DNA from: Gloeocapsopsis crepidinum LEGE 06123
Lineage (GTDB): Bacteria; Cyanobacteriota; Cyanobacteriia; Cyanobacteriales; Chroococcidiopsidaceae
Direction of reading: 5' to 3'
NCBI RefSeq assembly: GCF_015207655.1
Contig: NZ_JADEWN010000018.1
Location: 1 to 64,000 of the forward strand
DNA length: 64,000 bases
Shown in pieces: positions 1 to 64,000 of the stretch. The first letter of the stretch is position 1. Each line of letters starts with the position of its first letter. The translations under genes and the position numbers were made by a program. Below the pieces are notes generated by a model, which ran no database searches, was not told the origin of the DNA, and saw only the letters and a program-made list of their open reading frames with translations.

Positions 1-72
1 CCTATGCCACTGAGGTTCAAAATATGTGCAAAAATCATCGACCTCACAAAACAATGCTTCTAAACTAGACAT
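1..72 (-). CDS. IS982-family transposase, N-terminal fragment (cut by window edge)
   Basis: Reading the minus strand from an ATG at 72 gives 24 codons open to the window edge. They begin MSSLEALFCEVDDFC and continue to FEPQW. This matches the opening of IS982-type transposases as I know them (pattern SLxxLFCxVDDFCxxFxPxW). The catalytic DDE region lies outside the window, so I cannot say whether the element is intact. The family call rests on these 24 residues only. Confidence 0.65.
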   Translation of the reverse strand, partial: MSSLEALFCEVDDFCTYFEPQWHR

Positions 73-152
73 AGGACGGGGCGCTGAATGGTTTAACTTA
101 ATTTCAGCTTACTTGCCCCCTCCTTTTTTTATCCCGAACTGACGTTAAGTGA
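1..152. mobile_element. Probable end of an IS982-type insertion sequence
   Basis: The transposase start at 72 implies that the element's terminus lies a short way to the right. The stretch around 133-152 (CCCGAACTGACGTTAAGTG) is a plausible terminal inverted repeat. The partner terminus is outside the window and no target duplication can be checked, so the boundary is a guess. Confidence 0.35.
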
Positions 153-213
153 GACTGTAAAGTAACTCAAGCGATCGCTTTGGTAGGGGCGATCGTTTTT
201 TCTTGTCAATTTG

Positions 214-528
214 TCAATCTTCTGTATCCAACCGCCGAATTCTCCGCTGTAACTCAATTTCTTGCGAACTACAAATTGTTTCTAAGTCAGCAACTCGTTG
301 TTCTAAATTTTTGATCCTGTTCGCCACATTGCTGCTTGCTTCTTGATCGGGACGTTGCCATACTGCAACTGTACCAATAGCTGCACTTGCCACTACTGCT
401 AACGGTAAAATTGGACCGCTTCTAGTCGCAGGAGCTAATGGAATGCAAATTGCTAGCATCCCTGTGGCGAAGCCCCAAATTTGTTTGGTAGCTGAAACGC
501 GGATATCTGTCTCGGTATTATTCGCCAT
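214..528 (-). CDS. Small membrane protein with C-terminal coiled coil, function unknown
   Basis: The 104-residue product has a short polar N-terminus, then two hydrophobic segments at about residues 17-35 and 40-57, with prolines and an arginine between them. A charged heptad-like helix follows (VANRIKNLEQRVADLE), ending in a basic then acidic tail. It looks like an inner-membrane hairpin with a cytoplasmic coiled coil. I recognise no named family. It lies alone beside the IS982 end, so it could be a neighbour exposed by that insertion. The ATG at 528 has no clear ribosome binding site. Confidence 0.55.
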   Translation of the reverse strand: MANNTETDIRVSATKQIWGFATGMLAICIPLAPATRSGPILPLAVVASAAIGTVAVWQRPDQEASSNVANRIKNLEQRVADLETICSSQEIELQRRIRRLDTED

Positions 529-995
529 AAGCTAAATAATATTATTTTGAATAGTTCTTGTTAATTATGTTCAAGTTCTAGCTAGTGTTTAATACAATCT
601 TATTGTTCTAAATTCCCAAGTATCAATATCAATTAGCAAGACTCTATAAAAATACACTCTATCTTTAGATTAATCTCTCTAGATAGATGACCGATATAAA
701 TAAAGTTTTAAAAATAGTATTTATAAGTAAAATTAATTAATAACCAGGGTAATTCTGCGTTTTAGTACAGCGTAACGGGCTTTCTAGCCAGTGGTACTAA
801 ACTTTTGCTCAGGTGGCATAAAGCAATCTCTCTCCGGTTGTTTGTGATAGTGATAACCTGTCCTGGGCTGCTTGAGTACTCAATGCTTCGTGAATAATAA
901 TCATTTTCACGAAGAAAATTGACCCCACTATTTAGCTGTACTGCAATATTTTTTGTGCATGAAAAGAAAAGTGGAGGGGCTTTTAAGCTGTAATT
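529..995. other. 467-bp intergenic region upstream of gntP
   Basis: This AT-rich stretch separates the divergent small membrane protein and the gluconate permease, so it should hold promoters for both. A purine-rich GTGGAGGGG lies about 17 bases before the permease ATG, too far for a standard ribosome binding site. I see no RNA gene, no ORF of note and no convincing operator. Confidence 0.4.
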
Positions 996-2342
996 ATGTC
1001 GCCTGGTATATTAATTTTGATTGCGATGCTCGGCATCGCCTTACTACTGTTTCTTGTAATGGGGTTGAGGCTACAAGCGTTTGTAGCTTTACTTTTGAGT
1101 AGTTTATTCGTTGCGATCGCTGCGGGGATACCTTTAAACGAGATTGCCAGCACAATTCAAGAAGGTATGGGGAACACCCTGGGATTTATCGCAATTGTGG
1201 TCGGTTTAGGTACAATGTTCGGCGAGATGCTGCGGGTATCAGGCGGTGCGGAACAATTAGCAAATACTTTAGTAAGAAGGTTTGGACAAGATCGCGCCCA
1301 ATGGGCATTAGGTTTGACAGGATTTCTAGTCGCAATTCCTGTTTTTTTTGATGTTGGTTTGATTATTCTGATTCCGCTTGTCTACAGCTTAGCGCAACGC
1401 ACTGGGAAATCTCTGCTGTATTACGCGATTCCATTAACCGCAGGCTTAGCAATTACTCACAGCTATATTCCACCAACTCCAGGTCCTGTTGCAGTTGCCT
1501 CTTTAATTAATGCAGATCTTGGTTGGGTCATTTTGTTTGGTACGATCGCTGGTTTACCGGCAATGGTAATTGGAGGTGTCTTCTTTGGTAAATATATTGG
1601 GGGCAAAATTCATGTGAAAGTACCTGAGTATATGATCATTGACGCACCACATAAGGAAGAAGTCAAAGATCCGCCACCATTTGGCACAATTGTTGCTATT
1701 ATTGGTATTCCGTTACTGCTGATTCTGCTTAATACAGTTTCTGGAATTCTCCTACCAGAAGGTAATTTTCTACGTAATTTCCTAGGCTTTTTAGGACATC
1801 CCTTCACCGCGTTGCTACTTGCAGCACTAGCCTCATTTTACTTATTAGGAACTCAACGCGGTTACACGCAAGACGAAATTCAAACAATTGCAACAAAATC
1901 TCTCGAACCAGTCGGACTGATTATTTTAGTTACGGGTGCTGGTGGTGTTTTTGGTAGAGTTTTAGTCGCAAGTGGCGTTGGTGATGCGCTAGCGGGTGTA
2001 ATGGCTGCATCGAACTTACCAATTATATTATTAGCTTTCTTAATTGCCACTGCTGTACGAGTTTCCCAAGGTTCAGCTACAGTCTCAATGGTAACAGCAG
2101 CAGGAATTATGGCACCTGCAATTGAGGCGGGCAATTATTCTGCACCAATGGCGGGGTTGATTACTATTGCGATCGCATCCGGTGCGACGGTACTTTCCCA
2201 CGTTAATGATTCAGGTTTTTGGTTAGTCAGCCGTTATCTCGGTTTATCTGAGAAAAATACACTGCGTTCTTGGACAGTGATGGAAACGATCATTGGTTTA
2301 GTAGGATTTTTAGTCGTGTTCTTGATTAGCTTTTTTGTGTAA
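996..2342 (+). CDS. gntP: Gluconate:H+ symporter, GntP family
   Basis: The 448-residue polytopic membrane protein has about 12-14 hydrophobic segments and the usual length for GntP permeases. Family-like stretches include GFLVAIPVFFDVG in the first third and SHVNDSGFWLVSRY near residue 400. The family imports gluconate or related sugar acids with protons. A gluconokinase gene starts 28 bases downstream, which supports gluconate as substrate and suggests one operon. An in-frame stop at 984-986 fixes the ATG at 996 as the only sensible start. Internal HIP1 cores match the rest of the window. A related substrate such as another aldonate remains possible. Confidence 0.9.
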   Translation: MSPGILILIAMLGIALLLFLVMGLRLQAFVALLLSSLFVAIAAGIPLNEIASTIQEGMGNTLGFIAIVVGLGTMFGEMLRVSGGAEQLANTLVRRFGQDRAQWALGLTGFLVAIPVFFDVGLIILIPLVYSLAQRTGKSLLYYAIPLTAGLAITHSYIPPTPGPVAVASLINADLGWVILFGTIAGLPAMVIGGVFFGKYIGGKIHVKVPEYMIIDAPHKEEVKDPPPFGTIVAIIGIPLLLILLNTVSGILLPEGNFLRNFLGFLGHPFTALLLAALASFYLLGTQRGYTQDEIQTIATKSLEPVGLIILVTGAGGVFGRVLVASGVGDALAGVMAASNLPIILLAFLIATAVRVSQGSATVSMVTAAGIMAPAIEAGNYSAPMAGLITIAIASGATVLSHVNDSGFWLVSRYLGLSEKNTLRSWTVMETIIGLVGFLVVFLISFFV

Positions 2343-2370
2343 CCACCTCTAGTCACTAACCACTAAATCT

Positions 2371-3918
2371 ATGAGTCAAAATTACTTTATCGGTGTTGAT
2401 CTTGGTACTACGAGTACAAAAGCAATTGTTTTTTCGACTTCTGGTGCAATTAAAGGTATGGGTAATCAGGGATACAAAATTATTGTCCCCAAACCCACCT
2501 GGGCAGAACAAGATCCTGAAGCAATTTTTTCTGCAGTCATTGCAGCGGTGCGCGATGCAGTAGATGCTGCGGAAATATCCAAATCAGCGATCGCAGCATT
2601 AGGGTTTAGTGCAGCAACACACAGTTTAATTGCTGTTGATGCCAAAAACTATCCTTTAACGAATGCTATTATTTGGGCAGATAATCGTAGTATTCATCAG
2701 ACAGAACAACTGAAGCAACAAAATATTAAACACGATCTTTACTTGCGTACTGGAAGCCCGATTCATCCAGTTTCCGTTGTCACCAAACTGATGTGGATGC
2801 GCGAAACGAATCCAGATGTTTTTGAGAAAGCTGCTAAGTTTATCTCAATTAAAGAGTATGTTTTCTATCAGTTATTTGAACGCTACATCATCGATTATTC
2901 GATCGCTTCAGCAACAGGGTTACTGAATTTAAAACAGCTTGATTGGGATGAAGAAGCACTGGAACTTGCAGGAATACGTTCTGAAAAGTTGAGTGATTTG
3001 GTTTCTCCCACTCATGTTTTGCGTGGAATGAAGACACGTCATGCAGAAGTTATGGGAATTGCACCGGATACCCCTGTTGTAATTGGCGCGAATGACGGAG
3101 TTTTAGCAAACTTGGGAGTCGGGGCGATCGCTAAAGGTGAAGTTGCTATTACGATTGGCACAAGTGGCGCAGTGCGTACAGTGGTTGACACTCCGCTGAC
3201 GGATGAGAAAGAAAGAACGTTTTGTTACGCTTTAACTGAAAAACATTGGGTCATCGGTGGACCAACAAATAATGGTGGTATTGTTTTACGTTGGTTTCGC
3301 GACAACTTTTGTGCGCCAGAAGTTGAAACAGCAAAACAATTGGGGGTAGATCCTTACGATTTGATGATTGAAGCTGCAATGGAAGTTTCTCCTGGGGCTG
3401 AAGGTTTGCTTTGTTTACCTTATTTATCAGGAGAACGCGCACCCTATTGGAATGCCAAAACACGGGGTTTATTTTTCGGTGTTGGGCTACATCATGGGCG
3501 ATCGCATTTTATCCGTGCGATTATGGAAGGCATTTTGTTTAATGTTTACAGCGTGAATGTTGCTTTGCAAGAACTTACTGGAGATATCAAAGAAATTCGC
3601 GCTTCCGGTGGTTTTGCGCGTTCAACTCCTTGGCGACAGCTGATGGCAGATTTGTTTGGTATTGAGGTATTAATGCCAGAAGTTTATGAAGGTAGTGGAT
3701 TTGGTGCGGCGGTGTTGGCAATGTATAGTGTAGGTGCGATCGCAGATTTAACTGAGGCGCAAAAATTAATTCGCATTACCTATCGTCATAAACCCGATTC
3801 ACATTTAGTCAGTACTTACCACGATTTGTTTCCACTATACGAGCGCTTGTATCAAAACTTAGAAAATGAGTTTAGTGCGATCGCAGATTATCAAAGCCAA
3901 GCAATTAAAAGGACTTAG
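2371..3918 (+). CDS. gntK: Gluconokinase, FGGY carbohydrate kinase family
   Basis: The 515-residue cytoplasmic kinase opens with the phosphate-binding motif GVDLGTTSTKAIVF (residues 8-21). It carries the C-terminal FGGY-type stretch ASGGFARSTPWRQLMAD near residue 412. Length and both actin-like ATPase halves fit the FGGY family. Members phosphorylate gluconate, xylulose, glycerol or similar substrates. The adjoining GntP permease makes gluconate to 6-phosphogluconate the best assignment, feeding the oxidative pentose phosphate pathway. It follows gntP by 28 bases and is probably co-transcribed. Xylulokinase is the main alternative on sequence alone. Confidence 0.85.
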   Translation: MSQNYFIGVDLGTTSTKAIVFSTSGAIKGMGNQGYKIIVPKPTWAEQDPEAIFSAVIAAVRDAVDAAEISKSAIAALGFSAATHSLIAVDAKNYPLTNAIIWADNRSIHQTEQLKQQNIKHDLYLRTGSPIHPVSVVTKLMWMRETNPDVFEKAAKFISIKEYVFYQLFERYIIDYSIASATGLLNLKQLDWDEEALELAGIRSEKLSDLVSPTHVLRGMKTRHAEVMGIAPDTPVVIGANDGVLANLGVGAIAKGEVAITIGTSGAVRTVVDTPLTDEKERTFCYALTEKHWVIGGPTNNGGIVLRWFRDNFCAPEVETAKQLGVDPYDLMIEAAMEVSPGAEGLLCLPYLSGERAPYWNAKTRGLFFGVGLHHGRSHFIRAIMEGILFNVYSVNVALQELTGDIKEIRASGGFARSTPWRQLMADLFGIEVLMPEVYEGSGFGAAVLAMYSVGAIADLTEAQKLIRITYRHKPDSHLVSTYHDLFPLYERLYQNLENEFSAIADYQSQAIKRT

Positions 3919-3930
3919 GATGAATGCGAA

Positions 3931-3975
3931 CGAATGAATTCGCAGCTAAATAAACAAAGTCCACCTCCGTGGACT
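3931..3975 (+). repeat. Two-hairpin dispersed repeat, copy 1
   Basis: The element consists of a short inverted repeat GAAT-ga-ATTC, the core CGCAGCTA, a spacer, then a 7-bp hairpin AGTCCAC-ctcc-GTGGACT. The same layout recurs at 17070-17113 and, on the minus strand, at 8390-8436. It follows gntK directly and could act as a weak terminator. Confidence 0.7.
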
Positions 3976-4189
3976 CTCTGGTAAAAGTCTTATTTCAGTA
4001 TACAAAGGTACACTTTGCCTGGGTAGCCCCGAAGGGAGTCGGAGGGCTTCATATTTGTAGTTTTCGGCAATAACGATAGCGTAATTAAGTCATTAAGACT
4101 ACACATATAGCAAGTGTATTCCCAAAATTATCTTTCTATATTTGGAATTGAACAAAAAGTTTGAATTCATTTCCATCAAATAGAAAGTG

Positions 4190-4369
4190 ATGAATATTTT
4201 ATGGAAGAACTTAATAGTTAAAACAGTAATTTGGCTCGTTGTAGAGATCCTTCTGAACGTGCTAGGACTTGATAATATTGCTGACTACAGCGAGTTCGTC
4301 TTCGGGCGAGATAACACCACAGCAAGCTACATTCAGCCAGCTATTCATGAGAATGCCTTGATACTATAA
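4190..4369 (+). CDS. Small conserved-looking membrane protein (59 aa), function unknown
   Basis: The ORF starts at ATG 4190; a GTG one codon earlier is the alternative. It encodes an N-terminal hydrophobic helix (LIVKTVIWLVVEILLNVLGL), then a polar segment with DNIADYSEFVF. The hydrophobic/polar layout and the LGLDNIADYSEF motif resemble small single-helix proteins I associate with cyanobacteria, but I cannot name a family. It stands alone between gntK and the exoprotein gene. Chance ORF is the alternative, since the gene is short. Confidence 0.5.
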   Translation: MNILWKNLIVKTVIWLVVEILLNVLGLDNIADYSEFVFGRDNTTASYIQPAIHENALIL

Positions 4370-4597
4370 AAAAATAAATCAACTTGATATATCGAGAGAA
4401 TGTAAATCAATTCTTTTTGTGAAAGATAAAGCGATTGGTAGACTTAATAAAAACCTTAAAAAATTAATTAATTGCTATTGTTCTTCCTGACTTTGTTGTA
4501 GTGTTTGACGTAATGGATTGATTAAATTTTATTCATTAATTATTAGTTTAATCCTTGTTCGCTATAAAAACTAAATTTGTCAAGAAACAATTCTGTG

Positions 4598-7507
4598 ATG
4601 AATAGAAGCTGGTGTGATTGGCGTTGGCAGTTGAAGTTAGGAGGTTGGGTTGCTTGCGTTGGGGTAGTGGCAGGAGGAGGCGATCGCACCCTAGCTCAAG
4701 TTACCGCCGATCCTTCACTAGGAACTACAGTTACAGTCAATGGCGATACCTTTGAAATCACGAATGGCACAACCGTTGGAGATAAAAATCTATTTCATAG
4801 TTTCAGTAATTTCAGTATTCCTGGCGGTGGAACCGCACACTTTATCAATGCGCCTACAATTACCAATATTTTGGCGCGAGTCACAGGTAGTAATCCTTCA
4901 GATATTCAAGGACTCATTCGTGCGCAGGGAAGTGCAAATCTATTTTTGATGAATTCCAACGGAATTTTATTTGGACCAAATGCACAGTTAGACCTTGGTG
5001 GTTCATTTGTGGCAACGACAGCAAATGCGATTCAGTTTCCTGGGGGTGTAGAGTTTTCACAAAATTCCCCCGTGGCAGCTAATAATTCATTACTGAGTGT
5101 CAATCCTTCGGCTTTCTTATTCAATCAAATTGCTGCCCAACCTATTACCAATCAAGCAGTAGCAGGTCTACAGGTTCCTGTGGGTAAAAGCTTGTTACTG
5201 CTAGGCGGAGATGTAAAGTTGGCAGGTGGAAAGTTATTTGCTCCTGGCGGTCGAGTCGAGTTGGGAGGGGTAGCAGCAGGAACGGTAGGATTGAGTGTTG
5301 ATGGCAACACCATGAGTTTGAGTTACCCATCCCAAGTGCAACGAGCGGATATGTCACTGACCAATGGAGCTGGAGTTGATGTAACTGCTGGGGGTGGCGG
5401 TAGTGTTGTAGTTAATGCTGAGAACTTAAATATTTCAGGGGAAAGTTACCTTGATGCTGGGATACGGTCAGGTTTAGGGACAATTGGCTCTCAGGCGGGA
5501 GATATTACGCTCAATGCTACAGGCACAATAACAGTCGCAGCTAGCGATGTCTTCAACACAGTGGATTCGGCTGAGGCAATAGGAAATGCCGGTAATATCG
5601 ACATCACTACAGCAAACCTTTCTGTGACCAACGGGGCTGAACTAGATGCCAGCACCTTTGGGCAGGGGAATGGGGGTAGTGTCACCATTGGGGCAGATGG
5701 TGCTATCACTCTGGTTGATGCAAATATCTTCAGTAATGTAGAACGTGGAGCTGTAGGCGAAGGGGGCAGCATTACTATCACAGGAGACTCCCTTTCTTTG
5801 CAAGATGGCGCTCAAGTGCAAACCCTTACTCGTGGAGCAAACGAAACTCGCCCTGGTGGAAAAGGAAATGCGGGTAACATTAGCATTGATGCGAGCAGTA
5901 CCGTCAACCTTACTGGGGTAGATAGTGAGGAGAATTCCAGCGCAATTCTCAGTTCAATAGGTTCGGGGGCTGAGGGAAGCGCAGGCAATATCAACATCAA
6001 GGCAGGAGCGCTGTTCTTAACCAACGGGGCTGAACTAGATGCCAGCACTTTTGGACAAGGAAACGCCGGAAACATATTTGTTCAGGCTGATGACTCTATA
6101 TCTCTCTCAAATTCCAGCAATATCTCCTCCCTTGTAGGCTCGCGAGGAGTGGGTAGTGGCGGCGAGATTGAACTGCAGACGCAAATGCTCAGCTTAACAG
6201 ATGGTTCTCAAGTGGCTACTGCAGTTTTCCGTGCAGAGGATAATGTCCGTGGTGGACAGGGGCAAGGGGGTAACATCGTAGTTAATGCAACAGATTCTGT
6301 CAATATCTCTGGGGTTGGATCCAGCGGTTTTCCTAGTGGATTAATAGCACTAACTGAGCAAGGGGCAATGGGTCAAGCAGGAGATATTACAGTTAACGCG
6401 GGTGCCTTTCGTATAGCTGACGCCGGAGCTGTTACTAGTGGAACTCGGAACTCCAGTGATGGACGTAACATTACTATTAACGCCAATACCTTTGAAGCCA
6501 CTGGCGGCGGACAAGTTCGCACTACTAGCCGCAGCGGTGGCAATGCAGGTGATATCAGCCTGAATGTGACTGACACCATCACCCTTTCCGGCAGCGATCC
6601 TGACTATTTTGAGCGGCGTGCCCAATTCGGCGAAAATCGAGTTAGTGAAGCTGGCCCCGCCAGTGGAGTATTTGCCAATGCCTCTGAGGCTTCCACAGGT
6701 CAGGGAGGAGTGCTAAAGATTACTACTGGGCAGCTTTTTGTCCAAGATGGCGCGTCTGTGAGTAGTCTCAGCGAGGGAGAGGGCAATGCAGGCACGATCA
6801 CTATCGAGGTGCGCGATATTTTGCAAGCTAACAATGGCGAAATTTCTACTAGAGCTACTCAAGCTGGGGGTGGTGACATTACGATCGCTGCAAGTGATAT
6901 CCGTTTGCGCAATGATAGTGACATTAGAACAGACCTCACTAGCAGTGCAGGAAGGGGGGGTAATATTAACATAACTGCGGACTCAATCATTGCGTTTGAT
7001 AATAGTGATATTTTGGCATTTGCTGCTAAAGGTCAAGGAGGTAACATTATTCTGAATACGCCTGTTTTCTTTGGCTTTGGCTATCGCCCAGGTGCTTCAG
7101 GGACGGATTATGCTATTCTCGATCGCAATGACCGAGTGGATGTCAATGCCAGTGGCGCGATCGCTTCTGGTAACATAACCACACCAGACACCACTTTCGT
7201 CCAAAACAGCTTGACAGAATTACCAGAAAATGTAATTGACACTGGTACGTTAGTTGCTAATAGTTGCATTGCTCGTAGTAGCGATCGCCAACAAGGTAAC
7301 TTCATCATCACAGGCAGTGGTGGCTTACCAACGCGCCCAGGAGATGCTTCGGTTTCATCCTATCCAACAGGTACTGTGCGATCTGTAGCAAGCGATCGCG
7401 CTACTGATGCTAATTGTCCTTGGCAAATCGGCGACCCTATTGTAGAACCGCAAGGTGCGTATCGACTGCCAAATGGTCAGCTTGTTTTAAGTCGCGAGTG
7501 TTCCTAA
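4598..7507 (+). CDS. Filamentous haemagglutinin N-terminal (TPS) domain exoprotein
   Basis: The roughly 969-residue secreted protein has a basic N-terminus, a hydrophobic stretch (WVACVGVVAGGG) and a likely cleavage after TLAQ. The two-partner-secretion domain follows, with FSNFSIPGGGTAHFIN, NILARVTG, NLFLMNSNGILFGPNA and GSFVATTA. The rest is a Gly/Asn/Thr-rich beta-helix with many repeats. One block, LTNGAELDASTFGQGN, occurs twice nearly unchanged. The C-terminus (NSCIAR to PNGQLVLSRECS) is typical of cyanobacterial members and contains cysteines. These proteins are exported through an outer-membrane TpsB pore, but none is encoded nearby. A TTG at 4577 extends the frame; the ATG at 4598 is preferred. 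Confidence 0.88.
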   Translation: MNRSWCDWRWQLKLGGWVACVGVVAGGGDRTLAQVTADPSLGTTVTVNGDTFEITNGTTVGDKNLFHSFSNFSIPGGGTAHFINAPTITNILARVTGSNPSDIQGLIRAQGSANLFLMNSNGILFGPNAQLDLGGSFVATTANAIQFPGGVEFSQNSPVAANNSLLSVNPSAFLFNQIAAQPITNQAVAGLQVPVGKSLLLLGGDVKLAGGKLFAPGGRVELGGVAAGTVGLSVDGNTMSLSYPSQVQRADMSLTNGAGVDVTAGGGGSVVVNAENLNISGESYLDAGIRSGLGTIGSQAGDITLNATGTITVAASDVFNTVDSAEAIGNAGNIDITTANLSVTNGAELDASTFGQGNGGSVTIGADGAITLVDANIFSNVERGAVGEGGSITITGDSLSLQDGAQVQTLTRGANETRPGGKGNAGNISIDASSTVNLTGVDSEENSSAILSSIGSGAEGSAGNINIKAGALFLTNGAELDASTFGQGNAGNIFVQADDSISLSNSSNISSLVGSRGVGSGGEIELQTQMLSLTDGSQVATAVFRAEDNVRGGQGQGGNIVVNATDSVNISGVGSSGFPSGLIALTEQGAMGQAGDITVNAGAFRIADAGAVTSGTRNSSDGRNITINANTFEATGGGQVRTTSRSGGNAGDISLNVTDTITLSGSDPDYFERRAQFGENRVSEAGPASGVFANASEASTGQGGVLKITTGQLFVQDGASVSSLSEGEGNAGTITIEVRDILQANNGEISTRATQAGGGDITIAASDIRLRNDSDIRTDLTSSAGRGGNINITADSIIAFDNSDILAFAAKGQGGNIILNTPVFFGFGYRPGASGTDYAILDRNDRVDVNASGAIASGNITTPDTTFVQNSLTELPENVIDTGTLVANSCIARSSDRQQGNFIITGSGGLPTRPGDASVSSYPTGTVRSVASDRATDANCPWQIGDPIVEPQGAYRLPNGQLVLSRECS

Positions 7508-7559
7508 TTCTTGTGCAACTTCCAGCAACCTTAGCAACACAGGGTAGCAGTCAAGAATG

Positions 7560-7591
7560 ATATACTTGTATTGCAAGTAATACAGGTATAT
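7560..7591. promoter_or_regulatory. Palindromic operator of the toxin-antitoxin operon
   Basis: A 32-bp near-perfect inverted repeat runs ATATACTTGTATT to AATACAGGTATAT around a GCAAGT centre. It ends five bases before the antitoxin ATG. It contains a -10-like TATACT at 7561-7566. Ribbon-helix-helix antitoxins commonly repress their own operon by binding such a site, so this is the probable autoregulatory operator. Confidence 0.7.
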
Positions 7592-7596
7592 CAAAA

Positions 7597-7857
7597 ATGC
7601 TTACTGTAAGGCTAGACGAGGAAACAGAACAGCAGCTAGGCGATATCTTAGCTCGCGAGAAAGATACTAATCGTAGCGAATTAATTAAGCGTCTGATCCG
7701 CGATCGCTGGCTTACTTTGCAAGCAGGAAGAACTCTTGTAGAAAGACGCGGCGGACACCCACAGCATCTGTTACAAGATGCTCCTCCAGATTTATCAGAA
7801 CGTCATAACCGCAAGGCAGCGATCGCTGAATATATCAAGCAACGCCATCATTCATGA
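7597..7857 (+). CDS. Ribbon-helix-helix antitoxin
   Basis: The 86-residue protein begins with a ribbon-helix-helix DNA-binding fold: the beta strand MLTVRLDEE, then helices through LGDILAREKDTNRSELIKRLIRDRW. The C-terminal half is basic and probably wraps the toxin. Its stop overlaps the toxin start by four bases (ATGA), the classic coupled arrangement. The upstream palindrome is the likely binding site. There is no clear ribosome binding site, and the transcript may be nearly leaderless. CopG/VapB-type antitoxin is the safe level of naming. Confidence 0.85.
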   Translation: MLTVRLDEETEQQLGDILAREKDTNRSELIKRLIRDRWLTLQAGRTLVERRGGHPQHLLQDAPPDLSERHNRKAAIAEYIKQRHHS

Positions 7858-8270
7858 CCTACCATCCAATCATCTTGGTAGATAGTGGAGTTTTGATCGC
7901 ATACTACAGCGCCCAGGACAAATATCATCAGTTTATACGATGTTTTTATGAAAACTGCACGTCGAAGCTGGTAACAACACAACCCATTTGCACAGAGGTG
8001 ATGTGGTTGCTTAGCTCTAATTGGCATACACAAAACGAATTTCTTCTAGATATTGCCACAGGACTTTATGAGTGCGAACATATGTTACCTCAAGATTTTT
8101 CACGCATTGCTCAACTCAATGCTCAATATTCAGACTTGCCAGGGGATTTTGCAGATTTATCCTTAATTGCTATTTCAGAACGCTTAGACATTGCAGCGAT
8201 CGCCACCTTGGATAGTGATTTTGATGTTTACCGCCGCTATCGCAAGCAGCCATTTGAGCGGGCATTCTAG
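7854..8270 (+). CDS. PIN-domain toxin (VapC-like ribonuclease)
   Basis: The 138-residue protein has a PIN nuclease fold. The acidic metal-binding residues are in place: D10 in ILVDSG, E48 in ICTEVMW, D98/D101 in GDFADLSL, and D120/D122 in TLDSDFDVY. PIN toxins cleave RNA, often tRNA, when released from their antitoxin. It overlaps the antitoxin gene by four bases and is surely co-translated with it. All residues expected for activity are present, so the module looks functional. Confidence 0.87.
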   Translation: MTYHPIILVDSGVLIAYYSAQDKYHQFIRCFYENCTSKLVTTQPICTEVMWLLSSNWHTQNEFLLDIATGLYECEHMLPQDFSRIAQLNAQYSDLPGDFADLSLIAISERLDIAAIATLDSDFDVYRRYRKQPFERAF

Positions 8271-8389
8271 TCAGAGTGATAAATACACTCTTGGAGCGTC
8301 TATCACCTTTAGTACTTAGTTATTAAAGTCGCAGCTTAACAAACGCTGTACAGATGGTGCGTGAATTAATGAAGAAATAATGGTTGTAG

Positions 8390-8436
8390 AAACCTATGAA
8401 GATAGGTTTCGTCCGTGTAGCTGCGGTTGAAACCGC
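8390..8436 (-). repeat. Two-hairpin dispersed repeat, copy 2 (inverted)
   Basis: On the minus strand the element reads GCGGTT-tc-AACCGC, then AGCTACACGGACG, then an 8-bp hairpin AAACCTAT-cttc-ATAGGTTT. The order of parts matches copies at 3931 and 17070. The stem sequences differ but stay paired. It lies between the convergent PIN toxin and ubiD genes. Confidence 0.6.
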
Positions 8437-8446
8437 TCAGCTTTTT

Positions 8447-9955
8447 CTATCGCACATCATAACCAAATAAATTCGGGTCAACTTCTTTTAAAGAAAGATC
8501 GTCTAAACCATATTCCACCCAACGTCTTTCTACCATCGCGGCAACATCAGGATCAGACTCTAATACTTCACCCCACTCGTGTTCGGTTTCTGGAGGAATT
8601 TTTGTCGTTGCATCAATTCCCATGCGTCCGCCTAAGCCAATTTTTTCACTGGCAAAGTCTAAGGAATCAAACGGCGTATTAGGTAAAATAAACACATCTC
8701 TAGTTGGGTCAACTTTAGAACTAATTGCCCAGACAACTTGGCGCGGATCTCGGATATTAATATCCTTATCGACGACAATCACAAACTTAGTATAAGTAAA
8801 TTGCGGTAACGCACTCCAAAAAGCTAATGCTGCGCGTCTTGCTTGTCCAGGATATGCCTTATCAATAGAAATAATTGCCGCTTTGTAACTCAAGGCTTCC
8901 ATTGGTAAAAAGAAATCAACAATTTCGGAGACTTGTTGACGCAGAATTGGAGTGTATATACGGTTGAGTGCGATCGCCATCATTGCTTCTTCTTTGGGCG
9001 GACGACCGCTAAATGTTGTTAAATAAACGGGAGAAGCGCGGTGTGTCATGCAGTGGAAACGAATGAGTGGTGAATCTTCCACACCGCCGTAGTAACCCAT
9101 ATGATCGCCAAACGGTCCATCGGGTAATACTTCCCCTGGTGTAATTGTGCCTTCTAAGACGAATTCTGAAGCCGCTGGCACTTCTAAATCAACAGTTTTG
9201 CATTTTGCAAGTTGTACTCCTGAACCGCCGTAAAGCCCTGCAAATAGCCATTCAGATAAATCGACAGGAATGGGTGTCGCTGCTGCCATAATGATCAAAG
9301 GATCGACACCAAGGGCGATCGCGATTTCTAATTTTTTCCCACATTCGGCTGCTTTGCGTAAATGTCTTGCCCCACCGCGTACTGATAACCAGTGGACTGT
9401 CATGGTATTTTTTGATTGCAGTTGCAGGCGATAAACTCCAACATTAGGAGTCCCTGTTTCACAATCTTTGGTAATCACAAGCCCTAGCGTGATAATCTTA
9501 CCTGCATCCCCTGGATAAGGACGAATTAAAGGTAGTGTATTTAAATCTAAGTCATCGCCTTGAAAGACAACTTGCTGACACGCAGGGAAAAAATCGCGCC
9601 CTGGTTTAGCTTTGACAACATCAAATAATAATTTACCAAATTCTACAGCTTGTCCAATTTTCTTAGGTGGTTTGGGTTGTTGTAGCATACCCAGTTTTTT
9701 CCCCAGGGTTTCTAGTTCTTGTGGGGTTTCCATATTCATCGCCCAACAGATGCGTTCTACGGTTCCCATGAGATTGACTGCGACGGGATATGCTGCACCT
9801 TTGACGTTTTCAAAGAGTAAGCCAGGTCCTCCTTGCTGTAACATGCGATTGGAGATTTCGGCGATTTCTAAGTCTGGATCGACTTTGGCTGTGATGCGTC
9901 GCAGTTGTCCGCGTTCTTCTAGGAGTTTGATGAATCCGCGTAAGTCTCGTGCCAT
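8447..9955 (-). CDS. ubiD: UbiD family decarboxylase (plastoquinone pathway type)
   Basis: The 502-residue protein has full UbiD length and family stretches such as MARDLRGFIKLLEERGQLRRI at the N-terminus (first 20 residues match strongly), FGDHMGYYGGVEDSP and PKEEAMMAIALNRIY. UbiD enzymes use prenylated FMN to decarboxylate aromatic acids. In cyanobacteria the member of this size is assigned to decarboxylation of 4-hydroxy-3-polyprenylbenzoate in plastoquinone synthesis. No ubiX-like flavin prenyltransferase lies nearby. The gene stands alone and converges on the toxin operon. Confidence 0.9.
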   Translation of the reverse strand: MARDLRGFIKLLEERGQLRRITAKVDPDLEIAEISNRMLQQGGPGLLFENVKGAAYPVAVNLMGTVERICWAMNMETPQELETLGKKLGMLQQPKPPKKIGQAVEFGKLLFDVVKAKPGRDFFPACQQVVFQGDDLDLNTLPLIRPYPGDAGKIITLGLVITKDCETGTPNVGVYRLQLQSKNTMTVHWLSVRGGARHLRKAAECGKKLEIAIALGVDPLIIMAAATPIPVDLSEWLFAGLYGGSGVQLAKCKTVDLEVPAASEFVLEGTITPGEVLPDGPFGDHMGYYGGVEDSPLIRFHCMTHRASPVYLTTFSGRPPKEEAMMAIALNRIYTPILRQQVSEIVDFFLPMEALSYKAAIISIDKAYPGQARRAALAFWSALPQFTYTKFVIVVDKDINIRDPRQVVWAISSKVDPTRDVFILPNTPFDSLDFASEKIGLGGRMGIDATTKIPPETEHEWGEVLESDPDVAAMVERRWVEYGLDDLSLKEVDPNLFGYDVR

Positions 9956-10042
9956 GTTTTTTTGTAGAAATGTGAAGCTATTTTCATTATCACAGTTGTT
10001 GTGGAGAGGGTGGGAGACGAATCACAGAGGTACAGAGGAGAG

Positions 10043-10675
10043 TTATTCTTGTTCAGATAGGGCGAGGCGGAATCCAATAAAGATTAAGATTGAGCCTGTT
10101 AACCATTTTTGAAGTTTGACTATACCGGAACTATTATGGAACCATGTTTGTAGCCAAGTTCCGGTTTTACTGAGGATTAGCACGACAACGGTAAGCCAGA
10201 GAATTGAGAGGATGACGAAGAGTATTCCTAATGCGATCGTCTGTAGTGTTGCATTACCTTGGGTAGGATCGACGAATTGAGGTAAAAACGAGAGGAAGAA
10301 TAGCGCTAATTCGGGGTTGAAAATATTTGTAAGTAATCCTTGAGAGAAGGCATTTGTCGTGGTTGTTTGTGGAATCGTGATGGTAGGTTTGCGATCGCGT
10401 TCCAGAAGTGTCCGAATTCCAAGGTAAATTAGATACCCTGCACCTGCATATTTAACGATGTTGTACGCTACTGTTGATGTCATCAAAAGTGCAGACAGTC
10501 CAGCAACTGCAGTTAAAACATGAACAAGAATTCCTACACTCAATCCAATTGCAAAGATTGCACCAACGAGTCCTTGTCTTAAAGTACGTGCAGTTACATA
10601 TAGCATTCCAGAACCAGGCTTCACAATCAAAACGATGGCAGTACCGATGAATATTGCAAAACTGGAATCAAGCAT
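10043..10675 (-). CDS. LysE/RhtB family amino-acid exporter
   Basis: The 210-residue inner-membrane protein has about six hydrophobic segments. It carries LysE-family features: an N-terminal IVLIVKPGSGMLYV stretch and GAGYLIYLGIRTL around residue 80, then NPELALFFLSFLPQF. Members export lysine, homoserine, threonine or other amino acids; the substrate cannot be read from sequence. It sits 87 bases upstream of ubiD on the same strand and diverges from exbB. The ATG at 10675 is the natural start. Confidence 0.85.
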   Translation of the reverse strand: MLDSSFAIFIGTAIVLIVKPGSGMLYVTARTLRQGLVGAIFAIGLSVGILVHVLTAVAGLSALLMTSTVAYNIVKYAGAGYLIYLGIRTLLERDRKPTITIPQTTTTNAFSQGLLTNIFNPELALFFLSFLPQFVDPTQGNATLQTIALGILFVILSILWLTVVVLILSKTGTWLQTWFHNSSGIVKLQKWLTGSILIFIGFRLALSEQE

Positions 10676-10791
10676 GAGTTCTGAGGAATTTTCTTTTGTT
10701 TATTTGATAATGCTCCCTTAACTTTAACGGTGTATTTAAGTAGAACAGGTATTTGCATACACCTTGATTTCAGCAGCCAGAGAAAACAAAC

Positions 10792-11455
10792 ATGGCTAGA
10801 ATATACGACACCTTTATTGCAGGTGATCCTGTGATGTTCCCCTTATTAGGGCTTTCTATTGTGACGTTTGCTTGTGCTTTTGAACGCGCTTGGTTTTGGT
10901 TTCAATTACTAAGTAAAGAGGATCGAATTGTTCATGATGTGTTAGCTGCAGCACGACTTGATTTAGCGAAAGCTGCAAATATAGCTCAGAAAGCTCAATG
11001 CTTTACCAATTGGTCGTTTTTTATTTGCGCCTTTAAAGTTAACTCAGCCTACTCCTGAAACTTTTCGTTTGGCGATGGAAGCTGCGGGAGATAAAGAATT
11101 TACTCAAATGCGTAAAGGAGATAAATTACTAGAAACTGTTGTAGCACTTGCTCCTTTATTAGGATTACTAGGGACAGTTACAGGTTTAATAGGTACTTTT
11201 AATAACTTAAATATTGGTGGCGGTGGGACAACAGCAGAAGCAACTCGCGCAGCTGCAGGTATTGGTGAAGCGCTTATTACTACGGCTGCAGGGATGATTG
11301 TGGCAATCATTGCGTTGATTTTTTTCCGAACTTTTGTAACCTTACAATCTCGACAAATTGATTACTTTTCAGATGTGGGGAGTGAATTAGAACTCATCTA
11401 TCGCCAAACTTGGTATGAACCAACGTTAAATTCAATTGGACAAAATAGTCTTTAG
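10792..11455 (+). pseudogene. exbB: exbB (MotA/TolQ/ExbB proton channel) with a frameshift
   Basis: Residues from 10792 read as ExbB up to about codon 70 (HDVLAAARLDLAKAANIAQKAQ), then run out of frame to a stop at 11058. From 11003 the next frame continues the family sequence exactly where expected (LPIGRFLFAPLKL, then AMEAAGDKEF, then LLGLLGTVTGLIGTFNNL). One extra base near 10998-11003 would explain this. Joined, the product is about 220 residues, the usual size, with three membrane helices. ExbB forms the proton channel that powers TonB- or Tol-type systems. Two exbD genes follow. The break could be a true mutation or an assembly error; no recognised programmed-frameshift signal is evident. 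Confidence 0.8.
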
Positions 11456-11490
11456 GGTAATTGGTAACTAATAAAAAATGGTAATTTATT

Positions 11491-11913
11491 TTGTTTAGAA
11501 ATCAGCAAAGAAATCGAAATTCACAAATACCAGAAGTTAATTTAATACCGATGATGGATGTGTTAATGTCTGTTCTCACGTTTTTCATCATCACTTCAAT
11601 GACATTATCAGGTAGAAGAATTGCCAATGTAAGTTTACCAATAGTCGATAATGATGTACGCGAACAAAGTTCTTCGCTTGAACCTTTTATTGTAGGTTTA
11701 AACCAACGTGGAGAAATTATAATTGAAAATCAGCATATTACTTTAACATCACTGGAAAAAGAAATACAATCTTATTTAAAACAAAATCCTAAAGCACTAG
11801 TAATACTTAAAGCTGATAAAAGATTGTCGTATAAACAAGTTTTACAAGTATTAAAAAAGATGCGTGATGTGGGAGGCGATCGCATTTCTTTAGCTATTGA
11901 AAAAAGTAATTAA
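11491..11913 (+). CDS. exbD: ExbD/TolR biopolymer transport protein, first copy
   Basis: The 140-residue protein has a short cytoplasmic N-terminus, one membrane helix (residues 20-42) and a periplasmic domain. The helix contains the proton-path segment IPEVNLIPMMDVLMSVLTFF with the essential Asp. The C-terminus VGGDRISLAIEK is the ExbD/TolR core. It begins at a TTG codon and lies 35 bases after exbB, so it is probably in the same operon. ExbD couples proton flow through ExbB to TonB. The second exbD starts five bases after its stop. Confidence 0.87.
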   Translation: MFRNQQRNRNSQIPEVNLIPMMDVLMSVLTFFIITSMTLSGRRIANVSLPIVDNDVREQSSSLEPFIVGLNQRGEIIIENQHITLTSLEKEIQSYLKQNPKALVILKADKRLSYKQVLQVLKKMRDVGGDRISLAIEKSN

Positions 11914-11917
11914 CATC

Positions 11918-12319
11918 ATGCGATTTAAGCGTCAGCAGCATAGTGTCATACCCACAATTGATTTAACGCCAATGTTGAATGTGATGATGGCAACTTTGGC
12001 ATTTTTTGTTCTTATCTCTATGACTTTAACAAATGAACAAGGTGTTGATATTCAGTTACCTGTACAAAATAATGCTGTACCACAGCAAAACGCATCTGAA
12101 TCGTTACTAGTAGAATTAAATGAGCAGCAAATTTTAATCGATCAACAACAAGTTAGCAAACAGCAACTATTACAACAAATGCAAGTTTATCTCCAGCAAA
12201 ATCCTCAAGGTTCTGTTTTACTTCAACCTAGTAGTGAATTACCTTATGAATCGGTTATGCAACTATTAGGAGAAATGCGTGATTTGGGAGGCGATCGCAT
12301 CTCTTTAGCTATTGATTAA
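11918..12319 (+). CDS. exbD: ExbD/TolR biopolymer transport protein, second copy
   Basis: The preferred ATG at 11918 gives 133 residues; a TTG at 11897 would overlap the preceding gene. The helix begins IDLTPMLNVMMATLAFFVL. The Asp of the usual PMMDV motif is replaced by Asn here (PMLNV), although a nearby Asp remains in IDLTP. The periplasmic C-terminus LGGDRISLAID matches copy one closely. Two ExbD paralogues per ExbB is a common cyanobacterial arrangement. The Asp-to-Asn change suggests this subunit may not carry protons itself and may pair with the first copy. Confidence 0.85.
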   Translation: MRFKRQQHSVIPTIDLTPMLNVMMATLAFFVLISMTLTNEQGVDIQLPVQNNAVPQQNASESLLVELNEQQILIDQQQVSKQQLLQQMQVYLQQNPQGSVLLQPSSELPYESVMQLLGEMRDLGGDRISLAID

Positions 12320-12328
12320 AAAGGTGGT

Positions 12329-12353
12329 AAAACAAATTAATTTGATTTGTTTT
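12329..12353. terminator. Possible bidirectional terminator hairpin
   Basis: The inverted repeat AAAACAAAT...ATTTGTTTT has a 9-bp stem and a 7-base loop. It sits between the convergent exbD copy two and the next reverse-strand gene and overlaps that gene's stop. The stem is AT-rich, so the call is weak. Confidence 0.35.
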
Positions 12354-12756
12354 GACCTGCTGCTGAACCTAATTTAAATTCTATAGTAATTCCTTCTAGA
12401 AGAGGATCTGGGTGTTTATCAAGGTGATTTCTAACTACTTGCTGTAAATTTTCTAAATAACTAAAACCTGTAGCTAATTGTTGCCAACTAGGATTGCGAC
12501 TAAACTTAAGACCGTTTTGTTTAGCTATCCGACGACAGTTGCTGTATGAACCGTATCGACGTATTAATTCTGCTTTATCAATTGATGGTTGTACTGGATT
12601 TAATGCTAATGTAGATAAATTTTCTGATGTTGCTTCCTTGCGTAATTCATTTACAGCTACCTGAGCTACAGTGTAAATAGCAGCAGCATTTTGTAAGTCT
12701 GCTTGTTGATTAGTCTTAAGTTGCTCCAGTAGTTGCGTTATGCGTTTTTTACCCAT
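12337..12756 (-). CDS. Hypothetical protein with a helix-rich, basic core
   Basis: The 139-residue protein starts with a helical segment MGKKRITQLLEQLKTNQQ. It contains a basic stretch with helix-turn-helix flavour (AELIRRYGSYSNCRRIAKQNG) near residues 82-102, followed by a leucine-rich helix. I recognise no named family. The gene starts five bases after the stop of the coiled-coil gene upstream and is probably co-transcribed with it. The convergence with the ExbBD operon and nearness of the TonB-like gene make a link to that complex conceivable, but nothing in the protein proves it. Confidence 0.6.
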   Translation of the reverse strand: MGKKRITQLLEQLKTNQQADLQNAAAIYTVAQVAVNELRKEATSENLSTLALNPVQPSIDKAELIRRYGSYSNCRRIAKQNGLKFSRNPSWQQLATGFSYLENLQQVVRNHLDKHPDPLLEGITIEFKLGSAAGQNKSN

Positions 12757-12761
12757 AATAT

Positions 12762-13370
12762 TTATTTATCTAAAAGAGAACGTCCTACCGATGCAGGATC
12801 GTCGTACATTTGTGGTTGTTCTCTACGGGCGTTATCTAAATCAGTGCTATCTAAAATTGTAGGTTGAGAAGTGCCTTTAAGTGAAATATTTGTTGTATCT
12901 TCGTAATGCTCTTCACGCCAAGATAAGACGATCGATTTAACGGCTTTTAATAGTTGAAAAAAGCGCTGAGGTAGACTTAAAAAACTCCACTGAGTTTGCG
13001 CCATGTCCTCAATATCTGCAACTGTATTATAAACCTCAGATAAATTATCTAAGTGCTTGGATATTGAACTAATTTCTTGCTCTAAGCCAGTAACAATCAG
13101 TTGTTGGCTTTGTGCTAATTGTTGTTTTTCCTGATTAAGTTGATTAATTAATAGTTGTAATCGTTCTACATCTGTTTTCAGTTTTATTGCGGATTGTTTG
13201 TGTTCTTCATTCCGCCGCAATAGCTGTGCTCGACTCCGATTTGTAAAAATCAGACAGTCTCTCATTTCACCATAGACTTCTTCTAGCTCTGAACGATTTA
13301 GTTGTCCTATAGTTTTAGGAAACTCAGTTGCTGAACGAAAGCGAGGAGGTGTTTGTTCAGATGTAGCCAC
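12762..13370 (-). CDS. Hypothetical coiled-coil protein
   Basis: The 202-residue soluble protein has a conserved-looking N-terminus (FPKTIGQLNRSELEEVYGEM), then a long heptad-rich coiled coil from about residue 50 to 120. A hydrophobic patch (SFLSLPQRFFQLLKAVKSIVLSW) follows, which could touch the membrane. No enzyme motif is seen. It is the first gene of a likely two-gene unit with the 139-residue protein. A structural or scaffolding role is possible, but this is inference only. Confidence 0.6.
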   Translation of the reverse strand: MATSEQTPPRFRSATEFPKTIGQLNRSELEEVYGEMRDCLIFTNRSRAQLLRRNEEHKQSAIKLKTDVERLQLLINQLNQEKQQLAQSQQLIVTGLEQEISSISKHLDNLSEVYNTVADIEDMAQTQWSFLSLPQRFFQLLKAVKSIVLSWREEHYEDTTNISLKGTSQPTILDSTDLDNARREQPQMYDDPASVGRSLLDK

Positions 13371-13498
13371 GACTTATGTACCTAGCTCCAAATATCTATA
13401 ATGCTGACATAGTGCAAAGCTCTACGATTAAAGCAACATAGAAGATTTGATGAAATTTTTATGAAGCAGAGTCAAACCCTGTATGGTACTCATCTTGC

Positions 13499-14347
13499 TC
13501 AAATTTGAAGAGGATCGCTGTTCCATACAATAATCATTGTGCCAATACTCGTTGCTGTAGGAACTAAGTTCAAATATGTAACAAAGTTACCTTTTTGTAT
13601 TTTATAAACATTTCCACCACCATATTCACCTTGAACAGAGATTTCCATTCCACTACTTTCTAGTTGTGGTTCAATTTCAGTAAAGACTTGTTCAGGTGTT
13701 TTCAGCGAAATCCATTTAATACGCGCAATTGCTTGTTTTTGTTGTGGTTCATCTGTCGCTAAGCTTTCAGGTATAAAGAATAATTCAGGTTGTGCAAAAT
13801 AGCTTGGATCTACTCCCAGGTCTTCTGCAACTTCTCCCGAAACTTCCCCAAAAAGATTTTGAAATTCGGCAACGTTGTCATCTGAAACGTTGGGAGATGC
13901 TTCTATTGTAGGTTCAGGCGTTACTTCTGGAGTTGGCGATCCTTCCAGCGAGGGTGAGGGTAACGGCATTGGCGATGCGAGGGTTGTAGGTATGGGACTT
14001 GGTGTAATTTGAGGCGTTGGCGAAATATTGGGAGTTGGTTTCGGTTGCGATATTATTGGTTGTACTTTCTGCTGTGGTGTAATTCTAGGAGTTGGTTGTG
14101 AAACTTGCTGACGTTGCAAAGGTGTAGTTTGTAAGGATGGTTGAGGAGAAGGTTTTTTTGGTGGTGCGAGTAACTGGGTAATTTCTAATTCCTCATTTTG
14201 TGGCTTTTGTTCAACTTGTGGTTTTGTTGATTGTGGCATTGGTATCATTAAAAATATGCTATGTAGACCCAAAGAAAGAAATAACATGGGTCGATATAAA
14301 ATTTGTAATATAGGAGGTAGTTTTTTTAATAGACTAGACTGATTCAT
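13499..14347 (-). CDS. TonB-like proline-rich membrane protein
   Basis: The 282-residue protein has a single N-terminal membrane helix (about residues 17-35, ILYRPMLFLSLGLHSIFLMI). A long Pro/Gln/Thr-rich spacer spans residues 40-150, and a compact C-terminal domain of about 130 residues follows. That order (N-in helix, proline-rich periplasmic span, C-terminal domain) is the TonB plan. The spacer lacks the Lys-Pro/Glu-Pro pattern of enteric TonB. The C-terminal domain lacks an obvious TonB signature, so homology is unproven. Its position 1.2 kb from exbD supports an energy-transducing role. A stand-alone secreted-domain protein is the alternative. Confidence 0.5.
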   Translation of the reverse strand: MNQSSLLKKLPPILQILYRPMLFLSLGLHSIFLMIPMPQSTKPQVEQKPQNEELEITQLLAPPKKPSPQPSLQTTPLQRQQVSQPTPRITPQQKVQPIISQPKPTPNISPTPQITPSPIPTTLASPMPLPSPSLEGSPTPEVTPEPTIEASPNVSDDNVAEFQNLFGEVSGEVAEDLGVDPSYFAQPELFFIPESLATDEPQQKQAIARIKWISLKTPEQVFTEIEPQLESSGMEISVQGEYGGGNVYKIQKGNFVTYLNLVPTATSIGTMIIVWNSDPLQI

Positions 14348-14424
14348 AACAATTTTTTTAATGTTGTTATCTACCTCGATTTGATTATTTTCTAATCACT
14401 CAACACTAATTACTAACCACTTTT

Positions 14425-15204
14425 TTATCCAAATCTTCCACGAATATAATCTTCTGTTTGTTTCTTGGCAGGATGCGTAAACATATGCTTTGTTTGCTCA
14501 AACTCAATGATTTCACCAATATACATAAACGCTGTGTATTCAGAAATTCGTGCAGCTTGCTGCATATTATGCGTCACGATTAAAATTGTTACTTGTTCTT
14601 TTAATCGAGTAATTAATGATTCAATACTACTTGTAGAAATTGGATCGAGTGCAGATGTTGGTTCGTCAAAAAGAATAATTTCAGGATTTGTTGCTAATGC
14701 ACGCGCAATACATAATCTTTGTTGTTGTCCGCCAGAAAGATTAAATGCTAAATCGTATAAACGATCTTTCACTTCATCCCAAAGTGCAGCATTATATAAA
14801 GCTTGTTCTACTTTTTCATCAATAATACTGCGTCGAGATTCACCCCGCACGCGCAATCCATAGGCTACATTTTCGTAAATTGATTTTGGGAAAGGATTAG
14901 GTTTTTGAAATACCATGCTAATCCGCATTCTTACTTCAATCGGATCAATACGACGACTTAAAATATTTATCTGTTCAGAATCGAGCAAAATCTCTCCTTC
15001 GTAGCGATTACCAGAATAAAGATCGTGCATCCGATTAAAACAGCGTAGTAGGGTAGTTTTACCACACCCTGAAGGTCCAATTAAGGCTGTAACTTTATTT
15101 TCTGTTACAAGTAAGTTAATGTTTTTCAACGCCTGTACTGTGCCATAGTAAAAGTTTAGGTTGTGAACTTTAGCCTTTGTTTTGATGGATGTTGTTTCTA
15201 CCAT
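14425..15204 (-). CDS. pstB: Phosphate ABC transporter ATP-binding protein PstB
   Basis: The 259-residue ATPase has Walker A at residues 43-50 (GPSGCGKT), the signature LSGGQ at 156-160 and Walker B IILFDE at 176-181. The PstB-typical FNRMHDLY and [20 protein letters not shown] stretches are present. It powers phosphate import through PstC and PstA. The start overlaps the end of pstA by seven bases, so the genes are translationally coupled. It is the last gene of the pst operon. Confidence 0.95.
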
Positions 15205-16118
15205 TTGATTTGTTTACGGATACGATAACGGAGATAAATTGCTAAAGCATTCATTCCTAATGTCATGCAAATTAATACAACACCAGCAGCAGCAGCATTA
15301 AATTGAAAATCTGGTTCAGGACGCGATACCCAATTAAACATTTGAATAGGCATCACTGTAAAAGGTGCTTGTAACCAACTGAAGGAAATGTAAGGAAATT
15401 CAGCTTTAATAGGTGGATCGGGTAAGAATGCAATAAAAGTTAGCGCACCAATTGTAATTAAAGGTGCAGTTTCACCAACAGCGCGAGATAAACCAATAAT
15501 GACACCTGTCAGAATACTACCAATTGAGTAGGGTAATACATGATCCCAAATGGCTTGCCATTTACTTGCCCCCATTGCATAAGCTGCTTCACGGATACTG
15601 TTAGGAACTGCGCGTAATGCTTCGCGTGTTGTGACAATAACAATTGGTAAAACGAGTAATGCTAATGTTAATCCTGCAGTGAGAACACTTTCACCTAAAT
15701 TGAGTTGATAAACAAATAAACCTAATGCTAAAAGCCCGTAAATGATAGAAGGAACACCTGCTAGGTTGGTAACGTTTATTTCAATTAATCCTGTTAACCA
15801 ATTCTTCCCAGCATATTCTTCTAAATAAATTCCTGAAGCAATTCCCACAGGTATTGCTGCGATCGCTGTGACAATCATTACCAAAACTGTTCCTACCCAA
15901 GCTGCTAAAATTCCTGCTTCTTCAGGCTTACGGCTAGGGAATGATGTTAAAAATTGCCAAGATAAACGAGGTAAGCCGTCGATAAATAAGTCTAAAACTA
16001 AGGTTATAAGCGTTATAATTCCGACTAAGACAGACAACAATCCAACTACAGCAAAAATTGCCTGCCAAAGTTTATTGCGGATAATAATTTTTTTGACTTG
16101 CTGTAGATCTTGCTGCAT
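15198..16118 (-). CDS. pstA: Phosphate ABC transporter permease PstA
   Basis: The 306-residue membrane protein has six hydrophobic segments and the MetI-type permease loop ([22 protein letters not shown]) near residue 190, whose first 20 residues carry the family signature. PstA forms half of the phosphate channel. It ends seven bases inside pstB and begins two bases after pstC. It is longer at the C-terminus than enteric PstA but within the cyanobacterial range. Confidence 0.94.
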
Positions 16119-16120
16119 GG

Positions 16121-17044
16121 TTAGTATTTTTCGCGATAGCGCCTACTTAAAAAATATCCAAAAATATTGAATACTAAGGTCATCAATACCAGCGTAAGTC
16201 CCGCAGCAAAGATTGTTTGGTACTCTAAACTACCGTGCGGTAAATCTCCTAAACTAACTGAAACAATATAAGCCGTAATTGTTGCAGCTTCATTCATCGG
16301 ATTCCAAGTAAGAGTAGGTTGTAAACCAGCAGCGATCGCTACAATCATTGTTTCACCAACTGCCCGCGAAATTCCTAAAATATAAGCTGCTGTAATACCC
16401 GAAATGGCTGAGGGAAAGATAACTTTTAAAGCTGTTTGTAAGCGCGTTGCACCCATTGCATAAGATCCTTCGCGTAGGTGTAAGGGTACAGATCGCATTG
16501 CATCCTCACTAACAGAACTGACGTAGGGAATAATCATAACTCCCATAACAATGCCAGCACTTAACATATTAAATCCAGGAAGATCCCATAAAAATGTTTG
16601 TAATAATGGTGTCACAAATAAAAGCGCGAAATAACCATACACTACTGTAGGAATACCAGCTAATAATTCCAAGCAAGGTTTAATAAATTCACGTAGTCGA
16701 AAAGGTGCAAACTCGCTTAAATAAATTGCTGCAATCGTTCCTAGCGGTACTGCTACTGATAATGCAACAGCAGTCGTTACTAACGTACCTGAAAGTAGTG
16801 GTAAAATTCCGTAGTGCGCATCATCAAATAAAGGCGACCATTGTGTATCTGTCAGAAAGTTTACTAAAGAAACTTCTCTAAAAAAAGTTATTGATTCATA
16901 TACCAAAATTCCAATAATTGCAATAGTTGTGGCTACGGACGAACAAGCAGCTAGAAATAGTAAAATCTCAATCGCTTTTTCTCGTACTTTCCGCAGCTTT
17001 GGTGATAAAGGTTTTGTAGTAAGTTGGATTTGCCTTTCTACCAT
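16121..17044 (-). CDS. pstC: Phosphate ABC transporter permease PstC
   Basis: The 307-residue permease has six membrane segments and the coupling loop REGSYAMGATRLQTALKVIF, which contacts PstB. The segment GIPTVVYGYFAL is characteristic of PstC. It pairs with PstA to form the channel. It is separated from pstS by 147 bases holding a dispersed hairpin repeat, which might partly terminate transcription and keep the binding protein in excess. Confidence 0.94.
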   Translation of the reverse strand: MVERQIQLTTKPLSPKLRKVREKAIEILLFLAACSSVATTIAIIGILVYESITFFREVSLVNFLTDTQWSPLFDDAHYGILPLLSGTLVTTAVALSVAVPLGTIAAIYLSEFAPFRLREFIKPCLELLAGIPTVVYGYFALLFVTPLLQTFLWDLPGFNMLSAGIVMGVMIIPYVSSVSEDAMRSVPLHLREGSYAMGATRLQTALKVIFPSAISGITAAYILGISRAVGETMIVAIAAGLQPTLTWNPMNEAATITAYIVSVSLGDLPHGSLEYQTIFAAGLTLVLMTLVFNIFGYFLSRRYREKY

Positions 17045-17069
17045 AATTAGTTGAATCTCATACGCCTGG

Positions 17070-17113
17070 CGAATAAATTCGCGGCTTAAAAACCAAGTCC
17101 ACCTGCGTGGACT
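17070..17113 (+). repeat. Two-hairpin dispersed repeat, copy 3
   Basis: Copy 3 reads GAAT-aa-ATTC, CGCGGCTT, spacer, then AGTCCAC-ctgc-GTGGACT. It lies in the pstS-pstC gap. It is nearly identical to copy 1 at 3931-3975. It may attenuate read-through from pstS into pstC. Confidence 0.7.
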
Positions 17114-17191
17114 GAAGAAAAATTTTATGATTGAGCGATTAGCAATTATTCTTGAGCTAATTACTAATCGCGAGTTATATATAAAAATGAC

Positions 17192-18247
17192 TTACAGACT
17201 TGCTTCGCGTTGTAGTAATTCTTCAATGCGGAGTCCAACGGCTTCTTTACCACCGAACACGGTTCCTACTTTGTTTTGTTGAAAATGGCTACTTGCTAAA
17301 GTATAAGCGCGCGCTGGCAATGCTACATAACCAACTTCACTGACTAATTTAGGTGCATTGCTGATGTAGTAGTTAATGAATTGCTTTACATCATCTCTAC
17401 TTGCAGCTTTAGCATTAACGTAAATAAATAAAGGTCGAGATAAAGGTTGGTAAGTACCGTTTTCTACTGCTTCTCTAGAAGGTAGCACAGCTTTACCATT
17501 ACCATTATCAATTGCTACGGCTTTTAAACGATTCTTGTTAGCTTCGTAATAGGCATAGCCGAAGTAACCTAAAGCACCGCGATCGCGACTAACTCCTTGT
17601 ACAAGAACATTGTCATCCTCGCTAGCTGTGAAGTCTGTACGGCTAGACTTTGCATCACCAACGACTGCTTCGGTAAAGTATTCAAAAGTTCCCGAATCTG
17701 CACCAGGACCATAAAGTTTCATGGGAGAGTTAGGAAATCCTTGGCGTACTTGACTCCAATTTGCTATCTTACCTTGTGCAGCTGGTTCCCAAATTTTCTT
17801 CAACTCGGCTACAGTCATGCTGTTTACCCAGTTATTTCTGGGATTTACAACAACTGTTAAAGCGTCGTAAGCTACGGGCATTTCTATATACTGAACACCA
17901 GCACTTTTACAAGCTTCCATTTCTTCAGCTTTAATTGGTCGAGAAGCATTAGAAATTTCGGTTTCACCACGACAGAACTTTTTAAATCCACCGCCAGTAC
18001 CAGAAATACCAACTGTGACTCGCGTTCTACCACCGTTTTGCTTTTGAAAATCCTCGGCTACAGCTTCAGTGATAGGAAAAACTGTACTAGAACCATCAAC
18101 TCGGATTGTTGTTGGATTTTGAGAACGAACTGCAGGTACTGATAAACCAATTGTTGCACCTGCTACTAGTAGAGATGCGATCGCCTTTCGACTCATCATA
18201 TTTGTTTTCAAGCGATCGAGTTTAAGACTTACTTTGTTACCCAGCAT
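17192..18247 (-). CDS. pstS: Phosphate-binding periplasmic protein PstS
   Basis: The protein binds phosphate in the periplasm for the Pst importer. After the start chosen at 18247 come a basic segment, the hydrophobic signal [18 protein letters not shown], then [20 protein letters not shown] with the phosphate-binding GSSTVFP motif. [13 protein letters not shown] and [13 protein letters not shown] follow, all typical. The open frame extends to a GTG at 18289, but the promoter signals argue that region is leader. ATG codons at 18199 and 18196 are alternatives. The length, about 351 residues, is normal. Confidence 0.93.
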
Positions 18248-18269
18248 ATTATTCTGTCTATTGTTTCTC

Positions 18270-18311
18270 AAAGTGTGCAGAAATCTCACTAAAGACAGAA
18301 TACTGGTCTAT
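18270..18311 (-). repeat. pstS promoter/leader segment, copy 1 of a duplicated sequence
   Basis: These 42 bases lie just downstream of the Pho box and include a -10-like TTTAGT. They align to 19646-19685 with about 34 of 40 positions identical and a 2-base gap. They probably hold the pstS transcription start. Confidence 0.6.
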
Positions 18312-18362
18312 GGTTAAGCGGTTATAATGAAGGATTAGGAAGAAATTAACTTCCGGTTAATT
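18312..18362 (-). promoter_or_regulatory. Pho-box-like repeat array upstream of pstS
   Basis: On the minus strand, TTAAC-, TTAAT-, CTAAT-, TTATA- and TTAACC-type half-sites recur about every 11 bp across 51 bp. This matches the cyanobacterial Pho box layout of 8-bp repeats spaced by 3 bp, bound by SphR/PhoB-type regulators. It is placed directly upstream of the pstS leader, so phosphate-starvation control of pstSCAB is likely. Confidence 0.7.
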
Positions 18363-18719
18363 GTACTATTTTTGTTAATTAATTTTTTCTTATCACTACG
18401 ATTAGCAAAAGCAATGACTTCCACTAGGTAACTTTAATGCATTTCTGGATGACAAAAAGAAGAGATTAAACCAATGCAGATCGCGTTTTCAATGACTTGA
18501 AGCTAAACACATTTTTAATATCATATTACGAAAAAACGAGTTGTCGTCATTTGAGTAACGTACTGCAGTTCAACATGAGAGTTAATATGTAGTTAAAGTA
18601 GTTGTCAATGCGGTTATCCGATAACTAATTAATGATAATTATTCTGTTATTGGATTGTTTAAAACTACACACCAATGACGATTCAACTCGCAAAGTAAAT
18701 ACTCTATTAAGTTAGTGCT
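18363..18719. other. Intergenic region between the pst promoter and the next gene
   Basis: About 360 AT-rich bases separate the Pho box from the end of the 202-residue secreted protein gene. I see no ORF, tRNA or strong hairpin with a T-run. It is probably an untranslated 3' region plus upstream promoter DNA. Confidence 0.35.
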
Positions 18720-19328
18720 TTATCTTCTAGTGATACGCTCAAAACTTCCGCTTCTAGACGAGCCTAGACTACCATAGCTAGATAAATTTTCAATCAGGTT
18801 TATGCCGTCTATCGTAACACTACCTGCAGCTTGTGCCTCTCTAAAAGAACCATTAGAACGATAGCGTGTCATGTATCTTGGTGTTTGATATGTATAACTG
18901 TACTTGTCGTTAGACGTAGAGCCTACGCCCGTCCATGTCAGTGCTACTGAGGCAGTTTTACTAGTCCCTGACCAGTAGTCGTAAACTATAAATGTCCCAT
19001 TTAAAGAGGCTGAGCTAAGCTGATTGTCAATTGTGAAGTTAGCGTCTGGACTAGAGCCGTATCCTTCTGAATACGTTCCATTGCAGTAATCATAGTTATA
19101 GTAGTAGAAGTCGGCTCCCATCTGTGCAGTTGGCGCGCCTGGACCATCTTTAACCCTGCTAGTAAAAGCAGTAACGTAGGCGGATGTTGAATTGCACTCG
19201 TCATACTGGTAAAATGAGGCAAAAGCATTTTGCCCTTTAAACTGGTACTTAGTTGTGGTAGCAGCCACTGCTGGCAAGCTAAAGCTGAGGGCAGCTACAA
19301 TGGTTCCAGCAACAATTGCTGTTTTCAT
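18720..19328 (-). CDS. Secreted protein of unknown function, Ser/Tyr-rich
   Basis: The 202-residue protein starts with a clean signal peptide (MKTAIVAGTIVAALSFSLPA, cleavage near AVAA). The mature part is rich in Tyr, Ser and Gly, with aromatic beta-strand-like stretches such as NDKYSYTYQTPRYM, and two cysteines near each end of its first half. No family was recognised. It is a monocistronic gene preceded by a duplicated copy of the pstS promoter segment about 320 bases upstream, which hints at related regulation. It looks like an exported beta-rich protein. Confidence 0.65.
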   Translation of the reverse strand: MKTAIVAGTIVAALSFSLPAVAATTTKYQFKGQNAFASFYQYDECNSTSAYVTAFTSRVKDGPGAPTAQMGADFYYYNYDYCNGTYSEGYGSSPDANFTIDNQLSSASLNGTFIVYDYWSGTSKTASVALTWTGVGSTSNDKYSYTYQTPRYMTRYRSNGSFREAQAAGSVTIDGINLIENLSSYGSLGSSRSGSFERITRR

Positions 19329-19532
19329 GGTTTCTCTCCTAAGTATTTCTATTTATTTCCAGCTCGAATTAGGACTTATTAAGTCCTGGAAAGGTCTACG
19401 TCCATAGAAAACGCATGCAGAATTAGGTTGTTGAATCTGTTAGCGCATTATTCTCTATGACGACCAATAAATATATTCAGTAAAAATTGCTACTGTTTTA
19501 TTTGTTAAGTAACTTTGACATATCTCAAAAAA

Positions 19533-19565
19533 CAGCAAGCATTCTTCGTAAGTTGCAATATATTT
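19533..19565 (-). pseudogene. Remnant of a GNAT gene 3' end
   Basis: Eleven codons read KYIATYEECLL. The intact GNAT gene at 19776-20600 ends with IATYEECLL in the same orientation. About 20 of 26 aligned bases agree. Nothing upstream in this frame restores a gene, so this is a decayed partial duplicate if real. Confidence 0.4.
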
Positions 19566-19645
19566 ACAGTCATGTCTCTGTAACTTACTGCGGCATTGCA
19601 TTATCTATTTTGCATATTTAAGTGTTAAAAAATGTTGATTTTAAA

Positions 19646-19685
19646 AAAGTGTAAAAATCTCATTATAGACAGAATATTTGTTTAT
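19646..19685 (-). repeat. pstS promoter/leader segment, copy 2
   Basis: These 40 bases match 18270-18311 at about 85 percent. Here the -10-like hexamer is TATAAT, closer to consensus than in copy 1. There is no clear Pho box upstream. A transcript starting here would lead, after about 310 bases, into the 202-residue secreted protein gene. Confidence 0.55.
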
Positions 19686-19775
19686 TCAATCTTTTATTGT
19701 ATGAATGCAAGTATAAACAAATTTACCGTTATACAAACTCTGTTCTCTTGCAATTAATTGTAGCATTTTTGGCAA

Positions 19776-20600
19776 TTAAACTTTTTGATTGCTACGACTA
19801 ACAAAAGCAATTGTTGGTAGTCGGCACAAAGTTAGTAAACACTCTTCATAAGTTGCTATGTCACTAAAGCCGAGTTTTTCATAGCACGCGATCGCAATCT
19901 TATTGTCTGCTTTGACATTTAAACTTATATAATTTACTGTCTTTAAAAGTTCTTGACACAACCTGGCTACAACTTTTTTACTTAACCCTTGTCCGCGAAA
20001 TTGTGGATGCGTTGTAACGTTGCCTAATGCTGCAACTTTGTATTGAGAGGAATATATGTGTACTCCAGCAATACTAACAAGGTTGTTTCTGCATCGAATA
20101 CCATAGTAATACCCAGTTTCTAGCATCTGCGAGTTAAACCAGTTTTCTGGATAGCTTACGCGATACAATTCTGCTATCCCATCTACATTTTCTACTGTAA
20201 GTTGAATCACTTCAGATGTATCAAAATTAGCTAAAAACTGACTATTAGTTAAAGCCATCTTTTTGTGCAAACCGTGGGATTGTATTTGGTAATCTTCCGC
20301 AAATACTTGAGCTAAGTTTTCATTAAGATGAGCATAAAATTGTCTTGGGAGAAGATGTATGATTGACCGCAGTAGATGTGCCATTAAATTTGGTTCTACT
20401 GTCAAGCCCAAGAGTACAGGTAAATCGCAACCTTTGTATACCAAAACCACCTGTTTAAGCGTATCTTCCTGCAAGCCGTACCAAGTTGTGTGTTGCCAGA
20501 AAAAATTGTCTAAATCTCCAATACTATAAAGATGGAGAAAAGTATTTTGACGTAGCAGCGCCTCTATTTCATTTTTATCGTGTAAGCAAACTATTTTCAT
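19776..20600 (-). CDS. GNAT family N-acetyltransferase
   Basis: The 274-residue protein has a non-catalytic N-terminal half and a C-terminal GNAT domain. The acetyl-CoA-binding segment VTTHPQFRGQGLSKKVVARL (about residues 194-213) carries the R/QxxGxG/A motif. It is followed by LNVKADNKIAIACYEKLGF, the usual strand-helix end. Such enzymes move acetyl groups to an amine, but the substrate is unknown. The layout resembles FR47-like acetyltransferases. It is separated from its neighbours and probably has its own promoter. Confidence 0.85.
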   Translation of the reverse strand: MKIVCLHDKNEIEALLRQNTFLHLYSIGDLDNFFWQHTTWYGLQEDTLKQVVLVYKGCDLPVLLGLTVEPNLMAHLLRSIIHLLPRQFYAHLNENLAQVFAEDYQIQSHGLHKKMALTNSQFLANFDTSEVIQLTVENVDGIAELYRVSYPENWFNSQMLETGYYYGIRCRNNLVSIAGVHIYSSQYKVAALGNVTTHPQFRGQGLSKKVVARLCQELLKTVNYISLNVKADNKIAIACYEKLGFSDIATYEECLLTLCRLPTIAFVSRSNQKV

Positions 20601-20680
20601 CAGGACTTACGCAAAAACTCTTTGAAACTCTTATTCCTTTGTGTCCTCTGTGGTTCATTTTCAAAAAACTACAATCTAGA

Positions 20681-21163
20681 CTAACGCTTCTTGCTAATTC
20701 TCAAAATATAAGGATAATAGCTATCCCTATCAAATGACCCTACCCAGACATCATAGCTACCAGCTAGCCACTCACCACCAATACCAGGATCTTTACCCTC
20801 AGCATCATCATTGCACCAAGTACCACCAGGACCGCGAACAATGATAGTAGTATCTTGAGGACTTTGTATTTGAAGTCGGAGATATTCAAAAAAATCTTTG
20901 AGTACCAGAGTATGGTCAGGTTCCGTATCAACAAATCCTACACAGAGTCCATTGACAGTTTCCGTTCTTCCAGCAACTTTTTGTGCTGGTACTGAACCAC
21001 CACTAATTCCCCTTAGCGTCAACGGTGAGGAAAAATTGCGATCAATTGTCACGTTTTCAAATAAAGGTGGTGCTGGCTGTGCTTGAACTTGTAATGTTAT
21101 CATTCCAGCAATAGTGGCGGAAATGGCTAAAATTAAGCTTTGATTTAGCACTTTATGGTGCAT
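20681..21163 (-). CDS. Secreted hypothetical protein, cyanobacterial type
   Basis: The 160-residue protein has a signal peptide (hydrophobic SLILAISATIAGMITLQVQA, cleavage near AQPA). The mature domain contains RGISGGSVPAQKVAGRTETV, then CVGFVDTEPDH, RGPGGTWCND and GSYDVWVGSF. The two cysteines could form a disulphide. The pattern WxxGxYDVWVG resembles extracellular beta-sandwich domains seen in cyanobacterial secreted proteins, but I know no function. It is followed at a distance by the GNAT gene on the same strand. Confidence 0.65.
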   Translation of the reverse strand: MHHKVLNQSLILAISATIAGMITLQVQAQPAPPLFENVTIDRNFSSPLTLRGISGGSVPAQKVAGRTETVNGLCVGFVDTEPDHTLVLKDFFEYLRLQIQSPQDTTIIVRGPGGTWCNDDAEGKDPGIGGEWLAGSYDVWVGSFDRDSYYPYILRISKKR

Positions 21164-21241
21164 TCTATAGTTATCAAGGTCGGGGATAGAATAGCAGAAT
21201 GTTGCTCTTTAATTCGACTCATAGATAACAAAGATAGTTCC

Positions 21242-21268
21242 AAAAAAAAGCCCGCCGCAGCGGACTTT
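21242..21268 (-). terminator. Rho-independent terminator of gltX
   Basis: On the minus strand the hairpin AGTCCGC-tgcg-GCGGGCT (7-bp stem, one G-U pair) is followed by eight T. It lies just after the gltX stop at 21272. Confidence 0.85.
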
Positions 21269-21271
21269 GTC

Positions 21272-22720
21272 TTAGTTAGCAGTTGCGATCGCAATTTCTA
21301 ATCGCGCTTTATCAAACTGCCTTTGATGTAAAATTAGCCAAGATTGAATTAAATCAGGACCTTGCATATCTCCTGTTAATGCTGCACGTAGCGATCGCAT
21401 TACCAAGCCTTTCTTGACGTTTTTCTCTTTTATTACGTGTTTAATGATATCCTGGCTACTTGCTTCAGTTAGCTCAGTACCATTGTTGAGTGCAGACAAA
21501 ACACCTTCAAGAACTGCTTGTGAACCTTCTTGCTGTAACTGATGCGTTGCATCTTCGCTATATGTTAATGGCTGAGTAAAAAATAGCCAACTCATCTCTA
21601 CTGCATCTTTGAGGCGAGTCAAACTAGGACCAATGATATGAGCGATCTTTTCTAGCCAAATGCGATCGCCTACAGCATCAAATTCATATCCTGCAGCTTG
21701 CCAGTATGGTATCAACAAATCTGTCAGTTTCTCCACAGGCATAGAGTGTAGATATTGACTATTAATCCAATCTAACTTTGCCCAGTCAAATTTTGCCCCA
21801 GCTTTATTAACACGATCAAAACTGAATTGCTGTGCTGCTTCTTCTAAGGTAAAGAATTCCTGCGTTGAATCAGGTGGTGACCAACCTAGCAAGGTCATAT
21901 AATTTACCATTGCCTCGGCGACAAAGCCCATTTCTTTGAAGTCAAAAATTGAGGTGACGCCATCGCGTTTGGAAAGCTTGCGCCCTTCCATATTTAAGAT
22001 TAAAGGTGTATGGGCAAATTCTGGGACAGTTGCCCCAAAAGCTTCATATAGTAAAATTTGCTTGGCAGTATTGGCAATATGATCTTCCCCGCGAATTACG
22101 TGGGTTATTTGCATATCTATGTCATCAACCACGACAGCAAAGTTGTACAATGGTTGACCAATTCCTTTATTTTCTGCCGCACGGGCAATAACCATATCAC
22201 CACCCAAGTCACCACCGCGCCAACTCATATGTCCGCGTACCATGTCATTCCAGACAATTTCGCGATCGTCTTCAATCTTGAAACGGATTACCGGACGGCG
22301 ACCTTCAGCAGCAAATGCAGCTTGTTGTTCGGCTGTTAAATTACGATGGCGGTTATCATAACGCGGTGCTTCGTTTCGTGCTTTTTGGGCTTCGCGCATC
22401 GCGTCTAATTCTTCTTCAGAACAGTAGCAGTAGTAAGCTAGTCCTTTATCAAGTAAATCTTGCACTCTTTGGCGATACACATCCAAACGGCGTGACTGAA
22501 AGATTGGTCCTTCATCCCAATTCAGCCCCAACCACGTTAAACCATCAAGGATATTTTGCGTATACTCTTCACGCGATCGCTCAGTATCAGTATCTTCGAT
22601 TCGTAGAATGAACTTACCACTATGATGACGGGCAAATAACCAGTTAAATACCGCAGTTCTTGCGGTTCCAATATGTAGATTTCCTGTAGGACTAGGGGCA
22701 ATGCGCACTCTAACAGTCAT
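21272..22720 (-). CDS. gltX: Glutamyl-tRNA synthetase
   Basis: The 482-residue class I synthetase shows the HIGH-type motif in [13 protein letters not shown] (residues 9-21) and the KLSKRDG motif near residue 250. [17 protein letters not shown] and the anticodon-binding C-terminal helices are present. It charges tRNA-Glu, which feeds both protein synthesis and, in cyanobacteria, tetrapyrrole synthesis. In organisms without GlnRS the enzyme also misacylates tRNA-Gln; whether that applies here is inferred. A terminator follows. A tRNA-Asp gene lies 137 bases upstream on the same strand. Confidence 0.96.
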
Positions 22721-22857
22721 GTTAACTCTAAATTTTAGATGTAAAGTTTAGTGAGAGAAGCTTGAAGCTTCTACTATCGTGTATTTCCAATAACCAATTG
22801 GCACAGGTTAATTATGTTAACCTATGTCTCGCCTACTTTGAGTACTTACGATGAGAA

Positions 22858-22931
22858 CGGGACTGACGGGGCTCGAACCCGCAACTTCCGCCGTGACAGG
22901 GCGGTGCTCTAACCAATTGAACTACAGTCCC
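22858..22931 (-). tRNA. tRNA-Asp (GTC)
   Basis: The minus strand folds as a 74-nt tRNA. The acceptor stem is GGGACTG with CAGTCCC, the D-arm starts AGTTCAATTGGTTAGAGC, and the anticodon stem-loop CCGCCCTGTCACGGCGG has anticodon GTC. The T-arm contains GGGTTCGAGCCC. The discriminator base is G, as expected for tRNA-Asp. CCA is not encoded. Confidence 0.96.
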
Positions 22932-22999
22932 AATTTTTTACAGATTTCTATCTTCGCATACTTTTCCTGAGTTGTCAATGTAAACAATTTCTCATGAGG

Positions 23000-23860
23000 T
23001 CAACTTGCGTATAATGTCTTCCATTCAGGAAACTGACGACCTAACAACTCACTCAACGTCTCAACTTGTTTAACTTGAATTGGTCTAAGAAACGCTTTGA
23101 CTGGCTCTAAATCTACTACTTCGCGATCAACATAAGTATTTGACCAACTCTTTGCCCATGTACGCATTGATTTAGGTACTATAGGCTTTACCGCTTGCCA
23201 ATACTTAGAGTTACGCAAACTACCAGCAAGAGATTTTTCTTGCCACAAGACTTTACGAGGTGTGACATTCTTCCGTTCTTCAAGGTTTTGGGGAACAAAG
23301 GATGAATCAACTCCCAACCACGCAAACAACTTTTGCATTTCTTTGGTAGCGTCTTTCTTTAAATCTTCAAGGGTGAGAGTCGCGACTCGTTCTTTACCGA
23401 AAGCATCAAAATATAGCTTGAGTTGCATCGCATAATCACTAACTTCCAAATAGTGAGGCTGTTGCTGAATTGCCGTCACAATATCACGTCTTTCCTTGAA
23501 ATAGGATACATGAAACCAGTAATGGCTGATTGTACGTTCTATTGGATCTCGCATAATGTAAATAAAACGAGCATCAGGATTAAATTGTGCTATGAGTTCT
23601 GGTACACCACTGTAGTATGGAGCTTTTGAATAGTTTGTACTCGATTCTCCCACTAGCAAAGCGTCCCCAGCATTCTCAAAAAGCTTGAGATATTCTTGTT
23701 CCCCCTTCTCCCAATTAGAGTGATTAGAGAAAAACATCGGCTCTTTGGGACTACACATAAAAATTTGAGGATGATTATTTAAATAGTTGTGCAGTGACGA
23801 GGTTCCTGCTTTCATTGCACCGATAACAAATAGATTGGGGCGTGGTTTCGACATATTCAA
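23000..23860 (-). CDS. PAPS-dependent sulfotransferase domain protein
   Basis: The 286-residue protein has the 5'-phosphosulfate-binding loop GAMKAGTSSLHNYL (residues 14-27) and the 3'-phosphate-binding segment RDPIERTISHYWFH near residue 105. These mark the heparan-type sulfotransferase family, which moves sulfate from PAPS to sugar hydroxyl or amine groups. In cyanobacteria they are thought to modify exported polysaccharides. It has no signal peptide and is likely cytoplasmic. It is monocistronic; neighbours give no substrate clue. Confidence 0.86.
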   Translation of the reverse strand: MNMSKPRPNLFVIGAMKAGTSSLHNYLNNHPQIFMCSPKEPMFFSNHSNWEKGEQEYLKLFENAGDALLVGESSTNYSKAPYYSGVPELIAQFNPDARFIYIMRDPIERTISHYWFHVSYFKERRDIVTAIQQQPHYLEVSDYAMQLKLYFDAFGKERVATLTLEDLKKDATKEMQKLFAWLGVDSSFVPQNLEERKNVTPRKVLWQEKSLAGSLRNSKYWQAVKPIVPKSMRTWAKSWSNTYVDREVVDLEPVKAFLRPIQVKQVETLSELLGRQFPEWKTLYAS

Positions 23861-24034
23861 TTAACTTCCATCAACCTTTTAAGTTTTATTGCTGCAATCC
23901 TCAGTACAGTTGCTCAATAGCTCTTGCTTAATAATCTTAGGTAATTAACAAATTCATAATGTGTTGTACCTTACAGTACCCATACTTTACGTAAGTGTAA
24001 GCTTATACAGTAGAGTCGCTGAAATTTTGAAAAA

Positions 24035-25174
24035 CTAATCCTTAAATTGAGATGGGATAGTAAAAGCTAAAAATTGAGTACGCTGCGCAGGTTGAAAGTT
24101 ATTATCGCTAACTAGGATTAACGATCTTTGCCCATTAGTCAACTCCGAACCTAATGTTAAGCCTTCGATGTTATCTAGTGCAATGTTTTTCAATGTTTTG
24201 AGATCGAGCAACAATCTTTTATTTACCGGTTTGATGCTACTGAGATCAACTTGACGCAGACTATCGATATCACTGATATCATCGGCTTGTGCTAAGGAAA
24301 CTGCGTACAAGCGAATGCTGTATCCTAAGCCTGTAAATGCGCGTTCTAAGCTAATGAAATTGCCGTTATTGTCTATAGCTAGTAAATCAACTAGCCCAAC
24401 ACGCATAAACTTAGGTAGATTGATTTGTGTTGGTACAGTTTCCGTGATATAGAGGTACTCATGCGATCGCACTCCTGAACGCAAGTCATATTGTAAAATT
24501 CGGCAAGGCGAACTAGTATCAGGTTGACCAATTGGTTCATCTTGCAATAGAGCATTTTCGGTTGCACTAAATAAATATTGCTGATTAGGCGTCACTGTTA
24601 AACTTTCAAACGCATTATTATTGCGAATCCCGCGATCGCGACTTGCAGTCGGTAAAAATCTTTCAGGTATGGGTAGCGATCGCAACTCTTTCCCACTTGC
24701 TAACGAGAATTCTTTGATAAACGGATTGATTAATCTTTGTGCATCACCTTCGGAAGAAACAAACACAGTCTGGCGATCAGTTACCGCAATTCCCTCGGCA
24801 TCAATACTATATTTGGCAAAGGGTTGATTCTCGGCATTGAGTAGAGTTGTAACTTTTAAAGGAGTCACATCACCTTGCTGTAATCCCTGTTCTAAATTAA
24901 TTTTTAAAGTATAAAATCGTGCTGGTGCTCTTTCGCTGCGATCGTCAGACACTCCATAATAGATATCTTTAGTAGAGTCATAAGTAATTCCTGATAACCC
25001 TCCGAATTCTGTGCCTTGAAAAGACAAACCTGTAAGTATTGTTGCTTCCCCCAAAAAATTAATAGCAGTGACTGGTACTGCAGGCGTAGGCTGGCGTGTA
25101 ACAACAAGAATAATAAAAACTAGACAAAAGAAAACCAATGTAATTGGCTGTAATAGTTTGCGGTTCAATGACAT
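24035..25174 (-). CDS. Esterase-like activity of phytase family protein (phytase-like domain)
   Basis: The 379-residue protein is anchored or exported by an N-terminal hydrophobic segment (ITLVFFCLVFIILVV). The mature domain has phytase-like beta-propeller stretches: FGGLSGITYDS, DAEGIAVTD, NNAFESLTVTPNQQYLF and DNIEGLTLG. The family is named for weak similarity to phytase, and actual substrates are not known. It probably acts in the periplasm. No phosphate-starvation site was found in front of it. Confidence 0.8.
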   Translation of the reverse strand: MSLNRKLLQPITLVFFCLVFIILVVTRQPTPAVPVTAINFLGEATILTGLSFQGTEFGGLSGITYDSTKDIYYGVSDDRSERAPARFYTLKINLEQGLQQGDVTPLKVTTLLNAENQPFAKYSIDAEGIAVTDRQTVFVSSEGDAQRLINPFIKEFSLASGKELRSLPIPERFLPTASRDRGIRNNNAFESLTVTPNQQYLFSATENALLQDEPIGQPDTSSPCRILQYDLRSGVRSHEYLYITETVPTQINLPKFMRVGLVDLLAIDNNGNFISLERAFTGLGYSIRLYAVSLAQADDISDIDSLRQVDLSSIKPVNKRLLLDLKTLKNIALDNIEGLTLGSELTNGQRSLILVSDNNFQPAQRTQFLAFTIPSQFKD

Positions 25175-25216
25175 AGAAAGAGAGGTCAGGGGTCTGGGGT
25201 CAGAAATCAGGAAACG

Positions 25217-25274
25217 GAGAGTTATAACTTCTCAGTTTAGTGTTGAGTTAAGAAGTTCTTTAATTCAGAACTCT
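25217..25274 (-). repeat. Intergenic AACTC/GAGTT repeat, copy A (inverted)
   Basis: On the minus strand it reads AGAGTTCTGAATTAAAGAAC, then TTCTTAACTCAACACTAAAC and TTATAACTC. It aligns with 28142-28214 and 29743-29794. All three copies are intergenic. Confidence 0.55.
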
Positions 25275-25283
25275 AATAGTGTT

Positions 25284-26780
25284 CTAACCATATTCACCAT
25301 CACTTGATGGCGAACAATTAGCTTGGAGAGTGGTAGGAGGTAAATCAGTAGTAAAATCTATCAACCAATCTTTGACATGGCGTGTAGCATGACAATCATC
25401 TTCGTTATAGCGGACAATGGATTCAAGTAACGTGCGATCGCCAGTTGCCAACCATTGATCGTACCAATAAATACAATGCGAACCATTCGCTTGCTGATCG
25501 CGCCACTCAAACCCCAACCACCGCGCGATCGCTTTTAAAGTATAGTTTTCTACAGGTAAAGTAACTGTTTGCGTCACTTGCTCGTAAACATCTACAAACC
25601 GTGCTAGAAGTGTTTTAATTTGCTGTCGTGGAGTGTGATAAAGTTTGCCCAAACGTTTGATAGTATCGACCTCATAAGCACAAAAATGATAAATCGGCGC
25701 AGTCGGATACTGGTGAACTAAATCTAAAAATTGTTGCCAAATCGTTTCTTCTTGGGCGGGTGTTTCAGCTAGGAGTTTATGAAATGTTTCGGTTCCTGTT
25801 TGACGATCAACAACTAAAACTCCCAACAAGTAATCTAAATTGAGATCGGGTTCAGCTTCAATATCAAAGTAAAGTTCTATAGGTGCTTGTGGTATGGGCG
25901 TCTCTGCTGTGCCTATCCTACAAGTTGTATCCAACAAAATCGGACGATTTTCAAAAACAGCTTGAGCTTGTAAAACTAATTTCTGTGCAACTTGGCGATC
26001 AAATCCTGGTAAAGATTCTAATTGTGCAGGATTAACTTGAGTCAAAGATTCCAGAGTGACAACATTTAATGCTTGTAATTGAGTGTAGCGATTAGGAGTT
26101 ACTCCAGGAATTAACGAAAGATGTTGTTGAGATTTAGCGATCGCATAACACTGAGTATACCAACGACAAAGACTACATCGCTGTCGAGAAATAAAGACTT
26201 CCGGTGCTAATTTGGCTTCTAAAATTTCCAAACATTGCGCCAAACTACGTTGCATCTGGGATGTCCACCTAGCAATATCCACGGTATAAACTTCTGGACG
26301 ACGCAGAAATAACCATGCCGATTTTGGTGAAATTCCTTGGATATGCTCTAATACGTAGGCATTATACGCCGCAATAATTTGATATTCTAGCTTGGGGCGC
26401 TTTCCCAATTCTATTTGAGCAGGAATATAAACCCAGTCACCAAACCATGAGTTTCCAGGTTGTTTGATCAGTAAATCTGGACGACTTATCAGGGTATATT
26501 TTTCTAAATAGTTGGTGAGTAAGACTCCTTGACTAATACGCTCAACGCCTTGCTGCATCAGTTCTAGTGTTGCGATCGCACCTGCTTGCCAATTTCCTTT
26601 GTAATAATCAGGTTGCTGAGGATTTTGTTGCGCTAAAGCATTTTGTTGATGAATAACTTTGTCTTGTTGTAGTCGTAGTAAAAACTCACTAGGAGTATCT
26701 CGCTGGCTGCGATCGCCATGAGTATCTAAAAAAGCGCGTCTTTGACAACGTTGATATTGCAGCAGCAGTTCAGCAGTCAT
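25284..26780 (-). CDS. TM0106 family RecB-like putative nuclease
   Basis: The protein of about 498 residues opens with LLLQYQRCQRRAFLDTHGD, typical of the family's RecB-like N-terminal part. A cysteine cluster CSLCRWYTQC lies near residue 204. The C-terminal half is an RNase H-like domain starting ELYFDIEAEPD near residue 307, with a catalytic-looking acidic cluster. YNEDDCHATRHVKDWL lies near the end. A helix-hairpin-helix-like region (LESLPGFDRQVAQKL) sits between. This suggests an iron-sulfur nuclease acting on DNA. Its biological role is unknown. The ATG at 26780 is preferred over the one two codons earlier. Confidence 0.8.
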   Translation of the reverse strand: MTAELLLQYQRCQRRAFLDTHGDRSQRDTPSEFLLRLQQDKVIHQQNALAQQNPQQPDYYKGNWQAGAIATLELMQQGVERISQGVLLTNYLEKYTLISRPDLLIKQPGNSWFGDWVYIPAQIELGKRPKLEYQIIAAYNAYVLEHIQGISPKSAWLFLRRPEVYTVDIARWTSQMQRSLAQCLEILEAKLAPEVFISRQRCSLCRWYTQCYAIAKSQQHLSLIPGVTPNRYTQLQALNVVTLESLTQVNPAQLESLPGFDRQVAQKLVLQAQAVFENRPILLDTTCRIGTAETPIPQAPIELYFDIEAEPDLNLDYLLGVLVVDRQTGTETFHKLLAETPAQEETIWQQFLDLVHQYPTAPIYHFCAYEVDTIKRLGKLYHTPRQQIKTLLARFVDVYEQVTQTVTLPVENYTLKAIARWLGFEWRDQQANGSHCIYWYDQWLATGDRTLLESIVRYNEDDCHATRHVKDWLIDFTTDLPPTTLQANCSPSSDGEYG

Positions 26781-26925
26781 TAGCATGACTCTAGACTAGC
26801 AATTTTGAGACGAAAAGAGTGATTAGTGACTAGTGGCTAGTTAGTAGTGATATTTAAAGCTGTTGCTTTTCAACTATGAGTGCGATCGCGTCATACTATT
26901 CACTAACAACGAGCTACTTCTAACA

Positions 26926-28134
26926 ATGACAAGCCTTTCTACTACTCAAACTGTACAACACCGACAACGATTTCCTGCACTAGCAAATAAAGCTTATTTT
27001 AACTATGGCGGTCAAGGACCAATGCCGCAAGCGGCGATTGATGCAGTTAATCAAGCACAAGAATACATTCAAACTCATGGTCCCTTTTCCACAAAGGTGA
27101 ATGGTTGGATTGTTGAGGAAGTCCAACAAATACGACAGGCGATCGCCTCAGAACTCAACGCCCCAACTGATGCAATTACAATTACCGAAGATGTCACGGT
27201 GGGTTGTAACATTGCCTTATGGGGTATCGATTGGCAAGCAGGCGATCGAATTTTACTCACAGACTGCGAACATCCTGGCGTCATTGCAACAACACAAGAA
27301 ATTGCGCGACGGTTCAATGTCGAAGTTTCATTTTGCCCTGTTATGGCGACTCTTAACAGCAGCGATCCGGCAAAAGTGATTGCCCAACACCTCAAACCTC
27401 AGACGCGACTCGTCGTTTTAAGTCACATTCTGTGGAATACAGGTCAAGTTTTACCCATAAACAAAATTGTGCAAGTTTGCCGAGAGTATAACAGTAAAAT
27501 ACAAATTTTAGTTGATGCAGCGCAGTCAGTTGGTTTATTACCGTTGAATTTAACCGAGTTACAAGCAGACTTTTATGCTTTTACAGGTCATAAATGGTGG
27601 TGTGGTCCTATGGGAGTCGGTGGCTTGTATGTTCGTCCAGAAGCTAGGGAATCGCTACAACCAACATTTATTGGCTGGCGTAGTATTACGATGGATAGCC
27701 AAGGTAAGCCTGTTAGTTGGCAACCTGATGGGCGACGTTATGAAGTCGCAACTTCTGCCTTTGGACAGTATTGCGGATTAAGAGCAGCGATCGCAACACA
27801 TCAACAGTGGGGAACTGCAACACAACGCTATGAACAAATTCTGCAACTGAGTCATTATCTTTGGCAACGGTTAAACGAACTATCGGATATTGTTTGTTTA
27901 CGCACTACTCCCCCCGAATCGAGTCTTGTATCATTTCAGTTAAAACAACAAGAACCTGGTAGACATAAACAGCTAGTACAGTACTTAGAATCACAAAACA
28001 TGATGACGCGCACACTCCTAGATCCTGACTGTGTTCGCGCTTGTGTTCACTACTTCACCACAACAAGTGAGATCGATCAACTCATCGCTGGAATTGAAAG
28101 TTATTGTGAAAGAGGGGTGAGGAGTGAGGGGTGA
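26926..28134 (+). CDS. Class V aminotransferase-fold PLP enzyme
   Basis: The enzyme of about 402 residues resembles cysteine desulfurase or selenocysteine lyase-type proteins. The PLP lysine lies in FTGHKWWCGPMGVGGLYVRP, and LVDAAQSVGLLPLNL precedes it with the cofactor aspartate. No catalytic cysteine loop of the IscS/SufS kind is obvious, so it may act on another amino acid, as isopenicillin N epimerase-like members do. The frame extends to a TTG at 26863, but the ATG at 26926 starts the family-like sequence. The downstream glycosyltransferase gene is 100 bases away across a repeat. Confidence 0.83.
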   Translation: MTSLSTTQTVQHRQRFPALANKAYFNYGGQGPMPQAAIDAVNQAQEYIQTHGPFSTKVNGWIVEEVQQIRQAIASELNAPTDAITITEDVTVGCNIALWGIDWQAGDRILLTDCEHPGVIATTQEIARRFNVEVSFCPVMATLNSSDPAKVIAQHLKPQTRLVVLSHILWNTGQVLPINKIVQVCREYNSKIQILVDAAQSVGLLPLNLTELQADFYAFTGHKWWCGPMGVGGLYVRPEARESLQPTFIGWRSITMDSQGKPVSWQPDGRRYEVATSAFGQYCGLRAAIATHQQWGTATQRYEQILQLSHYLWQRLNELSDIVCLRTTPPESSLVSFQLKQQEPGRHKQLVQYLESQNMMTRTLLDPDCVRACVHYFTTTSEIDQLIAGIESYCERGVRSEG

Positions 28135-28141
28135 GTGATTA

Positions 28142-28214
28142 GTTTTGAGTTTTGAATTGAAAAACTTTCTTAACTCTCTTAAACTCATAACTCAACATTC
28201 ATAACTCATAACTC
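28142..28214 (+). repeat. Intergenic AACTC/GAGTT repeat, copy B
   Basis: The element reads TTTTGAGTTTTGAATTG, then AAAACTTTCTTAACTC, then several AACTCA units. It is the longest of three copies. It lies between the aminotransferase and glycosyltransferase genes. Confidence 0.6.
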
Positions 28215-28236
28215 CCTGACCTCTGACCTCTAACAT

Positions 28237-29310
28237 ATGTTTCCTATCATCTACATAGCCGTTACTAGTCATGGATTTGGTCATGCAGCACGGACTGCAT
28301 CGGTTGTCGCGACAATTAAGAAACTCTGTCCAGAAGCGTTGTTGATTTTTGTGACAACGACACCACGCTGGTTCCTCGAATCGTACATTCAAGATGATTT
28401 TATCTATCGTCCGCGATCGTTTGATATCGGTGTAGTACAAAGCGACAGTCTTACAATGGACAAAGCCGCTACACTCGAAAAAATGCAGCACATTCGCACT
28501 CAACAAAACGCAATTGTTGCTGGGGAAGTTAACTTTATTAAGCAAAATCGTGTCGGGTTAATTTTAGCGGATGTTCCACCTTTAGCTGGAGTGATTGGTA
28601 AAACCGCAGGTGTTCCTTGTTGGACTATCAGTAATTTTGGTTGGGACTTTATTTATCGTGATTGGGGAAGTGAATTTCAGGAAATTGCCGATTGGATTTC
28701 CGACGGCTACAGTCAATGCGATCGCCTACTCCGCTTACCATTTCACGAACCAATGAGTGCGTTTAAAAATATCACGGATTTTGGTCTACCTGGTGGTTCT
28801 CCATCCCACCCAGCCGATGCGCTACGATCTACATGGAATATCACAACACCAAAAGAACGCACAATCTTACTAACTTTCGGTGGTTTAGGTTTACAGCAGA
28901 TTCCTTACGACAATGTGCAACGATTTCCCGATTGGCAATTTATCACGTTTGCTCGTAACGCCCCAAATTTACCCAACTTACTCAAAATCACCGATCCGCA
29001 ATATCGTCCAGTTGATTTTATGCAGCTTTGTGGCAGAGTTGTCTCTAAACCTGGTTTTAGTACGTTCGCCGAAGCTATTCGACAACAAGTCCCTATTGTT
29101 ACTTTGACACGTGATGATTTTGCGGAAGCAGCTTTGTTGATTGAAGGCATTAAAGATTATGCCCACCATCAAATTATTAGCCCAGCAGAATTTTTCCACA
29201 GCGGTTGGGCATTTCTGCAACAAGAACCTTTGACACCAAGAAAATCTCAAGGAATCGCCCTCGATGGCAATGAAGCGATCGCCCATGCTGTTTTAGAGTA
29301 TTTCCATTAA
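28237..29310 (+). CDS. Glycosyltransferase, GT-B fold (MurG-like)
   Basis: The 357-residue protein starts with YIAVTSHGFGHAARTASVV, a glycine/histidine-rich nucleotide-sugar transferase opening. The C-terminal half has LLTFGGLGLQQIP and then CGRVVSKPGFSTFAEAIRQQ, the usual donor-binding segment of MurG-type and related enzymes. The acceptor and donor cannot be read. N-terminal domains of this type also occur in arabinokinase-like proteins. The gene is followed 11 bases later by a YjbQ-family gene, likely the same transcript. Confidence 0.78.
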   Translation: MFPIIYIAVTSHGFGHAARTASVVATIKKLCPEALLIFVTTTPRWFLESYIQDDFIYRPRSFDIGVVQSDSLTMDKAATLEKMQHIRTQQNAIVAGEVNFIKQNRVGLILADVPPLAGVIGKTAGVPCWTISNFGWDFIYRDWGSEFQEIADWISDGYSQCDRLLRLPFHEPMSAFKNITDFGLPGGSPSHPADALRSTWNITTPKERTILLTFGGLGLQQIPYDNVQRFPDWQFITFARNAPNLPNLLKITDPQYRPVDFMQLCGRVVSKPGFSTFAEAIRQQVPIVTLTRDDFAEAALLIEGIKDYAHHQIISPAEFFHSGWAFLQQEPLTPRKSQGIALDGNEAIAHAVLEYFH

Positions 29311-29321
29311 TTTAGTTAACA

Positions 29322-29735
29322 ATGCACTACCATAAAATCTTAAGAATTTCCACGCAAGGCAAATCTCTTAATAATGTCACTACCAAAATTGAATCACTTG
29401 TTGCTGAATCAGGTGTAGAAACAGGAATTTGTCATTTATTCCTGCGTCATACTTCTGCTAGCGTTGTGATTCAAGAAAATGCTGATCCTGACGTGCTGAA
29501 AGATTTAGAAAACTTCTTAGCAAAACTCGTTCCTGAAGATGCTTATTATATCCACAGTGCTGAAGGATCTGATGATATGCCAGCACATATTCGTACAGTA
29601 CTTACGCATACATCAGAACAAATTCCAATTGCAAGAGGCGAGTTATTATTGGGAACTTGGCAAGGTATATACATTTGGGAACATCGACGACGTAGCCATA
29701 GCAGAGAACTTGTTGTTCACATTACGGGAATGTAG
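29322..29735 (+). CDS. yjbQ: YjbQ family protein (secondary thiamine-phosphate synthase family)
   Basis: The 137-residue protein matches the UPF0047/YjbQ family across its length: LFLRHTSASVVIQENADPDV, DDMPAHIRTVL, LGTWQGIYIWEHR and ELVVHITG. Family members have weak thiamine-phosphate synthase activity when overproduced, but the natural role is unclear. It is 11 bases after the glycosyltransferase gene and probably co-transcribed. All conserved His residues appear present. Confidence 0.92.
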   Translation: MHYHKILRISTQGKSLNNVTTKIESLVAESGVETGICHLFLRHTSASVVIQENADPDVLKDLENFLAKLVPEDAYYIHSAEGSDDMPAHIRTVLTHTSEQIPIARGELLLGTWQGIYIWEHRRRSHSRELVVHITGM

Positions 29736-30056
29736 TTTTAAAAGTTTTGAGTTTTGAATTATAAAGAATCTTATTAACTCAGCACTTATAACTCTTTAAA
29801 AACTCCTAATCTTTTGAATAATTCCGCAAAGCGGTAAATAAAGTCGTCTTTGTTTAAAGAATAGAAGTTGACTTTATATTTTTTAATCACTCTAAAGACT
29901 TAAGCATTATTACTGTAAATAATCAACCTGACTCCTAGATTACGGTTAGCCTGTAAAATATAATACGGTTTTTTCTATAGATATAGATTTACAAGTTTCT
30001 TTCTAACGAAAGAGACAACTGACTCGTATATTTTCTAAATTGAATTTAGTAAGTTC
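29736..30056. other. Intergenic region after yjbQ
   Basis: It holds repeat copy C and then a small hairpin CCGC-aaa-GCGG near 29823. A longer AAAGTC...GACTTT pair around 29841-29873 follows; the latter resembles a decayed copy of the two-hairpin repeat. The right part is AT-rich promoter DNA with a -10-like TATAAT. No gene is seen. Confidence 0.35.
29743..29794 (+). repeat. Intergenic AACTC/GAGTT repeat, copy C
   Basis: It begins AGTTTTGAGTTTTGAATT, which matches copy B exactly over 18 bases. It continues TTATTAACTCAGCACTTATA and ends AACTC. It follows the yjbQ stop by a few bases. Confidence 0.6.
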
Positions 30057-30083
30057 ATGATGTTCAACTTACTAAAAAGTATT

Positions 30084-30416
30084 ATGGCTAAGCAACTGAA
30101 AAAGAAACCAATCGAACAGCCCGTAAGTCGAGATTGGCATACACGAGAAGAACCTACTGCTAAAGAAAGGAATTTAACAGTTAACCCTGGTGATATCGTT
30201 ACTGACGAGTCAAAATCTGTTGAAGAAAAAGCTCAACAAGTTGCTGTAGATGCACCTGATATTACAGGTGACTGGATTTTAGTTCCCACTTACTTTATCG
30301 TTGAATATCCAGATGGTAAAAAGCAAGCTCTACACCATGTCAGAGATGCTAAGAAGATTTCTGATGTCATTCGTTTAGCACGAGTTGATGATAAGGGAAA
30401 TCGCGTTTGGTGGTAA
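30084..30416 (+). CDS. Hypothetical protein, likely cyanobacterial
   Basis: About 110 residues with a basic N-terminus (MAKQLKKKPIEQPVSRDWHT), an acidic middle, and a C-terminal region WILVPTYFIVEYPDGKKQAL, then HHVRDAKKISDVIRLARVDD. The C-terminal segment looks like a small globular fold. An upstream in-frame ATG at 30057 would add nine residues. No family was recognised. It converges on the PspA-like gene with only 15 bases between stops. Confidence 0.6.
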   Translation: MAKQLKKKPIEQPVSRDWHTREEPTAKERNLTVNPGDIVTDESKSVEEKAQQVAVDAPDITGDWILVPTYFIVEYPDGKKQALHHVRDAKKISDVIRLARVDDKGNRVWW

Positions 30417-30431
30417 GTTTCGTGGCTAGAT

Positions 30432-31046
30432 TCAGTTCTCATTACCAATAAGTTCTTCAACTGCTTTAGCTTGTATTTCTTGCATCAAAATTTTTTCTTC
30501 CATTTGCTCAAAGGCTTCAATTTCACTGCTGGTACTTATAGCTCTGTCGTTACTGTGCATCTCATCTGTAATAACTTTGCTTTCCAATTTAGCTTGTGTT
30601 TCTAGTATCAAAACTTGTTCTTCTATCCGATCCAAGGCTTCGATTCGCATCAGAATCCTTTTTTCTACTTGTTCAAAGGCTTCTATCGCACTGCTGGTAC
30701 TCAACTGTTCCACTCTACTCTGAACTTTAGTTTGAGAAATTTTACTTTCCCACGCCCTCAATCTGCACTTCAGGTTTTCAACGTGAGCAGTTTGTTCATC
30801 CAATTGATTTTTGAGTAGATTGGCAGTTGCGACTGCAAGCTTTTCTTGCTCCCATGCAAGATTAACTAAACTTTCATTCCCTTTTTGCAAAGCTTGCTGT
30901 ACTCTGTCTTGCCATTTTTTAACTTCAATTGCGGCTAGATTATACTGTTGATCTGTACGCTTTCGAGCAGCAATTGCCATAGCAACAGAGGAACGAAATA
31001 CTCTTAACTGCGCATCAATAATATATAAATCGTTGTATAAACTCAT
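30432..31046 (-). CDS. Divergent PspA/IM30-like coiled-coil protein
   Basis: The 204-residue coiled coil resembles PspA/Vipp1 helices. SVAMAIAARKRTDQQYNLA corresponds to the family's QAVAxxIAxxKRTExQYNxA. WQDRVQQALQKGNESL and LKNQLDEQTAHVENLKCRL also align by eye. The family's N-terminal amphipathic membrane-binding helix is missing, and the product is shorter than the usual 220-260 residues. The C-terminal motif TSSxIEAFEQxEExIL appears twice, about 53 residues apart, as an internal duplication. It may have a changed membrane or scaffolding role. Confidence 0.6.
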   Translation of the reverse strand: MSLYNDLYIIDAQLRVFRSSVAMAIAARKRTDQQYNLAAIEVKKWQDRVQQALQKGNESLVNLAWEQEKLAVATANLLKNQLDEQTAHVENLKCRLRAWESKISQTKVQSRVEQLSTSSAIEAFEQVEKRILMRIEALDRIEEQVLILETQAKLESKVITDEMHSNDRAISTSSEIEAFEQMEEKILMQEIQAKAVEELIGNEN

Positions 31047-31351
31047 GATTCCTGGTTTTTAAATTTTCATAATCTACAGGAGCTTTTGTTTATAAAAACT
31101 TAATGGCTCAAAAAATACTGTTGTAATAAATAGCAATAAGTTATTCAAGTCGATAGCTTTAATTTGACACATAATGGCTTCAAGTCACTACCGTATTTAT
31201 AAGGAAGCCTTTATGAAGAATGTGTGAAGATTCTAAAAATATTAAATCAACCTTCCTTTTAGAAAATTCAATATCCTAATATTTTGCAATTTTTCTTTTT
31301 AAATGAAAGGTAAAGCTGAATTCGCTAGTTTAACTAAGGGTGCAAATTTTG
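31047..31351. other. Intergenic region between PspA-like and fibrillin genes
   Basis: About 300 AT-rich bases between divergent genes, so both promoters are probably here. I see no small ORF, hairpin or recognised operator. Confidence 0.3.
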
Positions 31352-32077
31352 ATGATTAATGTAGTTCATTCAAATCAGTTAAGTTCTCAAAGTACATCAG
31401 AACTTAAAACTGAACTATTAAAGCGAGTTAAAGGACGAGATACTGATTCTTTAAGTACTAAAGTCCAGTATTATAAAAATATACTGACACCATATATTGA
31501 GGAGTTGACGCAACGAAATCCTTACCCAGTAGTAGCAGAACAAATTCCCCTTGTTCTTGGCGTTTGGACACCTGTATGGTCAACGATACCTTTTCACGAT
31601 ACTCTACCAGGGCGCAGTAGAGAACACTCGTATCAAATTTTTCATGATGACAGCTACTACGCTAACATCGCTCGATATACTCCAGGACAAAATACTTTCT
31701 GGCAAAAACTGTCTACGAAATTACCAGCAATAGATTTAATGGTAATGCAAAAGTATGCTGTAAGAGATAACAAATGGTACATCCAAAATGTAAGTATTGA
31801 GCAGGCTTTTCGCAATCGAGAAATTCCTTTAACAATTGAAGATGCAGAAAATTGGTTTAGTACTGTAGTCAATAATAAATTTCAATTGGCACAAGAAGAA
31901 CTTCCGCAAGCGCTTGATTTAAAATTAGACAGCAAGACTGTTAAGAAATTGGAGAAAACTTACCTAGCGACTCCACACTTAGAGCATCTTTATATCGATC
32001 GCGACCTCCGAATTGTGAAAACTCAACGTGAGGCATCACAACGACCAAGTTATACAATTGCCATACGCAGACAGTAA
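31352..32077 (+). CDS. PAP/fibrillin family protein
   Basis: The protein of about 241 residues has the plastid lipid-associated protein pattern. LGVWTPVWSTIPFHDTLPG matches the opening strand and LYIDRDLRIVKTQREASQ the conserved C-terminal strand. These lipocalin-like proteins attach to thylakoids or lipid bodies and are linked to photoprotection. An AAGGG about 11 bases before the ATG at 31352 supports that start over a GTG at 31340. The next gene, nif3-like, begins 17 bases after its stop, which suggests co-transcription. Confidence 0.72.
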   Translation: MINVVHSNQLSSQSTSELKTELLKRVKGRDTDSLSTKVQYYKNILTPYIEELTQRNPYPVVAEQIPLVLGVWTPVWSTIPFHDTLPGRSREHSYQIFHDDSYYANIARYTPGQNTFWQKLSTKLPAIDLMVMQKYAVRDNKWYIQNVSIEQAFRNREIPLTIEDAENWFSTVVNNKFQLAQEELPQALDLKLDSKTVKKLEKTYLATPHLEHLYIDRDLRIVKTQREASQRPSYTIAIRRQ

Positions 32078-32094
32078 ATCAAGTCAGATAGTAT

Positions 32095-32904
32095 ATGAAA
32101 ATTGCGGAACTGATCGCTTGGTTTGAAGCATGGGCAAGTCCGGCTTGGCAAGAAAGCTGGGATAATTGTGGTTGGCAGATTGAACCTGGAGTTTTAGAAG
32201 AGTCAGCACGAGTTCTTATTTGCTTGACTCCAACTCTGGCAGTGATGGAAGAAGCGATCGCCCTTCAGACTGCAGGAACTCCTGTCAACTTAATCTTTGC
32301 CCACCATCCTTTAATTTTTAAGCCAGTCAAATCTTTACAAACTGGAGATGCGATCGCCGAAATAACACGATTAGCATTTCATCATCAAATTGGCATTTAC
32401 ACAGCGCACACGAATTTCGATCAAGTTGCCGATGGTACGGCTGATGTTCTAGCGCAGGTGTTAGAACTCAAGCACACTACTCCCATTGTAGAAACGCAAG
32501 CAGGGTTAGGATACGGTCGTGTAGGGTTTCTAGAGCCGACTTTAACTTTACAGGAACTTCTTACCAAAATTTACACTCAGCTTCATCCACCTGATGTCAT
32601 TTTCTCCCCAGAAGCAAACCGAGAGCAAACAATTGAACGTCTAGCAGTATTAGGTGGTTCGGGGGCTAGTTTTATCTCAGACGTTGTGAAAACTGGTGCA
32701 CAAGCCTATTTAACGTCTGATTGCAAATTTCATCAATTCCAGGAAAGTCGCGATCGCGGTTTAATTCTCATCGATGCTGGACATTATGCTACTGAACGCC
32801 CTGCTTGCGCTCATTTAGTCGCAAAATTGCAAGACTTAAGGCTTGAATGGGTACAATTAAGTCAAAAAGATGAAGACTTTCGGCAATTTTACGGTAAATA
32901 TTAA
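32095..32904 (+). CDS. Nif3-like dinuclear metal center protein
   Basis: The 269-residue protein has the Nif3/YbgI/DUF34 signature. The metal-binding histidines are in NLIFAHHPLIFKP and YTAHTNFD, and a later LILIDAGHYATERPA supplies the C-terminal ligand His and Glu. Members form a toroidal hexamer with two metal ions per subunit; the reaction is unsettled. The size and motif order are normal. It is probably co-transcribed with the fibrillin gene. Confidence 0.92.
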   Translation: MKIAELIAWFEAWASPAWQESWDNCGWQIEPGVLEESARVLICLTPTLAVMEEAIALQTAGTPVNLIFAHHPLIFKPVKSLQTGDAIAEITRLAFHHQIGIYTAHTNFDQVADGTADVLAQVLELKHTTPIVETQAGLGYGRVGFLEPTLTLQELLTKIYTQLHPPDVIFSPEANREQTIERLAVLGGSGASFISDVVKTGAQAYLTSDCKFHQFQESRDRGLILIDAGHYATERPACAHLVAKLQDLRLEWVQLSQKDEDFRQFYGKY

Positions 32905-33360
32905 CTAATAATTTTGCTATAAAAAGATGAAGTATCGCAAAACAATGAGTTAGAATCATTTACATTAGGATCAAGCCGTATGAGTCCCTAGACTCGAAAG
33001 TTATATCACTTGACAGAAAGTGGTAACAAAAAATACCGAATTAACGGTAATAATGTGTTTTGCCAATCAAAAAAAAGTTCTAGTCAATGGCAAGCGCTGG
33101 CTTGATTGAGGCAAATGCCTCATTGCTGTAAACTAAACCCAACTTCTTTGAATAATGTTGCAAATTCAACATCTCAAGCTCAGAAGCGGTCTACATAGCT
33201 AGCGACTTAGGAGGCAAAAAATGATAAAAACAATAAAAGTTGCTGGCAAGAGATTTTTCACACAAAGTGGAAATCCTGCAAACTGAGCAATATTCAACTG
33301 GGGCAAAACCCAGATCTATGTACAGATTTAACCTACGTTGTAAAAGGGCAGAAGCGATAG
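32905..33360. other. 456-bp region upstream of a conserved small gene, with hairpins
   Basis: A TTGACA hexamer lies at about 33009 with a weak -10 region. Inverted repeats include TGAGGC-aaat-GCCTCA (33107-33122) and CTGGG-gcaaaa-CCCAG (33297-33312). No ORF stands out. A long structured leader or small RNA in front of the 102-residue gene is possible, but no known riboswitch was recognised. Confidence 0.4.
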
Positions 33361-33669
33361 ATGCTACACCGCAAGATTTATCAATTGTGTGGCGACGGGC
33401 GTGAAGTATGCGTTTTCTTGCGGGACCAGCAACGCTGGATAGAACGCGCCCGCATCATCGACATCGAAGGGGATTTAGTTACCCTACGTTATGAAACAGA
33501 AGAAGAAGACGAGGTTTGTTCTTGGGAAGAAATGGTTCGTCTAGAAAGCATTGGTGCTGTAACTCAAAAACTAGCTTCAGTACCACGCGGCAACGCTGAA
33601 CCATTAGTTTCTGAAGATTGTCCAGAAGCAGAGCGAATTCGTCGTTATACTGACTCTAATCCTGATTAA
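33361..33669 (+). CDS. Conserved cyanobacterial protein (probably DUF6679)
   Basis: The 102-residue soluble protein reads MLHRKIYQLCGDGREVCVFL, then RWIERARIIDIEGDLVTLRY and CSWEEMVRLESIGAVTQ. I associate this highly conserved sequence with a cyanobacteria-only family labelled DUF6679; the label is from memory. The strand-rich core with an acidic EEEDE patch looks like a small SH3-type barrel. It is monocistronic, with a long leader upstream and repeats downstream. Function is unknown. Confidence 0.78.
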   Translation: MLHRKIYQLCGDGREVCVFLRDQQRWIERARIIDIEGDLVTLRYETEEEDEVCSWEEMVRLESIGAVTQKLASVPRGNAEPLVSEDCPEAERIRRYTDSNPD

Positions 33670-33670
33670 A

Positions 33671-33767
33671 GTGGCTAGTTTCTAGTGACTAGTCTCTAGT
33701 GGCTAGTAAAGAGAAAGTAGCAGACTGATTGAAGTGGCTAGTGGCTAGAAAAGAGAAAGTAGGAGAC
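33671..33767 (+). repeat. Degenerate tandem repeats (TAGTGGCTAG type)
   Basis: Units TAGTGGCTAG and TAGTGACTAG recur, and a 27-bp unit (GTGGCTAG-AAAGAGAAAGTAG-AGAC) occurs at 33699-33725 and 33741-33767 with two mismatches. Similar short strings occur near 26821-26850. This fits the short tandem repeats common in cyanobacterial spacers. Confidence 0.7.
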
Positions 33768-33804
33768 AAAATAAAAGTTTCTTACTTTCTCAAATTCTCA
33801 AAAA

Positions 33805-35469
33805 CTATTCTTCATTATTGCGCTCATAAGCAGGGCAGTAACCTTCTGGTGTCACCTTAAACCCGAATAGAGGAGACGCTTGATTTAAACATCGCTGTCC
33901 GCGCTGAAATTTACAGGTAGCGCAGCAACTAACCTCGCTAGCGATTAAGCGATCGCTTGTTTGATTAAGTAACTCGCGCTGTGACAAACCGCGAATAACT
34001 AATTCTTCTCCTTGCCAACGGGCTTCAACTAAGCCTGTATCCGCAAAAACACGCCAACGAGGATCGGCAATGATTGCTTCCGGCAGCGTGATTGTAATTA
34101 CTGTGCCCAACTCATTTAATTCACCTTCATAGTTAGTTTCTGGCGCTGCTGGTTGAATAAAAGTATCGCCAACTGGTAAATCTACGATTGTGCCGCTTGC
34201 TGGAGAATGTAAATGGTAGCGATTTTGCAGTTCATCTAAACCAGTCAGATCTGCGAGATATGCAGGCGAACCATGCACGAAAATAACGTGTTGTGGTCGT
34301 AAGTTATGAATCAGTTGCGTAATTCCAGGACCATCACTGTGCTGGGCGAGTAGATATGTTTCTACGATAGTTGTCGGTACTAACGAGGAAGATTGAGGGA
34401 CTAATTCTGGCAATGATTGAGGATGGGGAAGCAAACGCCCTGGCTTCTCTGGTAGGAGAATCAGCCAAGGACCTGTTTTGGGTTGGCAATATTGTTGTAA
34501 ATCCGCGCTTTCATCAGTGATAACGATGTAGGGATTGCCGACATCAGCCCGCTGCTGCGGTGTTATTCTGCGCATTCGGGGACGTACCCGTTCATCCCAA
34601 AATAATGGTTGATGGCGAGCAAAGTTCTGCACTGCTGCAGGTAGTTGAGGTAGCATTTCTAGGTAAGCATCGCAGCCAGCAGCAACCATACCATCAACCC
34701 AAATATCTAAATCGCGACCTGTGAAGCTGTGATGACTCCGCAGTAACATGAGAATTTCTTGTCCAATTCCCAGCGTTGGAGTTGGCATCAAAACACAATA
34801 TCCTTGAGCGATCGCGCGATTGATACGTTCTGCTAGTTGATTTTCTTGAGTCCGCCGATGCGGATGTCGTGCTGTACCGTAACTACCTTCAATAATTAAC
34901 ACATCTGGCTTTAACCCGCGTAATTCCTCTAATGGCATTCCTTCAACTAAGCGGGAATTTGATAAGAAAAAGTCACCTGTGTAGAGTAATGAATATGTTC
35001 GCTGTGGTGTGGTGTAAGTCAATAAAATTGCGGCTGCACCTGGTAAATGTCCTGCAGGAAACAACTCCGCACTCAAACCATCTTGAAACTCGACAGGCGA
35101 TCGCCACGGTAATGCTTGACAAAACTGCGGAATCTGGTTTGTTCCTAACCAGTTGAGGGGTAATAATTGCGTTGTCGCTTCGCTGGCGTAGATAGGTAAC
35201 GAAGGAAAAGCTTGATGTAGTGCGAGTAAGCCTTGGGCGTGATCGGGATGCGCGTGAGTGCACAAAACCAAATCGGCTGGTGGCGATCGCTTCCCTTTTT
35301 TCAGGATAGAAATGTCTTCTATACCACAGTCAAGTAAAATTCTATAGGGTCCCATCCGTACCAGTAAACATACACCTTCATCAGCATGATGAACGCTGTA
35401 TGGGAAACACTCTAGTTCTGAACTTGTTTCTCCAGTAGAACGGGAGGCTGTAGGTATACGTTCGCTCAT
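33805..35469 (-). CDS. MBL-fold, beta-CASP type metallo-hydrolase
   Basis: The protein of about 554 residues starts with a metallo-beta-lactamase domain carrying THAHPDHAQG (the HxHxDH metal site), GHLPGAAAILL and YTGDFFLS. A beta-CASP insertion and PQHVIFVHGSPAYLADL follow. Such enzymes are usually exo/endoribonucleases. A C-terminal cysteine segment (CCATCKFQRGQRC) resembles a small metal site and is an add-on to the core. The ATG at 35469 has a GGAGG six bases upstream and is preferred over a GTG at 35481. Confidence 0.82.
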   Translation of the reverse strand: MSERIPTASRSTGETSSELECFPYSVHHADEGVCLLVRMGPYRILLDCGIEDISILKKGKRSPPADLVLCTHAHPDHAQGLLALHQAFPSLPIYASEATTQLLPLNWLGTNQIPQFCQALPWRSPVEFQDGLSAELFPAGHLPGAAAILLTYTTPQRTYSLLYTGDFFLSNSRLVEGMPLEELRGLKPDVLIIEGSYGTARHPHRRTQENQLAERINRAIAQGYCVLMPTPTLGIGQEILMLLRSHHSFTGRDLDIWVDGMVAAGCDAYLEMLPQLPAAVQNFARHQPLFWDERVRPRMRRITPQQRADVGNPYIVITDESADLQQYCQPKTGPWLILLPEKPGRLLPHPQSLPELVPQSSSLVPTTIVETYLLAQHSDGPGITQLIHNLRPQHVIFVHGSPAYLADLTGLDELQNRYHLHSPASGTIVDLPVGDTFIQPAAPETNYEGELNELGTVITITLPEAIIADPRWRVFADTGLVEARWQGEELVIRGLSQRELLNQTSDRLIASEVSCCATCKFQRGQRCLNQASPLFGFKVTPEGYCPAYERNNEE

Positions 35470-35565
35470 GTACACCTCCACCTAAACCCAGTGCAGGCTA
35501 GAAGCTAGAGAATAGATTATCTGATTGATAGACCTCACCCCTGATTTAACTATGCGATCGCTGTT

Positions 35566-35688
35566 TTAGTGGGCAGAACCGTTACCGTGATAATTGTCTG
35601 AGTCATAAAAGCCATTTTTGGTGCCAAAGAATAAGCACGATACAGTAAAAATGACTGTCAATCCCACGAGAATCAGCTTTACATCCAT
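35566..35688 (-). CDS. psb35: Small single-helix thylakoid-type protein, probably Psb35
   Basis: The 40-residue ORF runs from ATG 35688 to a TAA at 35566. It has a GAGGA ribosome binding site about nine bases upstream. It encodes [20 protein letters not shown] and then [20 protein letters not shown]: one membrane helix and a short polar tail. This strongly resembles small cyanobacterial proteins I know as Psb35, which stabilise the CP47 assembly module with high-light-inducible proteins. The name is from memory; the coding call is firmer. It diverges from the glycosylase gene and precedes the MBL gene. Confidence 0.68.
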
Positions 35689-35756
35689 TTTTGCACTTCC
35701 TCAACCTTCACTTCAGGATAAAATTACCAAAGTCAACTTTGACTTATGTAAATTGC

Positions 35757-36362
35757 GTGAATTCAACTACACTCAATCAGATTGTAGAACCTTCTTGGTT
35801 AGAGCGTCCATCTCCTGAAGTTGCGCCAGACTTACTCGGATGTACGCTTGTACGTAAATTTCCTGATGGACAACTCCTGCGTGGGTTAATTGTGGAAACT
35901 GAAGCTTATGCAGTTGGAGATCCGGCGTTTCATGCTTATCGACGACGCACTGAACGTAATGCGGTAGTCTTCGGACCTGCAGGTAGAAGTTATGTTTATC
36001 TGATCTACGGGATTTATCATTGTTTCAATGTTGTCACAGATGTCGATGGTGTTCCGAGTGCAGTTTTGATTCGTGCTTTACAACTAGAGTCTTTACCAGA
36101 TAACGCATCATCGAAACCTCACCGACTTGCGGCTGGACCTGGAAAATTGTGTCTAGCTTTACAGATTAATCGCAACTTAAATACCTTACTTCTCCAACTA
36201 GGCGAACCATTGTGGTTAGAACATCGTTCACTCGAATTTCAACAACAGCTTGATTGTCAAGCTACTGCTTTTGTGCAAACTACCCGCATTGGAATTACGC
36301 AAGGAGTCGATCTACCGTGGCGATGGTACATCAAAAATTGTCCTGCGGTTTCTCGAACTTGA
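35757..36362 (+). CDS. DNA-3-methyladenine glycosylase (AAG/MPG type)
   Basis: The protein of about 201 residues, with a GTG start at 35757, begins [20 protein letters not shown]. The AAG core is [20 protein letters not shown] with the catalytic Glu in [23 protein letters not shown] and [12 protein letters not shown] follow. It excises alkylated purines from DNA in base-excision repair. The frame continues upstream to 35691, but that part lacks family sequence and overlaps the Psb35 promoter side. Confidence 0.9.
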
Positions 36363-36427
36363 CATTTAAGTGATTACTTATATATCCTAAAAATAGTTAA
36401 GCATTTACTTAAGTATTTGCTGTTTTT

Positions 36428-36742
36428 ATGCGAGGAGATATTTTTCAAGCGATCGCCGATCCCACACGTCGGGCAATTTTAGATCGCCTGCGAGATGGAG
36501 AACAACCCGTAAAGCAGCTTGCAGAACCTTTTGCAATGTCTTTACCTGCAATTTCACAGCATTTACAGATTTTGTGTGAGGTAGGTTTAGTTACTCAACG
36601 GCGGGTAGGGCGTCAGCGGATATATCAACTCAATCCCGAACCATTGCAAGAAGTGAAAAATTGGGTTTCACATTACGAATTTTGGCAAGAGAAACTCGAT
36701 AACCTGGGTAAATATCTGGAGGAGTCATGTTCCGAGTCGTAA
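36428..36742 (+). CDS. ArsR-type winged-helix transcriptional regulator
   Basis: The 104-residue protein has the winged-helix core IFQAIADPTRRAILDRL, then VKQLAEPFAMSLPAISQHLQ with the recognition helix, and QRRVGRQRIYQLNPEPL in the wing. No metal-binding CxC motif is present, so metal sensing is unlikely. ArsR genes coupled to a downstream SRPBCC protein are a common pair; here they overlap by 16 bases. It probably represses its own operon. Confidence 0.88.
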   Translation: MRGDIFQAIADPTRRAILDRLRDGEQPVKQLAEPFAMSLPAISQHLQILCEVGLVTQRRVGRQRIYQLNPEPLQEVKNWVSHYEFWQEKLDNLGKYLEESCSES

Positions 36743-37266
36743 AGATGGAAGCTTTCTATCCTTATCCGCCAGAAAAAGTATGGAGGGCGATCGCAAATCG
36801 TTCTTCATTAGCAAAATGGTTGATGGAAAACGACTTTGAACCGCGTTTAGGACACAAGTTTTGTTTTCAATCGCAATTACCAGGGTTAAACGAGATTATT
36901 TATTGCGAAGTCCTGAAACTTGTAGAACCATACGAACTTGCTTATTCTTGGCAAGACAATGTCATGGAATCTTCTTCAATTGTGACTTGGAAGCTGACAC
37001 CTGTTGATGGCGGTACACAACTACATTTAGAACATCGCGGATATCAACAGGATGCAATCGCTATTAGTCAACCTACACATCATTCTCAATCTTGGCAAGC
37101 ACAGCTAACGCATGGAATTATAGCAGGCGATCGCATTTCGGAATCCAAACAATTTGGCAGTATTTTACTCAATTCCTATTTCAGTGGTAAATGGCAATAT
37201 CTAATCAATCACAAACTTGCGGAAGTTTTGGCACAGGAAACACAAGACAATTTCGCGCTTTCTTAA
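36727..37266 (+). CDS. SRPBCC (AHSA1-like) domain protein
   Basis: The 179-residue protein has the helix-grip fold signature: YPYPPEKVWRAIANRSSLAKW at the N-terminus and VTWKLTPVDGGTQLHLEHRG in the middle. GGAGGAG lies just before its ATG inside the arsR gene. The family binds hydrophobic ligands or acts as an Aha1-like partner. With ArsR it likely forms an autoregulated stress unit, but no ligand is indicated. The C-terminal extension past residue 145 is a little longer than in simple members. Confidence 0.83.
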   Translation: MFRVVKMEAFYPYPPEKVWRAIANRSSLAKWLMENDFEPRLGHKFCFQSQLPGLNEIIYCEVLKLVEPYELAYSWQDNVMESSSIVTWKLTPVDGGTQLHLEHRGYQQDAIAISQPTHHSQSWQAQLTHGIIAGDRISESKQFGSILLNSYFSGKWQYLINHKLAEVLAQETQDNFALS

Positions 37267-37355
37267 GGCAGCTACTTAGAACTGCTATCACTCTAAATAT
37301 TAACTATGGGGTAGGCATCTTGCCTGGTCACTAAGACATCTTTTTGGTAACTACA

Positions 37356-37952
37356 ATGAATACTCCCATCCCACTCAGCATTCCAGTCATTCAACCTTTT
37401 CTTCATAAAGACCAAACTTTCGATATTTATTCGCGATTACTTGCTGAACGAATTGTCTTTTTAAAGGGTGAGTTAACTGAGGAAGTAGCTAACTTAATTG
37501 TCGCACAACTACTATTTCTCGATGCTGAAGATCCAGAAAAAAACATCTCCTTATTTATCAACTCCTCTGGAGGTTTAGCAACCGCAGCAATGACAGTTTA
37601 TGATGCAATGAAACAACTTCGTACAGATATTACGACAATTTGTGTTGGTACTGCTGCTGCAATGGGTGCTTTTTTACTGTCTTCTGGAACTAAGGGCAAA
37701 AGATATACTTTACCACACGCCCGAATTAAATTACAGCAACCATCAGGAAATACTGAAGGAAACGCAACTGATATTGAGGTAGCTGCTCAGGAGATTTTAT
37801 ATCTTAAAGAAACACTGAACCAAATTCTTGCTGAAAATACTGGAAAAACTCAAAAACAAATTGAAATTGATTTAAATAGAAATTTATTTCTGAGTGCCGA
37901 AGAAGCAAAAAATTACGGCTTAATCGACAGCATTGTCACAAAAATACCATGA
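37356..37952 (+). CDS. ClpP-family protein lacking the catalytic triad (ClpR-like)
   Basis: The 198-residue protein follows ClpP throughout: ANLIVAQLLFLDAEDPEKNI, SSGGLATAAMTVYDAM, ATDIEVAAQEILYLKETLNQ. All three catalytic positions are changed. CMGQAASMGAF of active ClpP is CVGTAAAMGAF here (Ser to Ala102), MIHQP is KLQQP (His to Gln127), and TERDRF is LNRNLF (Asp to Asn176). It should therefore be a non-proteolytic ring subunit or partner. The next gene overlaps its stop (ATGA), so it is coupled to an epimerase rather than a clp gene. TTG at 37344 is an alternative start. Confidence 0.85.
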   Translation: MNTPIPLSIPVIQPFLHKDQTFDIYSRLLAERIVFLKGELTEEVANLIVAQLLFLDAEDPEKNISLFINSSGGLATAAMTVYDAMKQLRTDITTICVGTAAAMGAFLLSSGTKGKRYTLPHARIKLQQPSGNTEGNATDIEVAAQEILYLKETLNQILAENTGKTQKQIEIDLNRNLFLSAEEAKNYGLIDSIVTKIP

Positions 37953-38974
37953 AAACTTTCATTATAGGGGGAACCAATTTTATTGGTCCTTCAGTAGTGG
38001 ACCAACTTCATCACATGGGTCATGAGGTGACTGTATTCCATCGAGGAAAAACTGTAGCTGAGTTACCAAGAGGAGTCAAGGAAATTAAAGGCGATCGCAC
38101 TCAACTTCCTGAAATGAAAAGCGAGTTGCAGTGTTTATCTCCTGATGTAGTTTTAGATATGATTCTCTACACTGAGCAAGATGCGCTGTCAACAATGAAG
38201 GCATTTCAAGGGATTGCCCAGCGTGTTGTTGCCATTAGTAGTATAGATGTGTATCGTGCCTACAATGTCCTTTTAGGGAAAGAATCTGAGATTGTTCCCG
38301 TACCACTTACCGAAGATTCGCCACTGCGTCAGCAACTCTATCCTTTTCAGGATATGCCACAAAGAGCGCTCAACGCTCCGGCTGATTACGACAAAATCTT
38401 GGTGGAACGAGTTGTGATGAGTAATCCTAATTTACCTGGTACCGTCATCCGCTTACCAATGGTATACGGACCAAAAGATCCTCTGCACCGTTTGTTTCCT
38501 TATCTAAAGCGAATGGATGAAAATCGTCCGGCAATTTTGTTACCAGAAAATTTTGCTCAATGGCGTGGTTGTTATGGATATGTAGAGAATGTTGCACAAG
38601 CGATCGCACTAGCAGTTACAAATTCTCAAGCTACAGGATGCATCTATCATGTAGCAGATTTACAAATTCCTGAAATCGAACGGCTTAGTTACTTTGGAAA
38701 AGCTGCTGGCTGGCAAGGTCAAGTAATATCTGTTCCTAAACACTATTTACCAGCAGATTGGAATTTACCTTTTAATACTGAACAAGAATGGTTTGTTGAT
38801 ACAACACGAATTCGTCAGGAACTCGGTTACAGCGAGGTGGTATCTCAAGAGGAAGCACTGAAACAAACAATTAACTGGGAACGTAGCAACCCGCCGCCAG
38901 AAATGCCTCAATGGACAGGATTGGAGTTATTCGACTATGCTACTGAAGATGAAATTTTAACTTGCTTAGTGTAG
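37949..38974 (+). CDS. NAD-dependent epimerase/dehydratase family protein
   Basis: The 341-residue protein begins FIIGGTNFIGPSVVDQLHHMG, a nucleotide-binding Rossmann start of the extended SDR type. VVAISSIDVYRAYN corresponds to the serine region; the usual YxxxK reads YDKIL. VIRLPMVYGPKDPLHRLFPYL and GYVENVAQAIALAV are typical. The pattern resembles mRNA-binding CSP41-like and nucleoside-sugar epimerase relatives, and the substrate is unknown. It is translationally coupled to the triad-less ClpP gene. Confidence 0.82.
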   Translation: MKTFIIGGTNFIGPSVVDQLHHMGHEVTVFHRGKTVAELPRGVKEIKGDRTQLPEMKSELQCLSPDVVLDMILYTEQDALSTMKAFQGIAQRVVAISSIDVYRAYNVLLGKESEIVPVPLTEDSPLRQQLYPFQDMPQRALNAPADYDKILVERVVMSNPNLPGTVIRLPMVYGPKDPLHRLFPYLKRMDENRPAILLPENFAQWRGCYGYVENVAQAIALAVTNSQATGCIYHVADLQIPEIERLSYFGKAAGWQGQVISVPKHYLPADWNLPFNTEQEWFVDTTRIRQELGYSEVVSQEEALKQTINWERSNPPPEMPQWTGLELFDYATEDEILTCLV

Positions 38975-38977
38975 TAC

Positions 38978-39018
38978 ATACAGCTAGGTAAGGTAGCTAA
39001 TCTATACCCTAGCTGTAT
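38978..39018. terminator. Bidirectional terminator hairpin
   Basis: An 11-bp perfect inverted repeat, ATACAGCTAGG...CCTAGCTGTAT, lies between the convergent epimerase and DUF4383 genes. A T-rich stretch follows on the plus side. It could also be an operator, but the convergent position favours termination. Confidence 0.55.
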
Positions 39019-39036
39019 CATGATTTATTTTCTATG

Positions 39037-39516
39037 CTATAGAGTCTTGGCTATGCTGCTATCTGACACTTTCGCTGGTATGATAATTCCGTAGTACACA
39101 GCAGCGATCGCGGTTAGCGCATTCAACAAAACATTGTTACCGAAGATTGGCATTAAGCCAAACAATGTCTTAGTAAAAGGTAGCAATCCCATAATTGCTA
39201 GCAACACATAAGAGACTGCAAACGCACGATTAAATAGGCGAGCATTAATATAGCTCTGATAAGAAGCAATTCCCCAGACTCCAACAGCACAGTGTACTAG
39301 GTTATGCAAGAAGTTGGTAGGAAATAACCCGAATACATAACCAAACCCTGCAGAATAAGCATTATGGGCTGCATCTGCTGGAACATAAGATGCGTCTGTT
39401 CCTGGTAAAGAAACTAAGCCAGGAATAAATCCAGCTATCCCTAAAATTAAGAAGAGAATTCCAACGATCAGGGCACAGTAGCGCTCTGCCATTTTGACAG
39501 TGTTTGTGTTTTCCAT
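39037..39516 (-). CDS. DUF4383 family membrane protein
   Basis: The protein of about 159 residues has four hydrophobic segments. GFGYVFGLFPTNFLHNLVHC is characteristic of the DUF4383 family, with the pattern NxxHNxxH as a possible ligand site. The ATG at 39516 follows an AAAGGTGAT ribosome binding site; a further start at 39543 is possible. Function is unknown. Small families of this kind occur in stress-resistant bacteria. It is monocistronic and converges on the epimerase. Confidence 0.82.
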   Translation of the reverse strand: MENTNTVKMAERYCALIVGILFLILGIAGFIPGLVSLPGTDASYVPADAAHNAYSAGFGYVFGLFPTNFLHNLVHCAVGVWGIASYQSYINARLFNRAFAVSYVLLAIMGLLPFTKTLFGLMPIFGNNVLLNALTAIAAVYYGIIIPAKVSDSSIAKTL

Positions 39517-39824
39517 CTTGTAGATCACCTTTGACTGATACAACTAAAAAGAAGAATGTTTTATTCTGGGGACTGGGCGTAAGTTATCATCTCTTCTATT
39601 TGAAATTACTTTCAAAATTGAGCACTCTATCAAAAGGAAGCTTTAAAATTTGCACAACAGTGTATTTTTCTATACGTGGTTGTCTAATTCTGACTTATTG
39701 TAGAGGTAATAATTTTAGTTATTAATAAGTAAATAAACTACTACTTAGATATTCTAAAAAAAATATTAATCAATACATTAAAATCGCGATCGCCAAGCTT
39801 GAAATATTGAATGCGCCCAAACCC

Positions 39825-41276
39825 ATGAGTAACAAATCCAGTAACTACGACCCGCGCAAAGCTAAATGGAATAATATTATGCTTGATGCTTGGGAACCAA
39901 GCAACTGGAAGCAGTGGAAGTCTAAAGCAAATAAAGATGAGTCTGTGACTATCGAGCGCGAATATCTCAGAATAAAATATGCAATTCAACTGGCTAACAA
40001 TGCTCTAAGCCTAGATAAGGTAAAAGTTAAACTCAAGCTAACTACAGCTAAATCAATTGGCTTGCAAGGTACTTTTCCTTGTAAACCTGGCGACGTAGGT
40101 AAAAATGGAAGTTCTAATAAGCAATACACAATTTCATTGGGGTTTCCTGCGAGTGATGCTGGTGTAAAAACGGCTGTCGCTAAAGCACGAGAATTAGACT
40201 TACTGTTAATGACAAAGCAATTTCAGTGGACACCGGAATTGGGTAAGCAAGCTCAAAGAATTGTGCTAATACATGATACCGCAAAACCGATTAGTGAATT
40301 AATTCAAGAATACGAGCGAGAATTTTGGAAGACTCACGAGAAGAATCGCCAAGGATTCCGTACTTGGGAAACACATTATCTGCGACATCTTAAAAAACTT
40401 CCTCAAGATGTTCCCTTAACTCAAAAAGCCTTAGAACAAGCTTTAGAATCAGTTCCACCCAATACCTCAACAAGGTTTTATTTAGCTTGGCAACTCAAAA
40501 AGTTTTGTGATTTTTGTGGCGTTGATGGTAATAAAATTATTGATTCGTATACGACTCCTCAACCATTACCAAGTCTTCGCAAAATCCCTACTGATGAAGA
40601 GATCATTCAAGGCTTTGATACAATGGGAACTCCTCTATCACCCTACGCCAGCAAGGAAAATTTAACGCAACCCCAACAGTGGCAATGGGTATACGGAATG
40701 TTAGCTACCTACGGTTTAAGACCTCATGAATTATTTGCGATAGACCTTGAAGCTTTCACAACCCCATCTAATATATTTCATCTAGTCACACTTGATCCTA
40801 GTCTTACAGGTGGTACAAAAACAGGCGAACGTACGTGTGGAATTCCACCGTTACATCCGCAGTGGGTTGAGTTATTTGATTTAAAAAACATCAAGTTCCC
40901 CAATACCGGAGGAACTTTAAATAATCAAACTGCTAAAATTCACATTCGATTTAGAACAGCGCATTTAAATTTTAAACCTTATGATTTGCGACACGCCTAT
41001 GCTTTACGCGGACATCGCTTGCGTATCCCGATCAAAACTATGGCTGATTATATGGGACATACGGTACAAGAGCACACGAAAACCTATCAAAGATGGATAA
41101 ATGAAGATACAAACTTAGAAATTTATAAAGAAATAGTTATTCACAAAGTTAATACTCGAGAAGCACTCAAAGTCAGGGTAGATGAATTAGAGATTGAAAA
41201 TGCTGTCCTCAAAGCTGAAATTAAGACTTTGAGGGAAATAGTTATCAAACATCAGCTGGGTAAACTACTGAGTTAA
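39825..41276 (+). CDS. Orphan tyrosine recombinase (site-specific integrase)
   Basis: The protein of about 483 residues has catalytic positions of the phage-integrase family: Arg in ATYGLRPHELFAI, HAYALRG context in YDLRHAYALRGHRL, the GH in DYMGHTVQEHTKTYQRW, and a terminal Tyr there. The last 45 residues form a coiled coil. Such large integrases are common in cyanobacteria, sometimes in developmental excisions. No tRNA, excisionase or direct-repeat att site is seen nearby. A TTG start at 39807 is possible. The target is unknown. Confidence 0.83.
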   Translation: MSNKSSNYDPRKAKWNNIMLDAWEPSNWKQWKSKANKDESVTIEREYLRIKYAIQLANNALSLDKVKVKLKLTTAKSIGLQGTFPCKPGDVGKNGSSNKQYTISLGFPASDAGVKTAVAKARELDLLLMTKQFQWTPELGKQAQRIVLIHDTAKPISELIQEYEREFWKTHEKNRQGFRTWETHYLRHLKKLPQDVPLTQKALEQALESVPPNTSTRFYLAWQLKKFCDFCGVDGNKIIDSYTTPQPLPSLRKIPTDEEIIQGFDTMGTPLSPYASKENLTQPQQWQWVYGMLATYGLRPHELFAIDLEAFTTPSNIFHLVTLDPSLTGGTKTGERTCGIPPLHPQWVELFDLKNIKFPNTGGTLNNQTAKIHIRFRTAHLNFKPYDLRHAYALRGHRLRIPIKTMADYMGHTVQEHTKTYQRWINEDTNLEIYKEIVIHKVNTREALKVRVDELEIENAVLKAEIKTLREIVIKHQLGKLLS

Positions 41277-41410
41277 ATAATGAATTTTTGAGCACATTTT
41301 TGCCTCGATGTCAATCAATGGTAGAAAGAAAATAACAGCTTAAAGTAAGAAAAAACTAAGAAACAATACTGGTAGGAAAACCTCAATACTAAGCTTGAAG
41401 AGAGTTATAG

Positions 41411-42232
41411 ATGGTAAAACCGCGCAGGGTCTTTGCGCAGCATTGGCTCAAAAATGAAAAAGCCCTTAACCAAATTGTCACCGCTGCCGAACTGAATCAA
41501 AGCGATCGCATCCTCGAAATCGGTCCTGGAACCGGAATATTAACTCGTCGCCTGTTACCTCTAGCCGAATCAGTAGTCGCCGTAGAAATTGATCGCGATT
41601 TGTGCGAGTTGTTAGCTAAAAAGCTGGGAAATACTGAAAACTTCTTACTACTACAAGGTGATTTCCTAGAAATAAATTTAACCTCTTTACTAACTCCTTT
41701 CCCTAACTTTCGTTCGCCCAATAAAGTAGTCGCAAATATTCCCTACAACATCACTGGACCAATTCTTGAAAAATTACTCGGAACAATCGCTAACCCAAAT
41801 ACTCAACCCTTTGACTTGATCGTACTGCTAGTTCAAAAAGAAGTCGCCGATCGCTTGTATGCCAAACCAGGGTCAAAAACCTTCGGCGCACTATCCGTTC
41901 GCGTTCAATACTTAGCCGAATGTGAATTCATTTACCACGTAAGCGCAAAAAGCTTTTATCCACCACCCAAAGTTGATTCAGCGGTCGTCAGATTGCGTCC
42001 GCGACAACTACAATTCTTACCACTCAATCCACGCCATCTAGAAACTCTACTTCAACTCGGCTTTGGTGCAAAACGCAAAATGTTACGAAATAATTTGAAA
42101 GCAATTGTCGAACGCGATCGCTTAACCGAATTACTAGAAAATTTAGAAATCAATCCCCAAGCCCGCGCTGAAGACCTCAGCGTTAATCAATGGATATCCT
42201 TAAGTAATCAGCTAGAAGTTTCTAGCCCCTAA
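41411..42232 (+). CDS. rsmA: 16S rRNA dimethyladenosine transferase
   Basis: The 273-residue methyltransferase begins MVKPRRVFAQHWLKNEKAL and has the SAM motif EIGPGTGILTRRLLPLA (from residue 36). ANIPYNITGPILEKLLG contains the NxPY catalytic motif. It dimethylates two adjacent adenines near the 3' end of 16S rRNA (KsgA/RsmA). The C-terminal helical region is normal. ispE follows after nine bases, so the two are co-transcribed, as in many cyanobacteria. Confidence 0.95.
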   Translation: MVKPRRVFAQHWLKNEKALNQIVTAAELNQSDRILEIGPGTGILTRRLLPLAESVVAVEIDRDLCELLAKKLGNTENFLLLQGDFLEINLTSLLTPFPNFRSPNKVVANIPYNITGPILEKLLGTIANPNTQPFDLIVLLVQKEVADRLYAKPGSKTFGALSVRVQYLAECEFIYHVSAKSFYPPPKVDSAVVRLRPRQLQFLPLNPRHLETLLQLGFGAKRKMLRNNLKAIVERDRLTELLENLEINPQARAEDLSVNQWISLSNQLEVSSP

Positions 42233-42241
42233 TCACCAAAA

Positions 42242-43195
42242 ATGCATTCTTATTCACTTATTGCACCCGCCAAAATTAATTTATATTTAGAAATCATCGG
42301 CGATCGCCCCGATGGATATCATGCATTGGCGATGATTCTCCAAAGTATCAACTTAGCCGATCAAATCAATATCCGCGCTGCAAGTACCGATACAATCCGT
42401 GTCCGCTGCGAACATCCTCAAGTCCCTACCGATAAAAGTAACTTGGCGTACAAAGCAGCAGCATTAATGGCAAATCGATTTCCTGATGCTTTTGCCCAGT
42501 ATGGTGGTGTAGAAATCACAATTAACAAGCAAATTCCTGTCGCTGCTGGATTAGCAGGAGGATCGACAAACGCCGCTGCTGTATTAGTAGGAATCGATTT
42601 ATTATGGGAACTAGGACTAACGCAATCCGAACTCGAAGAACTTGCAGGACAACTTGGTTCAGATGTTCCCTTTTGTATTGCAGGTGGAACAGCGATCGCT
42701 ACAGGTAGAGGTAACGAACTTTCACCATTACCAAACCTGGATCATTTATATGTAGTCTTAGGAAAATATCGCAGCCTTGCAGTTTCTACAGCATGGGCTT
42801 ACCAAACTTATCGACAGCAATTTGGTGATTCCTACTTAACTGATACACAAAGTTTAACATCACGCGCCTCAGCAGTTCACTCTGGAGCAATCGTTAAAGC
42901 GATCGTCCATAAAGATGGTGTGCAAATTGCTGAAAAACTCCACAATGATTTAGAGCGTGTCGTGTTACCAGAGTATCCCCAAGTCGCACAACTACGTCAA
43001 GTGTTTCAGGAAGCTGGAGCATTAGGTGCTATGATGTCCGGTTCAGGTCCTACAGTATTTGCTTTGTGCGAGTCGCACGAACAAGCACAACTAGCGAAGC
43101 AGTATGTGAGAACCACAATTCCTGATTCAGATTTGGAACTTTGGCTAGCACAAACGTCTAGTACAGGTATTCAAATAGCTGCTAGTGCTAAGTAA
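42242..43195 (+). CDS. ispE: 4-diphosphocytidyl-2-C-methyl-D-erythritol kinase
   Basis: The 317-residue GHMP kinase has YSLIAPAKINLYLEIIGDRP at the start, the ATP-binding VAAGLAGGSTNAAAVL (about residues 101-116) and the C-terminal GAMMSGSGPTVFALC. It catalyses the fourth step of the MEP isoprenoid pathway. In cyanobacteria this supplies carotenoids, plastoquinone and chlorophyll tails. It follows rsmA by nine bases and precedes the DUF3082 gene by five, so a three-gene operon is likely. Confidence 0.96.
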   Translation: MHSYSLIAPAKINLYLEIIGDRPDGYHALAMILQSINLADQINIRAASTDTIRVRCEHPQVPTDKSNLAYKAAALMANRFPDAFAQYGGVEITINKQIPVAAGLAGGSTNAAAVLVGIDLLWELGLTQSELEELAGQLGSDVPFCIAGGTAIATGRGNELSPLPNLDHLYVVLGKYRSLAVSTAWAYQTYRQQFGDSYLTDTQSLTSRASAVHSGAIVKAIVHKDGVQIAEKLHNDLERVVLPEYPQVAQLRQVFQEAGALGAMMSGSGPTVFALCESHEQAQLAKQYVRTTIPDSDLELWLAQTSSTGIQIAASAK

Positions 43196-43200
43196 GAAAT

Positions 43201-43530
43201 ATGAATAACCAAGATAAGACTGATCATAAGCCTACAAATGCCACAACACAGACACCAACCCCGCTGCGTTGTTTAACAGGATCTCTCATTTCTGGGGGAC
43301 TTGCGATCGCACTCTACTCGCTTACTGCTGCGATCGCTCAAACTTTTGCCGCTAAACCAATTCATTCTGATAATCCAGCTGTTATTAACATCGCCTCCGC
43401 AGTTCGTACTTTAGTAGTAGGAATTACTGCATTAGGTACTGGAATATTTGGTTTAGTCGCCCTAGGGTTAATTGGCTTAGCAATTCAAATTCTAATTCAA
43501 CAAGCCACCAAAAAAGGTTCACCTAGTTAA
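43201..43530 (+). CDS. DUF3082-like small membrane protein
   Basis: The 109-residue protein has a polar, threonine-rich N-terminus, then two hydrophobic segments (about residues 25-48 and 58-97). Motifs such as LTGSLISGGLAIALYSLTAA and RTLVVGITALGTGIFGLVAL resemble the cyanobacteria/plastid DUF3082 family, which is predicted to be a thylakoid or inner-membrane protein. It starts five bases after ispE, so it is in that operon. The function is unknown; the family label is from pattern memory. Confidence 0.72.
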   Translation: MNNQDKTDHKPTNATTQTPTPLRCLTGSLISGGLAIALYSLTAAIAQTFAAKPIHSDNPAVINIASAVRTLVVGITALGTGIFGLVALGLIGLAIQILIQQATKKGSPS

Positions 43531-44169
43531 ATCATCACACTATCATCGTTTACTGTCGCGGCGATCGCTTGGTTCTTTTTCAGATATAACACTGATTAGG
43601 AAGGAAATGATATGACCCGCGATCATTTCACTATGCTTTCAATTGTTACGTTTTCCTGAATAAAAGAACCGTAGTTACAAAAACGAGCTTTTTGTTAGGT
43701 GCGAGACACATTTATCAGGCTTTCCTCCGCTTCTTACCTCTTTTGAAACTTCATTCTTTGCAATTCTTATTTTTATCTCAACTTTTCCCCACACATTCCC
43801 CATTTTTTCCACAGGTAGATCCAACTTTTTCCACAGGTAAATCCAGTTTTTCCACAGGTCGTAACGTTAAATAATCATTTGATGGCGGATCTGTGGATTT
43901 TGTCTGTTGTTACTGTCTTTGACCTCAATACGGAGATTATGTAAAGTTGTGTAATAAAAATTAGCCTAAAAGGTTGATTTTCGCGTGAAGATTTTTTTTT
44001 TCTAAAGTCTCTCGTAATATTTCGCAGCATTGACTAGCTGGTGATTTATGTCGCACAATAATGCACCTACCCGCTATTAGCTTGACTACTCTTCTATGGT
44101 GGGGAAAGCCTCAGAAAGCTTGAACTAGTCCGCAAGAATTCTTGTCACCTTTATTTAGGGAGATCCTCA
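43531..44169. promoter_or_regulatory. 639-bp gap with a DnaA-box cluster, candidate replication origin
   Basis: Three exact TTTTCCACA boxes sit at 43805, 43827 and 43848, each as TTTTTCCACAGGT and spaced 21-22 bp. A looser TTTTCCCCA is at 43783 and an inverted TGTGGATTT at 43892. TTTTCCACA is the DnaA box form described for cyanobacteria. An AT-rich segment with a run of T follows at 43950-44010. No protein gene is credible here. This may be oriC or a titration site for DnaA. Confidence 0.55.
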
Positions 44170-44370
44170 ATGAACGCTACAGTTAGTATCCTGACCGAAA
44201 TTCCTGAAGAACTACACGAATCGCTCAAAATCTACTTAGAAAGCCATCCCACCTGGGATCAAGATCGTGTATTTACTGCCGCGCTATCGTTGTTTTTGCT
44301 TCAAAATGGCAATGGCGATCGCCGTGCTGCTAGAGTCTACCTCGAAAGCTTATTCCATCACTGCAACTAG
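44170..44370 (+). CDS. DUF2811 family protein
   Basis: The 66-residue protein reads MNATVSILTEIPEELHESLK, then ESHPTWDQDRVFTAALSLFL and YLESLF. This matches the cyanobacterial DUF2811 pattern in my memory. GGGAGATC sits seven bases before the ATG, a good ribosome binding site. The helix-rich fold looks like a ribbon-helix-helix relative, so DNA binding is conceivable. It starts directly after the DnaA-box gap. Function is not known. Confidence 0.78.
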   Translation: MNATVSILTEIPEELHESLKIYLESHPTWDQDRVFTAALSLFLLQNGNGDRRAARVYLESLFHHCN

Positions 44371-44410
44371 ACAGCTAAAATCAGCGAGAACGTACTGAAG
44401 ATTGAAGATT

Positions 44411-44503
44411 GCTATATTTTTTTTGTATAGCACTTAAAATTTCAAATAACAACTTCATACTAGTAGCGGCTGCCTTCCACCAAGAAAAGATGTTGCAGCC
44501 GCT
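44411..44503. terminator. Two hairpins between convergent genes
   Basis: Hairpin one is GCTATA...TATAGC (44411-44431) around a T-run. Hairpin two is a 9-bp perfect stem AGCGGCTGC...GCAGCCGCT (44465-44503) with a 21-base loop. They separate the DUF2811 gene and the response regulator gene and likely terminate both. Confidence 0.5.
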
Positions 44504-44531
44504 TGACAATTTTACTATTTGTGTATTTGGG

Positions 44532-45242
44532 TTAATTGTTCGACTCTGGGAGATTTGGAGCTTCAAATTTATAACCAACACCACGAACAGTCTGAATCAA
44601 AATAGGTTGAGTTGCATCAATCTCGATTTTCTTGCGTATTTGACCAATATGCACGTCTACAACCCTCTGATCTCCCACGTAATCGTAATCCCAAACTTCT
44701 TGAATAAGTTCTGCACGTCGCCACACTCGCCCTGGATGGCTAGCTAAAAAACGCAACAAGTCAAATTCCAGAGCCGTTAAAGGAATGAGTTGATTATTCA
44801 GTGTAACCTCCCTACGCTCAGGATCAATTACCAGCTTTTCAAAGGTCAAGCGCTGTTTTTCTGCTGCTGTGACAACTCGCTGACGCTTCAAAATAGCAGC
44901 AACTCTGACTTCTAATTCTCCTAAACTAAAAGGCTTGGTTAGATAGTCATCTGCACCTTGAGCAAATCCCCGAATTTTGTCAGCTTCATCAGCTCGACTC
45001 GTCAACATTAAGACGAAAACCTTTGTGCGATTCTGCATATCTTGGCAAAGAGTATAACCAAGTACATCCGGAAGATTAACATCAAGAATCACTAAGTCAG
45101 GGTTAAATTGCTCAAAAGCAGTTAACGCAGTCTTGCCATCTTCGGCAGACTCCACCTGATAGTTCTTGCTTGATAAGAAGCGTTGGATTAAATTACGGAT
45201 AGCAGGATCGTCATCAACGACAAGAATCTTGGCAAGAGCCAT
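44532..45242 (-). CDS. OmpR/PhoB family response regulator
   Basis: The protein of about 236 residues has a receiver domain with the acidic pocket (ILVVDDDP), the phosphoacceptor Asp in DLVILDVNLPD, and the Thr and Lys in LMLTSRADEADKIRGFAQG and YLTKPFS. The C-terminal winged helix contains LTALEFDLLRFLASHPGRVW and VRGVGYKFEAP. It differs from RpaA and RpaB in the receiver, so I give no symbol. No kinase gene is adjacent. It converges on DUF2811 and diverges from CPP1. A short upstream frame starting at 45251 is possible. Confidence 0.87.
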   Translation of the reverse strand: MALAKILVVDDDPAIRNLIQRFLSSKNYQVESAEDGKTALTAFEQFNPDLVILDVNLPDVLGYTLCQDMQNRTKVFVLMLTSRADEADKIRGFAQGADDYLTKPFSLGELEVRVAAILKRQRVVTAAEKQRLTFEKLVIDPERREVTLNNQLIPLTALEFDLLRFLASHPGRVWRRAELIQEVWDYDYVGDQRVVDVHIGQIRKKIEIDATQPILIQTVRGVGYKFEAPNLPESNN

Positions 45243-45251
45243 AGTCATCAC

Positions 45252-45583
45252 TTTTTACAACAAACAAAAGGATCAGTCGGTATACAAATGTTGCGATCGC
45301 GCAAGTTCAGCAACAAAAACGGCAATGCTTAAACAATTATCAGCTTATAAGTCCGTAATGCCAAGCGTCTTCCGCAATTCTACTATTGCTTTTTATATAT
45401 AATGACGGAGAGACAAATTATTCAGTGTTTCTCTCACTCGAAAACTCGGGTTGTGTTAAATTGAGTAGTGGTAATCTTTAGTCGATGGTTAAATTAACCT
45501 GGTCAGACACTGATAAGGTATTTCAATCGACACAATCTGATATTAAGCTTTCCTTTACTGGCTGCTCCCGCGATTGAGTCAAC
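45252..45583. other. Divergent promoter region for response regulator and CPP1 gene
   Basis: The 332 bases hold a 13-bp perfect palindrome, GGTTAAATTAACC, at 45487-45499. A -10-like TATATATAAT lies near 45395. No ORF or RNA gene is seen. The palindrome could bind a regulator. Confidence 0.4.
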
Positions 45584-46210
45584 ATGGGCGATCAAAATTA
45601 CTACGAAAAGCTTGGGGTAAGCGAAGACGCGACGTTCGATGAAATTCAAGAGGCTCGCAATCGCCTGTTACAACAGTACAGTGGCGATTATAAGCACCTA
45701 GAAGCAGTCGAAGCAGCTTACGATGCCATATTGATGGAAAGGTTGCGGATGCGTCAAGAAGGTAAAATTAAAGTACCCGAAGGTATCCGTTTCGCAGAGC
45801 GGCTTACACAAGTACCTCCGAAAGAAAATTCATCACCAGTACAAAAATCACCAGAGTGGTTACAGCGGTTAGTTGATCAGCCAAGTTTAACAGACATCAT
45901 CTTGCCAGCAACTGTATTTTTAGGATTAAGTGCTTTAAGCATTTTTGACACGGCTGCTAGCGCTCAAATTCTACAAATAGCATTGATTGTTGGTGTCGGC
46001 ACCAGTTTCTTCTTTCTATACCGTAAAGAAAAGAAGTTTGGTAGGGCAGTACTGCTAACTGGGATGGGCTTAGTGACAGGACTCATTGCCGGAGCAATAT
46101 TTGGTAGTTTACTTTTACCTCAACTCAGTAGTTTAGGAATCTCAGTTGAGCAATTTTCTACGACTCTGACTTTTATTTTGCTGTGGTTGATTAGCAGTTT
46201 CCTGCGATAG
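45584..46210 (+). CDS. CPP1-like protein (J-like domain, DUF3353)
   Basis: The 208-residue protein has an N-terminal J-like domain: YYEKLGVSEDATFDEIQEAR, then KHLEAVEAAYDAILMERLRM. The HPD tripeptide that activates Hsp70 is absent. A polar linker and three to four membrane helices follow (from about residue 104). The plant homologue CPP1 stabilises protochlorophyllide oxidoreductase. A thylakoid chaperone-like role is inferred for cyanobacteria. It is divergent from the response regulator and ends at a strong hairpin. Confidence 0.82.
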   Translation: MGDQNYYEKLGVSEDATFDEIQEARNRLLQQYSGDYKHLEAVEAAYDAILMERLRMRQEGKIKVPEGIRFAERLTQVPPKENSSPVQKSPEWLQRLVDQPSLTDIILPATVFLGLSALSIFDTAASAQILQIALIVGVGTSFFFLYRKEKKFGRAVLLTGMGLVTGLIAGAIFGSLLLPQLSSLGISVEQFSTTLTFILLWLISSFLR

Positions 46211-46224
46211 AAATACTGAGAGTA

Positions 46225-46256
46225 GGTAAAGGAATTTAAATAAAAATTCTTTTACC
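46225..46256. terminator. Bidirectional terminator hairpin
   Basis: The stem GGTAAAGGAATTT pairs with AAATTCTTTTACC over 13 positions with one G-U, around a 6-base loop. It lies between the convergent CPP1 and HAD genes. Confidence 0.6.
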
Positions 46257-46268
46257 TTATGTTATTTA

Positions 46269-46967
46269 TTAAACAACTTGAGGTAAAGACTTGTATAAGA
46301 GGATATCCACTGCCTCTTGCAAGTCATTCACGATTAAATCAGGCTGATAAATCTCTAATTGAGCGCGATCGCGAATACCGCACAACACAGCCATCACTTT
46401 AACTCCGTGTTTTTTAGCAGTCACAATATCAGCTTCTGTATCGCCTACCATCCATGTCTCATAAGCGGGTGGTAGCTCAAGAAGTGCGCGCTTCATCAAT
46501 AATGGTTTATCATCAACATCGCGCGTCTTTACATAATCATTACTCAAGCAATAACACCGGTTCTTTGGAAAAAATCTACCAAGATCGTGTTGATTGAAAG
46601 CGTATTCTAGTTCTCGCACGCGACGCATAGTCATAACAGCCAGATCTATACCAGCCTGTTGCACTTCTTCTAAAGCTGCAACTGCACCTACTGCAAGGCG
46701 ATCGTACTCAAAGTATGGTTGAGTGTGAACTGTGTCGCGTCGCAGTTGAGCAAATTCTTGTGCTTGTAATTCATCTAAACCAGAAGCTATACCGATATTC
46801 TTCTCTGAAACCCTTGCTCTTTTTAATTCCCAGAACTTAGCTTTACTCAGTTGTCTAATTCGCTGGTTCGGAAGTTTAGTTTTCTGCAAGCAGAGTTGGT
46901 AAACCTGATAGTATCTTTCTGATACATCAATGATTGGACCGTCAAAGTCTGTGATAAGTCTTAACAT
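46269..46967 (-). CDS. HAD family hydrolase
   Basis: The 232-residue enzyme has motif I LITDFDGPIIDVSERYYQVY with the nucleophile Asp, motif III Lys in the DDKPLLMKRAL region, and motif IV WMVGDTEADIVTAKKHGVKV. This is the phosphoglycolate phosphatase-like subfamily. The phosphorylated substrate is not indicated. The motif I second Asp is DFD, as required. It is monocistronic. Confidence 0.87.
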   Translation of the reverse strand: MLRLITDFDGPIIDVSERYYQVYQLCLQKTKLPNQRIRQLSKAKFWELKRARVSEKNIGIASGLDELQAQEFAQLRRDTVHTQPYFEYDRLAVGAVAALEEVQQAGIDLAVMTMRRVRELEYAFNQHDLGRFFPKNRCYCLSNDYVKTRDVDDKPLLMKRALLELPPAYETWMVGDTEADIVTAKKHGVKVMAVLCGIRDRAQLEIYQPDLIVNDLQEAVDILLYKSLPQVV

Positions 46968-47060
46968 TTAAATTTAGAGTGTAAAATTTATTTACACATT
47001 AGCTAAATTCTTACACAGTTAAGTTTTGACTTTCTAATCACTGTGTTTAAGATTACTAAT

Positions 47061-48113
47061 CTAATAGTCATTTTGAAGACTGCCGCGCTTGACTTGTTCG
47101 CGTTCAATCGCTTCAAATAAAGCACGAAAATTACCTTCGCCAAATCCAGGCGCTTGCCGTCGGCGTTCAATCAACTCAAAGAAAAAAGTGGGTTCGCCAA
47201 AAATTGGTTGCGTGAAAATTTGAAGTAGCAATGCATCAGGATTTGTATCCTGCCAATCAACCAAAATCTCTTGTCGGGCAATTTCCTGAAATTCATCCGT
47301 CGATAAAGGAATTTGTCGTGCTTGCAACTGCGTGTAGTAGTTCGGAGGAACAGGAAGAAACGCTAATCCCCGATTGCGAAATTTTGCGACACTTGACACA
47401 ATATTCGTTGTCTGTAAAGCAATATGCTGAATTCCAGATCCGCGATTAATATCCAAAAACTCTTGAATTTGAGAATTAGGAGAGGCAGGTTCATTGATTG
47501 GTAATTGAACTTGGCGATCGCGCGAAACTAAAACCTGGCTGTGTAAGCCTGAGCGATCGGTGTGAATCTTAAACGATTGCTTCGTTTGAAAACCCAAAGT
47601 ATTTTGATACCAAGTTACGGCACGCTCTAAGTCACCTGCTGCTACATTCATAACAATGTGATCGATGCCCGTCAAAGCAAAGGGAGAGGGAGATAGAAGG
47701 TCTTGTTGATCTTCACTCTCTATCTTGTGCTCGATCAAAGTATGGGATAGAGAACCCCAACCAGCAATTTTGCCAGATTTAATATCCTTTTGCCCATTGT
47801 GACGTCGCCCAAGTGGTTGCAATATTTTTGCACCGTGGGCGATCGCTTGATGCCAAACTCTATCAAGATCCTCAATACTAAACGCAATATCAGCTACACC
47901 AGGTGGATGCTGCTGCAAAAAATGCGCGACAGGACTCTGGGGCAATAGTGGAGAAGATAATACAAAGTAGACAGTGCCACTTCTGACAACTTCAGTATAA
48001 GTGTTTCCATCACTGACGCCACGGGTGACTGATTGAAAACCTAAATGTTGAACAAACCAGTTACTAGATGCTTGGGCATCTTCTACATAAAAATGAACGC
48101 GATCGATCCTCAT
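47061..48113 (-). CDS. hppD: 4-hydroxyphenylpyruvate dioxygenase
   Basis: The protein of about 350 residues has two VOC domains. The Fe ligands are recognisable: His in GIDHIVMNVAAGDL, His in GSGIQHIALQTTNI and Glu in FFFELIERRRQ. It converts 4-hydroxyphenylpyruvate to homogentisate, the entry to tocopherol synthesis in cyanobacteria, and may aid tyrosine breakdown. GGAGGAT directly precedes the ATG at 48113, which is close for a ribosome binding site; a TTG at 48122 is the alternative. The length is near the bacterial norm. Confidence 0.9.
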   Translation of the reverse strand: MRIDRVHFYVEDAQASSNWFVQHLGFQSVTRGVSDGNTYTEVVRSGTVYFVLSSPLLPQSPVAHFLQQHPPGVADIAFSIEDLDRVWHQAIAHGAKILQPLGRRHNGQKDIKSGKIAGWGSLSHTLIEHKIESEDQQDLLSPSPFALTGIDHIVMNVAAGDLERAVTWYQNTLGFQTKQSFKIHTDRSGLHSQVLVSRDRQVQLPINEPASPNSQIQEFLDINRGSGIQHIALQTTNIVSSVAKFRNRGLAFLPVPPNYYTQLQARQIPLSTDEFQEIARQEILVDWQDTNPDALLLQIFTQPIFGEPTFFFELIERRRQAPGFGEGNFRALFEAIEREQVKRGSLQNDY

Positions 48114-48213
48114 ATCCTCCAAAGATCCAGCACAACAGCTTATCTGTGTGTAAATTTTGCCTAATTTGGCTGGATTTGCAGGTCATTCTTAAGCAAGAAA
48201 CCTCCTCCATTAA

Positions 48214-48927
48214 TTAGAAGAACAAATGACTTTCTGGCTGAAGATTAATTTCCATTGGTACAGCTTGTGGTTCAGCTGATAATGCATAGAAAATTGCATC
48301 CGCAGCCGTTTGAGTACTGAGCATTTTTTTTCGATCTACTTTTAACTGTACGTTATCCCAAAATGGAGAATTTACTCCACCAAAGTAGAATAGCGTGAAC
48401 TTAACACCAAATCGCTTTAACTCTTCTGCCATACATCTACTAAAACCAACAACAGCAAATTTAGAAGCACAATAGGCTGCAGCCATTGGCATTGAATGCT
48501 TACCAAGAATTCCCACAAGATTACAAATATGTCCAGTTTTGCGCTCTTGCATCAATTCAGCTGCTGCTTGACTTGTGTAGAAACTACCCTTAAAGTTAAC
48601 GTCGAGCATTACCTCCAAATCAGCAGGTTCCAAGTTCCCATATGGCTTCATAACTCCTGCACCAGCAGCATTCACTAAAGCATCAATGTGACCAAACTGG
48701 GCAACGGCTTTGTCCATCAATGTAGCAACTTGTTGCCGATCTGTAATGTCTGTAGGCACGGTTAAGACTTGTCCTGCAGTTGCACTGAGTTGACTAGCAA
48801 GATGAGAGAGATTGTTGCTATCTCTTGCTGCTAATATTAACTGCGCTCCTTGGTTAGCCAGTTTGTGGCTTAATGCTGAACCAATACCACCAGTTGCCCC
48901 AACAACTACAACAACTTTGTCCTGCAT
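48214..48927 (-). CDS. Short-chain dehydrogenase/reductase
   Basis: The 237-residue protein has the cofactor motif VVVGATGGIGSALSHKLANQ (TGxxxGxG form) and NAAG in DALVNAAGAG. The catalytic YxxxK is in MAAAYCASKFAVVGFSRCMA. The substrate cannot be told; a 3-ketoacyl or sugar-type alcohol is possible. It lies 91 bases upstream of the hppD start on the same strand, perhaps one transcript. It is a classical-length SDR. Confidence 0.9.
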   Translation of the reverse strand: MQDKVVVVVGATGGIGSALSHKLANQGAQLILAARDSNNLSHLASQLSATAGQVLTVPTDITDRQQVATLMDKAVAQFGHIDALVNAAGAGVMKPYGNLEPADLEVMLDVNFKGSFYTSQAAAELMQERKTGHICNLVGILGKHSMPMAAAYCASKFAVVGFSRCMAEELKRFGVKFTLFYFGGVNSPFWDNVQLKVDRKKMLSTQTAADAIFYALSAEPQAVPMEINLQPESHLFF

Positions 48928-49306
48928 ACGTTTATTTACATTTCTTTACATCTTTTCTTATCATACTTGGATAAAACGCCTACATCCAAAGCAATAGAAG
49001 TACGATATTCTCAAGGGTTTAAGACAAATAATTAAAATTACGTTACATTTAATTAAGATTCCAATTGACTTTAACCGCACTTCAACTAATCCATGTCAGG
49101 ACTGGGGAGCAGCGGCAAAAAAGTTAAAAATATCAATTAAAAGCTCTTTTTTTAGCAATGGTCAATATGTTTAGGACATTGTAGAGGCTCAGAATCATTA
49201 CTATAACTGACTTTTAACCCTGACCTCTGACCCCTGCTATAGAGGGTACAGCACCCGATAGTAGAAAAGCTGAACTGTTGTATATGCATCGAAAGGCAAC
49301 TAACTG
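48928..49306. other. Intergenic region between SDR and ftsH
   Basis: The 379 bases contain AT-rich DNA, degenerate GACCTCTGACC strings near 49220 and the ftsH leader. No ORF or RNA gene was seen. Both genes are transcribed outward from here. Confidence 0.35.
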
Positions 49307-51190
49307 ATGAAACTTTCCTGGAGAGTACTCTTACTGTGGACATTGCCTGCACTGGTGATTGGCTTCTTCTTTTGGCAAGGAGCATTTGCTACCGCTCCCA
49401 CAGATATGAGCAAGAATACAGCCAGTACCCGCATGACCTATGGTCGCTTCTTAGACTACCTCGATTCTGGTCGTGTCACGAGTGTGGATCTATATGAAGG
49501 AGGTCGTACAGCAATTGTAGAAGCCGTTGACCCAGAATTAGACAACCGCGTTCAACGTCTACGGGTAGATCTACCTTACAATGCTCCTGAACTAATTTCT
49601 AAGCTCAGAGGTGCTAACATCAGCTTTGATTCTCATCCACTGCGTAATGATGGAGCAATTTGGGGACTACTCGGTAATTTAATCTTTCCCATCTTGTTAA
49701 TTGGTGGCTTGTTCTTCTTGTTCCGACGGTCTAGTAATATTCCAGGTGGTCCTGGACAAGCAATGAACTTTGGTAAATCCCGCGCTCGATTTCAAATGGA
49801 AGCCAAAACAGGTGTCAAGTTTGATGACGTTGCTGGAATTGAAGAAGCAAAAGAAGAACTACAAGAAGTCGTCACCTTCCTCAAACAACCTGAACGCTTT
49901 ACTGCTGTGGGTGCTCGTATTCCCAAAGGCGCGCTGTTAGTCGGACCGCCAGGAACAGGTAAAACACTTCTGGCTAAAGCGATCGCCGGCGAAGCTGGAG
50001 TGCCATTTTTCAGCATCTCTGGTAGTGAATTTGTCGAAATGTTTGTTGGTGTTGGTGCTTCCCGCGTCCGTGACTTATTTAAGAAAGCAAAAGACAATGC
50101 ACCTTGCTTGATCTTCATTGATGAGATTGATGCTGTAGGAAGACAACGTGGAGCAGGTATCGGCGGTGGTAACGACGAGCGCGAACAAACGCTCAATCAG
50201 TTACTCACAGAAATGGACGGATTTGAAGGCAACACAGGAATTATCATTATTGCTGCAACGAACCGTCCTGATGTTTTAGATTCTGCATTACTGCGTCCTG
50301 GAAGATTTGACCGTCAAGTTATTGTGGATGCTCCTGATGTTAAAGGACGTCAAGAAATTCTCCAAGTTCATGCACGAAATAAGAAACTGGACGCGAATGT
50401 GTCATTAGACGCAGTAGCAAGACGGACACCAGGATTTACAGGCGCAGATTTAGCCAACTTGCTCAACGAGGCGGCAATTTTGACAGCTAGACGACGTAAA
50501 GAAGCAATCACATTATTAGAGATCGATGATGCGATTGACCGAGTTGTCGCGGGGATGGAAGGAACACCGCTAGTCGATAGCAAGAGCAAACGCTTAATTG
50601 CCTATCATGAAATTGGTCATGCCTTAATTGGCACTGTGCTTAAAGACCACGATCCCGTGCAGAAAGTTACACTGATTCCACGCGGACAAGCACAAGGACT
50701 AACATGGTTTACTCCTAGTGAAGACCAAGGATTAATTTCTCGCGCACAATTAAAAGCACGAATTACTGGTGCTTTAGGCGGAAGAGCCGCAGAGGATATC
50801 ATCTTCGGCGCAGCAGAAATTACGACAGGTGCCGGTGGCGATTTGCAGCAAATTAGCGGTATGGCACGCCAAATGGTAACTCGCTTTGGCATGTCAGATT
50901 TAGGTCCACTGTCGCTAGAAAGCCAGAGTGGAGAAGTATTTTTAGGTCGTGATTGGATGGCACGCTCAGAATACTCTGAATCTATTGCTTCTCGGATAGA
51001 TGCTCAAGTCCGCGCCATTGTAGAAGAGTGCTACGAAAACGCCAAAAAGATTATGCGAGAAAATCGTGTGGTCATTGATCGCTTAGTCGATCTGCTAATC
51101 GAAAAAGAAACTATCGATGGTGAAGAGTTCCGTCAGATCGTTGCTGAGTACACTGATGTGCCTGAGAAGCAATCTGTATCAGCTATATAA
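49307..51190 (+). CDS. ftsH: ATP-dependent zinc metalloprotease FtsH
   Basis: The 627-residue membrane protease has two N-terminal helices (residues 5-22 and 118-140) flanking a lumenal/periplasmic loop. The AAA domain has Walker A GPPGTGKT at 213-220, Walker B LIFIDE at 268-273 and the SRH region. The zinc site is HEIGH at 434-438. FtsH degrades photodamaged D1 and unassembled membrane proteins. Sequence style matches the cyanobacterial FtsH2/VAR2-like type. It is monocistronic and ends at a strong terminator. Confidence 0.95.
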
Positions 51191-51229
51191 AAGTCACTGA
51201 GTCTGCCAATGACTTATTTCAATAGTAAC

Positions 51230-51258
51230 AGGGGCGATATATTCGCCTCTTTTTTTTT
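51230..51258 (+). terminator. Rho-independent terminator of ftsH
   Basis: AGGGGCGA pairs with TCGCCTCT around a five-base loop, followed by a run of nine T. It lies 40 bases after the ftsH stop. Confidence 0.88.
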
Positions 51259-51700
51259 ATCCATAACAATGAATTCTCTTTTCTGTTCGCGCCAGTTTCT
51301 ATAACGAGGGAGCTGGCTCCTCTGCTTCAAGCGAAACAGTAGCTTATCTCAGGAAATTGATATAGCACAGTTGTAGATTAGCTTAGCGTTTGACAAAGGT
51401 CACAGCTATTTTGCCTGCGATATTTTTATAATCTATTGTCTAACATAGCTACAAATTTGCTGCTTTTTAAGTAGTGTTTGTTATTTTTGTTACTGCTTGT
51501 AGAGTATTTTAGCTCTATTTATACATGCAAATACTGAATTTAAAATGTCAATAGTCTTAAAAAGAACACAAAATAACTACTTAAAGATTTAGTTAATGGA
51601 ACTCTCTAACCTGTTATTCCATCTTAGATCGCGGGAACAATAGCAACAGGAAGTAGCTACGCACCCTAAATTATCACCTGGAGCGATTGAAACGACCCCT
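51259..51700. other. sigC upstream region
   Basis: About 440 bases between the ftsH terminator and the sigma gene. A GC-rich imperfect hairpin GAGGGAGC-tg-GCTCCTC occurs at about 51307-51323. The long AT-rich part is likely promoter and leader. No ORF was seen. Confidence 0.35.
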
Positions 51701-52939
51701 ATGCCAGCAACATCTTTTTACGCCTACACCGCTTACGAAGAGCAATCCCCTCAAGATTTTCAGCAAGAACCTAATGAAGCTGATTTAATTGAAGGAGATC
51801 TGATTGACTTCGACATGGAGTCTAACGATGCGGCTAACTTGCAGCCAGTTAATCGTCGCACCACCGATTTGGTACGTCTGTATCTACAAGAAATTGGTCG
51901 AGTGCATCTTTTAGGGCGAGACGAAGAAGTTTCCGAAGCTCAAAAAGTACAGCGTTACATCCGCTTGGTAGAACTGCGCTCTCAAACAGCCAAAAATGGG
52001 GATGAAATCATGATTCCCTACGAACAGCTAATGGAAGTTCAAGAGCGCTTAACATCTGAGTTAGGACATAGACCTTCCCTGGAACGTTGGGCTACTAGCG
52101 CTGGCATAGAGGTATCAGAACTCAAACCAACACTCATTAAAGGAAAACGGCGTTGGGCTGAAATTACTGGTTTAACAGTGCAAGAGTTAGAGCAAATCCA
52201 AAGTGAGGGCAACCGCGCTAAAGAACACATGATCAAGGCAAATTTGCGCCTAGTTGTGTCAGTTGCGAAAAAGTATCAAAATCGCGGTTTAGAGCTACTC
52301 GATCTTGTACAAGAAGGAACGCTTGGTTTAGAAAGAGCTGTTGATAAGTTTGATCCAACTAAAGGTTATCGATTTAGCACTTATGCATATTGGTGGATTC
52401 GTCAGGGTATTACGCGAGCGATCGCTACCCAAAGTCGGACAATTCGCCTACCAGTTCACATAACAGAAAAACTCAATAAAATCAAGAAAGCACAACGTAA
52501 AATTTCACAAGAAAAGGGTCGCACACCAACGATTGATGATATTGCAGCAGAGTTAGAAATGACACCGCCGCAAGTCAGGGAAGTTTTGTTGCGAGTACCT
52601 CGTTCAGTATCTTTAGAAACTAAAGTAGGTAAGGAAAAAGACACAGAACTTGGAGACTTACTAGAAACAGATAGTATTTCACCAGAAGAAGTGTTAATGC
52701 GTGAAGCCCTCCAACGCGACTTGCAGCATTTGCTGGCAGATTTAACTGATCGCGAACGTGATGTCATTTTGATGCGCTTTGGTCTAGGAGACGGTCACTC
52801 ATACTCGTTAGCAGAAATTGGACGCGCATTAGATCTTTCTCGCGAACGGGTACGCCAGATTGAATCCAAGGCTTTACAGAAGTTACGCCAACCTAAACGC
52901 CGTAACCAAGTTCGCGACTACTTAGAGACTTTGGGCTAA
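51701..52939 (+). CDS. sigC: Group 2 RNA polymerase sigma factor SigC
   Basis: The 412-residue sigma-70 family protein starts MPATSFYAYTAYEEQ, the start I associate with SigC. Region 1.2 TTDLVRLYLQEIGRVHLLGR, region 2 YQNRGLELLDLVQEGTLGLE and YAYWWIRQGITRAIA, and region 4 YSLAEIGRALDLSRERVRQI are intact. The long insert before region 2 (ELGHRPSLERWATSAG) is typical of SigC. Group 2 sigma factors tune transcription to carbon/nitrogen status and stress. It is monocistronic with a terminator. Confidence 0.88.
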   Translation: MPATSFYAYTAYEEQSPQDFQQEPNEADLIEGDLIDFDMESNDAANLQPVNRRTTDLVRLYLQEIGRVHLLGRDEEVSEAQKVQRYIRLVELRSQTAKNGDEIMIPYEQLMEVQERLTSELGHRPSLERWATSAGIEVSELKPTLIKGKRRWAEITGLTVQELEQIQSEGNRAKEHMIKANLRLVVSVAKKYQNRGLELLDLVQEGTLGLERAVDKFDPTKGYRFSTYAYWWIRQGITRAIATQSRTIRLPVHITEKLNKIKKAQRKISQEKGRTPTIDDIAAELEMTPPQVREVLLRVPRSVSLETKVGKEKDTELGDLLETDSISPEEVLMREALQRDLQHLLADLTDRERDVILMRFGLGDGHSYSLAEIGRALDLSRERVRQIESKALQKLRQPKRRNQVRDYLETLG

Positions 52940-52953
52940 AGTGCGAGGTATGA

Positions 52954-52980
52954 GGGCGTGGAATACCATGCCCTGTTTTT
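52954..52980 (+). terminator. Rho-independent terminator of sigC
   Basis: GGGCGTGG pairs with CCATGCCC (8 bp, one G-U) around a 4-base loop, followed by TGTTTTT. Confidence 0.8.
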
Positions 52981-53034
52981 AGGTCACAAATCCGCCATTT
53001 CCTATTAGAAAACATTTGCAATAAACCCGCCTTG

Positions 53035-53070
53035 TTGACAATTAATGCAAATCTTTTTTATAATTATCAA
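53035..53070 (+). promoter_or_regulatory. fur promoter with overlapping Fur-box-like sequence
   Basis: A -35 TTGACA at 53035-53040 and a -10 TATAAT at 53059-53064 are separated by 18 bp, the only clear consensus pair I found in a gene-start context here. TATAATTATCAATAAAT overlaps the -10 and resembles an iron box. Autoregulation by Fur is inferred. Confidence 0.6.
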
Positions 53071-53097
53071 TAAATATGCTTTGTTGAGAAGGTTGTC

Positions 53098-53553
53098 ATG
53101 ACTGTTTATACAGCTACCTCGCTCAAGGCGGAACTCAACGATCGTGGTTGGCGTTTAACTCCTCAGCGAGAAGTCATTTTACACGTTTTTCAAGAGCTTC
53201 CTAAAGGCGAACATCTTAGTGCAGAAGACCTGTATCATCATTTAGAAGCTCAAGGAGAAGGAATTAGCTTATCCACGATTTACCGGACACTAAAGCTAAT
53301 GGCACGGATGGGTATCCTGCGAGAGTTGGAGTTAGGAGAAGGACACAAGCACTATGAAATCAATCAGCCCTATCCTTACCATCATCATCACTTGATCTGT
53401 GTTCGTTGTAACAAAACAATCGAGTTCAAGAATGATTCAATTTTGAAAATTGGTACAAAAACAGCCCAGAAAGAAGGATACCATCTACTGGACTGTCAGT
53501 TAACAATCCATGCGGTGTGTCCTTCATGTCAAAGAGCGTTATTACCTTTATAG
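53098..53553 (+). CDS. fur: Ferric uptake regulator (FurA type)
   Basis: The 151-residue protein has the winged-helix core LSAEDLYHHLEAQGEGISLS and STIYRTLKLMARMGIL. The metal-binding region is YPYHHHHLICVRC, and CxxC pairs occur at C101/C104 and C141/C144 with an extra C133. The sequence is very close to Anabaena FurA as I recall it. It represses iron-uptake and some redox genes when iron-loaded. The SH3-domain gene converges on it with only 36 bases between stops, as in the furA/alr1690 antisense layout. Confidence 0.94.
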   Translation: MTVYTATSLKAELNDRGWRLTPQREVILHVFQELPKGEHLSAEDLYHHLEAQGEGISLSTIYRTLKLMARMGILRELELGEGHKHYEINQPYPYHHHHLICVRCNKTIEFKNDSILKIGTKTAQKEGYHLLDCQLTIHAVCPSCQRALLPL

Positions 53554-53589
53554 ACAGATAAAGTGAACAAGGAGAAGTGGTATCACACA

Positions 53590-54063
53590 CTATTCTTCGA
53601 TTTTTTCGATGTTACCTGCTTTGATCCAACCTTCTTGTTCGCCGTTCTCTATACGTATTCTTTGCCAACCCTCGTCAGAACTTGTTTCTAAAACCGTAAG
53701 TTCTTCGTTGTAACCAACTCCACCAATTCGCTCAGCCTCCAAACTTGGCTCTGAGCGTACACTCAAACCTTGTGCCCACGTCACTCGTGCCTTGTATGTT
53801 CCAGGTGGTAGGGATGTCGAAGATGCTTCAGTTGTGTTTGCAGTAGGAGTTGCTTGAGTACTAGATGAAGCTGTATGAGGAGATGTTGCAGGAGTAGACC
53901 CTCCAACCTTTACTTCAGCACTATCATTGGAAAATATTGGCTTAGCTGGAGGAGTTGCTACTCTGTGTAAGAAGTACAAAGCGGTTGCTACGCCACCGCT
54001 AATTAAAATAGCTAAAGCTAAGCTAATGCCAAGTAAAAATTTAATAACAGTCTTCCATCGCAT
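53590..54063 (-). CDS. Membrane-anchored SH3-domain protein next to fur
   Basis: The protein of about 157 residues has an N-terminal membrane helix (FLLGISLALAILISGGVATA), a Ser/Thr/Pro-rich linker, and a C-terminal SH3b domain: ARVTWAQGLSVRSEPSLEAE and GWQRIRIENGEQEGWIKAGN. SH3b domains of this kind bind cell wall. It corresponds in position and style to alr1690 in Anabaena, whose transcript runs into the furA antisense RNA. ATG 54063 with an upstream GAGAGAGG is preferred over a TTG at 54081. Confidence 0.8.
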   Translation of the reverse strand: MRWKTVIKFLLGISLALAILISGGVATALYFLHRVATPPAKPIFSNDSAEVKVGGSTPATSPHTASSSTQATPTANTTEASSTSLPPGTYKARVTWAQGLSVRSEPSLEAERIGGVGYNEELTVLETSSDEGWQRIRIENGEQEGWIKAGNIEKIEE

Positions 54064-54114
54064 TTCAGGAACCTCTCTCAAACCTTTTAAGTTGAATTCT
54101 ACGCTCGTCTTGCA

Positions 54115-54846
54115 CTAACGAATATCTTCATAAAACTGCTTTAAAAAAGACGCAGAAACACCAAAACCCCATAAAAAACCGATATAAACATAGATTGCAG
54201 TTGCTTTCAAAGAACCCCAACGCGCTACACGTCTATCCGAACTTTGCACAACACGATTCACTTGACGTAATCGTCCTTGCCGCACTAGCTTTAAGCATAA
54301 ATCTGCTTCTTCTAAGATAGGCAGCTGATTGTCAAAGCCACCACAAGTCCAAAACTCAGTGCGACGGCAAAACATGACTTGATCGCCAAAAAGTAATCTA
54401 AGTCCTTTAAAAAAAAGATGTGGTCGAAACAATAGAGGAGCGTAATAAGTTTTGAGATAGTTGTGTAGAGAAATTCCCCAACGTGTAGTCTGTGCTCCTA
54501 CCATTAAGGAAATAAAACCACCACCAGCAACAGTTGGATCTGCTAAAGTTTGCTCAACTACTGCGATAAAATCATCAGGAACTAAAGTATCGGCATGCAA
54601 AAAACACAGAATGTCTCCTGTAGATTCAGCTGCTCCCTGATTCATTTGTAACGATCGCCCTCGCCCTTGAGCATGAATAACTTTGATACCAGCTTGTTGT
54701 GCGATCGCCACTGTTTGATCTTCGCTTCCGCCATCGACAACTACAATTTCCCACGCAGGAGGTTCCAAGGAATTTAGATTACGGAGAGTACGCTCTAAAC
54801 AACTTCCTTCGTTTAAAGTAGGTATAACTATTGAGATACCAGGCAT
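54115..54846 (-). CDS. Glycosyltransferase, TIGR04283 family (GT-A fold)
   Basis: The protein of about 243 residues begins ISIVIPTLNEGSCLERTLRN, then EIVVVDGGSEDQTVAIAQQAG and GDILCFLHADTLVPDDF with the DxD-like motif HAD. GDQVMFCRRTEFWTCGGFD completes the GT2 pattern of this cyanobacteria-rich family. The donor and acceptor are unknown. A C-terminal hydrophobic region (YVYIGFLWGFGVSASFL) may attach it to the membrane. The M at residue 7 of the longer frame is preferred. Confidence 0.87.
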   Translation of the reverse strand: MPGISIVIPTLNEGSCLERTLRNLNSLEPPAWEIVVVDGGSEDQTVAIAQQAGIKVIHAQGRGRSLQMNQGAAESTGDILCFLHADTLVPDDFIAVVEQTLADPTVAGGGFISLMVGAQTTRWGISLHNYLKTYYAPLLFRPHLFFKGLRLLFGDQVMFCRRTEFWTCGGFDNQLPILEEADLCLKLVRQGRLRQVNRVVQSSDRRVARWGSLKATAIYVYIGFLWGFGVSASFLKQFYEDIR

Positions 54847-54894
54847 CGCAGTTGTAAGGATCAAAATGCGGGGCTTGAATATAGATAGTGATAG

Positions 54895-55209
54895 CTAAAC
54901 ACGAAACTGTTCTACTGCTTGTCTGTAATGGATTGGCAGCACAGACTCGACGTTTTCATGAGGACGAGCAATCACATGGTATGAGAGTAGTAACTCTTCT
55001 TCTGTATTAACTCGTTTTACCGAATCTACCCCTGCATTCACTGAGGTTTGCACTTCCGACACATCTCCTCTGACAATAATAGTATATCGAGCACTGCTTA
55101 CTTTTTCGTAACCTACCAAGGTTACACGAGCAGCTTTTACCATGGCATCTGCTACTGCTAAAGCAGGAGGAAGACCCTTAACTTCAACCATACCAACTGC
55201 TGCTGGCAT
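54895..55209 (-). CDS. ccmK: Carboxysome/BMC shell protein, CcmK type
   Basis: The 104-residue BMC-domain protein starts [20 protein letters not shown] and contains [20 protein letters not shown] and [11 protein letters not shown]. Hexamers of such proteins tile the carboxysome shell. The pore loop is K36-V-S-S-A-R41, where CcmK1/2 have KIGSGR and CcmK4 has RAGSAR as I recall. Residue 38 is Ser rather than Gly. It is a lone locus, not the main ccm operon, so it is a satellite shell paralogue. Confidence 0.9.
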
Positions 55210-55786
55210 CTTTTATCTCCTAAACTGAGCGAATCAATGACACTAATTGTAAGCAGCAAAATGTTAATATCCCAATTGCTGCTGCTGAATATACTGCCAG
55301 CACACGAAAAATAAGCTAGAGCGCTTCTAGCGTAACTGTTTTATGTCTTCTAGTAAAGAGTGTCTGATTGCCTTTATAAGCTCAACTATTCCCTATTTGC
55401 TACTGTAGTTGAGGAAATTTTAATATCAAGTACATTGAATTACTCATAGTAATTCAGGTCGAATAGCTGTCAAATTTCCTCTTTATATCTGAAATAATCT
55501 AGTTAATTTGTTAGTATTTTGTGCAAATAAATACTACTTTATAATAGATCTCCTACGCGAATACTTAAAATTGTCATGTTGAGCGTAGCGAAACATCTCC
55601 TGAGATGCTTCACTGCACGGAGCCTGCCCTCGAACGATAGTGAAGGGTTTCGTTCAGAATGACATCGATGATTTTTGATTCGCGCAGGAGGTCTAATGTA
55701 AATAATGCATTGTGAAATAGCTTGCTCTACAATTTTAAACAAGACTGTTTTTAACGTTTATTTTTAACTGACTTTAAGTAAACGAA
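55210..55786. other. 577-bp gap with a dispersed palindromic repeat
   Basis: The left part is the AT-rich ccmK promoter side. The 93-bp repeat at 55572-55664 sits in the middle. The short ORF on the minus strand at 55539-55742 is simply read through that repeat and is not credible. No RNA gene was seen. Confidence 0.5.
55572..55664. repeat. 93-bp imperfect palindromic repeat
   Basis: It opens TGTCATGTTGAGCGTAGCG and closes CGTTCAGAATGACA, with inverted stretches such as GCGAAACATCTCCTGAGATG inside. The TGTCAT...ATGACA ends and the GAGCGTAGCGAA sequence recall a short palindromic element found dispersed in many bacteria. It is GC-richer than its surroundings, which suggests it arrived by insertion. 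Confidence 0.65.
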
Positions 55787-56167
55787 TTAAATTGGTAATG
55801 TTTGTACAAGCGATTCAATAGGATAGCCAACTGCTTTCCAAGCAGCAACACCGCCTCGTATTTGTGATACATTCTGATATCCCACGGCTTGCAATTTTTG
55901 TGCTGCTAGTGCAGTTTCTTCATCAGTTTCGCCGTAAATATAAATATCCCGCGTCAGTTCTAAAGTAAATAGGGTACGGTCTGCTAAATCTGCTAGTGGT
56001 ATGGGAACTGCTCCTAAAATATGACTATAGTTATACTCACTGCGATCGCGTACATCGATGATTGTGAGCGCTGGATCTCCCCAATCTAACCTTGCTTTCA
56101 AGTCATAAACGAGTGAGTGGGCTTGTAAAGGTGGTGGAGTAGGAATAATTCCTAGAAATCTATGCAT
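55787..56167 (-). CDS. Rhodanese-like domain protein without the catalytic Cys
   Basis: The 126-residue protein has a rhodanese fold: LTIIDVRDRSEYNYSHILGA and the C-terminal QIRGGVAAWKAVGYPIE. The active-site loop should read VYC-x-x; here it is IYIYGETDEET, with Gly79 where the cysteine is expected. It is therefore probably not a sulfurtransferase and may act as a binding or regulatory domain. It is monocistronic. Many cyanobacterial rhodanese-like proteins are similar but keep the cysteine. Confidence 0.82.
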   Translation of the reverse strand: MHRFLGIIPTPPPLQAHSLVYDLKARLDWGDPALTIIDVRDRSEYNYSHILGAVPIPLADLADRTLFTLELTRDIYIYGETDEETALAAQKLQAVGYQNVSQIRGGVAAWKAVGYPIESLVQTLPI

Positions 56168-56369
56168 AGATTTATCATTTTTGATCCCTTCTCTTGAAAT
56201 GTAACAACTATTTTTACAATTCGCAATTTCTTGGATAAATAATGATTTGAGTATTTAAAAAATAGAAAACTTCATCTATCTTAAGAGTGATTTTTATGTA
56301 TAAATGTAGAAAAAAAGTGCTAGAAATATTAATTTCTAGCACACTCAAAATTGAAGTAAACAAAACAAA

Positions 56370-56795
56370 TTAATGCGAACGAGGAGTCGTCAAAATATCC
56401 CAAGCAGCTTTAGCAGCATCTGCTAAGCGATCGCCCAAGTCTGCAACTTCTTTGACAACTGATTGCCAGTTCTTCTCAGCTTCTTTCTGAATCAAAGAAA
56501 AAGAGTATTCAATGCGATCGCGCTCGATAAGTTGATTACCTTCAATCGTTTCTCGTGCTCGGCGTACGGCATTAAGATATGCTTCACGAGTGAGTGTCCC
56601 TGCTGATTGCGCTTCTACTTGAGCGCGTTTTTTAAGGGCGTCTATTAAAGCTTTCGTTTCATGTTTGAGATCGTCACTTTCCCCAGCCATTTCAGTTTCT
56701 ACAAGTTCGTTGGTTTGGGGACTTATTTCGTTGGTTGATTGCGGAATAATTTGAACTTCTACAGAAGTATCAGGGTTATTGGGTTCAGAAGTCAT
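56370..56795 (-). CDS. Hypothetical acidic/helical protein
   Basis: The 141-residue soluble protein has an acidic, polar N-terminal third (to about residue 45). Long helices follow: DLKHETKALIDALKKRAQVE, NAVRRARETIEGNQLIERDR and VVKEVADLGDRLADAAKAAW. The helix pattern suggests a coiled coil or bundle. I recognise no family. It is a single-gene unit on the minus strand upstream of the rhodanese gene. No function is suggested. Confidence 0.6.
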   Translation of the reverse strand: MTSEPNNPDTSVEVQIIPQSTNEISPQTNELVETEMAGESDDLKHETKALIDALKKRAQVEAQSAGTLTREAYLNAVRRARETIEGNQLIERDRIEYSFSLIQKEAEKNWQSVVKEVADLGDRLADAAKAAWDILTTPRSH

Positions 56796-56844
56796 AGTTA
56801 TCTCTCCTAGTTTTAAAGCTGACTAAATAACATAGAAGCTTTGA

Positions 56845-57729
56845 TTATCGCCCAAAAGAAAATTTAGATGGCGATTGAGGAAGTTCTTGTTCTAATTTCA
56901 ATAACTGTTGAACTCGCGCTTGTGTTGGTGGGTGACTAGAAAATAAGTTGCCTAGAAACTGACTAGAGATAGAGTTGACAATTAACAGCGGCTCAAAGGC
57001 TGGATTAGCATTGATGGGTAACTGACGTGCTGTACTTTCCAAGCGTTGCAAAGCACGAGCTAATGCTCTTGGATTTTGCGTAATTCTAGCAGCTCCCGCG
57101 TCTGCCCCAAACTCTCGCGTGCGTGAGATAGCTAATTGAATGATAGTTGCCGCCATTGGCGCTAAAAAAATTGTTAGAAGTAAGCCTAAAGGATTTGCCC
57201 CACGATTGCCATCGCGTGAAGCAGGAAACCATAAGCTGTAGCTGACGATTTGTGCCAACATCGCAATTGCACCACCAAGTGTAGCTGCCACAGCTTGAGT
57301 TAGGGTATCGCGATTAGCAATATGAGTCAGCTCATGAGCAATGACGCCTTCAAGTTCATCTTCAGGTAATGTCTGTAAAATGCCTTCTGTAACTGCTACT
57401 GCAGCATGTTCAGGATCGCGTCCCGTCGCAAAAGCATTCGCAGCAGGGCTGGGGACAATATAGATTCCTGGCATCAGCAAGTTAGCGCGATCGCATAAGC
57501 GTTGTACCATCCGATGCAAATCTGGTGCTTGATTAAAGCTTACTGGTTGTGCGCGGTATGCTGCCAAAGCAATTTTATCTGATTGATACCATGATACTAA
57601 GTTTGTCACTGCTGCTAAGGTTATACCAATAACGACACCACCCAGCCCGCCAATGACCCAGTAGCTAATTGCAATCAGTAAACCGCTCAGCAAACCTAAG
57701 AGCGCAACGGTTCTCAATTGATTTTTCAT
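56845..57729 (-). CDS. htpX: M48-family zinc metalloprotease HtpX
   Basis: The 294-residue membrane protease has N-terminal helices (residues 5-45), and the zinc motif H132-ELT-H136 in VIAHELTHIANRD. Two more hydrophobic segments and SRTREFGADAGAARITQNP, with the third ligand Glu, follow. HtpX degrades misfolded membrane proteins together with FtsH. The sequence ends soon after SHPPTQARVQQLLKLEQ, typical for the family. It is transcribed alone. Confidence 0.93.
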   Translation of the reverse strand: MKNQLRTVALLGLLSGLLIAISYWVIGGLGGVVIGITLAAVTNLVSWYQSDKIALAAYRAQPVSFNQAPDLHRMVQRLCDRANLLMPGIYIVPSPAANAFATGRDPEHAAVAVTEGILQTLPEDELEGVIAHELTHIANRDTLTQAVAATLGGAIAMLAQIVSYSLWFPASRDGNRGANPLGLLLTIFLAPMAATIIQLAISRTREFGADAGAARITQNPRALARALQRLESTARQLPINANPAFEPLLIVNSISSQFLGNLFSSHPPTQARVQQLLKLEQELPQSPSKFSFGR

Positions 57730-58108
57730 ATCATTGATCCTAACAATGCTGATTTTTGTAACAATTCGCGTTTAGTTACAGCATTCCTTAAGTTGCACTT
57801 TGATTGTATCGACCTAAACTCAGATTCTTGGGGAAGAAAATGCTAATAACTAGGTACGGTTTTGCCTACTAATCAAGTGTGAATTTGATCAATAGTCTAG
57901 CGACTGAACTAGAGTTATGAGCTAAAGCAAAACTATCTATGTAGATAGATGGAATTTTGATTCGTTGCCAGGAAGTGCTAAAAGAGAGATGATTACTACT
58001 GCGATCAGTATGAGTAAAAAAAGCTTATGCTGATCATCTGAAATTTAGTCATATTACATAGACTAAAAGCAGCCATTTTTTGCACTTTCTGGTTCAGGAC
58101 GGTAGGCT
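57730..58108. other. Divergent region between htpX and mgtE
   Basis: The 379 bases likely hold both promoters. A small inverted repeat CTATCTA-tg-TAGATAG lies near 57931. I looked for a magnesium-sensing leader and recognised none. No ORF was seen. Confidence 0.35.
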
Positions 58109-59509
58109 TTGACTGAAACTAACAACTTCTCCTCATCATTTCAGGATGTTTCGCGCAAAGAACTGCGAGAGTTAGTGCGTAATCAACTGCGATCGCTCCT
58201 CGAACGAGGGGATTTGCAGGGAGCCAAGGCGATTTTAGAACCAGTACAACCTGCAGATATTGCTGAAGCAATTGAAGGGTTGCCAGAAGCAATGCAAGCT
58301 CTGGCATTTCGCTTGCTATCTAAAGGTGAAGCGATCGAAGTGTATGAATACCTTGACACGAGTGTTCAGGAAGCACTGATTGTAGAGTTTAAAAGTCAAG
58401 ACGTTCTAGATATTGTTGATAAAATGTCACCCGACGACCGAGCGCGGTTGTTTGATGAATTACCAGCAAAGTTTGTGACTCGGCTTCTAGAGCAACTAAG
58501 TCCCGCTGAGCGTCAAGCTACAGCTCAGTTACTCGGTTATGAAGCGGGTACGGCTGGGCGAATCATGACACCTGAGTTGATTTCTTTGAAAGAAGATTTT
58601 ACGGCAACTCAAGCATTAGAGCGAATTCGTCGCCTAGCAAATGCAACAGAGACAATTTACTACTTATATGTTACAGACGCGGCAAGACGTCTGACAGGTA
58701 TTTTATCTCTCCGCGAGTTAGTAACAGCTCAACCACAGCAAAGAATTGGCGAAATCATGACTCGCGAGGTGGTATTTGTTTATACTGATGCCGATCAAGA
58801 AGAAGTGGCTCGGTTGATTCAACGCTATGACTTTTTGGCTGTCCCTGTCGTGGATCGCGAACAACGTCTTGTTGGGATTGTAACGGTCGATGACATAATT
58901 GATATTTTAGAGCAAGAAACCACTGAAGATATTTACACTTTGGGCGGTGGTGTCCAATCTGGAGGAGACAACTATTTTCAAACTGATTTAATTACAGTTG
59001 CACGCAAGCGCGTTGTTTGGTTATTTGTGCTGCTATTAACAAATACTGTTACAGGGACAATCATTAAATCTGAAGAAGAAATTTTACAGAAAGTAGTCAC
59101 TCTTGCTGCTTTTATTCCTCTATTGACTGGTACTGGCGGTAATGTCGGGGCACAGTCATCAACCGTCGTCATTCGAGGAATGAATACTGATGAGATTAAC
59201 GCGCTAGGTCCTTTTCATGTAGTATGGCGCGAAGCGATCGCTGGAGCTTTGTTAGGCTCGATGCTAGGTAGTATAGCAACGATCTGGAGTTACTTTTTGC
59301 AAGGAAGTTGGTCAGTAGCGATCGCTGTCGGACTAAGTTTAGTATCAATTTCTATTTTGGCTTCAGTATCTGGTTCGGCACTACCATTTTTGTTTCGTTC
59401 ACTGCGTTTAGACCCAGCTTTAATGTCTGCACCCTTTATTACAACAGCAGTTGACGTGCTGGGCGTACTCATCTACTTTAACTTAGCAAAAGCAATCTTG
59501 CGGCTATAG
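58109..59509 (+). CDS. mgtE: Magnesium transporter MgtE
   Basis: The 466-residue protein has the N domain (RNQLRSLLERGDLQGAKAIL), then a CBS pair around AGRIMTPELISLKEDFTATQ and GEIMTREVVFVYTDADQEE. Five membrane helices follow, with the pore-like PLLTGTGGNVGAQSSTVVIR. CBS domains sense Mg and gate the pore. The start is a TTG, since no ATG fits the family start. It converges on a small gene 10 bases away. Confidence 0.94.
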   Translation: MTETNNFSSSFQDVSRKELRELVRNQLRSLLERGDLQGAKAILEPVQPADIAEAIEGLPEAMQALAFRLLSKGEAIEVYEYLDTSVQEALIVEFKSQDVLDIVDKMSPDDRARLFDELPAKFVTRLLEQLSPAERQATAQLLGYEAGTAGRIMTPELISLKEDFTATQALERIRRLANATETIYYLYVTDAARRLTGILSLRELVTAQPQQRIGEIMTREVVFVYTDADQEEVARLIQRYDFLAVPVVDREQRLVGIVTVDDIIDILEQETTEDIYTLGGGVQSGGDNYFQTDLITVARKRVVWLFVLLLTNTVTGTIIKSEEEILQKVVTLAAFIPLLTGTGGNVGAQSSTVVIRGMNTDEINALGPFHVVWREAIAGALLGSMLGSIATIWSYFLQGSWSVAIAVGLSLVSISILASVSGSALPFLFRSLRLDPALMSAPFITTAVDVLGVLIYFNLAKAILRL

Positions 59510-59519
59510 TGGCAATTGC

Positions 59520-59774
59520 TTACAACTCAGAAGGCGTGTCAGGTGCAACAACTTCACCTCCTAACTGTAGTGGCATTTCTTGTTCGTCAATCAATTCACT
59601 CAGTTCTTTTACTTGTAAGTTCATTTGCTCGCAGGCTACTTTAAGTTCTTTAGCAAATGCATTCACATCTCCACCATAGCCACATTGATAAGCCGCAGTT
59701 TCGATTCCTTGCTTAGCATTGGCTCTGGCACAGTCTACTAAATCGGTGCCTTGCAATGGTGTATTTGATGGCAT
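59520..59774 (-). CDS. Small hypothetical protein
   Basis: The 84-residue protein begins MPSNTPLQGTDLVDCARANA, then GIETAAYQCGYGGDVNAFAK and CEQMNLQVKELSELIDEQEM. Three cysteines occur in the first two thirds. It looks cytoplasmic and helical. I believe relatives occur in cyanobacteria, but I cannot name a family. It is close to mgtE's end on the opposite strand and could be read through from either side. Confidence 0.6.
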   Translation of the reverse strand: MPSNTPLQGTDLVDCARANAKQGIETAAYQCGYGGDVNAFAKELKVACEQMNLQVKELSELIDEQEMPLQLGGEVVAPDTPSEL

Positions 59775-59877
59775 AACTTACTTGTCGTTACTTACTCAAT
59801 GATTGATAGAGTAGCAATTGAATGTACTAGAGACATCCTTCTTGTGGAAGAAGCACTCAGGAAGGAGAAATCAGCGC

Positions 59878-61074
59878 TCATTCTTCAGCACCATTATTTT
59901 GTTGCCAATACTTCCAGGCACTATATGCTAAAGTGACAACACCAGTCACGATCGCTTTTTCGTCTACTTCAAATTGTGGGTGGTGTAGTGGATGATTAAT
60001 CTTTCTATCTGGGTAGCCCACCCCTAAACGAAACATGACTCCTGGAGCTTTTTCGAGATAAACTGAAAAATCTTCTGCACCCAAAGATGGTTCAGGTAAA
60101 ATTTGGACGCGATCGCTTCCCCAAGCTTCTTCTGCTGCAATCTGCAACAGTTGTGCTAGGGATAAATCATTATTCACTCCAGGAACTCCAAGATTGTACT
60201 TCACCTCACACCGCGCGCCATAGCCTTGGCAAACATTAGCAACCATTTGCGAAATCCAATTTGGTAGTTTCGCGCGAGTTTCTGGGTGCAGCGATCGCAC
60301 TGTTCCTAATAACTTAACTTGATCGGCAATCACATTCGGCGCTCTACCACCGTGAATTTGACCGATTGTTAATACGATCGGATGTAGGGGGTTTTGTGTG
60401 CGACTAATAGCTTGTTGTAATGTTGTAATCACTTGAGAAGCAATCCAAATTGCATCAATTGCTTCGTGAGGTCGTGCGCCGTGTCCTGATTCTCCAATAA
60501 TAATAATTTCTAACTCATCGGCAGCAGCAGTCAATGCTCCGTAGCGCACTCCAATAGAACCTGCAGGAATTGAAGGAAAAACATGAAGCGAAAAAACTGC
60601 TGAAACGTTTTCCATAACTCCGTCAGCAACCATCCAGCTAGCACCTTGGGCAATTTCTTCTGCTGGCTGAAACAAAAACCTGACATTTCCTGGCAAGTGT
60701 TCAGCAATTCGTGACAAAACCATTGCTGTGCCTAGTCCTACTGTTGTGTGGACGTCATGACCGCACGCATGCATGATTCCTGGTGTTCGAGAAGCATACT
60801 CTAACCCAGTTCGTTCCTGAATTGGTAAAGCATCCATGTCAGCACGGATTGCTAACAATCGAGAGTCACAACCTCCTCCTTGCACCTCTCCAATAACGCC
60901 TGTTCTTCCTACCCCTTCTCTGACATGAATTCCACAGGATGATAGGACTCCTGCAACAAAAGCAGCCGTTTGATACTCTTGACCACTTAATTCTGGATGA
61001 ATGTGAATATGGCGGCGAATTTCAATCAGGCGCGGTGCTAGTTCAGTTGCTATCTCTTTTATCTGGGTGAGCAT
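59878..61074 (-). CDS. M20-family amidohydrolase (peptidase M20D)
   Basis: The 398-residue enzyme shows RLIEIRRHIHIHPELSGQEY at the start. The metal site follows in AIRADMDALPIQERTGLEYA, then MHACGHDVHTTVGLGTAMVL and FLFQPAEEIAQGASWMVADG. HPLHHPQFEVDEKAI closes the fold. It hydrolyses N-acyl amino acids or related amides (hippurate or indole-acetyl-amino-acid types). The physiological substrate is unknown. All metal ligands appear present. Confidence 0.92.
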   Translation of the reverse strand: MLTQIKEIATELAPRLIEIRRHIHIHPELSGQEYQTAAFVAGVLSSCGIHVREGVGRTGVIGEVQGGGCDSRLLAIRADMDALPIQERTGLEYASRTPGIMHACGHDVHTTVGLGTAMVLSRIAEHLPGNVRFLFQPAEEIAQGASWMVADGVMENVSAVFSLHVFPSIPAGSIGVRYGALTAAADELEIIIIGESGHGARPHEAIDAIWIASQVITTLQQAISRTQNPLHPIVLTIGQIHGGRAPNVIADQVKLLGTVRSLHPETRAKLPNWISQMVANVCQGYGARCEVKYNLGVPGVNNDLSLAQLLQIAAEEAWGSDRVQILPEPSLGAEDFSVYLEKAPGVMFRLGVGYPDRKINHPLHHPQFEVDEKAIVTGVVTLAYSAWKYWQQNNGAEE

Positions 61075-61270
61075 TGATGCAATAATTTGTAGTTACCTAC
61101 TCCCCTATGATAAAGAATAGTTTAAGTCATAAATTATTTGTGAGTAACTTCAGTTATCGATAAACAAGCTACTTTGCCGTATTCCCCGTTTTCAGTAATT
61201 GTGTAGTCCTTCTATACCGAAATAGTACTATTGCTTGATTATGCTGCACAGTAAATTAGATAAGTTTTAT

Positions 61271-61738
61271 TTATGAATTATTAAACTGAGGGCAGTAGTG
61301 CTTAGTTGCTAAAGTAGCAATGACAGAAGAATTAATATTATCAACTTTGTTCGTAACGCCTTGTGTTTGGTACATCTTGATATCTTCTAGTAAAAGACCT
61401 GCTTCTAGTTCGTTACAAACGCTTTTTGCTTGCATGATATTAGACTCTGGGGATTTTTGGACGCTGGCTAACAATTTATCTCGAACATCCGGATAGCCCA
61501 TAATAGTACGCTTGTAATCTGCAAGGAAAGCTTGGTCGCTTTCTGCCGCATTTGTTGCTTTTGCTAAGTGGATAGATCTGTCTAATTGACAGATTGATGC
61601 AGATAAATCGATTACTTGACCTGATTTAGTAGTTATATAACAAACGTAGTCAGCATCTTGAGCAAGTGTTGCTGTAGAAAACCCTGGTATAAACGAGACA
61701 GCGGTAATTAAGATTGCGCCCAGACGTAAATTTTTCAT
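61271..61738 (-). CDS. Secreted hypothetical protein, Cys-containing
   Basis: The 155-residue protein has a signal peptide (GAILITAVSFIPGFSTATLA, cleavage near AQDA). Cysteines lie in ADYVCYITT, ASICQLD, KSVCNELEAG and KHYCPQF, probably two disulphides. The C-terminal half reads VCNELEAGLLLEDIKMYQTQ. It could be a small periplasmic domain protein, but no family is certain. It lies 149 bases downstream of the pentapeptide-repeat gene, past a perfect palindrome. Confidence 0.65.
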   Translation of the reverse strand: MKNLRLGAILITAVSFIPGFSTATLAQDADYVCYITTKSGQVIDLSASICQLDRSIHLAKATNAAESDQAFLADYKRTIMGYPDVRDKLLASVQKSPESNIMQAKSVCNELEAGLLLEDIKMYQTQGVTNKVDNINSSVIATLATKHYCPQFNNS

Positions 61739-61851
61739 TGCGTCACCAAGTATGTTCTTCTCTAATTAATCCCAAACTTGGCAACGCAATAACAGAAATC
61801 AAAAATTACTACTGAATTATTGTTAAAGTTAGTTTACTATTTTATTTACGA

Positions 61852-61877
61852 CAACATCAGTATATATACTGATGTTG
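61852..61877. terminator. Perfect 26-bp palindrome after the pentapeptide gene
   Basis: CAACATCAG-TATATATA-CTGATGTTG is a perfect palindrome just 3' of the pentapeptide gene on the minus strand. It is AT-rich at the centre and not followed by a strong T-run, so it may be an operator for the next gene rather than a terminator. Confidence 0.45.
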
Positions 61878-61886
61878 CAATACAAT

Positions 61887-62366
61887 TTACCAGTAACGAC
61901 GATTGGGTGTCACGACTCCATTAGGCATTGTTGTCAATCTAAACTTCGCTCCTCGGAAGTTAGTAACCAACATTCTTGCACCACGAAAGTTAGCTCCCTC
62001 TAAGTTAGCAGCAATGAAACCTGCAAATGTCAAGTTTGTGTTTTCTAAGTTTGCGGTTCTGAGATTAACTCCTGTTAAAGTGGCACTTGTCAAATCAGCA
62101 CCACGTAAATCTGCTACGTCTAAGTTTGCACCACTTAAATCAGCACGCGAGAGGTTGCTTTGAGATAAATTTGCGCGAATCAAGTTAGCTTCTCGGAGAT
62201 TAGCGCCACTTAAATTCAGTTGATTGAGCGGTGCATCACTGAGGTCACATCGAGGACATGCTCTAGTTTGCTTTAATTGCTCTAAGTCTTGAGGACTATA
62301 TGCATATGCTGAAGCCACGAACCATACAGGAGCTAACATGACAACGGAAAGAAGAGTGAGTTTCAT
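61887..62366 (-). CDS. Secreted pentapeptide-repeat protein
   Basis: The 159-residue protein has a signal peptide ([18 protein letters not shown]). A motif [11 protein letters not shown] is followed by about 17 A(D/N)LxX repeats from residue 48 to 140, for example [20 protein letters not shown]. These form a right-handed quadrilateral beta-helix. The lumen or periplasm is the likely location. Such proteins are abundant in cyanobacteria with few known functions. The CPRC pair before the helix recurs in relatives. Confidence 0.85.
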
Positions 62367-62694
62367 TGCGTAACTAACTGAATTACTAATTAAGTGTAAT
62401 CTAGGAGGCTGTGTTAAATTTATAGCTTAAACTCTGAGACGCTAAGCCAAAAAATGTGTTCCACTACATCAAATCTTTAAGTTTGATATTTGGTAGTGTT
62501 AACTATTCCACTAGGAAGTAGCTAATCTTAATTCAGAGAAAAATAAGGTAAAGTTCAGTATAGTTAAGAACAACTTTTTGATTGTTTTTCTTGATACTTT
62601 GATAAAAAGTTGTATAACTAGCACTAAACAAATATGGCTCAGCTACAAGTAATTTATTTAACTTTTTCTTAAAGCTTGAGATGCCAAAATCACT
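62367..62694. other. Intergenic region with a hairpin
   Basis: The 328 bases include a possible hairpin at 62462-62498 (CACTAC...GTAGTG with an inner CAAA...TTTG pair). It lies between the kinase 3' end and the pentapeptide gene. No ORF or tRNA was seen. Confidence 0.4.
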
Positions 62695-64000
62695 TTAGCG
62701 CCAGCCTAAAAAGCGCAATATAGGAACAACAATGTAATAGCTAATACCCAGCCAAAAGCCTAGAATCATGCCTAAAGTAGCAAAAAAAGCGATCGCAGCA
62801 GCTAAATCTAACCAAGTGGGTGAAGTGGCGATCGGAAAGTTCCAAAAACCAGGTGGATAAAGATTTAAGCTTGTCAAGAGTAAAAAAACTGCAGCACAAC
62901 CAACAGCAGTAACTGTAGAGTGGACTAAATAATGGCTAGGTAAACCTAAACCCAAAGTCAGAAAAGCAACAGCGATCGCAATTGATCCGGCAATCCCAAT
63001 ATTGCCAGTATTCCATGTCAGCAACTGCCACACTAACCAACTTAAGCTATATCCGAATAGCCCCATCAGTGCTGCAGTTAAATACCGCCGTCGTTGACCA
63101 AATCCACGTGCGGCGGTGAGTCCCCACGCAGTTCCCATACCAACAATTGCAAATAGCAGAACGTCTTTTACTACAGTAATTTGCGTTGCTAATAAAAAAG
63201 TCAGTTGTTGTGATAAAAGATCAGCTAAGGCATTTCCTAAGGGCGACCAGTATGTTAGAACAAAGCCAACGAGAGTCGCCACACAAGAGCCACTCGCACC
63301 TAATAGCATTTCCCAAAATGTATCAAAGCTAGCCCGCAATGCCTGAGCGATCGCTTTGAGAAAAAAAACAGTTGTTTTCGACAGCCCAACTGTCAGAGAA
63401 CGAAAAACAATTCGCGAATTCCAGCTATTGAGAAGGCTATTAAACCAAGATAACCACCCTAAAGGCTTTTGCGCTTTCGTTAAGCGTTCTTGAATAATTA
63501 GTGCATTTGCTGGTCTTTGACGAACATCATCCTGCACCATATCATCGAGCAAATTAGCAATAGCAGGACTGACCTGAGCAAAAGCACGCCACTGCAATTT
63601 TCCTGTCATCGGATCTTGTAAGTCTGAGATCGGTTGACCAGTCAGCATCTCAATCATTGTCCGCCCTAGTGCGTAAAAATCTGCAGCAGGTCCAACAACC
63701 CCTCCGGCTATTTGTTCGGGTGGACTGTAACCAGAAGTAAATAATCGCGTTGAACGATCTGCTAGGCGTGATGTTGCCGCAATCTGCTTTGCGCCACCAA
63801 AATCAATCAGAACCAGCTGTCCTGTCGATTCCCGCAACATTAAGTTTGAGGGTTTAATATCTCGATGAATAATCTGACGATTGTGCAACTTATGTAAAAT
63901 TTCTATTGCCTGTTTCAACCAAGCTAAAACCCATTCTTCAGGACAACCTTGAGGATGGTTTTCTAAAACTTCTTGTAAAGTCTGACCGTTGATTTTTTCC
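62695..64000 (-). CDS. Serine/threonine protein kinase with C-terminal membrane domain (5' end outside window)
   Basis: The frame remains open beyond 63918 to the right edge; codons before 63918 read QTLQEVLENHPQGCPEEW, still kinase-like. The catalytic motifs HRDIKPSNLML and LIDFGGAKQ are intact, then FTSGYSPPEQIAGG (the activation and P+1 segment) and DFYALGRTMIEMLTG. The N-lobe with the ATP lysine lies outside. After residue 180 of the visible part, five or more hydrophobic helices form a membrane domain. A signalling role is inferred; the ligand is unknown. Confidence 0.88.
   Translation of the reverse strand, partial: EKINGQTLQEVLENHPQGCPEEWVLAWLKQAIEILHKLHNRQIIHRDIKPSNLMLRESTGQLVLIDFGGAKQIAATSRLADRSTRLFTSGYSPPEQIAGGVVGPAADFYALGRTMIEMLTGQPISDLQDPMTGKLQWRAFAQVSPAIANLLDDMVQDDVRQRPANALIIQERLTKAQKPLGWLSWFNSLLNSWNSRIVFRSLTVGLSKTTVFFLKAIAQALRASFDTFWEMLLGASGSCVATLVGFVLTYWSPLGNALADLLSQQLTFLLATQITVVKDVLLFAIVGMGTAWGLTAARGFGQRRRYLTAALMGLFGYSLSWLVWQLLTWNTGNIGIAGSIAIAVAFLTLGLGLPSHYLVHSTVTAVGCAAVFLLLTSLNLYPPGFWNFPIATSPTWLDLAAAIAFFATLGMILGFWLGISYYIVVPILRFLGWR

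Follow-up and report, generated by a model that had tools for sequence, protein, structure and literature searches.

The window analysed here, a stretch of 64,000 nucleotides, lies on contig C37 of a cyanobacterial draft genome (5.67 Mb, 150 contigs). Between a DUF3082 open reading frame (ORF; 43201-43530) and a DUF2811 ORF, it contains 639 bp free of genes, as a sequence-only reading of this DNA had noted. The same reading had described three exact DnaA boxes in tandem, accompanied by looser boxes of which one is inverted, and had taken the cluster for a candidate replication origin. Every one of these boxes was recovered (Table 1).

Table 1 DnaA boxes, promoter-like elements and downstream gene at the locus (window positions).
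Feature	Position	Strand	Remark
AT-rich element TTTGCAATTCTTATTTTT	43757..43774	+	conserved; 91 bp ahead of last box
Looser DnaA-like box TTTTCCCCA	43783..43791	+	identical in 9/9 aligned family sequences
Partial box ATTCCCCA	43795..43802	+	11-bp register between neighbours
DnaA box TTTTCCACA	43805..43813	+	exact
DnaA box TTTTCCACA	43827..43835	+	exact, 22 bp on
DnaA box TTTTCCACA	43848..43856	+	exact, 21 bp on; last of tandem array
Inverted degenerate box TGTGGATTT	43892..43900	-	44 bp past last tandem box
HLR1-like direct repeat (candidate RpaB site)	43938..43955	-	TGTAA-N5-TGTAA at 43940-43954
Conserved GTAATATTTCGCAGCATTGACT with -35-like TTGACT at 44030	44014..44035	+	182 bp past last box
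-10-like CACAAT	44054..44059	+	spacer 18
DUF2811 (PF10929) gene	44170..44370	+	66 aa; gene tracked by array

The published cyanobacterial DnaA box is the very 9-mer found here, TTTTCCACA (PMC4674748), and with their 11-bp register, the first three boxes in the window stand only 2 bp apart, which Escherichia coli DnaA prefers (PMC11317965). Across the genome, the 9-mer is not enriched, with 66 sites in 5.67 Mb as compared to 64 for the reversed pattern. The DnaA-box signal is one of clustering, not of 9-mer frequency: the genome list of clusters with at least three boxes within 150 bp comprises only the window array and a second cluster beside dnaN on contig C50. Paired boxes (4-34 bp apart) occurred in 50 of 60 genomes—the relatives plus the genome itself—as opposed to one match overall for the reversed pattern.

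Inspecting 49 relatives returned 87 box-cluster regions, 36 of which were associated with DUF2811, 20 with dnaN or dnaA, 15 with guaA, a CDF-type transporter or a 119-aa protein, and 16 with other genes. In 36/36 of the DUF2811 regions, this gene lay downstream of the boxes on the same strand; the upstream genes varied. Two boxes on one strand, separated by 19-23 bp and with at most one mismatch each, were present within 800 bp at 78 of 80 named DUF2811 loci, the remaining two being truncated by contig ends. In a larger collection, 205 loci matched DUF2811, and 195 of them differed in their last 260 bp upstream. Here, a stricter test that required one box of the tandem pair to be exact succeeded for 163/193 distinct upstream regions and failed for 30/193, in comparison with 0/778 control windows and none in five shuffled sets that preserve dinucleotides; these counts are not independent, given the many Nostoc-type loci and some species shared between the two collections. 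ispE and DUF3082 were also considered as the linked gene and rejected, as in several relatives the array lies far from ispE yet upstream of DUF2811.

One genome (G008) harbors two DUF2811 paralogues (L092 and L093), each preceded by its own box array. Five DUF2811 loci had no anchor box (L228, L298, L277, L314 and L322). Two of these belong to family f41 (L277, L314) and another is the weak second match of genome G032 (L322); all three are among the 30 regions without the tandem pair, and not every DUF2811 copy thus has an array. Family f41, with genomes of 1.6-3.0 Mb, is probably picocyanobacterial. DUF2811 is present in two or three copies in these small genomes, and the upstream box layouts differ. 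The phylum sample holds 27 DUF2811 matches from 12 genomes of this family, and all of their upstream regions were read: in eight, a strict inverted box lay exactly 44 bp from a strict box, with no strict tandem pair. Among the remaining loci, some had a box with a near box 21 bp past it, some a lone box and some no box at all.

The layout from the array to a promoter-like element stood out best among nine sequences from the family of the window and was traceable in a set of 87 loci. A box preceded the anchor by 21 bp in 86/188 loci and by 22 bp in 79/188. The helical phasing proposed in the sequence-only reading is supported, and the spacing is widely conserved. Downstream, an inverted TG(T/G)GGA was detected in 150/188 loci, as compared to 0/380 shifted control windows, with a first choice of anchors that made use of the match to the inverted box at +44 and was thereby biased towards this result. 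Re-picking anchors without the inverted box left 182/190 unchanged, and the motif was then found at +43 to +46 in 144/190 loci. ATTCC(A/C)CA was present in only 49/188 loci within the stretch searched, so that part is not general. Ahead of the boxes, an element near TTTGCAATTCTTATTTTT (at most four mismatches) was found in 140/191 loci versus about one in shuffles which—like those used for the AGCATTGACAAG and HLR1 counts—preserve base composition only. At L298, a near copy of it is retained though the boxes are gone.

HLR1 is defined as two (G/T)TTACA(T/A)(T/A) octamers with 2 nt between them (PMC9241938). Read by eye, the first of these octamers or the second is exact in the window copy, and the other deviates at two positions. 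An HLR1-like repeat (at most two mismatches) occurred in 78/139 representatives versus about 17 in shuffles, with 62 of the 78 at +92 to +94. Further downstream, 128/195 loci carried a motif near AGCATTGACAAG (at most two mismatches), which contains a -35-like TTGACA. The distance from the last box to the -35-like element was 182-184 bp in 105/126 loci, counting loci at no more than two mismatches and with the motif sought only from -260 to -40; anchors chosen without the inverted box gave the same count. Over the same search range, the distance from the promoter-like motif to the ATG varied between 62 and 256 bp. The rigid unit is therefore the array plus the promoter-like element rather than the array plus the coding region. 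An Rfam search of 43400-45500 returned one match, below its gathering score.

The datA and DARS box clusters of Escherichia coli are non-origin sites that act on DnaA. A site of this kind—titrating DnaA or switching its nucleotide state, and merely neighboring DUF2811—would fit the ordered geometry of the boxes, the inverted one included, and their location well upstream of the coding region, as well as the existence of another cluster in the convergent CDF/guaA gap of a number of relatives. However, the window-type array differs from datA and DARS in its fixed promoter-like distance and its linkage to a single gene family. The fixed spacing of 182-184 bp between the array and a conserved promoter-like element (105/126 loci) and the constant orientation towards DUF2811 (36/36) both argue against a titration or switch site, as does the variable distance from the dnaN cluster (~1.5 Mb in G003, 0.57 Mb in G013 and 0.90 Mb in G006). 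We consider such a site unlikely.

As for the cluster in the CDF/guaA gap itself, its boxes (spacing 20-22 bp) lie between the CDF-type transporter gene and the convergent guaA in 15/87 regions (L068, L095, L105, L140 and others), and it may be viewed as a candidate titration or datA-like site. Reading the guaA flank of the window's own genome (L365:300-1560) revealed no box cluster. A further 16 clusters in relatives were without matches to DUF2811, dnaN/dnaA or guaA/CDF in the sequence retrieved around them (L071, L081, L098, L099, L103, L112, L113, L115, L116, L127, L134, L135, L142, L143, L144 and L148).

With respect to gene content, dnaA was present in 236/291 and DUF2811 in 237/291 genomes of the order: 225 had both genes, 43 neither, 12 DUF2811 only and 11 dnaA only. 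The two genes were thus concordant in 268/291 genomes and discordant in 23/291 (Fisher p = 4e-30, ancestry ignored). Among the 255 genomes that are at least 90% complete, the corresponding numbers—from tallies and by eye—were 206 with both, 35 with neither and 7 in each of the discordant classes. Of 89 genomes of the photosynthetic class in the phylum sample, 76 had both, 10 neither, three DUF2811 only and none dnaA only. A control gene, the one for the small cyanobacterial protein DUF3082, was found in 109/110 genomes of the order, and the sole negative, G248, is 71% complete. On an IspE tree of 57 relatives, which is too weak for counting independent losses, the double loss required four changes on the best tree, one of them forced by well-supported branches, and a test of independent pairs gave no significant result. 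Group codes hint at three or more distinct double-loss events: in f14 and its neighbors, in f33 (G102, G188 and G194 lack both genes, most of the family has both), and in genus g23 (G034 and the incomplete G248 lack both, G235 has both).

Strict boxes were fewer in 5/5 examined genomes without a dnaA match, out of the 12 DUF2811-only genomes. In G030, no box was left and the AT element and promoter motif were retained; three strict boxes occur in its dnaA-positive congener G057. G221, G373 and G186 had 1, 1 and 0 strict same-strand boxes, respectively, versus two in a dnaA-positive congener (G182); G186 retained one strict inverted box and has stops inside its DUF2811 frame. G039, a 95% complete draft, showed no strict box upstream of DUF2811; since two paired strict boxes persist next to its dnaN (L117), the lack of dnaA may be no more than an assembly gap. 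Judged by these comparisons, box decay without dnaA points to DnaA as the probable ligand of the array.

The repeats might instead be operators bound by some other protein that recognizes a sequence resembling the DnaA box. Several of them read TTTTCCCCA or TTTTCCTCA rather than TTTTCCACA, and strict boxes are missing ahead of DUF2811 in all four examined genomes of genus g14 (3.7-4.0 Mb; L290, L294, L302 and L303): its arrays read TTTTCCCCA and dnaA is present, a point also counted against a DnaA-controlled promoter. A shift in DnaA use or specificity in this genus is possible. Against a non-DnaA operator, the strict boxes are identical to those of the dnaN cluster, and where dnaA is missing DUF2811 is usually missing as well and the examined arrays are weaker. 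That the same 9-mer makes up both the genome's own dnaN cluster and the published box was counted in favor of DnaA as the ligand, and we regard a different binder as improbable.

The proposal that the cluster is a candidate origin was not supported. Cyanobacterial origins have been found beside dnaN, with TTTTCCACA boxes (PMC4674748), and GC skew has been reported to be irregular in many cyanobacteria (PMC7198777). While the window array shares this box with cyanobacterial oriC regions and is itself a cluster of consensus boxes, neither dnaN nor dnaA lies beside it: dnaN is on C50, where four strict boxes fall within 143 bp (C50:12528-12670) together with looser boxes and a long AT-rich flank, and dnaA is on C98, where no box is listed. 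Three consensus boxes, an AT-rich neighborhood and a gene-free gap would suit a chromosomal origin, or a second one. However, the dnaN-linked cluster is larger, the window-type array follows a gene rather than a chromosomal position, and it is kept in Nostoc-type loci, yet Nostoc 7120 has been reported to replicate independently of DnaA (PMC7198777). An origin at this locus is therefore highly improbable. A chance arrangement or a neutrally evolving tandem repeat, for which the lack of genome-wide 9-mer enrichment might speak, is excluded by conservation (163/193 DUF2811 upstream regions versus 0/778 control windows and none in five shuffled sets) and retains a negligible probability.

The boxes lie upstream of DUF2811 and are conserved with it (36/36, 78/80 and 163/193 in the three comparisons above), and we consider it likely that the feature is the DUF2811 upstream control region, shared by many cyanobacteria, and a promoter controlled by DnaA—and probably by RpaB as well—in a manner resembling sda. 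From the conserved layout, we infer the following course of events. DnaA, probably in its ATP form, would bind the strong and weak boxes, which are lined up in helical phase, together with the inverted box, and the resulting nucleoprotein complex would form at a fixed 182-184 bp from the promoter. The light/redox regulator RpaB would bind the HLR1-like site between array and promoter, and the two proteins would jointly set DUF2811 transcription from the putative TTGAC(A/T) promoter. As to the sign of this regulation, our guess is activation. The array sits far upstream of the -35 element, which is unusual for a simple operator and was counted against a DnaA-controlled promoter.

Sda is a small protein. 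In Bacillus subtilis, its gene is directly activated by DnaA from boxes in the promoter region (PMC8203912, PMC4447404). As a non-oriC DnaA-box cluster upstream of a gene, the sda promoter is the nearest worked-out parallel. Different from sda, the array described here combines tandem boxes spaced by 21-22 bp with an inverted box and an HLR1-like site and keeps a fixed distance to a promoter-like element, and genomes that lack dnaA usually lack DUF2811 too. Promoters with HLR1 sites for RpaB likewise contain two TTACA-type repeats in a 10-bp register (PMC9241938), but here the repeat lies ~90 bp upstream of the -35 element and is combined with a DnaA-box array. Within the collection of papers covered, literature searches on DnaA boxes, origins, clusters, regulons and RpaB with DnaA listed no report of this module and, for cyanobacteria, no such combination.

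The 66-aa product matched the Pfam DUF2811 profile (PF10929) with 105.2 bits at a cut-off of 26.6, besides one weak unrelated match, and a search of the same collection of papers gave no hit for DUF2811. Searching PDB sequences with this profile returned nothing at E below 0.6. Two AlphaFold models of low confidence (pLDDT 57 and 65) consisted of helices only, and fold searches with them gave no convincing match and no ribbon-helix-helix chain among the matches listed; this absence does not speak against a possible resemblance of DUF2811 to ribbon-helix-helix DNA-binding proteins, a lead of our own. A role for the DUF2811 protein in the DnaA pathway is probable.

Because DUF2811 and dnaA are usually missing together, feedback on DnaA is plausible. 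We tentatively suggest—granting it somewhat less than an even chance—DUF2811 to be a dedicated cyanobacterial DnaA partner in a feedback loop, in which DnaA and RpaB would set its transcription and the protein would tune initiation or a DnaA-dependent checkpoint. If true, such a loop would explain both the usual absence of DUF2811 without dnaA and the persistence of the array in lineages that no longer need DnaA for replication. The role of DnaA in DnaA-independent cyanobacteria was left open in a previous report (PMC7198777), and DnaA binding to oriC has been reported to drop in the dark (PMC6478999). The locus provides one concrete candidate DnaA target—a defined site, a defined gene and testable mutations—and a possible meeting point of light or redox state, by way of RpaB, and replication control.

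Elsewhere in the window, a large ORF of 489 aa (39807-41276) adjoins rsmA and, by our own reading, shows integrase-like sequence features. Its homologues occupy the same position in close relatives (L086-L090).
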